A stretch of 39,186 nt of DNA, from assembly GCA_030605835.1 (NCBI GenBank), contig JAUWHO010000019.1, positions 1-39,186 of the forward strand. The letters run 5' to 3'. Each line of letters starts with the position of its first letter. Position 1 is the stretch's first letter. Positions 1 through 39,186 of this stretch are shown here, piece by piece. Under the pieces are notes generated by a model. It was not told the DNA's origin, searched no databases, and was given only the letters and a program-made list of their open reading frames with translations. Made by a program: the position numbers and the translations under genes. Origin of the DNA: Candidatus Zixiibacteriota bacterium (GTDB lineage Bacteria > Zixibacteria > MSB-5A5 > DG-27).

Positions 1-83
1 AGTTCGTGGAGGACCTTGGGGCGGTCGGATTTCATCCGCTTCCCCTTCCCGGCGGCTAATATGAGGGCAACGGTTTCGGGCAT
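1..83 (-). CDS. glmU: GlmU N-terminus (partial): N-acetylglucosamine-1-phosphate uridyltransferase
   Basis: Reading the minus strand from the ATG at 83 gives 27 codons that run off the window edge. They start MPETVALILAAGKGKRM and end in PKVLHE. The LAAGxGxRM signature followed by PKxLHE is the nucleotide-binding N-terminus of the pyrophosphorylase domain of GlmU, which makes UDP-GlcNAc for peptidoglycan and lipopolysaccharide. Many nucleotidyltransferases share the LAAGxGxRM loop, but KSDxPKVLHEL is typical of GlmU. The gene lies 43 nt downstream of panD on the same strand and could be co-transcribed. Only the first 27 residues are visible, so the C-terminal acetyltransferase domain is inferred. 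Confidence 0.85.
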   Translation of the reverse strand, partial: MPETVALILAAGKGKRMKSDRPKVLHE

Positions 84-126
84 ATTAGTTTGCCTGAGCC
101 TCCCCTCACTCCGGTGAGGACTCCGC

Positions 127-516
127 TCAATCCCCTTCGTACTCTCTCTCTTCGAGTTCTTCCGCAATTCTGGTGATCTTGTTTTTCTCGTCTACGAAGA
201 CGATTCTGGGATGGAAGTTGTGGCTCTCTTTTTCGTCAATCAACCCGTATGCGATGACGATGATGATGTCGCCGACCTGGCCCAGGCGGGCGGCGGGACC
301 GTTGAGGCAGATAGTGCCACTGCCGGGCTTCCCGGGTATGACGTACGTGGTGAAGCGGGCACCGTTGTTGAGATTTACGATCTGGACTTCCTCCCAGCGA
401 TTGATCCCGGCGGCGGCGAGAAGTTCAGAATCGATGGTGATGCTCCCCTGGTAATGCAGTTCCGCGGCCGTGACCCTGGCGCGGTGGATTTTCGCTCTGC
501 AGACGCTAACCAACAT
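127..516 (-). CDS. panD: Aspartate 1-decarboxylase (pyruvoyl enzyme)
   Basis: This 129-residue protein has the usual PanD length. PanD decarboxylates aspartate to beta-alanine for pantothenate and CoA synthesis. The start chosen is [16 protein letters not shown], preceded by GGGAG a few bases upstream; an in-frame ATG 18 codons earlier lacks family support. The proenzyme self-cleavage site is present as Tyr22-Gln23-Gly24-Ser25, with Ser25 becoming the pyruvoyl group. The conserved Lys9 and the later Asn-Gly-Pro-Ala-Ala-Arg segment of the active site are also visible. The gene lies between the UbiA-like gene and glmU. A 6-bp hairpin (104-119) follows the stop but has no T-run, so it is unlikely to terminate transcription before glmU. 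Confidence 0.95.
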
Positions 517-542
517 ACTTTCTCCCAAATCTAAGGGAAGTA

Positions 543-570
543 AATATAAATGCTGCCGAGTAAAATGCAA
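543..570 (-). promoter_or_regulatory. Candidate sigma-70 promoter of panD
   Basis: On the minus strand TTGCAT (565-570) lies 16 nt from TATATT (543-548). The -10 is 5/6 to consensus and the -35 only 3/6. Transcription would begin near 536, about 20 nt before the panD start. It lies just downstream of the repeat-filled gap that separates panD from the UbiA-like gene. Confidence 0.4.
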
Positions 571-577
571 GCACTAG

Positions 578-642
578 AAGATAGGGGACAGGAGACCGGG
601 GACAGGAAACAGGGAACAGGAATTAGGAGATAGGAATTAGGG
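578..642. repeat. GGGGACAGG / AGGAATTAGG degenerate tandem string
   Basis: A run of imperfect 8-11 bp units (GGGGACAGG, GGAAACAGG, GGAACAGG, GGAATTAGG, GGAGATAGG) fills the gap between the UbiA-like gene and panD. The reverse complement of the same kind of string occurs at 17887-17908. It has no coding potential. Confidence 0.7.
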
Positions 643-664
643 ATGAAAGATGGCATGCCTATGA

Positions 665-741
665 TTTACCATTCACTATTCACCATTCACCATTGACTAT
701 TCACCATTCACTATTAACCATCCACTATTCACCATTCACCA
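665..741. repeat. TTCACYA tandem-repeat string, copy 1
   Basis: About ten 7-8 bp units of the form (A)TTCACCA / (A)TTCACTA run without interruption and stop 2 bp before the stop codon of the UbiA-like gene. Shorter copies with the same phase lie at 18080-18108 and 30297-30342. This is a dispersed low-complexity element rather than a gene. Confidence 0.8.
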
Positions 742-743
742 AA

Positions 744-1586
744 CTAAAGCCCTCGGCTTCCCAAGAATACCGCGACAATACCGATGACCATCCCGAATTT
801 CAAAAGTCTTGAGAGACGGGAAAGGTTCACCGGGCTTGAATCCCGTAAGGTAGAAAATGCAATATAGATTAGAAGCAGATCCACTCCTGCAATTACTACC
901 AGCAAATATATCCAGCCGTAGATCTCCAGAGCAAAGGGCAAGATAGTGGCGATTATCAAGAGAACAAAAGTGGAGACGATGGTTCGTTGAGCCGCCCTTT
1001 TCCCACAAGCCAGAGGGATGCTCCGAGACCTCCTGAGCCTGTCCGCCTCCATGTCCTCAAGGTCTTTCAAGACCTCCCGGCCGAAATGATACAGAAAAGC
1101 AAAAACGGCCGGGATCAGAGCGCCCCTTGCATTTCCAACCGAGGCCCCACCATAGAGAAACGCTAAAGCAGAGACAAACGCCACCGTGAAGTTGCCCCAG
1201 AACAGTTCAAGCTTCAGGGAGGCGCTGTAAAAGAAGAGCCCCACAACGGCGGCACTGGCGATGATGAAGGTGGGTCGATTGATCAGCACTGAGAGGATCA
1301 AACCTACTATCGTGAGAAGCACATACAGGATTAAAGCCCCGCTCGCACCGACCTTGCCGGAAGGCAGGGGCCGGTGGGGTTTGCTCAACTGGTCGACTTC
1401 TATATCAAAATAGTCGTTGATTACGTTGCCGCCAGCAGAGATGAGCATTCCCGAAAGCGAAGCTAAGATTATCTCCTGGCTGAAATAGAAATCGACAGAG
1501 ATGACTCCCCCCAGATAGACTGCCATGAACGCGATGAGGTTGTTGATCGGGCGAGTCAGCTCAAAAAGGGCGGTGAGTTTTTTCAT
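744..1586 (-). CDS. UbiA-family prenyltransferase, DGGGP-synthase-like
   Basis: This 280-residue polytopic membrane protein of the UbiA superfamily has both Asp-rich prenyl-diphosphate and Mg2+ motifs: NDYFDIEVD (57-65) and DLEDMEAD (175-182). The stretches SKPHRPLPSGK, FLYGGASVGN and GREVLKDLEDMEADR resemble archaeal digeranylgeranylglyceryl-phosphate synthases more than 4-hydroxybenzoate, heme O or chlorophyll enzymes. The likely reaction is transfer of a geranylgeranyl group onto a glycerol-phosphate ether or a similar acceptor. The gene starts 2 nt after the Omp85 stop codon, so it is probably the last gene of that envelope operon. The substrate is inferred from sequence style only; no GGGP synthase is visible in the window to support it. 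Confidence 0.75.
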   Translation of the reverse strand: MKKLTALFELTRPINNLIAFMAVYLGGVISVDFYFSQEIILASLSGMLISAGGNVINDYFDIEVDQLSKPHRPLPSGKVGASGALILYVLLTIVGLILSVLINRPTFIIASAAVVGLFFYSASLKLELFWGNFTVAFVSALAFLYGGASVGNARGALIPAVFAFLYHFGREVLKDLEDMEADRLRRSRSIPLACGKRAAQRTIVSTFVLLIIATILPFALEIYGWIYLLVVIAGVDLLLIYIAFSTLRDSSPVNLSRLSRLLKFGMVIGIVAVFLGSRGL

Positions 1587-1588
1587 CT

Positions 1589-3331
1589 TTAGAAATTGCT
1601 GGCAACCCCGAAGTGAAGTTTCGCCTGAGAGAACCCCTCCTTCAAGGGAACCCCCAAATCGAAGGCGAGATTTCCAAGCTTAGAACCCAATCTGAATCCT
1701 AAGCCGTATCCATAACTCCACCCCTCGGAGGTTTCTCTCGAGAAATACCCGCTGTCGAAAAAGAGAAACAGGCGCGAATCCGGGTCTGGCAGCAGGCGAT
1801 ATTCCAAATTCGACCAAAAAATCAATCTTCCCGAAAACTGATCCTGACGATAACCCCGCAGACTGCCCAGGCCTCCCATATAAATCTCCTCCGTTATAGG
1901 CAACCGATCAGCGGAACTACCGACCCCACCTATAAAGACTCTCGCAGCTATAACTTGATTTCGCCTCAGTGGAGCAAAATACTCTGCCAGCCCCTCTGCG
2001 GAGGTGATATTCTCTTCAGCCAATTCTGGAGAGAAGAACTTTGTCGCTGAGTTCCTCTTGGAAGCATAGCCGGCTTCGGCGAAGAAGTAGCTTCCCGAAC
2101 GGGGATTGAAGCCACTGTCGCGGAAATCCAAACTCAAAAAGAGCTTCCCTTTCCACTTCTCCTCAGAGGCCAGAAAACTCCTCCCCCAGGATTCGGGGTT
2201 GGTCCTCTCGAAGGAGAACCCGGCGCCGGCGGTAACACCGTAAGAGACCCTGCTGTCCAGATCAAGTCCAAAACTGTTGCGGATATAGGTAGAGTCGAAA
2301 TCGACCTGGGAGATGTATACTCTCACATTCAACCTCGTCCCCAGAATATAGGGTTCGGTGTAAGAGAATTCCAACTCCGAGGAGTGAGGGTCTCTGCGGA
2401 ACCATCTCACCTTCCCCTCTCTTCCGGTTCCGAAGATATTCACCAGGTGGAAATCAAAAAGCCCGGTCAGGTATCCTGCGACTTCGCCTTCTCCGGGATT
2501 GTAGCCCAGGGCGACCTCAGCCTTTGAGGCCTGAACCTCCTCCACCGGTATCCTTAATCTCCCCCGCGAGGCCTCCGACAGAGCGAGAATCTGGGGTTCT
2601 TCGTTCACCCGGATAAACCTCAGGCGGTCGAGGTTCACAACGGAGCGTTCGATCTTCTCGGAGTTGTAAGCCTCCCCCGGCGATATCTCCATCTCCCTTT
2701 GAAGGACGTAGGGACGAGTATTCACCAGCCCCGCAAAATCTATCTCGTTTACGGTGACCGCGGGTCCTTCTATAGTCTGCAAGGTGAAATCAACTCTCCC
2801 ACCGGGGGAGAGTTCGAAGTCCTTCAAGTTTAGCTGACAATAGGGATGTCCGGCTTTTTCATACATTTCGAGTATACGCTCAATTCCGGAGTTGAGCTCT
2901 GCGGCTTTGGAAAATGCGCCCCTTTTGAGCCCCAGGTAGGTTTCCAACTCCTCTCGGGGGAAGACTCTCATACCCGCAAAATCGATTTCTCCTACGACCG
3001 CCCCCCTCCCCTCGGATATTCTGAAAGTAATTTGGACGTTTGGCCGTCTTTGAACGGAAGTCTCGACCGTAGTCCAGAAGAACCCCTCGGAGTAATACAG
3101 CCTCTTGATCGTCTCGACTTCGCCCACCAAATCCACTTCCTGGAAAACCTCTCCCTCTCTGAAATTGAGCACCTGGAAAACCTCATCTTTAGATAAAGAG
3201 CGGCAACCTTCAATCTCTATGGCGTCGATTCTCGCCTGTCCATAGCCTGTCTCTGGGAGAGAGAACAGCATCGTCAGCATAACTATGACCAGCGATTCCC
3301 GAAGTGTTTTGTTGAGACTCTTCCTGACCAT
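1589..3331 (-). CDS. Omp85/BamA-like outer-membrane protein with POTRA domains
   Basis: The protein is 580 residues with an N-terminal signal peptide (MVRKSLNKTL ... PETGYGQA). Residues about 32-280 show POTRA-like repeats (IDAIEIEGCRSLSKDEV, VGEIDFAGMRVFPREEL, VNEIDFAGLVNTRPYVL), which suggests three POTRA domains. A 16-strand barrel follows. It carries the diagnostic loop-6 motif LRGY (RGY at 492-494) in a GGLGSLRGYRQDQF context and ends in Phe. BamA has five POTRA domains and is longer (about 800), so this is more like a TamA or dedicated Omp85 transporter. It is separated by 1 nt from the upstream giant barrel gene. That spacing suggests it inserts or works with that partner rather than being the housekeeping BamA. 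Confidence 0.85.
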   Translation of the reverse strand: MVRKSLNKTLRESLVIVMLTMLFSLPETGYGQARIDAIEIEGCRSLSKDEVFQVLNFREGEVFQEVDLVGEVETIKRLYYSEGFFWTTVETSVQRRPNVQITFRISEGRGAVVGEIDFAGMRVFPREELETYLGLKRGAFSKAAELNSGIERILEMYEKAGHPYCQLNLKDFELSPGGRVDFTLQTIEGPAVTVNEIDFAGLVNTRPYVLQREMEISPGEAYNSEKIERSVVNLDRLRFIRVNEEPQILALSEASRGRLRIPVEEVQASKAEVALGYNPGEGEVAGYLTGLFDFHLVNIFGTGREGKVRWFRRDPHSSELEFSYTEPYILGTRLNVRVYISQVDFDSTYIRNSFGLDLDSRVSYGVTAGAGFSFERTNPESWGRSFLASEEKWKGKLFLSLDFRDSGFNPRSGSYFFAEAGYASKRNSATKFFSPELAEENITSAEGLAEYFAPLRRNQVIAARVFIGGVGSSADRLPITEEIYMGGLGSLRGYRQDQFSGRLIFWSNLEYRLLPDPDSRLFLFFDSGYFSRETSEGWSYGYGLGFRLGSKLGNLAFDLGVPLKEGFSQAKLHFGVASNF

Positions 3332-3332
3332 C

Positions 3333-6300
3333 TTAGAAATACGCTCTGGTTAACAACTTTCCGAAGTGCCTGCTCTCCCCGGAGGAGGAGGCTCTGAAAT
3401 TATAATTGAAGGTCGCCTCCAAGTTTTTCCCCAGGCGATAGATGATATTCGCACTGATCTCGAAGTTGTTGCCGGGTTTATTGCCCTGGGCCATACGATA
3501 GTTCAGATACGATCCCTCCGGGGCAACCTTCACGTGAGACCAGGCCAGGGTGACGTCCGCTCTCCCCTGATTGGAGAAATCCCACTGCAGATTAGGGGCG
3601 CTTCTCAAGAGAGTTGATTTCACCTCCGCAACCCTCTCCCCATCTAACTGAAGATTCTCCTCCAAGGTCAACTGCAATCCTCTCTGGGGTCTGAGGATCA
3701 GTTTCGCTCCTAAAAACCGGGAATCGATATCGAGGCTCCTCAGATTGGACAACTCCTCCAGGATGGTGCCGTAAACCCCCACCAGCTCCACCGAGTAGCC
3801 CCCCGAGAGTGGCTGTCTGAATCTGAGCTCGTATCGAATCTCCGATTCCTCCTGGGAGGCTCCCCGACCCAGCGAGGTCATCCTTTCGTTTCGCTGATAG
3901 CGAAGTCTCACCTCCTGACCCGGTGAGCCCGGATAGAAATAAAGATCGTTTCGAAAACTGATGCGGCGATATTGAAGGCTATCGCTCTTCGAATCATACC
4001 AGGGATTGAGCAGTTCCGGCGACCACCTCTTGCGGTCGAGGATTCGGTTTTGGCAATCAAGGGAGAGGTCAACTTTGAACTTATTCCAGAGAACATCATT
4101 TTCCGCACCGAACTTTGCCGGCTCTACAGTTAGATCCAACCCGGTGATAATCTCCATGGTGGGCCGACCCTCCCCCACCGGCTCGGTTATCTCCACATAA
4201 TCACCGTAGGGCTCGGGGATATATTCCCCGTTTTCGTAACGAAAATCCCCCGCTCCCGGCTCCACCTGCAGGTAGGATTTGACCACCGGATTGGATTCCA
4301 CCTGATTGACAGAGGCGAAAAGGTCACACCTCAAAGCTCGCCTGGGGTGATAGTAATTCAGCTTCGTGAAGATCAAATCCTGGTCGTCATCGGATCGGTT
4401 GTCCCGGAAATACTTCTTCTTTCGCTTGGTGTATGAGATCTGCGAGGATAGACTGCTTTTGTATTCCCTCAGATTGACCTCGAAGCGATACGATTTCGAC
4501 TCCGATTCCTTCAACCATTGGGCGAGAAATATCTCATCCTGCCGCAGGATGTATTCCCCGCTGAGGGTAAGGCTCTTCGCCGGCTTCAATTTTAGACCGG
4601 TCAGATATTCGTCATACTTGAAGCCGTCAGTTGGATGGCCTTGTCGCTTGGAAGTTCGTTTCTCCCCCTCATAACCGATCTTAGGTGTCAGAAACGAAAT
4701 CTTCTGAGATAGGGTGGCTTCAGCCCTCTTCCAATCTCTCTTCGTCAGAAGGCTATCGGGGTGAGACTTCTCGCTGCTGGCAATATCTTCCAACTGAAAA
4801 TCCAGGTTCGTCTCTGCAGGAGAGGTGAAATTCCCCTTCAGGCTCTTTCTTTCGGAATCGAAAGCATCCCCGCGGTCGAGCTTTCCATACTCGGCGTTCA
4901 ACCTCAACAGAGAGCTCTTTATCAGCTGAACACCTAACTCGTTTAATCTTTCCTCTTCTGACCTTTCTCCCTCCGGCAGATCCCACCTTCTCTGGTTCTC
5001 TAAAACCTCCACCCGACCGAAGGGAGAGAATTCACTTCCCAGATGCCGGAACCTGCTGGTGAAGTTGAGCGAATCGATGATGCCCCCCATAGTTTTCGAC
5101 ACCGGAAGATCCAGACCGCTCTTCAGTTCAAAACCCAGATCCTCTCTCTCCTCGTCGAGGTCGCTGAGGCTGTTCAAATCTTCGGACGACAACGCCACCT
5201 CTCCGGAGGTGTAAAACAGACTCCGGGAGTCATACGAGAAATCGATTCCGAACATGGAATGCTTCTCCGGAAGCGGAAGCTGAATTATCGGCAGGTAATC
5301 TCCCCCCTCATAGATGTATTCGTAAATGCCTCCCCCGAGATACTCATAAGTTCCTCGACCGGACTTCACCCTGGAGAAGCTGACGGAGTAATCTCCAGCC
5401 TCCTCTCCGACGTAACGATAATAGACATTGCCTAAGGAATCGACCTCCTGAGCGTAATCCCCCCCGCCATCGCCTACATACTTGGCTCCGGACTTATAAG
5501 AAGAATCCCTGTCGGCCCCCGCAGAGGCGATGATACTCCTCTCCTCGCTCGTAAAAACTCCGGAGGTGGGATTGTTTCGATCATCTTTTTCCAGGATGAA
5601 AGTCGATCCCAGAGAAAGTCTGTCGGCGAACAGTTCTACCTTACCTCGACCGGAGTAAAAGCTCCGTGCGAAATCCTCTTTGGAATACTCGAAATCGACC
5701 TCTATGCGGGACTGTTCGTCAATGAGAACCCTGGGGGTGAATTTCAAGCTTCCGCTGTCGTAGTCGATGATGTAGTCGTTCTCGCTTCCGCGGGTGCGAA
5801 GCACTCCGTCGAGGTAAACCCTCTCAGTCCCCGGCAGCATCCGGATTTTCTCCAGCCCCTCCGGGGTGGTGAGATAATAAGGCCCCTGAAATCCCTCCCT
5901 TCCGAAGAAGTAGTTGTTAGAATATTTTCCCTTGGAATTCGCTCCCGCGCCCAATAGCTTGAGATTCTCTAAGCGGAGCTCCCCCTTAATCCCCTGGAGC
6001 TTTTTTCTGTATCTGGACAGCGGCGCCTCCTGATAGTTGAGATAGAAATCGCCAAGGCTCCCCCTGAATCTTTCCGATTCGATCTCGAATAGAACTTTAT
6101 CCAACTCCTGCAGCCTTCTGGTGGTTCCGGAGGGGGAGATCGGGGCGTTGCGGTCGGAGAGAAGCGCGGTGGCTCTCACTCCTGGAAGGATGTTGCCGTA
6201 GATGGACAGATCCAGCGACTGTGAAAGGGAGACCTCCCGCCCACTCCCGACCTCCACCGAGATGGTTTTCGTCCCCCCCAGGTTTATTGAAGTGGCAGCG

Positions 6301-6737
6301 TTCCCCTTGAGCTGTTGAGGGGGAGATGGATGCATAGGCAACGGCTCCTTCCCCTGTGGAAGCTCACCCACAAAGCGGATTTCGTTGTGGCTGTATTTCT
6401 CGTCGACCTGAAAAGGGAAGGGGAGATAGTAGGCGATGGCATGGCTCCCGACCTTCAACGGCTCTTCAAAGAAGATAAGGCCCTTCTCGAAATCGACGGA
6501 GTAATCCTCCTCCATTCTCAGAAGACTGTCGCCCTCATAGACCTCCAGGCAATTCTGGAAAACCGGTCTGTCCGGTAGGTAATAGGGGCCTGAGGAGCCG
6601 TCCCCGGAAATCTCAAAGACCCGTGGTGGGGGTTTCCCCTCGCCTAGCCACCTCAGGTTCGTCTCGGAAGCAAAACTGGAGTTCGAAAGAGAAAAAAGGA
6701 GAAGGAAAAGGGTTAAACCAACCCAAAAGAATCGCAC
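3333..6737 (-). CDS. Large exported protein, predicted outer-membrane beta-barrel
   Basis: This 1134-residue protein starts at GTG. A signal peptide (RFFWVGLTLFLLLFSLSNSSFA) is followed by two beta-rich modules with a repeated layout: a Tyr-Leu segment, a valued label and DY.VDF/DYxxGxxxF. Examples are VYEGDSLLRMEEDYSVDF near 65-85 and VYLDGVLRTRGSENDYIIDY near 310-330. The stretch LSDRNAPISPSGTTRRLQELDK then GSLGDFYLNY recalls surface and secretion barrels of the FCB group such as SprA, though this protein is far shorter than SprA. The remaining 750 residues alternate charged and aromatic residues every other position, as in long antiparallel strands. The gene lies between the Omp85 gene (1 nt gap) and the NHL lipoprotein gene (3 nt gap). 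I do not recognise a named family; function is unknown. Confidence 0.75.
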   Translation of the reverse strand: MRFFWVGLTLFLLLFSLSNSSFASETNLRWLGEGKPPPRVFEISGDGSSGPYYLPDRPVFQNCLEVYEGDSLLRMEEDYSVDFEKGLIFFEEPLKVGSHAIAYYLPFPFQVDEKYSHNEIRFVGELPQGKEPLPMHPSPPQQLKGNAATSINLGGTKTISVEVGSGREVSLSQSLDLSIYGNILPGVRATALLSDRNAPISPSGTTRRLQELDKVLFEIESERFRGSLGDFYLNYQEAPLSRYRKKLQGIKGELRLENLKLLGAGANSKGKYSNNYFFGREGFQGPYYLTTPEGLEKIRMLPGTERVYLDGVLRTRGSENDYIIDYDSGSLKFTPRVLIDEQSRIEVDFEYSKEDFARSFYSGRGKVELFADRLSLGSTFILEKDDRNNPTSGVFTSEERSIIASAGADRDSSYKSGAKYVGDGGGDYAQEVDSLGNVYYRYVGEEAGDYSVSFSRVKSGRGTYEYLGGGIYEYIYEGGDYLPIIQLPLPEKHSMFGIDFSYDSRSLFYTSGEVALSSEDLNSLSDLDEEREDLGFELKSGLDLPVSKTMGGIIDSLNFTSRFRHLGSEFSPFGRVEVLENQRRWDLPEGERSEEERLNELGVQLIKSSLLRLNAEYGKLDRGDAFDSERKSLKGNFTSPAETNLDFQLEDIASSEKSHPDSLLTKRDWKRAEATLSQKISFLTPKIGYEGEKRTSKRQGHPTDGFKYDEYLTGLKLKPAKSLTLSGEYILRQDEIFLAQWLKESESKSYRFEVNLREYKSSLSSQISYTKRKKKYFRDNRSDDDQDLIFTKLNYYHPRRALRCDLFASVNQVESNPVVKSYLQVEPGAGDFRYENGEYIPEPYGDYVEITEPVGEGRPTMEIITGLDLTVEPAKFGAENDVLWNKFKVDLSLDCQNRILDRKRWSPELLNPWYDSKSDSLQYRRISFRNDLYFYPGSPGQEVRLRYQRNERMTSLGRGASQEESEIRYELRFRQPLSGGYSVELVGVYGTILEELSNLRSLDIDSRFLGAKLILRPQRGLQLTLEENLQLDGERVAEVKSTLLRSAPNLQWDFSNQGRADVTLAWSHVKVAPEGSYLNYRMAQGNKPGNNFEISANIIYRLGKNLEATFNYNFRASSSGESRHFGKLLTRAYF

Positions 6738-6740
6738 CTT

Positions 6741-7721
6741 CTACCTCATGATCTCGAATATCTTGAGGCTCCCCTCACTTCCATCCAGGACGTAGAGCCG
6801 ATTCTCGGAGGAAACCCGCACAGATGTCGGATAGGAGAAAGTCACCTGGGGATCATCACCACCGCCGAATTCCTTGAGGAATCTGCCTTCTTTCGAGAAA
6901 ACAAGTACCCGACCTCGACCCACCTCCCCAACCCAGAGAAGCCCGGAGGTATCAATCTCCAAGCCCCTGGGGGCGACCAGTTCCTCTTCACCGATGCTCC
7001 ACAGAAACTTGCCGAAGGGGTTAAAGACCGCAATCCGTCCATTGCCGGAGTCGGCGACATAAACCTTATCCTGAGCGTCAACGACGATGGCAGCCGGCTG
7101 TCGCAATTGCCCGAAGCCGTAACCGAAGCCACCGAACTCCCCGGACATATTATAGAAGCCGTCCAGTTTCAAAATCCGGTCCTCCTCGGTGTCCGAGAGG
7201 AGAATGTCTCCCTGGTTGGTGAATCTCACCCCGGCTACGAGTCCAAAATTGCGCTCGCTCTGGGAGATATCCAAGTAAGTATCGATAGAGCCGGCGAAAT
7301 TGAGGTTGCGGTCAAACCTCACCAGCCTGCGGTTCTGGGAGTCGGCGACTAAGATGTTTATGCCCCCGTCGAAGGCCAAAGCGGAAGGTTGACGAAATTG
7401 ATTGACACCGCCTCCGAAACCGCCAACCTCCTCCAAGAACCTCCCCTCGGGGCTCAACTTTACCAAACGGTTATTCCCGCCATCGAGGATATAAATATTT
7501 CCAGAATGATCCAGGATGAAATCGGAGGGGGAATTCAGACGGCTGCTCCCCAACACCTCGCCTATCACCGAAATCGGCTTCAGTTCTACATTTGCCGGAG
7601 TCGGAGGCTCAACTTGTGCAAGTCTGCTGGAATCTTTGGCCGAGCAGCCGAAAAATACCAAAGTGAGAAAAGATGCTATGAGAAAAGGTATCCAAAGTCG
7701 ACCGCTACTGACAAGGCTCAT
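6741..7721 (-). CDS. NHL-repeat beta-propeller lipoprotein
   Basis: This 326-residue protein has a lipoprotein-type signal ending VFFGC (Cys26). About six NHL repeats follow. Each has the pattern P.xx..D..GN.Y..D..N.R..., for example LNSPSDFILDHSGNIYILD, LRQPAAIVVDAQDKVYVAD and SYPTSVRVSSENRLYVLD. The repeats should form a six-bladed propeller held at the membrane surface. NHL propellers bind proteins, RNA or glycans; no catalytic residues are evident. The start is preceded by GGAG at 7 nt. The gene is 3 nt upstream of the giant barrel gene on the same strand, so it may be a lipoprotein partner of that outer-membrane complex. Confidence 0.85.
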   Translation of the reverse strand: MSLVSSGRLWIPFLIASFLTLVFFGCSAKDSSRLAQVEPPTPANVELKPISVIGEVLGSSRLNSPSDFILDHSGNIYILDGGNNRLVKLSPEGRFLEEVGGFGGGVNQFRQPSALAFDGGINILVADSQNRRLVRFDRNLNFAGSIDTYLDISQSERNFGLVAGVRFTNQGDILLSDTEEDRILKLDGFYNMSGEFGGFGYGFGQLRQPAAIVVDAQDKVYVADSGNGRIAVFNPFGKFLWSIGEEELVAPRGLEIDTSGLLWVGEVGRGRVLVFSKEGRFLKEFGGGDDPQVTFSYPTSVRVSSENRLYVLDGSEGSLKIFEIMR

Positions 7722-7791
7722 AAACTTCTCCGCATTGAATTCAGTTAGCTTTCATGGGAACAGCCTCGAAGGAGCAAATGAAAGCGCAACC

Positions 7792-9393
7792 TCAGAATTC
7801 CAATATGGTTACTGAGTGAGCGGGAAAGGTGTAAGTGAGCGTTTCTCCACCGCCACTCACGCTTTTCTCAGTAAGTTTGACCGTTGTTCTCTGGGGATTG
7901 AGGTCACGTTCGTTGTTAGTTTTTAGCTCCCGGGCATTAAGCTCGAACACCTTTATCTCCGACGGGAATCGGCGACCGGGGATTTCGATTTCCGTCCGGT
8001 AATCCCTGTGAATATCCTTGTTTATCATCTCCAGGACAACGTTTTCTCCCCTTCTGACCGCGATGGCCGTCAGATAAGGAACCTCCAGATCGGGATAATA
8101 CTCGGAGGTGAAAGTGGGACAGTTAACCTCCGTTGCCAACCTCACCCCCCGGAGGTGTTTCGACAATAGCTTCAGGGCAAAATAGGCAGGTCGAGGTACT
8201 CTGAGGTTATGTCCTTGGACGAACTTGAGCGCGGCAAACCTGTTTCCGAAGGCGAAGAGGTTGTGAAACATCGCCCCGTGAACCCCGCCCTGAATACAGG
8301 TGGAGAGAAACTGGGCAACGTAAAGTCCACTCAGAAGATCCTGGGTGCTGGGGGTCATGTTGTATTCTGTTATGAAGATTTCGAACTCCCTTCCGGAGAT
8401 TTGACGCATCTCTTTTCGCATCTCCTTCAACTCCCGTCTCCGGGCTTCAAGGTAGGCAAAGCTCTTCTTAACGAAGACCTCCACCGTAGGCTGATACTCC
8501 TTCCCCCTCTCCCCGGGTCCATATATGTGAGGACAGACGAAGTCGATCTCCTTCCCGGCGATCTCAAAGAGGGTTTTGTTCCAGGGGCGTCGGGTACGGA
8601 CAGCACGATCGGAGGAGCCCACCACTCCGGGGGAGTTCACCGGACACCCTATCTTAATAGAGGCGTCAATCTGCCTCATCCTCCTGGCGAACTGAACCAG
8701 GCGGGTGGCGTAATCCTTTATGTCGGTGTGCCCAAACGGCTCGAAGCTCTGTTTGCGCCCCTTGAAGAGGTAAATCTCGTTTCCAATCTCGAAGTATTTG
8801 ACCCCATATGGTTGAGGATGACCATTTCCCGCTCTCTGTTTTGCCCAATCGGTTCCTCCCCCGGGATTGGAGCCATCATCGGGGGCGTTGAGATATTCCA
8901 CTAACTCGGCGGCCTCCTTGGGAGAACCGTTGCCGAAGTTCACCACGATCAAAGGCTCGACCTCCGCAAGTTCGCAGAAGTGCAAAAACTCGTCCAGCCC
9001 AACCGTAATCCGGTTATGTCTGTCTTTGTCGAAACCGGTGATAGTCCCCCGGGCTCTTTCCTCCAGGGGTCCTATCGACTCTTTCCAGTGGAAGGCGTCA
9101 GCTACAGTGCCTCCGGGGTAGCGCAGCATGCTCAAGTTCAGATTCTTCACCCACACCGCCAGGCGATAGAAATCCTCCCGGGTGGCATTCTCCGGAAGGG
9201 CCAAACCCCTCCCCAGATCCCACCTGACCACGCTGGAATAGATGTAGGGGCTGACCTCCCCCAAGGGTTGGTCTGTCCCTATAGATATTTTCGCACTCCC
9301 GGAGGAGGCACCCGCGCTCGAGAAGAGTGGGACTGACAACAAAAGCAGAAGAGCGCTCAGGGTCCAGAGTCGATTCAGTTTGAAGAGCTTCAT
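7792..9393 (-). CDS. Secreted GH51-like alpha-L-arabinofuranosidase (clan GH-A)
   Basis: This 533-residue protein has a signal peptide (residues 1-29). The TIM-barrel core includes LRYPGGTVADAFHWKESIGP, equivalent to the RFPGGxxA...W...IGP signature of GH51. The acid/base glutamate is in EIGNEIY (Glu206), and a candidate nucleophile is in FITEYNM (Glu343). CPHIYGPG at about 287-294 is an active-site loop. The C-terminal 120 residues form the beta-sandwich usual for GH51. Substrates in this clan are arabinose-containing or related glycans. The gene is the first of the minus-strand envelope run and is 70 nt upstream of the NHL gene; that gap holds an 8-bp inverted repeat (7748-7785). The exact substrate cannot be told; GH79 or GH39-like activity is possible. 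Confidence 0.8.
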   Translation of the reverse strand: MKLFKLNRLWTLSALLLLLSVPLFSSAGASSGSAKISIGTDQPLGEVSPYIYSSVVRWDLGRGLALPENATREDFYRLAVWVKNLNLSMLRYPGGTVADAFHWKESIGPLEERARGTITGFDKDRHNRITVGLDEFLHFCELAEVEPLIVVNFGNGSPKEAAELVEYLNAPDDGSNPGGGTDWAKQRAGNGHPQPYGVKYFEIGNEIYLFKGRKQSFEPFGHTDIKDYATRLVQFARRMRQIDASIKIGCPVNSPGVVGSSDRAVRTRRPWNKTLFEIAGKEIDFVCPHIYGPGERGKEYQPTVEVFVKKSFAYLEARRRELKEMRKEMRQISGREFEIFITEYNMTPSTQDLLSGLYVAQFLSTCIQGGVHGAMFHNLFAFGNRFAALKFVQGHNLRVPRPAYFALKLLSKHLRGVRLATEVNCPTFTSEYYPDLEVPYLTAIAVRRGENVVLEMINKDIHRDYRTEIEIPGRRFPSEIKVFELNARELKTNNERDLNPQRTTVKLTEKSVSGGGETLTYTFPAHSVTILEF

Positions 9394-9462
9394 AGACTTT
9401 CTCCGGAAATAAATGGTGCTCTCAGCGAAGTTGCAGAATCCCTGTTTTCAAAATCAACTTTC

Positions 9463-9492
9463 TTGACTTCGCACAGAAGACATAATATTATA
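9463..9492 (+). promoter_or_regulatory. Overlapping divergent promoter elements (tldD and GH51 genes)
   Basis: For the plus strand, TTGACT (9463-9468) is 17 nt from TATTAT (9486-9491), about 135 nt upstream of tldD. On the minus strand a perfect TATAAT -10 occupies 9487-9492 without a convincing -35, facing the GH51 gene. The two -10 elements overlap, so the two directions might compete. The remaining bases of the 238-bp gap show no further signal. Confidence 0.45.
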
Positions 9493-9631
9493 TATGGTCA
9501 AATGCACGCAAACTATTTTTCAGCTCTATCTTCTGACCATTTTGCGTATAGCAGAGTGAATTCTGGCAATCCCAGACTATTGCATATTATACGGATAGTC
9601 GGCTGATCTTGACTAAAGCGGAGGAACTTAT

Positions 9632-11074
9632 TTGAAAGAGAAGATCAAAAGCACCGTCTCGCACCTCAAGAGGAGTGGCGTGGATTATGCGGACCTCCGC
9701 CTGGTGAGAAAGACCACGGAGTCGATCGCGGTAAAGAATAACAACGTGGAGTCTCTCTCCCGGGACGAGAATTACGGGTTCGGGATAAGGGTCCTTTACT
9801 CCGGGGCCTGGGGTTTTGCCTCCAGCAGTATCGTCACCCCGGCGGAGATGAAACGGGTGGCCGACGAGGCCATAGAAATCGCCAAGGCCAGCGCCACCAC
9901 CCTGAAAAAACCGGTGCTCCTTGCAGAATGCGACCCCTATGTTGACACCTACACCAGCGAATATGAGATCGACCCTTTCTCAGTGCCTCTGGAGGAGAAG
10001 ATCGAGTTGCTTCTGAAGGTCAACTCCATTCTGCTGAAGGATAAAAGAGCCAAGGTGGCAAAAAGCAGTATGGACTTCTACAACACCCAAAAATTCTTCG
10101 CCTCCACCGAGGGAGCCCTGCTGGAACAGGAAATCTTAGAATCCGGGGCGGGTATGGAGGTTACCGCCATCGAAAACGGAGAGGTGCAGAAGAGATCTTA
10201 TCCCAGCAGTCACGGTGGGGATTTTGCCACCAGAGGGTATGAGTTCGTGAAGGCCATGGATCTGGTCAGGAGCGCCGAGCGGGTTCGGGAGGAGGCAGTG
10301 GCCCTGCTCAAAGCCAGAACCCTCCCCAGCGCCGAGGCCACAATCATAATCACCGGCGCACAGATGGCGCTGCAGGTGCACGAATCCTGTGGTCACCCCA
10401 CCGAGCTCGACCGCGTCTTAGGGACGGAAATTAGCCTGGCCGGTGGAAGTTTTCTGACCCTGGACAAACTCGATAACTTGCAGTACGGCTCCAAGGTGGT
10501 CGACATCACCGCCGATGCCAGCCTGGAGGGGGGGCTGGGGAGCTTCGCCTACGATGATGAGGGAGTGAAAGCCCAGCGGAGCTACCTCGTCAAGGAGGGG
10601 AGATTCGTCGGCTATCTCACCTCCCGAGAGACCGCCGCGGTCTTGAATCAACGGTCTAACGGCACCATGCGAGCCGACGGCTGGAACCGCTTGCCCTTAA
10701 TCAGGATGACCAACATCAATTTGGAGCCCGGGGAGCCCTCCTTAGAAGAGCTCATCGCCGACACCAAAAGTGGCTACCTCTTAGACACCAACAAGAGCTG
10801 GTCAATAGATGACCAAAGGTTGAACTTCCAGTTCGGAGTGGAGATCGCCTGGGAGATAAAAAACGGTAAGTTGCGAGAGATATTCAAAAATCCGGTATAC
10901 ACCGGAATGACCCCGGAATTCTGGAACAGCTGTGATGCCGTCTGCAACCGGAGAGATTGGCACCTCTGGGGTATTCCCAACTGCGGCAAGGGGGAGCCGC
11001 AGCAGGTGATGCACGTAGCTCATGGAACCTCTCCAGCTCGGTTTCACAACGTAAAGATTGGGGTGAGCAGATGA
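9632..11074 (+). CDS. tldD: TldD-family zinc metalloprotease subunit
   Basis: This 480-residue protein matches the TldD length. The metalloprotease motif HESCGH (residues 250-255, HExxxH) is followed by PTELDR, as in TldD. The central GSFLTLDKL ... YDDEGV region and the C-terminal CG.G.PQ.M...HG.SPARF segment are also typical. TldD with TldE forms a protease that degrades unfolded peptides, for example trimming leader peptides of ribosomal peptides or CcdA. The start is a TTG with GGAGG 7 nt upstream; no ATG is better placed. The stop overlaps the next gene by 4 nt (ATGA), so both subunits are translated together. Confidence 0.93.
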   Translation: MKEKIKSTVSHLKRSGVDYADLRLVRKTTESIAVKNNNVESLSRDENYGFGIRVLYSGAWGFASSSIVTPAEMKRVADEAIEIAKASATTLKKPVLLAECDPYVDTYTSEYEIDPFSVPLEEKIELLLKVNSILLKDKRAKVAKSSMDFYNTQKFFASTEGALLEQEILESGAGMEVTAIENGEVQKRSYPSSHGGDFATRGYEFVKAMDLVRSAERVREEAVALLKARTLPSAEATIIITGAQMALQVHESCGHPTELDRVLGTEISLAGGSFLTLDKLDNLQYGSKVVDITADASLEGGLGSFAYDDEGVKAQRSYLVKEGRFVGYLTSRETAAVLNQRSNGTMRADGWNRLPLIRMTNINLEPGEPSLEELIADTKSGYLLDTNKSWSIDDQRLNFQFGVEIAWEIKNGKLREIFKNPVYTGMTPEFWNSCDAVCNRRDWHLWGIPNCGKGEPQQVMHVAHGTSPARFHNVKIGVSR

Positions 11075-12420
11075 TCGGAAAGGACAGAATATTTTCGACC
11101 CTGGAGGCGATTCTGAAGAAATCCCCGGCGGAGCAGACTGAGGCGGTCTTGATCGGCACCACCTCCGCCCTGACTCGATACGCCAATTCCACCATCCATC
11201 AGAACGTCGCCGAGACCAACAGCAAGGTCTATTTCCGCACCCTGGTGGAGAATAGAGTGGGGGTGGCCTCCACCAACTCTTTCGTGCCCGGGGACTTAAA
11301 GAGGACCCTCTTGAACTCCTATTACATCGCCGAAAACCAGAGGGAGAACCCCGATCTGCCGGAGTTGCCCTCCAAGGCCAGCTACCCCAAGTTGCAGACT
11401 TACCTTAAGAGCACGGCTTCATTCACCCCCAGACAGAGGGCCGACAAGGTAAGGAGGATCTTCAAAAAGGCGGCGAAATACGACTTAGATGTTGCCGGTT
11501 CCTTCTCCACCAGCCAATCCGAGATCGCGGTGGTAAACTCTCGGGGGGTGAGGGCCTATCAGTCCCTGACCGGGGCCTCCATAAACGTCATAGCCCTCTC
11601 GCCAGACAGCTCCGGCTACGCCGAGGGGTTGTCGCGAAGAGTGAGGGACCTCGACTTCGAGGCCATCGCTGACACTGCCATCAAAAAATGCCTCGATTCT
11701 AAAAGCCCCCAGGAGATAAAACCGGGCAGATACGATGTCATCTTAGAACCGTGTGCGGTGGGCTCGATAATGGAGTGGCTCAATTACATCGCCTTCGGAG
11801 CCAGACAGCTTCACGAGGGAACAAGCTTCGTCTCCGGAAAGATCGGCAAGAAGGTGTTGGGGGAAAACATCACCATCTACGATGACGGCAACGACGGGGG
11901 CGGTATTGCCTTTCCCTTCGACTTCGAGGGAGTTCCCAAAAAGAGGGTTTATCTGATTCAGAAGGGGATTGCAAAGGGGGTGGTGCATAACAGCCTCACC
12001 GCCATCCATGATGAGGTGGAATCGACCGGACACGCCCTCACCCCGGAATACCCGGAAGACCCCATGGCCCTGAATCTTTTCGTGAAGGGAGGCAACTCCT
12101 CCCTCAGAGGGATGATAAGTTCTGTGGAGCGAGGTCTTCTGATAACCCGCTTTCATTACATCAACGGTTACCTGGACACCACCAAGGCTTTGATGACCGG
12201 CATGACCCGAGACGGCACCTTCCTGATCAAGGAGGGGAAAGTCAAACACGGGGTCAAGAATCTGCGTTTCACCGACAGCATCGTCAGGGCCTTCTCCAAC
12301 GTCGTCACGCTCTCGCGGGAACGCCAGGTAATCAACTCCTGGTGGCAGGATATCGGCAGCCTGGTATGTCCAGCGATGCTGGTGAAGAATTTCAACTTCA
12401 GTGGGAAGACCGAGTTTTAG
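11071..12420 (+). CDS. pmbA: TldE/PmbA-family metalloprotease partner
   Basis: This 449-residue protein starts at the ATG that overlaps the tldD stop. An in-frame ATG 38 codons further upstream lies inside tldD and is unlikely to be used. The layout is that of PmbA: the domain begins EAVLIGTTSALTRYANSTIHQN, the middle has EPCAVGSIMEWLNYIAFGARQLHEG, and the end has DTTKALMTGMTRDGTFLIKEGK. As in other TldE subunits there is no HExxxH motif, so catalysis belongs to TldD. No ribosomal-peptide precursor is visible nearby, so a housekeeping proteolytic role is as likely as maturation of a specific peptide. Confidence 0.92.
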   Translation: MIGKDRIFSTLEAILKKSPAEQTEAVLIGTTSALTRYANSTIHQNVAETNSKVYFRTLVENRVGVASTNSFVPGDLKRTLLNSYYIAENQRENPDLPELPSKASYPKLQTYLKSTASFTPRQRADKVRRIFKKAAKYDLDVAGSFSTSQSEIAVVNSRGVRAYQSLTGASINVIALSPDSSGYAEGLSRRVRDLDFEAIADTAIKKCLDSKSPQEIKPGRYDVILEPCAVGSIMEWLNYIAFGARQLHEGTSFVSGKIGKKVLGENITIYDDGNDGGGIAFPFDFEGVPKKRVYLIQKGIAKGVVHNSLTAIHDEVESTGHALTPEYPEDPMALNLFVKGGNSSLRGMISSVERGLLITRFHYINGYLDTTKALMTGMTRDGTFLIKEGKVKHGVKNLRFTDSIVRAFSNVVTLSRERQVINSWWQDIGSLVCPAMLVKNFNFSGKTEF

Positions 12421-12544
12421 AGCTGGCGGTCATTTACACAGAAGTGAGGTCGGGCAACCTCCGACCTCCGTTTCTAACAGGTGAATCGATTTTAGGACTC
12501 CTCTGGGAAGAGGCCGCCTCTGGCGGAAAAGGAGGCTTTTTGTT

Positions 12545-13183
12545 GTGAAAAGAAAGTTGCTGTTGCAGCTGCTGCTGGCTGCCCTCCTTGCGAGTTTTCT
12601 TCGCCCTGACGCTTTCTCACAAACGCTGTTCGGCGTCAGGTTCAGCGGTTCACATCAGGAGGTCTTAGCTGCCGATTTCGAGGCAGATCGCATGAGCACC
12701 TCCTTCGGAAGCTTTCTGGGGAAAGATATTAACGCCAAGGAGACCATATACTTCGGCGTGGATTACGCCACCTCCAGGGTGAGAAGTGAGCCCGGGGGCG
12801 AGGTTTATTCCCGGCAATTCATCCCCTGGCTGGGGCTGCGCTACTATCTGCGGCCCAGATTCAAGGACAAGGTCAGCCCGGCTTTGGTGCTGGAGGTGTT
12901 CAAAACCTATACGAAACTGAAGCACTCTCAGGGAGCAGTGTATTCGGAGGGGGATTTGGAGTACTTGGAGAAGCTTTACGCCCCCTGGGGTTTTATCCCC
13001 TCTTTTTCGGCAGAATATGTCTATTCTCGAGCCTTCTCCCTCTCCGGGCAGGCGGGCTTAAAATTCTCCTACTCCAAAGCCAGCATCTCTGGAAGCTCCA
13101 ACTTCCAGGACGGGGAGACCAAATTCAAAAGCGTCCTCGGCTTCGTCTCCATCATCCTAAACTTCCGGTGGCAGCGACGTTAA
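12545..13183 (+). CDS. Small outer-membrane beta-barrel protein
   Basis: This 212-residue protein has a clear signal peptide (MKRKLLLQLLLAALLASFLRP, cleavage near AFSQ). About eight amphipathic strands follow, rich in alternating Tyr/Phe/Leu (FIPWLGLRYYLRP, SFSAEYVYSRAFSLSGQAGLKFSYS). It ends VSIILNFRWQRR, where an aromatic near the end fits a barrel closing strand. Size and layout resemble OmpW/OmpX-type eight-stranded barrels, but I cannot name the family. The start is GTG preceded by GGAGG at 9 nt. The GGAGG lies in a short G+C-rich hairpin (12514-12541), which could modulate initiation. It follows pmbA by 124 nt. Confidence 0.7.
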   Translation: MKRKLLLQLLLAALLASFLRPDAFSQTLFGVRFSGSHQEVLAADFEADRMSTSFGSFLGKDINAKETIYFGVDYATSRVRSEPGGEVYSRQFIPWLGLRYYLRPRFKDKVSPALVLEVFKTYTKLKHSQGAVYSEGDLEYLEKLYAPWGFIPSFSAEYVYSRAFSLSGQAGLKFSYSKASISGSSNFQDGETKFKSVLGFVSIILNFRWQRR

Positions 13184-13275
13184 TTGAAACCCCATCCCTC
13201 TGAATCCGTATAGGCAGATGTAGAAGCTTTGCCTCCGACCGAAGCTTTCCGGTTGGCGAAGGAGAGGAGGTTGTT

Positions 13276-15021
13276 ATGAGCACGAAAAACAGGCTGGTTG
13301 TTTTATTCTGGTGCAGCTTTCTGTTCCCGTTTCTGGTATCATCCACCCCCGCTGCTAAAACCCTGGTCAAGTTCGATAATATCCGTGAGGAGAAAATCTA
13401 TATGCAGGGCTTCACGGTCGAGAAATCGACCGAGGTGGAGATCGAGGCCGTCGGGGCCAAGGGGAAGTCCAACGATTACATGGTTGCGACCGGATGGATC
13501 ATAGATGCCGACACCAGGGAGCTGGTCTGGGCATTGACCGTCGACAGCTCCAGACCCAGTCGCCGCGACCACGGCAAAAGGGAGGCTACGACGAAAATCA
13601 CTCTCTCGCCGGGGGATTACGAAGCCTACTATTATGCTGGCGAGCACTATTACCTCGACATCAAAATCCGGGGTGCCGGAGACCTCTTCGATTTTTTGGG
13701 GGATCTCTTCTCCGGAGACATAAGCCGCGACTGGGATCGGCTCTTGGAAGAATTTGAGATGGAAATCAAGGTGAAAAACCGCTCCAGAGCGACTCCCAAT
13801 AACAAGAAGCCCCAACTCCCCAGGGGGTTGATCGAATTCACTGAAATCGGGGATTCCTTTTACAGAGAGGCCGGTTTCACCCTGAAGAAGCCCTCCCGCT
13901 TGCGCGTATATGCCCTCGGGGAGTATTCCAAGTCGGACCGGGTGATGGTCGACTACGGCTGGATCAAGAATGCCCGCACCCGAGAGACGGTATGGGAGAT
14001 GGATCGCTGGAATACCGACGCCGCCGGTGGAGCGACAAAAAATCGGGTCTTCGACGATGAGATCGAACTCCCCGCCGGGAACTATCTGGTTTATTATGCC
14101 ACCGACGACTCTCACTCCCAAGAGAGATTCAACGCCACCCCCCCCTATGATCCTCACGCCTGGGGATTGATCCTGACCGGTGCCAAAGAGGGCTTCAACA
14201 GAAAGGATTTCAAAGCATTCACCCCGAAAGAGATCGGCACTGCTCTCATCAAAATCACCAGAGTCGGGGATGACGAATATCGAAGCCAGGGGTTCACCTT
14301 AAAAAAGGAGATATCGCTTCACCTATACTGTCTGGGTGAATACGGCCGCGGAGACCGGGAGATGGCCGATTACGGCTGGATCGAAGATTACAAGACCGGC
14401 CGGAAGGTCTGGGCGATGACTCCGGACAATTCCCGTCACGCCGGGGGAGCCGCCAAAAACCGCGTTTTCGACGGGGTGATCGAGCTGCCCAAGGGGGACT
14501 ATGTGGTTTACTACCTCACCGATGATTGTCACTCTTACGAGGACTGGAACGATTCCCCTCCTTTCAACCCGAGAAGCTGGGGGATCACCATAGCCAGCCT
14601 CGATGAGAAGTTCAACAAGAAAAACTTCAAGCTGTTCGAAAAGGAGGAGAAGGAGGGACCCCACCTGGTGCAGATGATTCGACTGGGGGATGATGTGAAG
14701 AGGAAAGAACGTTTCAAGCTGGACAAGGTCACCAAGGTTCATATCTACGCCATTGGGGAGGGGGACCGAGATGAAATGTATGACTACGGTTGGATCGAGA
14801 ATGCCAAAACCAAAAAGGTGGTATGGGAGATGACCTCTCGCATGACCGACCATGCCGGTGGTGCGAAAAAAAACAGGGTGTTCGAAGACAGTATCATCCT
14901 GGATAAGGGGGAATACACAGTTTATTTCGTCACCGATGGCTCCCACTCCTTCAAGGACTGGAACGCCGCCAGACCAAGAGACCCTGAGCACTGGGGAATT
15001 ACCGTCCGCAAGGCTAAGTAA
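13276..15021 (+). CDS. Secreted protein with four copies of an unfamiliar ~120-residue domain
   Basis: This 581-residue protein has a signal peptide (1-27) and is preceded by GGAGG. It consists of four homologous domains beginning near residues 29, 187, 328 and 467. The shared core is: GF.L.K...L..Y.LGE, then DYGWI.....T...VW.M, a Gly-rich turn HAGGA.KNRVF, then I.L..G.Y.VYY.TDDSHS, a W-N-A/D segment, and P..WGI. The first copy is the most diverged: it keeps GWIIDADTRELVW but has lost the TDDSHS and WGI parts. The other three are close in sequence. The Asp/His-rich TDDSHS turn could bind metal or a ligand. I do not recognise the family. Expression may be shared with the upstream barrel gene (92-nt gap). 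Confidence 0.75.
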   Translation: MSTKNRLVVLFWCSFLFPFLVSSTPAAKTLVKFDNIREEKIYMQGFTVEKSTEVEIEAVGAKGKSNDYMVATGWIIDADTRELVWALTVDSSRPSRRDHGKREATTKITLSPGDYEAYYYAGEHYYLDIKIRGAGDLFDFLGDLFSGDISRDWDRLLEEFEMEIKVKNRSRATPNNKKPQLPRGLIEFTEIGDSFYREAGFTLKKPSRLRVYALGEYSKSDRVMVDYGWIKNARTRETVWEMDRWNTDAAGGATKNRVFDDEIELPAGNYLVYYATDDSHSQERFNATPPYDPHAWGLILTGAKEGFNRKDFKAFTPKEIGTALIKITRVGDDEYRSQGFTLKKEISLHLYCLGEYGRGDREMADYGWIEDYKTGRKVWAMTPDNSRHAGGAAKNRVFDGVIELPKGDYVVYYLTDDCHSYEDWNDSPPFNPRSWGITIASLDEKFNKKNFKLFEKEEKEGPHLVQMIRLGDDVKRKERFKLDKVTKVHIYAIGEGDRDEMYDYGWIENAKTKKVVWEMTSRMTDHAGGAKKNRVFEDSIILDKGEYTVYFVTDGSHSFKDWNAARPRDPEHWGITVRKAK

Positions 15022-15280
15022 TCGCTGCTACTGACACGCTACATATGGTGAAAGAGGTAGGGGAAAGCTTCAGCTTTCCATTCTTCCGCCAGCAGACTGC
15101 CCGGTGTGACATCCGACCGCACCTACCACCTTCAAACCCCACTGCTGTGAAAAAACTATCACTGCCCGAGAACTTCGAGAGAATCTACCGACGAGTTTCC
15201 TGCGGTTCACCAGGGCAGAGAAAATCGCAATACTATTGAGGTCTGGATGCCCCCCAGGCGGAATTTGATGAGATAGAAAT
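15022..15280. other. Convergent intergenic region with an 18-bp hairpin
   Basis: The gap separates two convergent genes. The only structure seen is a near-perfect palindrome at 15062-15079: GGAAAGCT, a TC loop, then AGCTTTCC. No T-run follows, so it is not a canonical terminator. A sister hairpin with arms GGAAAACT / AGTTTTCC is at 17850-17867. No credible gene is present. Confidence 0.6.
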
Positions 15281-16024
15281 CTAAAGATTCTTGCGGGAGA
15301 GGGCGAAAAGTAAGGTCTGAGCTATGATTTTGAAATCGAGCCAGAGCGACTGTCTTTTGATGTAGTGGAGGTCGTAGTGGAGGTTCTTGTGGATCGGAAC
15401 CTTCCTTGAGGCTCGCAGTTGCCACAGCCCGGTCAAGCCCGGCTTAACCTTCAGCCGCCGGCAGTGGACGCTGTTGTATGTCTGAACAATGAAAGGCATC
15501 TCCGGCCTGGGGCCCACAAAGGACATGTCCCCGTTGAGGACGTTGAAAAGTTGAGGTAGCTCGTCAATACAGGTTCGGCGCAAAACCCTCCCCACCCGGG
15601 TCAATCGGGGGTCGGAATCCTCATCGGGGGTAGTGGCATACCTGGGACTGTTCACCCGCATGGTCCTGAACTTGTAGATAGTAAAGGGCTTGCCCTTGCG
15701 ATTCACCTGGCGTCGGTTGGTGCGGTTAAACCGCACACTGTTTCCATTGCGACGGTCCCGACCAATCCTTTGCTGTCTGAAAATCACCGGACCTCTGGAA
15801 TCCAGCCTCACTAAGATCGCCACCAAAAGGAGAAGTGGGGATAGGAGCAGAAGCACCAGAGCGGAGAACAGAATGTCGAAAGCCCTTTTGACTCGCCAGT
15901 AGAGGGAGAGAAGCAGCCGTCCCCTGCGGAACACCACCATCCCCTCTTCGGTAACTACGGTGAGGATTTCCTCGCCGTTGTCTTCGTGGGCGAAGGCGCC
16001 GTTTATCACTCTGGGGATTGCCAT
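15281..16024 (-). CDS. Polyprenyl-phosphate sugar-1-phosphate transferase (bacterial sugar transferase)
   Basis: This 247-residue protein has one strong membrane segment (about 50-72). The catalytic domain of the WcaJ/WbaP C-terminal type follows: the KFRTM motif (118-122), IDELPQLFNVLNG (153-165), GPRPE (171-175), and the KPGLTGLWQ region. Such enzymes load the first sugar-1-phosphate onto undecaprenyl phosphate to begin exopolysaccharide or O-antigen synthesis. It lacks the large N-terminal multi-TM domain of WcaJ. The N-terminal 40 residues are unusual, and a basic insertion occurs at about 91-112. The start has AGGAG upstream. It is divergent from the UDP-glucuronate decarboxylase-like gene, which supports a surface-polysaccharide role. 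Confidence 0.9.
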   Translation of the reverse strand: MAIPRVINGAFAHEDNGEEILTVVTEEGMVVFRRGRLLLSLYWRVKRAFDILFSALVLLLLSPLLLLVAILVRLDSRGPVIFRQQRIGRDRRNGNSVRFNRTNRRQVNRKGKPFTIYKFRTMRVNSPRYATTPDEDSDPRLTRVGRVLRRTCIDELPQLFNVLNGDMSFVGPRPEMPFIVQTYNSVHCRRLKVKPGLTGLWQLRASRKVPIHKNLHYDLHYIKRQSLWLDFKIIAQTLLFALSRKNL

Positions 16025-16369
16025 AGTCCTCTCCTGGTAGAGTCAACCTCCTCGACTCCCGATGGTTCCCCATGCAAAAGAGCAAGCCTAATACCGATGA
16101 GCAAGACGCTCCAGCGATAATGTCAATTTAGAGTAATGTCTGCTTGTAAAAGCTTAAGCCACCAGCAAAAACGCCAGAAGAAATCCTTGAAAGAATTTTA
16201 ACCAGAACCTCACAGATAAACTCCAGTTGCAAGCCGTTGCAGGATATTGCAGCTGTGGCTCACGACCAGTTGATGCGCTGGCCATGGGCTCCTCATTTGG
16301 GGAACTTGACCAGCGTCAAGAATTTGCTATATTAAGATAAAGACGGATGTCAACTTTGTCAAGGCTTTT
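16025..16369. other. Divergent intergenic region of the polysaccharide genes
   Basis: This 345-bp gap separates divergent genes and holds one good plus-strand promoter (16306-16333). Toward the sugar transferase gene I see a TTGACA without a matching -10, and the string CGGTATTAGGCTTGCT, which matches sigma-54 only at GG, GC and TTGCT. I do not rely on either. TTGCA appears several times between 16220 and 16260 without obvious periodicity. No small gene was found. Confidence 0.5.
16306..16333 (+). promoter_or_regulatory. Sigma-70 promoter of the UDP-glucuronate decarboxylase-like gene
   Basis: TTGACC (16306-16311) is 16 nt from TATATT (16328-16333), which places the start of transcription near 16340 and a 5' leader of about 30 nt. 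The -35 lies inside a perfect inverted repeat, CTTGAC-CAGC-GTCAAG (16305-16320), which could be an operator. Confidence 0.6.
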
Positions 16370-17305
16370 ATGAGAATTCTGGTCACTGGAGGGGCAGGTT
16401 TTCTAGGTTCCCACCTCTGTGAGTATCTGTTGCGCAAGGAGCACGATGTCGTCTGTCTGGACAATCTCATCACCGGCACCATCGAAAACATTGCCCATCT
16501 CGCAGACCGGGGGAACTTCCACTTCATAAAACATGATGTTACTGAGTACATCTTTGTCGACGGAGCCGTCGACTACGTTCTGCACTTCGCCAGCCCCGCC
16601 AGTCCCATCGACTACATGCAGCTACCCATCCAGACTCTCAAGGTCGGGGGGTTGGGAACTCACAAGGCCTTGGGGGTGGCAAAAGCCAAGAAGGCGAAGT
16701 TCCTGTTGGCCTCCACCTCCGAGGTTTACGGAGATCCCCTGGTCAATCCCCAGGTGGAAGAATACTGGGGAAATGTGAACCCGATCGGGCCAAGGTCCTG
16801 CTACGACGAGTCCAAGAGGTTCGCGGAGGCCCTTTCTATGGCTTACCGCCGACACCACGGAATTGACACCCGCATTGTTCGCATCTTCAACACCTACGGT
16901 CCCAGAATGCGCAGAGACGACGGTCGGGTCATTCCCGCCTTCATAAACCAGGCGCTGAAGGGTGAAGAGATAACCATTTTCGGCGATGGAAAACAAACCC
17001 GTTCTTTCTGCTACGTCTCCGACCTGATTGAGGGCATCTATCGGCTCATGGGGGCCCAGATCCACACCCCCGTCAATTTGGGCAGTCCCTCCGAGATGAC
17101 CATGTCTGAGCTGGCGCAGAAGATCATCGAGTTGACCAAAAGCAAGAGCAAAACGGTTTATAAGCCCCTGCCCCAGGACGACCCAAAGAAGAGAAGACCG
17201 GACATCTCCAAAGCCAGGGAGCTTCTGAACTGGGAACCAAGGGTGGAATTGGAGGAGGGGTTGGAGAAGACTATAGAATATTTTGAAGGGGGAAGAAAAG
17301 GCTAA
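16370..17305 (+). CDS. UDP-glucuronic acid decarboxylase-like (UDP-xylose synthase) SDR enzyme
   Basis: This 311-residue extended short-chain dehydrogenase has the NAD-binding [10 protein letters not shown] motif at 6-15. It also has the family signature [30 protein letters not shown] with Glu118, and the catalytic Tyr145-x-x-x-Lys149 (YDESK). The [15 protein letters not shown] segment is that of UDP-xylose synthases, which convert UDP-glucuronate to UDP-xylose, rather than of dTDP-glucose 4,6-dehydratases. The product would feed surface-polysaccharide synthesis together with the divergent sugar transferase. The enzyme looks complete. The Arg of the NPIGPRS loop is consistent with binding the carboxylate of the substrate. 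GDP- or dTDP-sugar activity cannot be fully excluded. Confidence 0.9.
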
Positions 17306-17414
17306 GTCAACGTTTAGGGCCCTGCCGATCAACCCTCCTCCTCACCCCTTTCGGTCAAGCGAGCTAACTTCTCGCCGAAAATCCTCACTGTCAGATTGAT
17401 TCAACCTGAGAGCC

Positions 17415-17795
17415 ATGGATCCAGCTTTCTTTCACGAGATGTTGAAGGAAGAGCTTCTGGTGGAGCTCCGCCTCAGGGGATACGACGTCATTGCGGTGAA
17501 CAACTCCACTCAGTATGCCGCCCCCAAGCTCATCGGAGGCTGCCTGCCGGACATAATGGCAAACAACTCCGAAGAGGAGCTGTGTCTGGGGGAGGCGAAA
17601 ACCTCTGAGGACATCCAGACCAACGCCTCAATGAAGGAGTATGTCGCCTTCGCCAGAGAGGCCAAGGAACTGCACCTCATCATACCCAGCTCCGAGAGAG
17701 AGGCCTTACAGAAGGTCTTGAGTCTGTTGAACCTCGGAGTCCAGGATACTTGCCAGATAGTGATCTGGGGCTCTTCGATTCTCTCCTTCGATTGA
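17415..17795 (+). CDS. Small predicted PD-(D/E)XK nuclease-fold protein
   Basis: This 126-residue protein has no recognised name. Two features suggest the PD-(D/E)XK phosphodiesterase fold: Pro45-Asp46 in GGCLPDIM, and Glu60-Ala-Lys62 in LGEAK, spaced as in restriction-endonuclease-like cores. An N-terminal helix with a conserved-type Glu (KEELLVELRLRGYDV) precedes them. A Gln/Ser/Tyr-rich helix and the strand ELHLIIPSS follow. There is no cognate methyltransferase or helicase in the window. It sits 109 nt after the decarboxylase gene, with a weak ribosome-binding site. The fold assignment rests on motif spacing alone, and it might bind rather than cut nucleic acid. Confidence 0.6.
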   Translation: MDPAFFHEMLKEELLVELRLRGYDVIAVNNSTQYAAPKLIGGCLPDIMANNSEEELCLGEAKTSEDIQTNASMKEYVAFAREAKELHLIIPSSEREALQKVLSLLNLGVQDTCQIVIWGSSILSFD

Positions 17796-17849
17796 CCGAC
17801 GACAGAGTCACCATAAGTGGAAATATATGATGGCACCGTGACAGGAAAT

Positions 17850-17867
17850 GGAAAACTGAAGTTTTCC
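17850..17867. repeat. 18-bp perfect hairpin GGAAAACT-GA-AGTTTTCC
   Basis: Eight-base arms enclose a 2-base loop just downstream of the PD-(D/E)XK-like gene. Together with 15062-15079 it makes a pair that differs mostly by compensating changes in the arms. No T-run follows. Confidence 0.7.
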
Positions 17868-17886
17868 GCTACATTATCGTGACACC

Positions 17887-17908
17887 TGCTCCCTGTCCCC
17901 TGTTTCCT
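17887..17908. repeat. CCCTGTCCCCTGTTTCC string, inverse copy of 578-642
   Basis: The reverse complement reads GGAAACAGGGGACAGGG, matching the GGGGACAGG/GGAAACAGG units seen at 578-642. It lies in the 346-bp convergent gap, where three other repeat types also sit. Confidence 0.6.
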
Positions 17909-17918
17909 TCGAAAAAAT

Positions 17919-18008
17919 CGTAGGGGTCGGAATTTATCTCGTGGAGCCGTAGGGCCGACCCAAGTTGGTTCATACCAAGAAAGGCGGCGATAAATTCGCC
18001 GCCCTACG
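17919..18008. repeat. 90-bp inverted-repeat unit (CGTAGGG...AATTTATC)
   Basis: The left arm CGTAGGGGTCGGAATTTATC (17919-17938) pairs with 17989-18008 at 16 of 20 positions. The 50-bp centre contains another CCGTAGGGCCGACC and a small TTGG-CCAA hairpin. The layout is that of a non-autonomous palindromic element (REP/MITE-like). No gene or transposase is associated. Confidence 0.65.
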
Positions 18009-18079
18009 GTTGAGGAAGAGTACACTCCTCGCTGACTGCTGAATACCATTTACAGGTTAATGCTCATCAGTCGCCATCT

Positions 18080-18108
18080 GCCATTCACCATTTACTATTC
18101 ACCAATTA
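18080..18108. repeat. TTCACYA tandem-repeat string, copy 2
   Basis: A short run of the same units as at 665-741 (CCATTCACCATTTACTATTC) lies 34 bp from the stop codon of the flippase-like gene. Confidence 0.7.
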
Positions 18109-18141
18109 CGTCGGGCAAGAGCGGGACTTCAGACTCTCACT

Positions 18142-19359
18142 TTATCTCATTATCTCTGCTTTTCTTTCCGCGAGCATCTTCTGGTAATCGGTCCTTCTCG
18201 TCAGGAAGATGATGGCGCCGATTATGTTGATGGAGACGCTCACGAAATACCACATCGTCGCCGCCAGAACAGTCTTGGGCCCCACCCAGATGTTGGCGGA
18301 ACGCAGAAGCCCGACGAAGGCTCCCTCCCGCAGGCCGATCCCTGCGATCGAAAGGGGAATCATGGTCGCAATCTGAGTCAGTGGGCCAACCTTGTAAACG
18401 TCGAAGAGCGAAACCCCTTTCCGGTGGAATTCAGAGGTGGCTGTGGTAAGCTCGATTCCGGCCTTCGTCAGAAATTGCATCTCCCCGGAAGAAAGGTACA
18501 CCTCTCCTATTTCAGCCCCGGGCTGGCCAGTAACCACTTCATTGGCGTCAGTAGTTTCTCCGCGCTCGATGAATTCGATCTGATTTCGGACTAAAAGTTC
18601 CTTGGTCTCTTCTGTCAACTGCAACGTATGGAGTTGGCCACCAGCGGGACTGGGGATTCGCAACGCCAATCCGTTAGTGTAGAAGGTGCTGAAAAGCCCG
18701 AAATAGACGATCACCCCGCATATGACCGCAATGGCGAGGCTAGCTCGCTTCTCCCGATAACGACCGAAGGCCTGAACCGCCTCCCTGAGCGGCTTTTCGA
18801 TCTTGCCCTTGAGCGGGAAATTGAACTTCAACAGAGTTTCCAACCACCCACTTTTGACGATCAGAAGTAAAGCTAAAAAGAAAAGAAACAGGAAAAAGCC
18901 GAAAAAGACCAGCAGAAACAGCTTCGATAGATGCACAAGGAAGAGGCTCAAAACTACCAGGAGGCTCAAAGCCAAAATCGTCAGAACCTTTTCGACCAGG
19001 ACCACCGCCACCGACTCTGGAGCTTTTTGGGTGTAGCGGGCAACATCATAAGCTTTGTAAGCCTCCAACCCCAGACCGGTGGGCGTGAAGGTTCCTAAAA
19101 ACCTCCCCACCATGTACGTTTTCACCAGATGGGGAAAGGGGACCGCCAACGCCTGCGCCCTCAAAAGCGTCGTCCACCTGAGGATGGAGAAAAGGATCGC
19201 CACCAGTTGCGTTCCGATGGAGGCTGCAAACCACCAGAGGTTCCCCTGTGTGAAGGCATTACGGACGTCAGCCCAGCCGATCTGAAATTTCTTAAAAATA
19301 AGATATAGAATCAGAACCGTCACCGACACCTTGAGGAGATTGACTATGATCTTCTTCAT
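18142..19359 (-). CDS. Flippase-like membrane protein (LPG synthase TM / AglD family) with soluble insertion
   Basis: This 405-residue membrane protein has about 8 TM segments. Family hallmarks of the lysylphosphatidylglycerol-synthase TM (UPF0104/AglD-like) group are present: RFLGTFTPTGLGLEAYKAYDVAR near 86-108 and PLTQIATMIPLSIAGIGLREGAFVGLL near 326-352. Members take part in lipid or lipid-linked glycan translocation. The odd part is about 77 hydrophilic residues (237-313). They are inserted between the ALRIP and SLFDVYKVGPL elements, which are normally adjacent, and contain the two similar segments LTEETKELLVRNQIEF and LSSGEMQFLTKAGIEL. The gene follows the phosphatase-superfamily gene by 49 nt, so the two are probably co-transcribed from the promoter at 21174-21201. 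Confidence 0.8.
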   Translation of the reverse strand: MKKIIVNLLKVSVTVLILYLIFKKFQIGWADVRNAFTQGNLWWFAASIGTQLVAILFSILRWTTLLRAQALAVPFPHLVKTYMVGRFLGTFTPTGLGLEAYKAYDVARYTQKAPESVAVVLVEKVLTILALSLLVVLSLFLVHLSKLFLLVFFGFFLFLFFLALLLIVKSGWLETLLKFNFPLKGKIEKPLREAVQAFGRYREKRASLAIAVICGVIVYFGLFSTFYTNGLALRIPSPAGGQLHTLQLTEETKELLVRNQIEFIERGETTDANEVVTGQPGAEIGEVYLSSGEMQFLTKAGIELTTATSEFHRKGVSLFDVYKVGPLTQIATMIPLSIAGIGLREGAFVGLLRSANIWVGPKTVLAATMWYFVSVSINIIGAIIFLTRRTDYQKMLAERKAEIMR

Positions 19360-19408
19360 AATGAGGATGCTTCCCTTTGAAAGTGGAAGGTTTTTTCTAT
19401 CTGAAAGC

Positions 19409-21097
19409 CTACTCGATGTATCCTAAACCCTTGAGTCGCTCCTTTATCGCTTCGGTCTCCTCCTCGCTGTAAACCTCTTCATATATCCCTTCATATTTGG
19501 AGGCATCGACGGTCTTAACCGGATTGGCGGCGACATGATCCGGTTCAAAGCAACCTAGCAAAGGCTTCCCGTCCATGTCTTCGGGGACGCCCAAACCAAA
19601 GGAGTAAAGAATTGTGGGGGCAAGATCCCACATCTCCGCCTTCGGAAGTTGGAAACCTTTCTTGATGTTTTTCCCGTAAGCCATGAAAATCCCGTTGGGA
19701 CGATGGAAGCCGGTGGGCTGATCTCTCCAGGAGGTCACCGGCTTGGGGGAGCCGATATGCTGCCTCCCCAGGAAAGCGTAGTTCTTGGCGATGAAGACCA
19801 CATCCGGGGCATACTTGGTCGAAGGGCCATGATACAGCTCCTCCCGATAGAAAACCTTGTCCATCACCACCTCGCCGGTGTCGGGATCTTTCACCTCGTA
19901 AAGCTTCTCCTTGATGAGGGCCCGAAGCTCATCGTATTCGTTGCCGGGCTCGACAACTCCAGTCCCGTCCTCTCTTTTGACGTTGATGAAAACGCCCTGT
20001 GCCGGTATGCTGGCGAATAAAGCCTTGGAGGTGGAGTAATCGATTTGAGCCTCTATCTCGGACTTGAAGGAGGAGCGGGTCTGGCGGATCCTGTTCCTAA
20101 TCGCTCTCTGAATTCCTTTCGGGATTACCTTTTTCGCGAATGGGGTATCCCCGAACTCCCAGGCCTTGAAGAAAAGCCTCTTTTGAAGGCTTTCGGACTT
20201 CGTGGTCTTCAGAAGTCCCCACTCTTCCAAGAGAGTGTTGACGTTGATGTAAGCCTCGGTGCCACCGAAGCCGTGATCGGAGTTTATGAAGAGGTAAGTG
20301 TTATCGTCAAGCTTATCGAGGAGCATCCCCAGCATCTCGTCCTGAAGCTGATAGCACTGCAGGATTCGATCCCACAGCCGCCGACCTTTCTTGCTGTTGT
20401 AAAATTCGGGGAAGTTGGGATCGAAGAACTTCCACAGCACATGTTGTATGCGGTCGGAGAGGATAAAGACCGTAAAGAAGAAGTCCCAGGGCTTATTGTC
20501 CATCATGTAGAAAAAGGCGTCCCGGCGGGTGATGAAGGAGTTCTTGATGTCGTCCAGGAATACGAAACAGTCCTCTATAAACGTGGGGTCATATTTGGGG
20601 ATGTCGATATCGACCTTGTAATTCGGGAACTTGCTCAAAAGCTCACCCTTCAACTCCCGCGGGTAAGTGAAATCGTTCTCCTCTGAAGGGGTCATCATCC
20701 CGCCGATCATAAAACCCTCTAACTTCTCCGGCGGGAAGGTCATGGGGACGTTCATGACGTTGGTGATTTTACCCTCCTGGTTGAGTATGTGCCAGATTCT
20801 GGCGGCACGAATCGACTTGCAGGAGATGAGAGGTCTTTTGAGATCGAAATGGAACGACTCCCGGAAGTCGAAGATCCCGTGCTTGCCGGGATTTTTTCCG
20901 GTAAAAACCGCCGACCAGGCCACCGGGGTGGTGCAGGGGATGGTGGAGTCGAGAGTCCCCCAGACCCCCTCCTCTTTAATCCGCTTCATGTTGGGCAGAT
21001 ACCCCTTCTCCATCCAGGGGCCGAACAGATCGAAGGTGGCACCGTCCAGGCCCAGCAAGATCACTCTTTTCTTATCAGTTGAGGGCGTCTTATCCAT
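19409..21097 (-). CDS. Alkaline-phosphatase-superfamily phosphodiesterase/phosphotransferase
   Basis: This 562-residue protein belongs to the type I phosphodiesterase / nucleotide pyrophosphatase family. VILLGLDGATFD carries the first metal-binding Asp (Asp18). The nucleophile Thr lies in CTTPVAWSAVFTGKNPGKHGIFDF. The second metal site is SDHGFGG near the middle. No signal peptide is present, so it is cytoplasmic or peripheral. In many bacteria such enzymes lie beside AglD-like flippases, as here. The substrate is probably a phosphorylated lipid head group or nucleotide-linked compound and cannot be specified. The C-terminal MWDLAPTILYSFGLGVPEDMDGKPL motif is the sulfatase/phosphodiesterase C-terminal signature. 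Confidence 0.85.
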   Translation of the reverse strand: MDKTPSTDKKRVILLGLDGATFDLFGPWMEKGYLPNMKRIKEEGVWGTLDSTIPCTTPVAWSAVFTGKNPGKHGIFDFRESFHFDLKRPLISCKSIRAARIWHILNQEGKITNVMNVPMTFPPEKLEGFMIGGMMTPSEENDFTYPRELKGELLSKFPNYKVDIDIPKYDPTFIEDCFVFLDDIKNSFITRRDAFFYMMDNKPWDFFFTVFILSDRIQHVLWKFFDPNFPEFYNSKKGRRLWDRILQCYQLQDEMLGMLLDKLDDNTYLFINSDHGFGGTEAYINVNTLLEEWGLLKTTKSESLQKRLFFKAWEFGDTPFAKKVIPKGIQRAIRNRIRQTRSSFKSEIEAQIDYSTSKALFASIPAQGVFINVKREDGTGVVEPGNEYDELRALIKEKLYEVKDPDTGEVVMDKVFYREELYHGPSTKYAPDVVFIAKNYAFLGRQHIGSPKPVTSWRDQPTGFHRPNGIFMAYGKNIKKGFQLPKAEMWDLAPTILYSFGLGVPEDMDGKPLLGCFEPDHVAANPVKTVDASKYEGIYEEVYSEEETEAIKERLKGLGYIE

Positions 21098-21173
21098 TTA
21101 TCTCCTCCCAAGTGGAGAAAGGAATCTAAACAAAGGGCAAAGCAAGCTTCGCCCGATCTTCTTAAGTTCAGCC

Positions 21174-21201
21174 AATATAGCGCTTTCGCCTTATCTGTCA
21201 A
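21174..21201 (-). promoter_or_regulatory. Sigma-70 promoter of the phosphodiesterase-flippase operon
   Basis: On the minus strand a perfect TTGACA (21196-21201) is 16 nt from TATATT (21174-21179). It is one of the best promoters in the window. Transcription would start near 21167, about 70 nt upstream of the coding region. Confidence 0.7.
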
Positions 21202-21249
21202 CACAAAAGCAGATCAGGTTTCGCCCGATTCAGTCTTTTTGCTTTTCCC

Positions 21250-21277
21250 TTGACATATCGGTGACATTGATTAGTTT
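21250..21277 (+). promoter_or_regulatory. Possible promoter of the FG-GAP protein cluster
   Basis: A perfect TTGACA at 21250-21255 is followed after 16 nt by TAGTTT (21272-21277), a poor -10. It faces the first propeller gene, whose ATG is about 60 nt further on. The strong -35 suggests a regulated promoter. Confidence 0.35.
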
Positions 21278-21335
21278 TCTCTTAGCAGCAGGGATTAAAA
21301 AGGTAAAAGCAGGAATGATTATTTCGGGGAATAGA

Positions 21336-22937
21336 ATGAAGGTGTTAAGCCTATTGCTAGTAGCTCTATTAACAGCCCCTCCATTGGCAGATGCCGAGCT
21401 TGTGGAACTAGTGACAATCTACGGGCCCCAGGGAGGTGCAGGATTCTACCATGTCGCCGGTCCTGGCGACGTGAACCAGGACGGCTATGATGATTTCATT
21501 ATCAGCTCGCCGATCCGTGACAGAAGAATACATGAATGCGAAAACGGCTACGCCCGGCTGTACTTCGGTGGCGACCCTATTGATACCTCCAATTACATCA
21601 CCATTCCAGCGGTTTGCGACCAACCCCAATACGCTGACAATGAGTTCGGATCGTATTGCACGGGAGCCGGCGACATAAATGGTGATTCCTATCCTGACTT
21701 TTTGATCGGGGATCCCTGGTATGATTTCAACTGGCAGGGTCCCTGGTTTTCCGGGGGAGGTTTTGTCTATTGGGGCGGGCCGGTCATCGATACACTTCCC
21801 GGTCTACGCTTAGTTACTGAAACGTTTAATAGCTGGTCGAAATTCTATGGTTTGGGCGACGTAAACGGAGACTCTTTCTACGACATAGTGTCTTCCACAC
21901 AATGGACGGATGACGCCGGCCCGGTTAATATCTATCTGGGGGGAGATCCTCCGGATAGCATTCCCGATTTCCAGATATGGCCATTTTTTTGCCAATATCC
22001 TGTTATCGCTGAGCCTGCCAAGATCATTGGAGATTACAACGGGGATGGCAAGGATGATATCGTGTTCTGTAATCCCTGGCTGCATCCAGGTATAGCTTAC
22101 ATGTTCTTTGGGTCAGAAAGCGGATTCAGTGAACCGGATTTGCTGTTTGGCACGGAAGGTACAGGCGATTTCGGCCAAGTGGTGTCCGGCTGCGGAGACT
22201 TGAATGGTGACGGCTTTGATGACTTCGCGGCTGGTGATTGGCACGCGACCTACGTCTACTTCGGCTCTGAAAACCCGGATACCGTGGCTGATGTAATCCT
22301 CGTAGATGATGAGGATACTCTATCCAACGTCCATTGGCTTGCTGGTGGCGGAGACCTGAACGTGGACGGCTTCAATGACATCGCAATGTCCAATCCCTGG
22401 TGGGGTGATCAATATGAATGGCAAGGTCGGGTGTTTATCTATTACGGGGGGACAGAAATGGATAGTATACCGGATATCGTTCTCACTGGCGAGTTCTATC
22501 GTCAGAAGCTGGGGCAGGAAATGGTCTTCCCTGGGGACTTAAACAGTGATGGCTATCCCGAATTCCTGGTGTCTTCCGCAAACAGGAATCATCCCGGATA
22601 CTCCTTCGTGACCGTCTACACAACCAACGTCACATCAGTGGAAGGCTCAGAGCAGGTGCCCCAGGCATCCGAGCTTGAGCTGAGAGCTTACCCGAATCCG
22701 TTCAACACCAGCACGACGATAACGTTGAAAGCACGGACCAAGGAAGCGACACTGGAGATATTCGATCTTGCTGGCAGAAAGGTCAGATCATACAATTTGG
22801 GGCAGCTTTCCGGCGAAGGGCAGATAACCTGGCGCGGCACCAACGAAACTGGGGAGCAAGTCTCCAGCGGGATATACTTCTGCAGGCTCTCTACCGAAAG
22901 CCTCTCGGCGACGAAAAGGCTGGTGTTAGTCAGATGA
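21336..22937 (+). CDS. Secreted seven-bladed FG-GAP propeller protein with T9SS-type sorting domain, copy A
   Basis: This 533-residue protein has a signal peptide (MKVLSLLLVALLTAPPLADA). The start chosen has GGGGA upstream. Seven FG-GAP/VCBS repeats follow, each with a Ca-binding loop G-D-x-N-x-D-x-x-x-D: GDVNQDGYDD, GDINGDSYPD, GDVNGDSFYD, GDYNGDGKDD, GDLNGDGFDD, GDLNVDGFND and GDLNSDGYPE. Together they should form an integrin-alpha-like propeller. The C-terminal 80 residues (YPNPFNTST ... SSGIYFCRL ... KRLVLVR) match the T9SS type A / FlgD-Ig-like sorting domain, which directs export and cell-surface attachment. The protein is probably an extracellular ligand-binding or adhesion protein. 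It overlaps the next gene by 4 nt. Confidence 0.85.
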   Translation: MKVLSLLLVALLTAPPLADAELVELVTIYGPQGGAGFYHVAGPGDVNQDGYDDFIISSPIRDRRIHECENGYARLYFGGDPIDTSNYITIPAVCDQPQYADNEFGSYCTGAGDINGDSYPDFLIGDPWYDFNWQGPWFSGGGFVYWGGPVIDTLPGLRLVTETFNSWSKFYGLGDVNGDSFYDIVSSTQWTDDAGPVNIYLGGDPPDSIPDFQIWPFFCQYPVIAEPAKIIGDYNGDGKDDIVFCNPWLHPGIAYMFFGSESGFSEPDLLFGTEGTGDFGQVVSGCGDLNGDGFDDFAAGDWHATYVYFGSENPDTVADVILVDDEDTLSNVHWLAGGGDLNVDGFNDIAMSNPWWGDQYEWQGRVFIYYGGTEMDSIPDIVLTGEFYRQKLGQEMVFPGDLNSDGYPEFLVSSANRNHPGYSFVTVYTTNVTSVEGSEQVPQASELELRAYPNPFNTSTTITLKARTKEATLEIFDLAGRKVRSYNLGQLSGEGQITWRGTNETGEQVSSGIYFCRLSTESLSATKRLVLVR

Positions 22938-24541
22938 AATCCGCAGTTCTGTTCATCCCGCTTCTCCTCATTGTCTGTCCGTTGGCAAGTGCCGAGCTTG
23001 TGGAGCTGGTGACGATCTACGGCCCGCCGGGGGGCGATGAGTTCTATCATGTCTGTGGGCCAGGGGATGTTAATGGTGATGGCTATGATGATTTCATTAT
23101 AAGCTCACCAGTGCGGGATAGAAACAACCATGAGTGTGAAAACGGATACGCCCGGCTCTATTTCGGAGGGGATCCCATTGATACCTCAAACTACATCACC
23201 ATCCCAGCAGTCTGCGATCAACCCCAATATAATTACAATGGGTTTGGATCGTATTGCACGGGAGCTGGCTACATAAATGGTGATTCCTATCCTGACTTCT
23301 TGATTGGTGATCCCTGGTATGATTTCAACTGGCAGGGCCCTTGGTTTTCCGGGGGAGGGTTCATCTATTGGGGCGGGCCGGTCATCGACACACTTCCCGG
23401 TCTGCGGTTAGTTACTGAGACGTATAATAGCTGGTCGAAGTTCTATGGTTTCGGTGACGTAAACGGTGACTCTTACAATGATATCGTGGCCTCAACGTCG
23501 TGGATGGACGATGCCGGCCCGGTTAATATCTATCTGGGAGGAGAAGCACCGGATAGCATCCCCGATTTTGAGATATGGCCGTTTTTCGGCTATTATCCTG
23601 TTCTTGCTCAGCCTGCCAAGATCGTTGGGGATTACAACGGGGATGGCAAGGATGACATTGTGCTTTGTAATCCTAAGGCAATGAGAGACTCCGGCCTCGC
23701 CTTCATGTTCTTCGGCTCCGACACCGGTTTCAGCCAACCGGACTTGGTCTTCCAAGGACAAGGTGGATGGTATTTTGGCATTCTTCTTTCGGGATGCGGC
23801 GATGTGAACCGTGATGGTTTTGATGATTTTATGACCGACGAGCTCGGTGCCGTGAGCATATATTATGGGTCGCAAGACCCGGACACACTGCCCGATCTTG
23901 TACTCAGACCTGCGGTCATACGCTATACCAGTTGTCTTTCCGGCGGAGGAGACTTGAATCAGGACGGCTATGCCGACATCGCTGTGTCATATAGTGGGTG
24001 GAGTGGTCAGGATAGCTGCGTGGGGCAGGTATTGATTTACTATGGTGGCGAGGAAATGGACACCGTTGCAGACATGGTCGTTTTCGGAGAAGACCCATAC
24101 CAGCTTCTGGGGGAGGAGACTACCTTCCCCGGGGACATAAACGGAGACGGCTATCCAGAATTCATTGCATCTTCTAAGTATTATGGGCGTCCCGGGAGTT
24201 CGTGCGTGACCATTTACACCACTAACGTCACATCAGTAGAAACCTCCCAGGTGTTGCCCCAGGCCGCGGAGCTTAAGCTTGGCTGCTACCCAAATCCATT
24301 CAACACCAGCACGGTTATAAGCTACAGCCTATCGATTAGAACCCACGTAAAGCTGGAGGTGTTCAATTTGGTAGGCCAGAGAATTTCCTGCCTCGTCGAT
24401 GAAATTCAGTTCCCCGGGCGTAAGAGTATAATGTGGGAGGGTCTGGATGACAGGGGTCAACCTGTAAGTAGCGGGATTTACTTCTGCAAAATAAGTTGTA
24501 ATAACTTGACAAAGACTGAAAGAATGGCTTTATTACGGTAG
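22934..24541 (+). CDS. Secreted seven-bladed FG-GAP propeller protein with T9SS-type sorting domain, copy B
   Basis: This 535-residue tandem paralogue of copy A starts at the ATGA overlap. The domain order is the same: signal peptide, seven FG-GAP repeats, sorting domain (YPNPFNTSTVI ... SSGIYFCKI ... KTERMALLR). The N-terminal four blades are nearly identical to copy A even at the DNA level. Blades 5-7 and the sorting domain are clearly more diverged. One Ca-loop has changed from GDINGD to GYINGD in blade 2, which would remove a ligand. The pattern suggests a recent tandem duplication or gene conversion confined to the first half, with the second half free to vary. Confidence 0.85.
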   Translation: MKSAVLFIPLLLIVCPLASAELVELVTIYGPPGGDEFYHVCGPGDVNGDGYDDFIISSPVRDRNNHECENGYARLYFGGDPIDTSNYITIPAVCDQPQYNYNGFGSYCTGAGYINGDSYPDFLIGDPWYDFNWQGPWFSGGGFIYWGGPVIDTLPGLRLVTETYNSWSKFYGFGDVNGDSYNDIVASTSWMDDAGPVNIYLGGEAPDSIPDFEIWPFFGYYPVLAQPAKIVGDYNGDGKDDIVLCNPKAMRDSGLAFMFFGSDTGFSQPDLVFQGQGGWYFGILLSGCGDVNRDGFDDFMTDELGAVSIYYGSQDPDTLPDLVLRPAVIRYTSCLSGGGDLNQDGYADIAVSYSGWSGQDSCVGQVLIYYGGEEMDTVADMVVFGEDPYQLLGEETTFPGDINGDGYPEFIASSKYYGRPGSSCVTIYTTNVTSVETSQVLPQAAELKLGCYPNPFNTSTVISYSLSIRTHVKLEVFNLVGQRISCLVDEIQFPGRKSIMWEGLDDRGQPVSSGIYFCKISCNNLTKTERMALLR

Positions 24542-24554
24542 TTCGGAGGTACAT

Positions 24555-25118
24555 ATGAAAAAGATAGCTTTCCTTTTGGCGGCGGTTTTACTCTGCCTGA
24601 CTTTCATCTTCATCGATAGCACCTGGGCGACCCAGTCGGCTAAGAAGGCTCCCGACAAGGTAGTCATCACAGCGGAGATGGGCCAGAAGATCGAGATGGT
24701 CGGGAACAGGATGAGGTTTGTGGCTCTCGACGTTGTCAGCGAAGAGCTACGGACGTACCTGGAGAGCATTGAGTGGATCGAGCTTCCCTGCTTTTTCTCC
24801 CCGTTTGACAAGATAGCCATGGAGAGAAGCGAGGTTCCCACCGAGTTCGAGCTTCTTCAGAACTATCCTAACCCCTTCAACCTATCCACCGTCATCGGAT
24901 ACACTCTGCCAGAGGCATTAGAAGTGAGGCTGGAGATTTTCAACCTGGCTGGGCAGAGGATAGTCTGTCCCTTTGAGGGTCATCAGCCTGCAGGTCGTCA
25001 TCAGATCACCTGGGATGGCACCGATGACCACGGCAACGTGGTTGCAACCGGGGTCTACTTCCTTCGCCTCACGGCAGGCGACTTCAGCAGCGTCAAGAAG
25101 ATGAATCTGGTCAAGTAA
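24555..25118 (+). CDS. Small secreted protein with T9SS type A sorting domain
   Basis: This 187-residue protein has a signal peptide (MKKIAFLLAAVLLCLTF ... TWA). A short unrecognised N-terminal part of about 70 residues follows; it includes VVITAEMGQKIEMVGNRM. The last 90 residues are a textbook sorting domain: LLQNYPNPFNLSTVIGY, VRLEIFNLAGQ, GRHQITWDGTDDHGN, ATGVYFLRL and a closing KKMNLVK. It follows copy B by 13 nt and ends the plus-strand cluster at twin hairpin terminators. The N-terminal domain is too small for an enzyme I can name, so the function is unknown. Confidence 0.8.
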   Translation: MKKIAFLLAAVLLCLTFIFIDSTWATQSAKKAPDKVVITAEMGQKIEMVGNRMRFVALDVVSEELRTYLESIEWIELPCFFSPFDKIAMERSEVPTEFELLQNYPNPFNLSTVIGYTLPEALEVRLEIFNLAGQRIVCPFEGHQPAGRHQITWDGTDDHGNVVATGVYFLRLTAGDFSSVKKMNLVK

Positions 25119-25148
25119 GTAGCGAGCGTACGCAGGTGAATTCCGGCT

Positions 25149-25173
25149 GGGGTGGGAGTTGAACTCCCACCCC
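25149..25173. terminator. Hairpin terminator 1 of a twin pair (convergent genes)
   Basis: An 11-bp perfect stem, GGGGTGGGAGT / ACTCCCACCCC, has loop TGA; ATTTGT follows. It sits between the convergent sorting-domain gene and the GNAT remnant. Confidence 0.65.
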
Positions 25174-25216
25174 ATTTGTGTTGCAGCTTGAGCGGCAGCC
25201 GTTCACCCCAAAAGCC

Positions 25217-25244
25217 AGGGCGGGAGTTGCACTCCCGCCCTTTT
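25217..25244 (+). terminator. Hairpin terminator 2 of a twin pair
   Basis: An 11-bp perfect stem, AGGGCGGGAGT / ACTCCCGCCCT, has loop TGC and is followed by TTTT. It is nearly the same as the hairpin at 25149-25173 with compensating changes, so the two are copies. This one is the better terminator for the plus strand. Confidence 0.7.
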
Positions 25245-25251
25245 CTATGCT

Positions 25252-25952
25252 CTACACCTGAAGAGGGAACAGATCGGACTCGCAGTCGGCGTAAGTGAAA
25301 TACCAGTTCTTGGGATTGTGGAAGATCTCTGGTGGGATATCGTCTTCTCTCTGCCAGGCTTGCATCTTCATCGGCCTTTGGGTGGTGAGTCGATGGCTGA
25401 AGCCGTTGCGCTTCAAAGCCTTACTCAATTCTGGGCAGGTGGACTCGAAGGCCTGAACTGTGTCGACCCCCCTCTTCTCGAAGAACTCCAGGGCAAAAGT
25501 GATCAAGCCTTGATAGAACTTCTCGTCCTTTCGTGTGGCCAGTATGTCCACGATGCGGCCGATCTTCTCTCCATTTCTCTCTATGAGGCGTAATACCAAA
25601 TACCCTCTGATCTCACCCCCCCCCTCCAGCACGAACCTGTGGTAGCGATTGGTCAGATGATCGGCAAAGCACCAGTTCAAGTAAGCATCGGTTCTTTTCG
25701 GGATTATCTGGTAATCATCCTTGACCATCTCCCCAGATGGCCAACAATGCGTCCCCCGGCGCGATAAAACAGAAGCTGAAGCCTATCTTCGGGCATAAAG
25801 GGGCTGGACTCAAACTTCCACTTATAAATCTTATCCATACCGGCACTTTTCTCATCCCCCCACACCTGCCGATACAACTCCATTATCTCCTTGAAGTCCT
25901 GCTCGGTAACCTCCGTGGCGAAAGACAGTTAGTTCTCTAAGTATGGACTCAC
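25252..25952 (-). pseudogene. Decayed GNAT-family acetyltransferase (internal deletion and frameshift)
   Basis: The last 158 codons (from 25728) encode the C-terminal half of a double-domain GNAT protein: KRTDAYLNWCF, then RFVLEGGGEIRGYLVLR and KRNGFSHR. Upstream, in another frame, the minus strand encodes an N-terminal GNAT part including FKEIMELYRQVWGDE, KWKFESSPF and RAGGRIVGHLG. That part runs into the downstream frame at about 25735. The normal middle (perhaps 130-160 residues) is missing between the two halves. An in-frame TAA also lies near the start, at 25929-25931. I therefore call it a pseudogene. A short functional C-terminal protein cannot be excluded, but it has no acetyl-CoA motif of its own. 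Confidence 0.7.
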
Positions 25953-26366
25953 TTCTTAAATCTCACGCGGGCCTGAAGTCAACGCTCAAGTAAGAGTATT
26001 AGTCGAAGCTTAGGCGTGGACCCAGTAAGAGAGGATAGCACAGAGAAAACAACCACCCCGAGCGATGACTACAGCTTCCACACTACTTGCTGTTTGTCTT
26101 GCATTGACAATAGAGCAAATTCTCGGATATCGTCAAGGGGCGCACGTCACAACGGGACAGCTCTGTATGAGAATTGACCAAAACTCCCTGCTTGAGGCCT
26201 GCAGAAGTCCACCGCCTAGACCTCCAGAGAGGAAAAGACTGCCAGGTGTAACTGCTTCCAGATTCAAAGAGCGCAAGCAACCGGTAGGACCCAGAAGGAC
26301 TGTCTACGGGGAGGAGAACAAAGCCCCCTGGCAAGAGAGTTCTCTGCCTTAGTTCACATCCCCTGG
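25953..26366. other. Intergenic region without a supportable gene
   Basis: I see no convincing gene, RNA or repeat in these 414 bp. Open frames of 83-95 codons exist on both strands but have no ribosome-binding site, domain or typical composition. A TTGACA at about 26104 lacks a -10. It may contain further decayed remains of the GNAT gene or its neighbour. Confidence 0.5.
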
Positions 26367-26735
26367 TTACTCCTCCAGAGTCGGGAGAGAATCAAGGGGA
26401 GTCTCCATCATAAACCTGGCATCGTCGACCAAGTCGCTCTCCGGGTAGTTGTCCAAAATCTTCTGGAAGGCCTCCTTAGCTTTGTCCTGGTCTTTCAGGT
26501 ACTCAGAATAGATGAAGCCGATCATGAATTGGGCCTTGTCGTTGCGCTCATCGTCGGGATAGTCTTTCATTACCTGCTCGTAGGCACTGATCGCCCTCCG
26601 ATATTCCCCCATCCTCTGGGCGGTCTCGGCCTCGCTATACAGCTCCTGGACAGTTTTTTTCTTCGCGCAGGAGAAGACCAGACCCGAAACTAAAGTGAAG
26701 GTCACAAACAAAAAGATGCTTCTCTTGAAGAACAT
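26367..26735 (-). CDS. Small TPR lipoprotein (BamD/YbgF-like repeats)
   Basis: This 122-residue protein has a lipoprotein-type signal ending VFSC (Cys23). About two TPR-type helix pairs follow: YSEAETAQRMGEYRRAISAYEQVMKDYPDDERNDKAQFMIGFIYSEYLKD and KAKEAFQKILDNYPESDLVDDARFM. The motif YPDDERNDKAQFMIG is typical of outer-membrane assembly and tol-pal TPR proteins. It is much shorter than BamD (about 245), so it is probably an adaptor. It follows the ROK kinase by 24 nt with a strong GGAGGAGAT ribosome-binding site, so it belongs to the aminotransferase-kinase operon. Confidence 0.85.
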   Translation of the reverse strand: MFFKRSIFLFVTFTLVSGLVFSCAKKKTVQELYSEAETAQRMGEYRRAISAYEQVMKDYPDDERNDKAQFMIGFIYSEYLKDQDKAKEAFQKILDNYPESDLVDDARFMMETPLDSLPTLEE

Positions 26736-26759
26736 ATCTCCTCCTCAGGATTCCACGAT

Positions 26760-27746
26760 CTATCTTTGACTTTCTTTACCTCGCTGCCAACCCAAGAGAG
26801 CCGCCCCGATAAACCCCGCCCGATTGCCCAGTTTCGCCCTCAGGATCTTCAATCCCCTGGTGTTGGAGCTCATGCCCCTCTCTCTCACCGCCATCCTGAT
26901 TCTCTTGATGAAAACCTCTCCGGAATCGGCCAGACCCCCCCCGATGATTACCGCTTCAGGATTAAGAAGGTTTACCACCCCGACTATGCCCGCGGCTAAA
27001 GCCTCAACCAGTCTATCGACAGCCTCAGTGGCAACCTCATCGCCGAGCTTGAAGGCTTCCATCACCAGCTGTGATGTCAGTTTTTTTGAATCACCCCGGA
27101 GCCAGTCTTTCAGGACGGAGTCTCTTCTTCTTCGCAAGAGGGACCGTATCTCCCTTAAAAGAGCGGGGACGGAGGCGTAAGCCTCCACACAGCCTTTACC
27201 CCCACACAGGCACCGACGACCTTGATATCTTATCGGCATATGTCCGAACTCCCCCCCAAAGTAGCGACTGCCCCGATAGAGCTTACCATTTAGGATGAGA
27301 CCTCCACCAATACCGGTGCCCAGGGTAAGGCACAGGATGTCTTTGAAACCTCTGCCGGCGCCAAGCTGGTATTCCGCCAGAGCCATGACGTTAGCGTCGT
27401 TGTCTGCGAAAACCTCATACTCTGGGAAACGTCGATTGATCCCCTGTTTTAGATTCACCCCGATCCAGAAGGGGAGATTGGGACTAAAACCCTGCACCTT
27501 CCCGGTCAGAAAATTCACGGTGCCGGGACTGCCGATTCCGATGTGAGAGATCTTTCGCTTCTGGGATTGTGCTCGATTCAGAACTTCTGCCATTGCAGAA
27601 TGAATAACCTCCCACACTCTGCGGCGATTCTTGCTCTCTGGGAGAGGTTGGAGAGTGCCGTAAAGGACTTTCCCATCACTGGAGATGAGGCCATATTTTA
27701 CGTTTGTAGCTCCCAGGTCAATTCCGACAGCGAACTTCTTTCTCAT
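26760..27746 (-). CDS. ROK-family sugar kinase (glucokinase-like)
   Basis: This 328-residue kinase has all key elements: phosphate loop GIDLGATNVKYG (8-19), catalytic Asp117 in FADNDANV, and the GTGIGGGL loop (143-150). The sugar-binding Glu-Phe-Gly-His is at 166-169. The zinc motif CLCGGKGCVEAY (Cys179, Cys181, Cys186, plus the His of the preceding GH) is present. There is no N-terminal helix-turn-helix, so it is a kinase rather than a repressor. Glucose is the likeliest substrate, but mannose, fructose or N-acetyl sugars are possible. Its ATG overlaps the aminotransferase stop by 4 nt. Confidence 0.9.
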   Translation of the reverse strand: MRKKFAVGIDLGATNVKYGLISSDGKVLYGTLQPLPESKNRRRVWEVIHSAMAEVLNRAQSQKRKISHIGIGSPGTVNFLTGKVQGFSPNLPFWIGVNLKQGINRRFPEYEVFADNDANVMALAEYQLGAGRGFKDILCLTLGTGIGGGLILNGKLYRGSRYFGGEFGHMPIRYQGRRCLCGGKGCVEAYASVPALLREIRSLLRRRRDSVLKDWLRGDSKKLTSQLVMEAFKLGDEVATEAVDRLVEALAAGIVGVVNLLNPEAVIIGGGLADSGEVFIKRIRMAVRERGMSSNTRGLKILRAKLGNRAGFIGAALLGWQRGKESQR

Positions 27747-28951
27747 CTTAGACTGTTGTACTTCTCAATCCCCACCGCCAGCGCTTTCATGGCCTTTTTC
27801 AGATCCTCCACGTTCAAGACATAAGCCAGCCGAGCTTCGTCCTTCCCCCTGCCGGGGGTAGCATAGAATCCCGGGCCCGGGGCAATCATTGTGGTTTCAC
27901 CCTCGAACTGGAAATCGGTCAGCATCCACTGTGAGAATGCCTCGATGTCATCCACCGGCAGTTTCGCCATGATGTAAAAGGCCCCGGAGGGTTTTTTGCA
28001 GACCGTCCCCGGGATCTGCATCAGAGCCTCATAGACGACGTCACGGCGGCGGCGGTATTCATCGGCCATATTCCTGAAGTAGTCCTCTTTCAGAGATAGC
28101 GCTGCCATGGCCCCATGCTGTTCAATGCTTGGCGGACATAGACGAGCCTGCCCGAACCTCAGCGCGGTCTCCACAACCTCTTTATTCTTGCTGGCCAAAC
28201 AGCCGATTCTGGCTCCGCAAGCGCTGAAGCGTTTGGAAATGGAGTCTAAAAGGATAGCACGACTTTCTATTCCGGGAATATTCATAACACTGGTGTGAGT
28301 CCCCTCGTAGATGAACTCTCTGTAAACCTCGTCAGAAAGCAGGAAGATATTGTGTTCGATGGCCAACTCCCCCAGGGTCTCCAGCTCCCTTTTTGTGAAG
28401 ACCGTTCCGGTGGGATTGTTCGGGGAACAGAAGATTATTGCCCTGGTTTTGGAGGTTATCTTTGATCTGATCTCCTTTTTGCCGGGAAGGTGAAATCCGG
28501 TCTCGGCATAGGTCGTCAAAGGCACCAGATTCACCCCCGCTTCCACCGCAAAGCCGTTATAATTGGTGTAGAAAGGTTCCGGGACGATGATCTCCTCCCC
28601 GGGCTCGCAGACCGCCATCATGGCGAAGATGATAGCTTCGCTCCCCCCGGTGGTCACCACGATCTCCTCCGGCGAAAGCTCGATATTGTATCGGGAGTAA
28701 TATTCGGAGAGCTTTTCTCGGAATTCGATGCTCCCCTGGGAATGCCCGTAGGCGAGAACCTCCTGGTCGAAATTTTTGATGGCGTTCATGAACTCCTTCG
28801 GGGTGGCGATATCCGGCTGTCCGATGTTTAGGTGATAGACTTTCACCCCTTTCTTCTTGGCCTCATCCGCAAAAGGAACCAATTTCCTTATCGGGGAGGC
28901 CGGCATCATTCCGGCTCTATGGGAAAGCTTCGGATCAGTGTCGCTGGGCAT
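27743..28951 (-). CDS. Class I/II PLP-dependent aminotransferase
   Basis: This 402-residue fold type I aminotransferase makes amino acids from 2-oxo acids and glutamate. The start chosen is the ATG preceded by GGAG at 9 nt; the GTG 12 codons upstream has no ribosome-binding site. Residues seen: LNIGQPDIATPKEF near the N-terminus, FCSPNNPTGT with the PLP-binding Asn, LLSDEVYREFIY with the pyridine-binding Asp, SISKRFSACGARIG with the Schiff-base Lys, and a C-terminal EARLAYVLN Arg that binds the carboxylate. The best match is to alanine/aspartate aminotransferases of the AspC/AlaA type. Confidence 0.9.
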   Translation of the reverse strand: MPSDTDPKLSHRAGMMPASPIRKLVPFADEAKKKGVKVYHLNIGQPDIATPKEFMNAIKNFDQEVLAYGHSQGSIEFREKLSEYYSRYNIELSPEEIVVTTGGSEAIIFAMMAVCEPGEEIIVPEPFYTNYNGFAVEAGVNLVPLTTYAETGFHLPGKKEIRSKITSKTRAIIFCSPNNPTGTVFTKRELETLGELAIEHNIFLLSDEVYREFIYEGTHTSVMNIPGIESRAILLDSISKRFSACGARIGCLASKNKEVVETALRFGQARLCPPSIEQHGAMAALSLKEDYFRNMADEYRRRRDVVYEALMQIPGTVCKKPSGAFYIMAKLPVDDIEAFSQWMLTDFQFEGETTMIAPGPGFYATPGRGKDEARLAYVLNVEDLKKAMKALAVGIEKYNSLR

Positions 28952-28996
28952 CTTCGGATTCTCCACAGTCTTAACCTGAGGTCTCACGGGAAAAGG

Positions 28997-29025
28997 AATT
29001 TATGTCCTGGGCTCGAGATTGTCAA
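28997..29025 (-). promoter_or_regulatory. Sigma-70 promoter of the aminotransferase-kinase-TPR operon
   Basis: On the minus strand a perfect TTGACA (29020-29025) is 17 nt from TAAATT (28997-29002). Transcription would begin near 28990, 39 nt before the start codon at 28951. This supports the shorter start over the GTG at 28987. Confidence 0.6.
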
Positions 29026-29057
29026 CAGGATTAGGTCAGAGCCGTCGCCTGAGAAAC

Positions 29058-29086
29058 TTGACATCAACTTTAATGGCCAGTATTTT
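29058..29086 (+). promoter_or_regulatory. Sigma-70 promoter of the DUF6754 gene
   Basis: A perfect TTGACA (29058-29063) is 17 nt from TATTTT (29081-29086). Transcription would begin near 29093. It is separated by 32 bp from the minus-strand promoter at 28997-29025, giving back-to-back divergent promoters. Confidence 0.6.
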
Positions 29087-29125
29087 GAGCGAAAATCATC
29101 TTGTGAGAGGGAAGTGAGCTTTCCG

Positions 29126-30253
29126 GTGAAAAAAGTCCCCATCATCATTCTTGTCTTACTCTCTTATCAACTCTGTTGTGGCGCAGAGCAGAGCGAGCCG
29201 GTTAGCGCATATGATACTCCCAACGACGCTGGGCGCAGCATAACCATCTCTTGGGAGGAGCTTGAGCCTTCAGAGTTAGCCGTCCCCGAGGAGTGCAGGA
29301 TATTTCGTTCGCCCGAGCAGGAGGGGACCTACGAGTTGGTGGCCACCGTCCCCTTCGACCAGTCCCTTTACCGTGACGATGACGTCGAGGACGACAGCTC
29401 CTACTATTACAACCTCGTTTTGGTCAAGGGCGAATCGACAGTGGGCTCATTCACGCTCAGGCCGGTAAGCTCATCTCCCCAATTGTTCAACACCGCTCGG
29501 CTTAACGTCCTGGTGGGGATTCTCATCTGCGGAATTCTAGTTGCTTTTTTCATGATCCAGGGGAAAATCGGCCGGGAGCTATACGTTCGACCTATAGCCG
29601 GACTTTCTGCCATTGACGACGCCATCGGGAGAGCCACCGAAATGGGGAAACCGATTTTGTACTCCTCAGGTGTGGGAGAGATGTCCCGGGTAGCAACCAT
29701 CGCCTCCATGAACATCCTCGGTTCCATCGCGCCCAAGATAGCGGAATACAACACCAAGTTCATCTTCCCCAACTGGGATCCGGTGGTCACCACCGTCGCC
29801 CAGGAGGTCGTAAAGGAGGGCTACTACAAGGCCGGGCACCCGGAGGCCTTCGATCCCGACAATATCTACTTCGTTACCCAATCGCAGTTCGGATACGTCG
29901 CCGCGGTGGATGGTGTAATGGTCAGAGAGAGACCGGCCGCTAATCTGCTCTTAGGTACTTTTGAGGCAGAGTCGCTGATTTTGGCCGAGACCGGGAATTC
30001 AATCGGCGCCATCCAGATTGCGGGAACCGATTCCTCCATTCAGCTTGCCTTCTTCATCGTCGCCTGCGACTATGTTCTGATCGGGGAGGAGCTCTTTGCT
30101 GCCTCCGGATACATCACCAAAGACCCGATGGTCTTGGGCAGCCTCAAGGGGACCGACTATTCCAAACTGGTCATTATCCTGTTTGTGGTTTCGGGCTCAA
30201 TCCTGGGAACGTTCGGGGTAGAGACTCTTGTGAACTGGTTCAGTGTGGGGTAA
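29126..30253 (+). CDS. DUF6754-like membrane protein
   Basis: This is about 375 residues if started at the GTG at 29126; an alternative GTG four codons earlier lies closer to an AGAGGG. A signal-like segment comes first (KKVPIIILVLLSYQLCCG). An FN3-like beta module at about 25-120 includes CRIFRSPEQEGTYELVA and SYYYNLVLV. A TM helix follows near 135, then a conserved cytoplasmic domain with LSAIDDAIGRATEMGKPILY, IASMNILGSIAPKIAEY, VTQSQFGYVAAVDGVM and GAIQIAGTDSSIQLAFFI. A closing TM helix ends the protein. This corresponds to the DUF6754 family, whose function is unknown. It is likely co-transcribed with the 206-residue membrane protein 89 nt downstream. Confidence 0.75.
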   Translation: MKKVPIIILVLLSYQLCCGAEQSEPVSAYDTPNDAGRSITISWEELEPSELAVPEECRIFRSPEQEGTYELVATVPFDQSLYRDDDVEDDSSYYYNLVLVKGESTVGSFTLRPVSSSPQLFNTARLNVLVGILICGILVAFFMIQGKIGRELYVRPIAGLSAIDDAIGRATEMGKPILYSSGVGEMSRVATIASMNILGSIAPKIAEYNTKFIFPNWDPVVTTVAQEVVKEGYYKAGHPEAFDPDNIYFVTQSQFGYVAAVDGVMVRERPAANLLLGTFEAESLILAETGNSIGAIQIAGTDSSIQLAFFIVACDYVLIGEELFAASGYITKDPMVLGSLKGTDYSKLVIILFVVSGSILGTFGVETLVNWFSVG

Positions 30254-30254
30254 C

Positions 30255-30342
30255 ATTCACAGCAGATTAAACAGATTAAGCAGATGCCTTCGTCCGTATT
30301 CACTGTTTACTATTCACCATTCACTATTCACCATTAACCAAT
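30255..30342. repeat. CAGATTAA units followed by TTCACYA tandem-repeat string, copy 3
   Basis: CAGCAGATTAAACAGATTAAGCAGAT at 30260-30285 is an internally repeated element. From 30297 it is followed by TTCACYA units like those at 665-741 and 18080-18108. The string ends 1-2 bases before the next start codon. Confidence 0.7.
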
Positions 30343-30963
30343 ATGCGTAGACGTCTTCCAGTAATAGTCTGCTTCCTCTTTGGGCTTTTCATGCTGGTGC
30401 AGTTTTTCGTCCCCCATCCGGTGGGGACGGAGGCTTACGAAACGGTGCTGGACTGGGTGCAGATAATATATGTGTTTGCTCTTTTTGTGGGGGTGGCGGG
30501 AATCATCAAATTACACGGAGGCAAACTGTCCCCGGGGAAGAAGGGCTGGTTTTACAGCCTGACCACAATCTTAGGTTTGGCAGCGATGGTGATTCTGGGC
30601 TTCGTTTTCGGAGTGGGGCGGGGGACGCCCTTCAATTGGATTTTCGAAAACCTGCAGGCGCCGATGCAGGCGACGATGTTCGCGCTTTTAGCGTTTTTCA
30701 TCGCCTCCGCAGCTTACAGAGGTTTTCGCATTCGGAACTTAGAATCAGTTCTATTACTGGTGGCGGCGGTGATAGTGATGATCGGGCGAGTGCCGATTGG
30801 TGAGATGATATTCCCTTACTCCCCGGAGGTTGCTGACTGGGTTTTGAGAGTGCCTTCCATGGCCGCCAGAAGGGGAATATTCATTGGTATAGGTTTAGGT
30901 TCAATTGCCACTGCTCTGAGGGTAATTGTGGGAATTGAGAGAACCTATTTAGGTCGGGATTGA
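30343..30963 (+). CDS. Multi-pass membrane protein of unknown function
   Basis: This 206-residue protein has about six TM helices and a small loop between the second and third (KLHGGKLSPGKKG). The C-terminal segment VADWVLRVPSMAARRGIFIGIGLGSIATALRVIVGIERTYLGRD is the most conserved-looking part; a second diverged copy of it occurs at 34642-34788. It probably pairs with the DUF6754 protein upstream. I do not know the family. No Shine-Dalgarno is visible, because the TTCACYA string abuts the ATG. Confidence 0.75.
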   Translation: MRRRLPVIVCFLFGLFMLVQFFVPHPVGTEAYETVLDWVQIIYVFALFVGVAGIIKLHGGKLSPGKKGWFYSLTTILGLAAMVILGFVFGVGRGTPFNWIFENLQAPMQATMFALLAFFIASAAYRGFRIRNLESVLLLVAAVIVMIGRVPIGEMIFPYSPEVADWVLRVPSMAARRGIFIGIGLGSIATALRVIVGIERTYLGRD

Positions 30964-31016
30964 GAAATCAGTTTAACAACTGCAGTGAAATATTTGGCAG
31001 CATTTGAGTTACCAAT

Positions 31017-31856
31017 ATGCAATTAACAGTTTTGATCGACAACAATACGTTAATAGATAGATACTTCTTGGGTGAACCGGGTGTATCTTATCTAATTGAA
31101 GAGGGAGATAAGCAGATATTATTTGACGTTGGATATTCCGACGCTTTTGCAGTTAATGCAAGAAAGCTAAAGATAAATCTGCTTGATAGTGACTTCGTAG
31201 TTCTTTCTCACGGCCACCTAGATCATACCTGGGGACTCACTCCACTATTGAAGCTGTATACGGAAGCTGAAATTGAGGGACTACCTTACAGAAAGACAAC
31301 TTTAGTAGCACACCCGCAGGTATTTAATACTAAATCACTCAATGGTCTAAGTGAGATCGGCTCAATCATCTCAAGTGAAAAATTGTCGCAACATTTCAAG
31401 TTGAATTTGACGAAGGAACCTTTTTGGCTAACGGGAAAATTGGTTTTCCTGGGCGAAATAGAAAGGTCTAATAAATTTGAAAATACTGAGCCGGTAGGTA
31501 AGGTATCTGTGGATAAAGAGTTCAAAGATGATTTTGTGTTGGATGATTCTGCCCTAGCTTATAAGAGTTCTCACGGCTTATTAGTAGTTACAGGATGCTC
31601 ACATTCTGGAATCTGCAACATTATCGATTACGCCAAAAAGGTGTGTAATGAAGATAGGGTAATAGACGTTATAGGAGGTTTCCATTTACTCGACCCCTCG
31701 CCAGAGCAACTCAATGTTACCTTAGAATACTTCAGGAATTTGAAGCCAAAAGAACTACATGCTTGTCATTGTGTCGATCTCAAATCAAAGATTGCACTAT
31801 CGAAAATAGCAAACTTGATGGAAGTAGGCGTCGGATTATCTTTAAATTATGATTGA
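31017..31856 (+). CDS. MBL-fold metallohydrolase (dihydropterin ribofuranosylaminobenzene phosphate synthase-like)
   Basis: This 279-residue metallo-beta-lactamase-fold protein carries HxHxDH as HGHLDH (65-70) in VVLSHGHLDHTWGL. A later His lies in GCSHSGICNI and another in the GGFHL motif near the C-terminus. The arrangement matches COG1237, which includes the enzyme making the 5'-phosphate of 7,8-dihydropterin-6-yl-methyl-4-(beta-D-ribofuranosyl)aminobenzene in archaea; bacterial members have unclear substrates. It is strikingly A+T-rich: two 60-base stretches (31141 and 31381) each have 22 G+C, against 36 of 60 in a stretch of the MacA-like gene (33061). It is probably acquired. No ribosome-binding site is obvious. 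Confidence 0.85.
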   Translation: MQLTVLIDNNTLIDRYFLGEPGVSYLIEEGDKQILFDVGYSDAFAVNARKLKINLLDSDFVVLSHGHLDHTWGLTPLLKLYTEAEIEGLPYRKTTLVAHPQVFNTKSLNGLSEIGSIISSEKLSQHFKLNLTKEPFWLTGKLVFLGEIERSNKFENTEPVGKVSVDKEFKDDFVLDDSALAYKSSHGLLVVTGCSHSGICNIIDYAKKVCNEDRVIDVIGGFHLLDPSPEQLNVTLEYFRNLKPKELHACHCVDLKSKIALSKIANLMEVGVGLSLNYD

Positions 31857-32162
31857 TTCGAGTTCACGAATGACAAAACCCTTCCTAAGCTACGCCGGGC
31901 ATTGAACCCGCCCTCCTGGCCTGAAGGGGTGTCTGCCGGTTCCCGATTCATGAGAAGTCTGTGTCCTGCCTACCTTGCAATTGCAAATGGGGGCCCTTGG
32001 TATTATTTGAACAGAGGAATTGCTCATTAAACTTCTCGTGACTGCTAGGTGTCTAAATTTCGCGAGAGTGAAAGGGCTATATCCCCGGGCCAGGTTATCT
32101 GGAACGAAAAATGGATTTATGTATTCTACTAAATGCGTGAGAACTGAAACTGAGAGGGTACC
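31857..32162. other. Gap between the A+T-rich MBL gene and the MacA-like gene
   Basis: No gene can be supported here. A small palindromic segment at about 31893-31907 (CGGGCATTGAACCCG) recalls a tRNA T-arm on the minus strand, but no acceptor or anticodon arm fits around it. The minus strand has a short Met-started frame of about 34 codons crossing the MBL stop, judged spurious. The downstream 60 bp provide a good GAGAGGG ribosome-binding site for the MacA-like gene. This gap may be the junction of an inserted segment. Confidence 0.4.
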
Positions 32163-33329
32163 ATGAGACTATCCAAGTGGCACTTCGTTGGATTGGGTTT
32201 GATCATATTGGTTCTCGCTGGTTTCTACATCAGCAATAATGTGGGATCGCGAGAATCATCTGGAAAGGAAATTCGATACAAAGAACTTTCCATCAAGAGG
32301 GGGACATTCCACAGCACCGTTTCGGCCAGCGGGATCGTGAAACCGATCGATAGGGTCCAAATAAAATCGAAGGCTAGCGGACTCATCGAAGAATTGCCGA
32401 TCGAAGAGGGAGATTACGTCAAGAGGGGAGCGCTCATCTGCCGCCTCGACCAGACGGACGTCAAGGCCGAGGTGGAGCAAGCCCAGGCCGACCTGGATAT
32501 TGCTGAAGCGGAGCTAAAGCAGGCTCAAAACACATACAATCGACGAGAGCAGCTTTTCCTCAAGAAGCTTATTTCCAAGGAGCAGTTCGACCAAGCCGAC
32601 CTTCTCCTGGCACAGGCCAAGGGGAAAATGCTGCGCGCCCGGACCTCTTTGGAACAGGCCCATACCCGACTCAGTGAGACCATCGTTAAGGCTCCCATCG
32701 ACGGTGTCATACTTCAGAAATATGTGGAGGCGGGGCAGATAATCTCCTCTGGCATCAGCAACGTAAGCGGAGGCACCCCCATTGCTGACGTAGCGGATAT
32801 GCGATTCGTTGAGGTAGAAGCAGGTGTCGACGAAATCGATGTGGGAAAGGTCAGAGTGGGACGACCTGCTGCAGTGATTGCCGAAGCCTATCCGCAGACC
32901 AGGTTTTCGGGAGATATAATTCGAATTGCACCGGAGGCCAACGTAGTCCAGAACGTCACCCGCTTCAATGTCATTATCGAAGTGGAGAATACTAAAGGAC
33001 TGCTTAAATCTGGTATGAACGCGACCGTAGAGATCACCATCGCGAAAGAGGAAAATGTCCTTCTGGCTCCTACCCTGGCACTCACCGAATCGATGCGGCC
33101 TGACGCCGGTAGGAATGTCAGGCGGACCTTGCTGAAAAGTGGCCACGAGTTCGTGCCCCACGAGGTCGAGATTGGCCTCTCCGATTTCGAGCACACCGTT
33201 GTGACCGCGGGCCTGCAGGAAGGCGACATATTGGGGGTTCCAATGATCTCTCGCCTGAAAGAAGAGCATGATGGAGTGGAGGAGCGCATAAGAAGCACCC
33301 AGAGCTTCGGAGCAGCCGGCTCTCGGTAA
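32163..33329 (+). CDS. MacA/HlyD-like periplasmic adaptor (membrane fusion protein)
   Basis: This 388-residue adaptor has one N-terminal membrane anchor (HFVGLGLIILVLAGFYI). It has the standard layout. The first lipoyl half is SGIVKPIDRVQIKSKASGLIEELPIEEGDYVKRG. A long coiled-coil hairpin runs about 100-170 (VEQAQADLDIAEAELKQAQN...). The second lipoyl half is PIDGVILQKYVEAGQIISSG. The beta-barrel and membrane-proximal domains follow (MRFVEVEAGVDEIDVGKV, GMNATVEITIA). It would link an inner-membrane transporter to an outer-membrane channel. It is 50 nt upstream of the MacB-like gene and certainly belongs with it. No TolC-type gene is visible here. Confidence 0.88.
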   Translation: MRLSKWHFVGLGLIILVLAGFYISNNVGSRESSGKEIRYKELSIKRGTFHSTVSASGIVKPIDRVQIKSKASGLIEELPIEEGDYVKRGALICRLDQTDVKAEVEQAQADLDIAEAELKQAQNTYNRREQLFLKKLISKEQFDQADLLLAQAKGKMLRARTSLEQAHTRLSETIVKAPIDGVILQKYVEAGQIISSGISNVSGGTPIADVADMRFVEVEAGVDEIDVGKVRVGRPAAVIAEAYPQTRFSGDIIRIAPEANVVQNVTRFNVIIEVENTKGLLKSGMNATVEITIAKEENVLLAPTLALTESMRPDAGRNVRRTLLKSGHEFVPHEVEIGLSDFEHTVVTAGLQEGDILGVPMISRLKEEHDGVEERIRSTQSFGAAGSR

Positions 33330-33379
33330 GAATCACAGCATCTCCAACTCCCGCCGTGCTGAGGTAACTTAAAAAAGCT

Positions 33380-34579
33380 ATGATTATTCTTGAAAACATG
33401 AGGCTGGGTCTTCAGAGTTTGAGATACAGCCCCTTGAGGTCCGCCTTGACATTGATCGGGATAGCGGTCGGCATCGCCGCGGTTCTGTACGTAGTGATTC
33501 TGGGAGAAATCACAAAGAAGAGCATCAACGAGCGTCTGGCGGCTCTCGGATCGAATGTCCTAATGATAAGGCCCGGTGCCTCCCACTTCCACGGTGTACG
33601 CACCGCTGTCAACGTCGAGAATCTGACCTGGGATGATGCCAGAGACATCGCCGCCAACTCCCGGGTCATCACAACCACTGTCCCGACTTATTCCGGCTCC
33701 AATGTTATTGAGTTTGAGGACAAGAACACGAATTCACGTGTCACCGGTACAACTCCCGCGTATGCAAGTATCAACAACACTAAAGCGGCGGAGGGCAGGT
33801 TCTTCTCAGATCTTGAGATAATGCAACGTGCGCGAGTATGTCTTCTGGGAGCTACCGTTCACCAGGAGCTTTTCGGAGAGGAGACATCGGTGGGCAAATC
33901 CATATACGTCAATTCAAAGCGGTTTGAGGTTATTGGACTCCTGGAAGCTAAGGGAGAGTCCTGGTCCAGCCCGGACGATCAGGTCTTCATTCCATTAACC
34001 ACAGCCCAGGAACGGCTATACGGTGTAGATCACTTGAACCTGATTCTGGCCCAGTACAACTCCCCCGGTGACTTCGAAGAGGCGCTGTTTGACATCGAGA
34101 CCATCCTGCGAGGTAACCACCGCCTCAGACCGGACCAGGATAACGATTTCCGCGTCAGGCGTCAGGATTTCTTTCTTTCCACAATACAGGAAACCAATAT
34201 CGAGCTGGCAAACTTCGTCATCATCATCGCGTTGGTATCGCTGATAGTTGGGGGCATCGGAATAGCCAACGTCATGCTGGTCTCTGTGACCCAGCGCACT
34301 CGTGAAATCGGCGTTCGCCGAGCTGTGGGGGCGAACAGGATGATGATAATCACCCAGTTTCTCATCGAGGCCATGGTTCTCGGCATCGCCGGCGGAGCTC
34401 TCGGTATCTTAGGCGGAATGGTGTTCAATAAGATAATAATCGGGGGAGAATTGATAATGCCGTGGGTCTGGATCGGATACAGCCTCTTGATTTGTGTGGG
34501 GATCGGTCTGGCGGCCGGGCTTTACCCGGCTTTGAGGGCGGCTCATATCGGCGTCATCGAAGCCCTGCGATATGAGTAA
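33380..34579 (+). CDS. MacB/FtsX-type ABC transporter permease
   Basis: This 399-residue permease starts MIILENMRLGLQSL, the usual beginning of MacB-type permeases. The first TM helix is at about 20-42, followed by a large periplasmic MacB core domain (about 45-275). Three FtsX helices close the protein, with the signature GGIGIANVMLVSVTQRTREIGVRRAVGA at about 290-317. The ATP-binding domain of true MacB is not fused, and no ATPase gene is in the window, so it must be encoded elsewhere. The pair likely exports lipoproteins, peptides or toxins. Its stop is followed 62 nt later by the orphan repeat of the 206-residue gene. Confidence 0.88.
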   Translation: MIILENMRLGLQSLRYSPLRSALTLIGIAVGIAAVLYVVILGEITKKSINERLAALGSNVLMIRPGASHFHGVRTAVNVENLTWDDARDIAANSRVITTTVPTYSGSNVIEFEDKNTNSRVTGTTPAYASINNTKAAEGRFFSDLEIMQRARVCLLGATVHQELFGEETSVGKSIYVNSKRFEVIGLLEAKGESWSSPDDQVFIPLTTAQERLYGVDHLNLILAQYNSPGDFEEALFDIETILRGNHRLRPDQDNDFRVRRQDFFLSTIQETNIELANFVIIIALVSLIVGGIGIANVMLVSVTQRTREIGVRRAVGANRMMIITQFLIEAMVLGIAGGALGILGGMVFNKIIIGGELIMPWVWIGYSLLICVGIGLAAGLYPALRAAHIGVIEALRYE

Positions 34580-34641
34580 GTTATCCTACCGGTCGTGTCA
34601 CATTTAGGGTAGAAGCGGACTATGTTCTCGCTTATGTCACC

Positions 34642-34788
34642 TACTCGCAGGAGGTTGCTGACTGGATTCTGAGGGTGCCTTCAATGGCCGCCAGAAAGGG
34701 GATATTCATCGGGATAGGTCTGGGTTCGGTTGCCACCGCCTTGAGGGTGATTGTGGGGATAGAGAGAACCTATCTGGGTCGGGATTAG
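34642..34788 (+). pseudogene. Orphan 3' fragment of the 206-residue membrane-protein gene
   Basis: Reading the plus strand gives YSQEVADWILRVPSMAARKG and onward to the stop codon TAG. It matches residues 159-206 of the gene at 30343-30963 at 44 of 48 positions. The four changes are conservative (P/Q, V/I, R/K, I/V). Many codon third positions differ, so this is not a recent copy: both sequences evolved under selection before separation. There is no start codon, and the frame upstream is unrelated. It marks one side of a duplicated segment. Confidence 0.85.
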
Positions 34789-34810
34789 CAGACGATCTTT
34801 AAAACAGTGA

Positions 34811-34840
34811 AAACCCCCGGGTTCCACTCCGGGGGTTTTT
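34811..34840 (+). terminator. Strong intrinsic terminator
   Basis: The stem AAACCCCCGG / CCGGGGGTTT encloses an 8-base loop and ends in TTTTTGCTTTTT. It ends the plus-strand DUF6754 to MacB region, 22 nt after the orphan fragment. As it follows that fragment immediately, it may be the original terminator of the gene it came from. Confidence 0.85.
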
Positions 34841-34904
34841 GCTTTTTCCTTATGATGCTCTCTCGATAGAAAGCTCGTAGTTGTCGAGCTCCAACTCTGA
34901 AGCG

Positions 34905-34934
34905 TTACCTCCTTTTGATCGCCTTGACCAGATC
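34905..34934 (-). pseudogene. 3' remnant of a second copy of the small lipoprotein gene
   Basis: The minus strand reads DLVKAIKRR then TAA. This matches the C-terminus DLVRAIRRR of the 115-residue lipoprotein at 35018-35365. Homology stops upstream, where a 45-bp palindromic element begins. Only the last nine codons and the stop remain, so the call depends on this short match. Confidence 0.45.
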
Positions 34935-34944
34935 TCCCACTGTT

Positions 34945-34989
34945 CCGTCAGGACCGAAGCCCCGCTTATGGCGGGACGTGTCCTGACGG
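34945..34989. repeat. Nested palindromic element
   Basis: The outer arms CCGTCAGGAC (34945-34954) and GTCCTGACGG (34980-34989) are perfect. They enclose the inner hairpin CCCGC-TTATG-GCGGG (34961-34975). The two nested stems give a REP/BIME-like structure. It lies exactly at the break in the lipoprotein remnant. Confidence 0.75.
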
Positions 34990-35017
34990 TCAGTCAAGTT
35001 TAGACTTTTTTGGGGGA

Positions 35018-35365
35018 CTACCTCCTCCTGATCGCCCTGACCAGATCGCTGTGCTCCTTGACCTTGGCAACCAGCATTTCGTGGGCGGTCGAGTCTGCGA
35101 TGATCAGATCCAGCATCTTACTTTCGAGCTCCTTGTCCTCGATAAAGTGCCGCATCATCTTCTCGGTCATATCTACCCTCTCGAAAGCGCGGTCGACCAT
35201 GGAGGTGATCATCTCCGTATCGGCGGCGACGCGGTCGAGAATGCTCTGACGCAACACCGGGTCTTTGTAAATCTGCTCTAACGCCGCCTGTTTATCACAG
35301 GAGACCAGAAGCGGAAGTACCCCCACGAGAAATACAACCATAAGAAAAAGAGACACCCTTTTCAA
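35018..35365 (-). CDS. Small helical lipoprotein of unknown function
   Basis: This 115-residue protein has a clear lipobox LVSC (Cys23) after a signal MKRVSLFLMVVFLVGVLPL. The mature part of about 90 residues is predicted helical, with heptad-like hydrophobics: LEQIYKDPVLRQSILDRVAAD, MITSMVDRAFERVDM, MMRHFIEDKELESKMLDLI. No domain is recognised. Several bacterial lipoproteins of this size act as scaffolds or enzyme-activating partners, but that is not shown here. A promoter candidate lies at 35462-35490. A short 3' remnant of a homologous gene lies downstream at 34905-34934. Confidence 0.8.
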   Translation of the reverse strand: MKRVSLFLMVVFLVGVLPLLVSCDKQAALEQIYKDPVLRQSILDRVAADTEMITSMVDRAFERVDMTEKMMRHFIEDKELESKMLDLIIADSTAHEMLVAKVKEHSDLVRAIRRR

Positions 35366-35461
35366 TTTTACCTCCTGAAGCTGTTAGAAGTCAATCAAAA
35401 CTCTTCACCGGCGAAATGTTCCCTGGAGGGATTCAGTTCTCCAGCAGTTGAAATTTCTGTC

Positions 35462-35490
35462 TATTTATCAAAATCTTTTTGAGTTGTCAA
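35462..35490 (-). promoter_or_regulatory. Candidate promoter of the small lipoprotein gene
   Basis: On the minus strand a perfect TTGACA (35485-35490) is 17 nt from TAAATA (35462-35467), a weak -10. It lies directly downstream of the terminator of the preceding unit, the expected position for an independent promoter. Confidence 0.45.
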
Positions 35491-35510
35491 TATCTTTGTC
35501 CTTTGACATG

Positions 35511-35543
35511 AAATAAAAAGGGTGTCCCTACAAAGGAACACCC
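35511..35543 (-). terminator. Intrinsic terminator of the exported-protein unit
   Basis: On the minus strand GGGTGTTCC, loop TTTGTA, then GGGACACCC make a 9-bp stem with one U-G pair. It is followed by TTTTTATTTC. It comes 22 nt after the stop of the K/E-rich protein gene, the last gene of the unit 38212-35566. Confidence 0.85.
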
Positions 35544-35565
35544 GGTCAAGTCAGACCAGCTGCTA

Positions 35566-36021
35566 CTATGGGCCAGATTTATCCTTCTCCTTGGTGATCT
35601 TCTCTTCCTTGGTCTCATCTTCCTTGGTCTTCTCCTCCTCAGTCTTCTTCTCCTTGAGACGATCATCTATGCCGTCGCCGTTTTTGTCCCGAAAATAGTC
35701 GTACGCCTCCCTGGTTCTGATCTTCTTCTCCTTCTGAAAAGATCTCTCCTTATCCTTGCTGGGAAGTTTCTTCCAGCTCTCCTTGGCCTTGTCTTTCCTG
35801 ACCTCAGGCAGCCTCTTGTGCTTCTCTGCGGATTCTTTTTTCTTATCGGGACTTGGAGCCCTTTTAACTTTTTCCGTCCGGGGCGTCAGCTTTTTCTTCT
35901 CCACCTGCTCGGTTTTCTTGGATTTCTTGGGCGGAGTGGCATAAGAAACCGGCGAGAGCGCAAGCCAGGTGAAACAGGCCAGGATCGATATTGCTGAAAG
36001 CAGTGTTATTTTTCTAGACAT
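35566..36021 (-). CDS. Secreted K/E-rich protein with Ca-binding-like turn
   Basis: This 151-residue protein has a signal peptide (MSRKITLLSAISILACFTWLA, cleavage near YATPP). The rest is highly charged and lacks hydrophobic core residues, with long Lys/Glu/Arg stretches; it is probably disordered. It contains DKNGDGIDDR near residue 113-122, a type 3-thrombospondin-like Asp loop that can bind calcium. I do not recognise a family. The start is preceded by a good GGAGGGAGG ribosome-binding site. It follows the DUF4384-like gene by 12 nt. Confidence 0.7.
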   Translation of the reverse strand: MSRKITLLSAISILACFTWLALSPVSYATPPKKSKKTEQVEKKKLTPRTEKVKRAPSPDKKKESAEKHKRLPEVRKDKAKESWKKLPSKDKERSFQKEKKIRTREAYDYFRDKNGDGIDDRLKEKKTEEEKTKEDETKEEKITKEKDKSGP

Positions 36022-36033
36022 GTCCTCCCTCCT

Positions 36034-37359
36034 TCATCTTCGTCGAGCAACCTTGGTGCGTGGACTCTCTTGTCGAGATGAGGTTCCCTTTTCCACGCGA
36101 ACGCTTTGTTTCTTGATGGTGGAAGTCGACCTCTCCTTGCCATTTTCACTTCTGGAAGAACTTCGACTCTTCCCACTCAAAGATTTAGCTTCTTTTACTT
36201 CCTTTTTCTTCTCAGTTCTGTATGTTCGCCCCTTCGAGGAAGTTACCGTCTTCTTCTTCTCGGCTCCGCCGGAGATAGACTCACTCTTGGCAGATGCTCG
36301 CTCTTTGGACTTCACAGACTTCGACTTAATATACCTGCCTTCGCTGCTTTTCGCAAGTGTGGTCTTCGCTGGTGGGGTATACGTCGATTTTGAGCCAGTC
36401 CGGTCACGTCTGGTGAACTTACCCTCCGAGACTGAAGTCTCCGGATTCGCCCACGAGGGTCGATCTTTGTATTTCTTTCCACCCCAATCGTAGTCTCGGA
36501 AGTAATCGCCCTTGTATCTGCGCCGCTCGAATTTGCTGGTGTATCCAACCTTCACCCTCACCGGCCGATACCTCTCCACATAGACATATCTCTGCCAGCA
36601 GGGATAGCCATTGTAATAGACGATGATTATGTGGGGACCGATGAAAATGTTGGGAATGCACATCGGGGCATAACCCCAGAAGACACCGTCAATAAAGATC
36701 TCCCCACCGTACCAAGAGCAGTCCACCCAGACCGTTCCCACCGGCCAGTAGCGGTAATAGGCCCGCGGACGATAGTAGTGATGATAGACATTCTCGATCT
36801 CGAAAACACACCAGTCGGAGACGAAATACCGATCCTCGAAAACCTTAAAATTAGCCTTGTCTATGAGGTCAAACCTTTCCTCCTCCAGGTAGGCACACCA
36901 GGAGGGATCATACTCCGCCTCGCTCCGATACGGCAGCCACCGGGGAGGGGAGATTGGATGTGGAGAGGCGACTGCATAAAGCAGCTCCTCCCCCCGGGGC
37001 CCGCAGATCCTAAACCTATAGTCACGCTCGGGATCCGGCACCCGATAGGTCACCTCCCCTCTGACAAAGCAGTCCTCGTAAGGGTCGTGCGGATAGACAA
37101 GGTGGAGATAACCCTCGGTGTCGATCTCATACAGGAGGACATGACAGTCCATGTTGGTGCGGAAATAGACGACCACATCCTCGCCCAAGTAGAACGTTCC
37201 CCCTCTTCCCTTGTTAGTCCAGACCTCGATCTCCAGCTCGGGTCCCGGATGAAGGGGAGTCACACTGAAGCCGTATTCCTCTGGAGTCTGAGAACTCGCA
37301 GCTTTCGGGAATAGGCTCCAGGTCAGGAGAATCATTACAATCACGACATATCTTTTCAC
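36034..37359 (-). CDS. Exported DUF4384/PEGA-like protein with S/K/R-rich tail
   Basis: This is 441 residues when started at GTG with GAGG 8 nt upstream; a longer reading frame exists but would begin inside the preceding gene. The signal peptide is VKRYVVIVMILLTWSLF ... ASSQ. The DUF4384-like domain (about 30-120) includes GGTFYLGEDVVVYFRTNMDC, YEIDTEGYLHLVYP. An aromatic-rich central part (YHHYYRPRAYYRYWPVG) is followed by a PEGA-like IFIDGVFWGYAP. The last 120 residues are Ser/Lys/Arg-rich, very basic and probably disordered. Several Cys are present in the central part (for example CSWYGG, CIPN). The function is unknown. The basic tail may bind nucleic acid, mineral or acidic glycans. Confidence 0.75.
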   Translation of the reverse strand: MKRYVVIVMILLTWSLFPKAASSQTPEEYGFSVTPLHPGPELEIEVWTNKGRGGTFYLGEDVVVYFRTNMDCHVLLYEIDTEGYLHLVYPHDPYEDCFVRGEVTYRVPDPERDYRFRICGPRGEELLYAVASPHPISPPRWLPYRSEAEYDPSWCAYLEEERFDLIDKANFKVFEDRYFVSDWCVFEIENVYHHYYRPRAYYRYWPVGTVWVDCSWYGGEIFIDGVFWGYAPMCIPNIFIGPHIIIVYYNGYPCWQRYVYVERYRPVRVKVGYTSKFERRRYKGDYFRDYDWGGKKYKDRPSWANPETSVSEGKFTRRDRTGSKSTYTPPAKTTLAKSSEGRYIKSKSVKSKERASAKSESISGGAEKKKTVTSSKGRTYRTEKKKEVKEAKSLSGKSRSSSRSENGKERSTSTIKKQSVRVEKGTSSRQESPRTKVARRR

Positions 37360-37381
37360 TTTAATCACCTCACTTCTAACT

Positions 37382-38212
37382 TCAATAAAGAGGCACCTCT
37401 TCCGTCGGAGGCAGACTGAGCTCCCGATTGCCGGGATCGGTCTGATAGGCCCAATCGAAAACCATCCGATGCAGTGAAGCACTCACAAGGGTCAAACGTA
37501 CTTTCGCGTAATGATCATCTTCTGTAAGAATCACGTAAGTGTGATACGGGATAGCTTCCGCCCTCCCCCACTGAGACCAGCCACCCGCGGGAGCGTAACC
37601 GATTTCGTCTAAGGATTCGGTGTAACCCATATCCTGCAGATAGGTGAAGTCTCTGGCAACAGATATAAACAGGTTGCCGTTGTCATAATCGAGATAGAAA
37701 TCGGCTTCGGTATTATTATAGCTGTCGAACTGCACCACCGCTTGAGTGGAGAGGTTGAACCCACAGCTATCGGGTTTGGTGTCGAAATCACAGAGGGTCA
37801 CATCATACCCCTCCGGTCTGGGAGTGTCGAAAACATCCTCGTAGGAAAGGTCGGATTCGTTCCCGCTCTCATCGAAGGAGGCCACCGCATAATAGTACGT
37901 TTTCCCGTTGAAGAGACCTGTATCGGTGTAGTAATCTTGATACATACCGTAAAGTGTAACAATGAGATAGTAAGGTCCCGCCAGAGCGGAATCGCCGCGG
38001 TAGACATTGTATCCATCGCAATCCTCCTCGACGACCGGACACCAGTAGACGATGATTTCCCCGTCGCCGGTGACAGAATAAACCCCGGAGGGGACTGCCG
38101 GTGGAGTATCGTCTACGTAGTAGACCTCCGTCACTCTCCGGTCGCAGGAACAAAGAGAGAGCATGAAGAGACTCACCGTCAGAGCAGCTGTTCTAAGCGT
38201 TGTCCTGGCCAT
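37382..38212 (-). CDS. Exported FN3-domain lipoprotein
   Basis: This 276-residue protein has a signal ending LCSC (Cys23). A fibronectin type III domain (about 33-130) contains DTPPAVPSGVYSVTGDGEIIVYWCPVVEEDCDGYNVYRG and KTYYYAVASFDESGNESDLS. A C-terminal region with several Cys and aromatic residues follows (LCDFDTKPDSCGFNLSTQAVVQFDSY). The second half is unrecognised. It is the first gene of a three-gene unit, 22 nt upstream of the DUF4384-like gene. It has a sigma-54 promoter match 27 nt upstream of its start. The lipoprotein probably anchors the two secreted partners at the cell surface. Confidence 0.8.
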   Translation of the reverse strand: MARTTLRTAALTVSLFMLSLCSCDRRVTEVYYVDDTPPAVPSGVYSVTGDGEIIVYWCPVVEEDCDGYNVYRGDSALAGPYYLIVTLYGMYQDYYTDTGLFNGKTYYYAVASFDESGNESDLSYEDVFDTPRPEGYDVTLCDFDTKPDSCGFNLSTQAVVQFDSYNNTEADFYLDYDNGNLFISVARDFTYLQDMGYTESLDEIGYAPAGGWSQWGRAEAIPYHTYVILTEDDHYAKVRLTLVSASLHRMVFDWAYQTDPGNRELSLPPTEEVPLY

Positions 38213-38238
38213 TCATTCACACCTCCGTTCCACGTTAG

Positions 38239-38255
38239 AGCAATTAATGTGCCAA
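38239..38255 (-). promoter_or_regulatory. Sigma-54 (-24/-12) promoter of the exported-protein unit
   Basis: The minus strand reads TTGGCACATTAATTGCT, which agrees with the RpoN consensus YTGGCAC-N5-TTGCW. The GG and GC are separated by exactly 10 nt. With C at -12, transcription begins near 38228. The 16-nt leader holds GGAGG (38222-38226) 9 nt before the ATG at 38212. It needs an enhancer-binding protein and RpoN, neither of which is in the window. Confidence 0.75.
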
Positions 38256-38343
38256 AAGAGGTCAATATCTCCCGGTTGTAACGCCTTGCTGTGCAGGCAA
38301 TTACCGTTGCCGTTGAAACGGCCTCTCAAGCGCAGCCTTCTCC

Positions 38344-38380
38344 GCACAAATCCTGTTCAAGGAAGCTCCTTTTTTTGTGC
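38344..38380. other. Stem-loop with T-run of unknown role
   Basis: GCACAAA (38344-38350) pairs with TTTGTGC (38374-38380). Within it AAGGA-AGC-TCCTT is followed by a T-run, which could act as a weak terminator on the plus strand, but no plus-strand gene precedes it. The rest of the 404-bp gap 38213-38616 contains two promoters and no gene. Confidence 0.35.
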
Positions 38381-38434
38381 AACCGTTACAAGACCGAGGT
38401 TCCCGCGGAGTGCGGGGAGGAGGGGCCAAAGAAC

Positions 38435-38463
38435 TTGCGCCCCTCGCACCTTGCCTCTATATT
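38435..38463 (+). promoter_or_regulatory. Candidate promoter of ridA
   Basis: TTGCGC (38435-38440) is 17 nt from TATATT (38458-38463). Transcription would begin near 38470, giving a leader of about 146 nt before ridA. No riboswitch motif was recognised in this leader. Confidence 0.45.
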
Positions 38464-38616
38464 TAGGGGTAAGATCTGAGGGCCTTGTGGAATCAGGCTC
38501 TGGTGAGGCATTTGGGTTGCCTGCAAGATGTAGCTTAGAGCCTCTTCCGGGGAGTTTTCGAGAGGCTTCAGTTTGGGGAAAATGAATCCGTAAGAAACGA
38601 AGGGAGGAGGAAAGCG

Positions 38617-38994
38617 ATGAAGACAATTGCTACCGACAAGGCTCCTGCAGCGATCGGGCCTTACAGTCAGGCGGTGAAGGTTGGGAACTTCATCCACACC
38701 TCCGGGCAAATACCGATAGACCCCCGAACCAACCAGATCGTCTCCGGCGGAATCAGGCAGCAGACCGGACAGGTGCTGGAGAATTTGAGACTGATTCTCA
38801 AGGCCGGGGGCGCCGGCTTAGAGAACGTGGTCAAAACCACCGTATTTCTCAAGGACATGGCGGATTTCGCCTCCTTCAACGAGATCTACAGCAGGTTTTT
38901 CACCAGATCCCTGCCCGCCAGATCGACGGTTGAGGTTGCGGCTCTGCCCAAGGGAGCTCTAATAGAGATCGAGGCCATCGCCGTTCTTGAATGA
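38617..38994 (+). CDS. ridA: RidA/YjgF-family 2-iminobutanoate/2-iminopropanoate deaminase
   Basis: This 125-residue protein has the typical RidA length and sequence: APAAIGPYSQAV near the N-terminus, FIHTSGQIPIDP, QTGQVLENLRLILKAGGAGLENVVKTTVFLKDM, and the C-terminal signature PARSTVEVAALPKGALIEIEAIAV. The Arg of PARSTVEV binds the carboxylate of imine intermediates. It removes reactive imines from PLP enzymes such as serine dehydratase. The start has GGAGGAGGAAAGCG upstream. The next gene begins 42 nt later and may be co-transcribed. Confidence 0.97.
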   Translation: MKTIATDKAPAAIGPYSQAVKVGNFIHTSGQIPIDPRTNQIVSGGIRQQTGQVLENLRLILKAGGAGLENVVKTTVFLKDMADFASFNEIYSRFFTRSLPARSTVEVAALPKGALIEIEAIAVLE

Positions 38995-39036
38995 GCTTAT
39001 CAGCGGGCTCACTCAAGGAGCTTGCACCGACCCGTA

Positions 39037-39186
39037 ATGCCCCCGAACTCCGAGGATTTGCAGCTGACGAAGGAAGAGGCCACCGACCTTGAACCGGAGA
39101 GGGTATCCGGAGCTCAGAGACCGCGTCGGGCCAGGTGGATTGAGCTCTCGAAAATCCTGTTTTCGGCTTTAGTCCTGGTTTTCCTT
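39037..39186 (+). CDS. N-terminus of a membrane protein (partial), possibly signal peptidase I
   Basis: From the ATG at 39037 an open frame continues to the window edge (50 codons): MPPNSEDLQL ... RARWIELSKILFSALVLVFL. An acidic, hydrophilic head of about 33 residues precedes a hydrophobic helix. That arrangement is seen in bacterial signal peptidase I, but no catalytic motif is included. AAGGAG lies 16 nt upstream, further away than ideal. The function is not established. Confidence 0.55.
   Translation, partial: MPPNSEDLQLTKEEATDLEPERVSGAQRPRRARWIELSKILFSALVLVFL

Follow-up and report, generated by a model that had tools for sequence, protein, structure and literature searches.

Conservation, Predicted Sigma-54 Control and Proposed Cell-Surface Role of a Three-Gene Operon in Zixibacteria

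Introduction

A gene that is near-universal and single-copy in a phylum with hardly any cultured members usually leads nowhere when its role is obscure. Three such genes for exported proteins lie close together in a 39,186-nucleotide stretch of DNA from a Candidatus Zixiibacteriota bacterium (contig JAUWHO010000019.1 of the assembly GCA_030605835.1; hereafter, the window). A previous sequence-only reading of this stretch proposed a single transcription unit under sigma-54 control, answering to a specific signal. The locus thus raises two questions: by which circuit are these genes switched on, and what do their products form at the cell surface?

Organization of the Operon

The three genes (hereafter, the trio) form a compact group on the minus strand with intergenic spacings of 22 and 12 bp (Table 1). 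These gaps, together with the 10-pair stem at 35543-35520, bear out the proposal of one unit closed by a good terminator. For the second gene, the GTG at 37359 was selected as the start by the Shine-Dalgarno sequence GAGGTGA and by the start positions in the relatives. RNA elements and tRNA genes were searched for and none were found. Past the terminator, a gene for a 115-aa lipoprotein (window 35018-35365, minus strand) has its own promoter-like site and was found in the same genus only; it is outside the trio unit.

Table 1. Features of the trio operon, in coordinates of the window
Feature	Position	Strand	Remarks
FN3 lipoprotein gene	37382..38212	-	276 aa; signal peptide, lipobox Cys23, FN3 and family-specific C-terminal beta domain
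DUF4384-PEGA gene, exported product with basic S/K/R tail	36034..37359	-	Pfam; 38/39 relatives, single copy each
Gene for K-rich exported protein	35566..36021	-	One DKNGDGIDDR (Ca-type) loop; comparable loop in 32/35 candidate third genes
Sigma-54 promoter, -24/-12	38240..38254	-	TGGCACATTAATTGC; 10/10, conserved
Predicted enhancer site (UAS) of the NtrC-type activator	38342..38360	-	TTGAACAGGATTTGTGCGG; palindrome GMAC-N7-GTGC
Possible second half-site	38375..38382	-	TTGCACAA, at -128; several relatives show a second site ~20-30 bp away
Intrinsic terminator of the trio unit	35520..35543	-	10-pair stem, then TTTTTATTT

Sequence and Structure of the Proteins

No Pfam match was found for the lipoprotein of the window. 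The profile of its family matches solved FN3 domains (3mpc, Fn3-like, 4.6e-10), and the AlphaFold2 model (pLDDT 93.5, pTM 0.84) matches FN3 structures. The second beta domain of this model carries the conserved motifs DTPRP and QDxG; neither the PDB profile search nor the structure search yielded a confident relative for it. The lipobox Cys23, located behind a hydrophobic stretch, is invariant in 27 sequences, and the residue at -2 in the window protein is an unusual Cys.

The second protein contains a DUF4384 domain (PF14326, 60.9 bits against a gathering threshold of 27, 1.3e-16) and a PEGA domain (PF08308, 23.8 against 20.8 bits, 4.1e-5). Its final 140 residues have a pI of 10.9 and a net charge of +26, and the pI of this tail exceeds 9.5 in 37 of 38 loci. 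The model of its core is moderate (pLDDT 77), and the fold search with this model gave one match at E <= 0.001, with a poor TM-score, which carries little information on the fold. The third protein contains 24% K and 13% E, has a pI of 9.8, and includes the sequence DKNGDGIDD.

Across the phylum, the sequences support three exported proteins including one lipoprotein, as the sequence-only reading had described. The FN3 lipoprotein, the DUF4384/PEGA protein with a basic tail and the Ca-loop all stand; for the third product, "K-rich, basic" suits the family better than the original "K/E-rich".

Distribution of the Trio

The FN3 lipoprotein family was found in 103 of 111 Zixibacteria genomes by a profile search of the phylum, counting family-level matches of at least 163 bits among those listed. 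The DUF4384-PEGA protein is present once per genome in 38 of 39 genomes, including all 34 near-complete ones. Genes for these two proteins adjoin in 35 of 37 relatives, the two exceptions having the DUF4384 gene at a contig end. Candidates for the third gene were identified at 35 of 38 loci, and 32 of them encode a D-x-N-x-DG-x-x-D loop. The order of the trio is stable within the phylum, and the flanking genes vary between families.

Genes hrcA-grpE-dnaK are located behind the trio in 13 loci: L094, L095, L099, L100, L102, L104, L111, L120, L122, L127, L146, L152, and L158. Co-transcription with the trio was considered and set aside, as most of these loci have a CIRCE-like element in front of hrcA, and the arrangement is probably a shared gene order only. 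Since hrcA starts 140-300 bp past the third gene and, in 9 of the 13 loci, is preceded by a CIRCE-like element of its own, it is probably a separate unit.

Beyond the phylum, one genome per GTDB species was scanned, with bin labels used as deposited. The lipoprotein family was found in WOR-3, Hydrothermota, Ignavibacteria, Eisenbacteria, Krumholzibacteria, Latescibacteria, and Poribacteria. Its partners there include DUF4783 and a kinase in Ignavibacteria and FecR/DUF6600 in Hydrothermota. Operons of WOR-3 and of Cloacimonadota-labelled genomes gain additional proteins whose cores are extremely rich in Tyr/Trp and whose tails are of the S/K/R type (L110:1981-4915; L105:6713-7783), and the third gene of L110 encodes many DxDGDGxxD repeats.

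Sigma-54 Promoter

The promoter element TGGCACATTAATTGC has the -24 GG and -12 GC at the correct spacing and scores 10/10 against the consensus. It is the sole match in the window, where 0.03 matches would be expected from dinucleotide shuffles; the near-perfect RpoN site that was initially noticed is therefore upheld. In the 2.68-Mb genome, the -24/-12 pattern has 14 matches, versus 4 for a reversed control pattern. A single rpoN gene was found in this genome (PF04552 at G000:C52, 3.3e-59).

A sigma-54 site is located near the start of the lipoprotein gene in 34 of 34 genomes with upstream sequence, own genome included, once over-long start calls are allowed for. At most two of 100 shuffles equal the site in 32 of these genomes. 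The sequence-only reading had named a search of related genomes for the trio and its RpoN site as a check, and absence of rpoN or of a conserved motif as grounds for refutation; the trio order and the site are kept, and rpoN is present. The site was also found at lipoprotein loci of WOR-3, Hydrothermota, Ignavibacteria, Krumholzibacteria, and Latescibacteria. The examined lipoprotein loci of Poribacteria have neither a sigma-54 site nor trio partners, so the lipoprotein can function outside sigma-54 control.

Elsewhere in the genome, a sigma-54 site is located upstream of an HSP20 gene (L072, G000:C51:174560), where the trio-type enhancer is absent.

Enhancer Site and Activator

A previously unnoticed palindrome, ryGCACAAWWWTTGTGCry (GCAC-N7-GTGC), was found 81-137 bp upstream in 34 of 34 genomes with upstream sequence. 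In the window it begins 106 bp upstream of the -24 element and scores 17.0; the score is at least 13.2 in 33 of the 34 genomes, and the 99th percentile of the null, 10.5, is optimistic because the matrix was trained on the sites of these same genomes. Loci of WOR-3, Cloacimonadota-labelled bins and Hydrothermota, all outside the training class, score 20.9-26.7 bits and thereby provide an independent check. The distances cluster at 81-93, 104-114, and 122-137 bp and look helically phased. The palindrome is missing at the loci of Ignavibacteria, Krumholzibacteria, Latescibacteria and some Eisenbacteria, where the sigma-54 site is retained.

A weaker sigma-54-like site, AGGCATTTGGGTTGC (window 38506-38520, plus strand), points towards RidA, a divergent gene at 38617-38994. 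The trio enhancer lies 164 bp upstream of this site and might act in both directions, on the trio and on RidA.

A full or partial gene for an NtrC-type response regulator was found at most 6 kb from the trio in 19 of 37 relatives, directly upstream in 11, and is accompanied by a Cache-PAS sensor kinase in some of them. Where the regulator adjoins the trio, the palindrome lies between the two or within the end of the regulator gene. The genome analyzed here encodes eight true sigma-54 activators. One of them, a 452-aa REC-AAA-HTH protein unlinked to the trio (G000:C31:114103-115461), is the clear best match to the trio-adjacent regulators (50-59% identity). In a maximum-likelihood tree it clusters with these regulators, and the seven other activators of the genome separate at 95/99. 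The recognition helix LGIHRNTLRxKIKEY, or a near variant, is common to the clade. NtrC has a similar recognition helix, and its site is likewise GCAC-N7-GTGC.

The neighborhood of this activator gene is xseB-dxs-nadK, as named by reading of the sequences, and no kinase gene adjoins the activator gene. The protein scores below the equivalog cut-offs for NtrC (438.6 versus 558.6 bits and 371.8 versus 620) and ZraR (426.6 versus 760 bits), as well as below the curated cut-off for AtoC, and is therefore not assigned to any of these types. In Eisenbacteria, Krumholzibacteria, and Latescibacteria, a different activator of ~1,030 aa, read from its sequence as TPR-GAF-AAA-HTH, is encoded upstream of the lipoprotein; in Ignavibacteria, a large HAMP histidine kinase is encoded downstream.

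Palindrome, synteny and tree together identify a predicted upstream enhancer and its cognate activator, the enhancer-binding protein that the sequence-only reading had left to be found. The joint conservation of the promoter, its enhancer site and the cognate activator strongly supports a sigma-54 unit that answers a specific signal. As far as sequence data can settle it, this regulatory finding is established, from the genes, promoter and enhancer site to their conservation and the orthology of the activator.

Second Target and Size of the Regulon

A second promoter with sigma-54 and enhancer sites was found at G000:C37:6513 (locus L067:139-1445). It precedes two genes, one for an outer-membrane protein that resembles a barrel and one for a lipoprotein whose core is Tyr/Trp-rich and whose tail is of the K/R/E type. 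The barrel gene is present in 36 of 39 genomes; promoter plus enhancer were found in only 11 of the 25 loci examined, and in none of the reversed controls. In several relatives (L192, L193, L194, L196, L200), the post-barrel lipoprotein has a CxxCH motif near the Tyr/Trp-rich region, e.g., ENCTDCHYDYH, a possible c-type haem site.

A large regulon was also considered. A stricter bipartite pattern, applied to eight relatives and the own genome, yielded, after enhancer scoring, only trio promoters, although this pattern misses degenerate enhancers, as the barrel operon shows. The regulon of the trio looks small.

Proposed Function and Alternative Explanations

We propose, with a probability of roughly 60%, that the trio operon is dedicated to a cell-surface response under sigma-54 control. 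The phosphorylated NtrC-type regulator, in this genome the G000:C31 orthologue, would bind the GCAC-N7-GTGC site at 38342-38360 and loop to the sigma-54 polymerase at 38240-38254. This would open transcription of the trio, and the transcript would stop at 35520. The exported products would be an outer-membrane FN3 lipoprotein, a DUF4384-PEGA protein that ends in a long basic tail, and a small, basic third protein carrying one Ca-type loop. Together with the products of the barrel operon, they may build or reinforce an outer-membrane assembly, the basic tails retaining a polyanion such as LPS or an extracellular polymer. The regulatory part of this mechanism, in which phosphorylation and binding are predicted steps, is highly probable; the surface-assembly part stands at about even odds. 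Weighing against the mechanism are the unlinked position of the activator in this genome and the lack of a kinase gene beside it, the presence of promoter plus enhancer at only 11 of 25 barrel loci, and the Poribacteria lipoprotein with neither sigma-54 site nor partners. We infer such an assembly from a shared pattern, i.e., an anchored lipoprotein, a beta/aromatic core with a basic tail, and Ca-type loops. A surface-anchored scaffold that, together with charged disordered partners, would serve in adhesion or bind minerals or polyanions, as suggested by the sequence-only reading, is plausible; the second target operon is consistent with it, as are the Ca-type loop and the conservation of the basic tails, and its location, assembly and ligand are predictions.

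The same control layout of an NtrC-family regulator, sometimes a Cache-PAS kinase, sigma-54 and small exported proteins is also that of a ZraPSR-like envelope stress response. The trio would then supply periplasmic buffers or chaperones upon envelope damage and form no lasting surface structure. The trio precedes hrcA-grpE-dnaK in 13 loci, and a sigma-54 site precedes the HSP20 gene of the own genome, both of which would fit. However, hrcA is probably set apart by its spacing and, in 9 of the 13 loci, its own CIRCE-like element, ZraP, Spy and CpxP were not matched in Pfam or NCBIfam, and the lipoprotein, the PEGA domain and the long basic tails appear structural, so that a stress response of this type is unlikely. 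Capture of haem or metal, with the C-terminal domain of the lipoprotein as a distant HmuY-like binding domain, is more doubtful still. PF14064 gives weak matches to the C-terminal half in 20 of 66 family members (best 4e-4), two histidines are conserved (GHTY, DxHYAK), and CxxCH occurs in second-target lipoproteins of some relatives. All PF14064 matches with a displayed score nevertheless fall short of the 27 bits required by Pfam, HmuY chains are absent from the PDB profile search and from the top 50 structure matches, and the trio operon contains no TonB receptor. Haem binding was thus not adopted and remains a lead.

It is very improbable that the genes share only a promoter, with the lipoprotein as the sole functional target and the other two genes as passengers. 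Loci outside Zixibacteria do retain the sigma-54 site of the lipoprotein with different downstream partners, but the trio order persists in the phylum despite changing flanks, and the same property pattern (aromatic/PEGA core, charged tail, Ca loop) reappears in other phyla.

The preferred reading of the trio as a cell-surface response operon can be extended, tentatively and at somewhat less than even odds. In this extension, the trio and barrel operons would specify a new surface assembly, near-universal in Zixibacteria and ancestral to much of the Fibrobacteres-Chlorobi-Bacteroidetes superphylum, under a sigma-54 two-component switch almost dedicated to it. Activators would have been swapped, as for the TPR-GAF-AAA type of Eisenbacteria, Krumholzibacteria, and Latescibacteria, with sigma-54 control kept.

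Comparison with Known Systems

The ZraPSR (HydHG) system of enterobacteria resembles the trio circuit in its use of sigma-54, an NtrC-family REC-AAA-HTH regulator and an exported target. It differs in that the trio has no ZraP match, the target of the trio circuit is an operon for a lipoprotein and a PEGA protein, and the enhancer is GCAC-N7-GTGC. The activator shares with NtrC the REC-AAA-HTH_8 layout and a similar recognition helix, and NtrC enhancers have the same geometry as the trio enhancer; the targets here are exported proteins rather than nitrogen genes. The DUF4384 literature found concerns, by title and abstract, other subjects, mostly orthocaspases or Deinococcus, and neither a DUF4384-PEGA protein nor a sigma-54 operon; no description of the trio operon was found in the literature search. 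The control circuit, i.e., promoter, enhancer and activator, can be read from sequence, and the role of the trio is therefore testable in culturable relatives with a sigma-54-linked lipoprotein (e.g., Melioribacter). A general link of sigma-54 with lipoproteins, LPS, and exopolysaccharide was described previously (Francke et al., 2011; PMC3162934); in the parts of that survey considered here the association is general, and the trio operon, its activator and its enhancer are not among what is described. The trio is an undescribed case of sigma-54 controlling the cell exterior, and it extends such control to a conserved case found throughout Zixibacteria.
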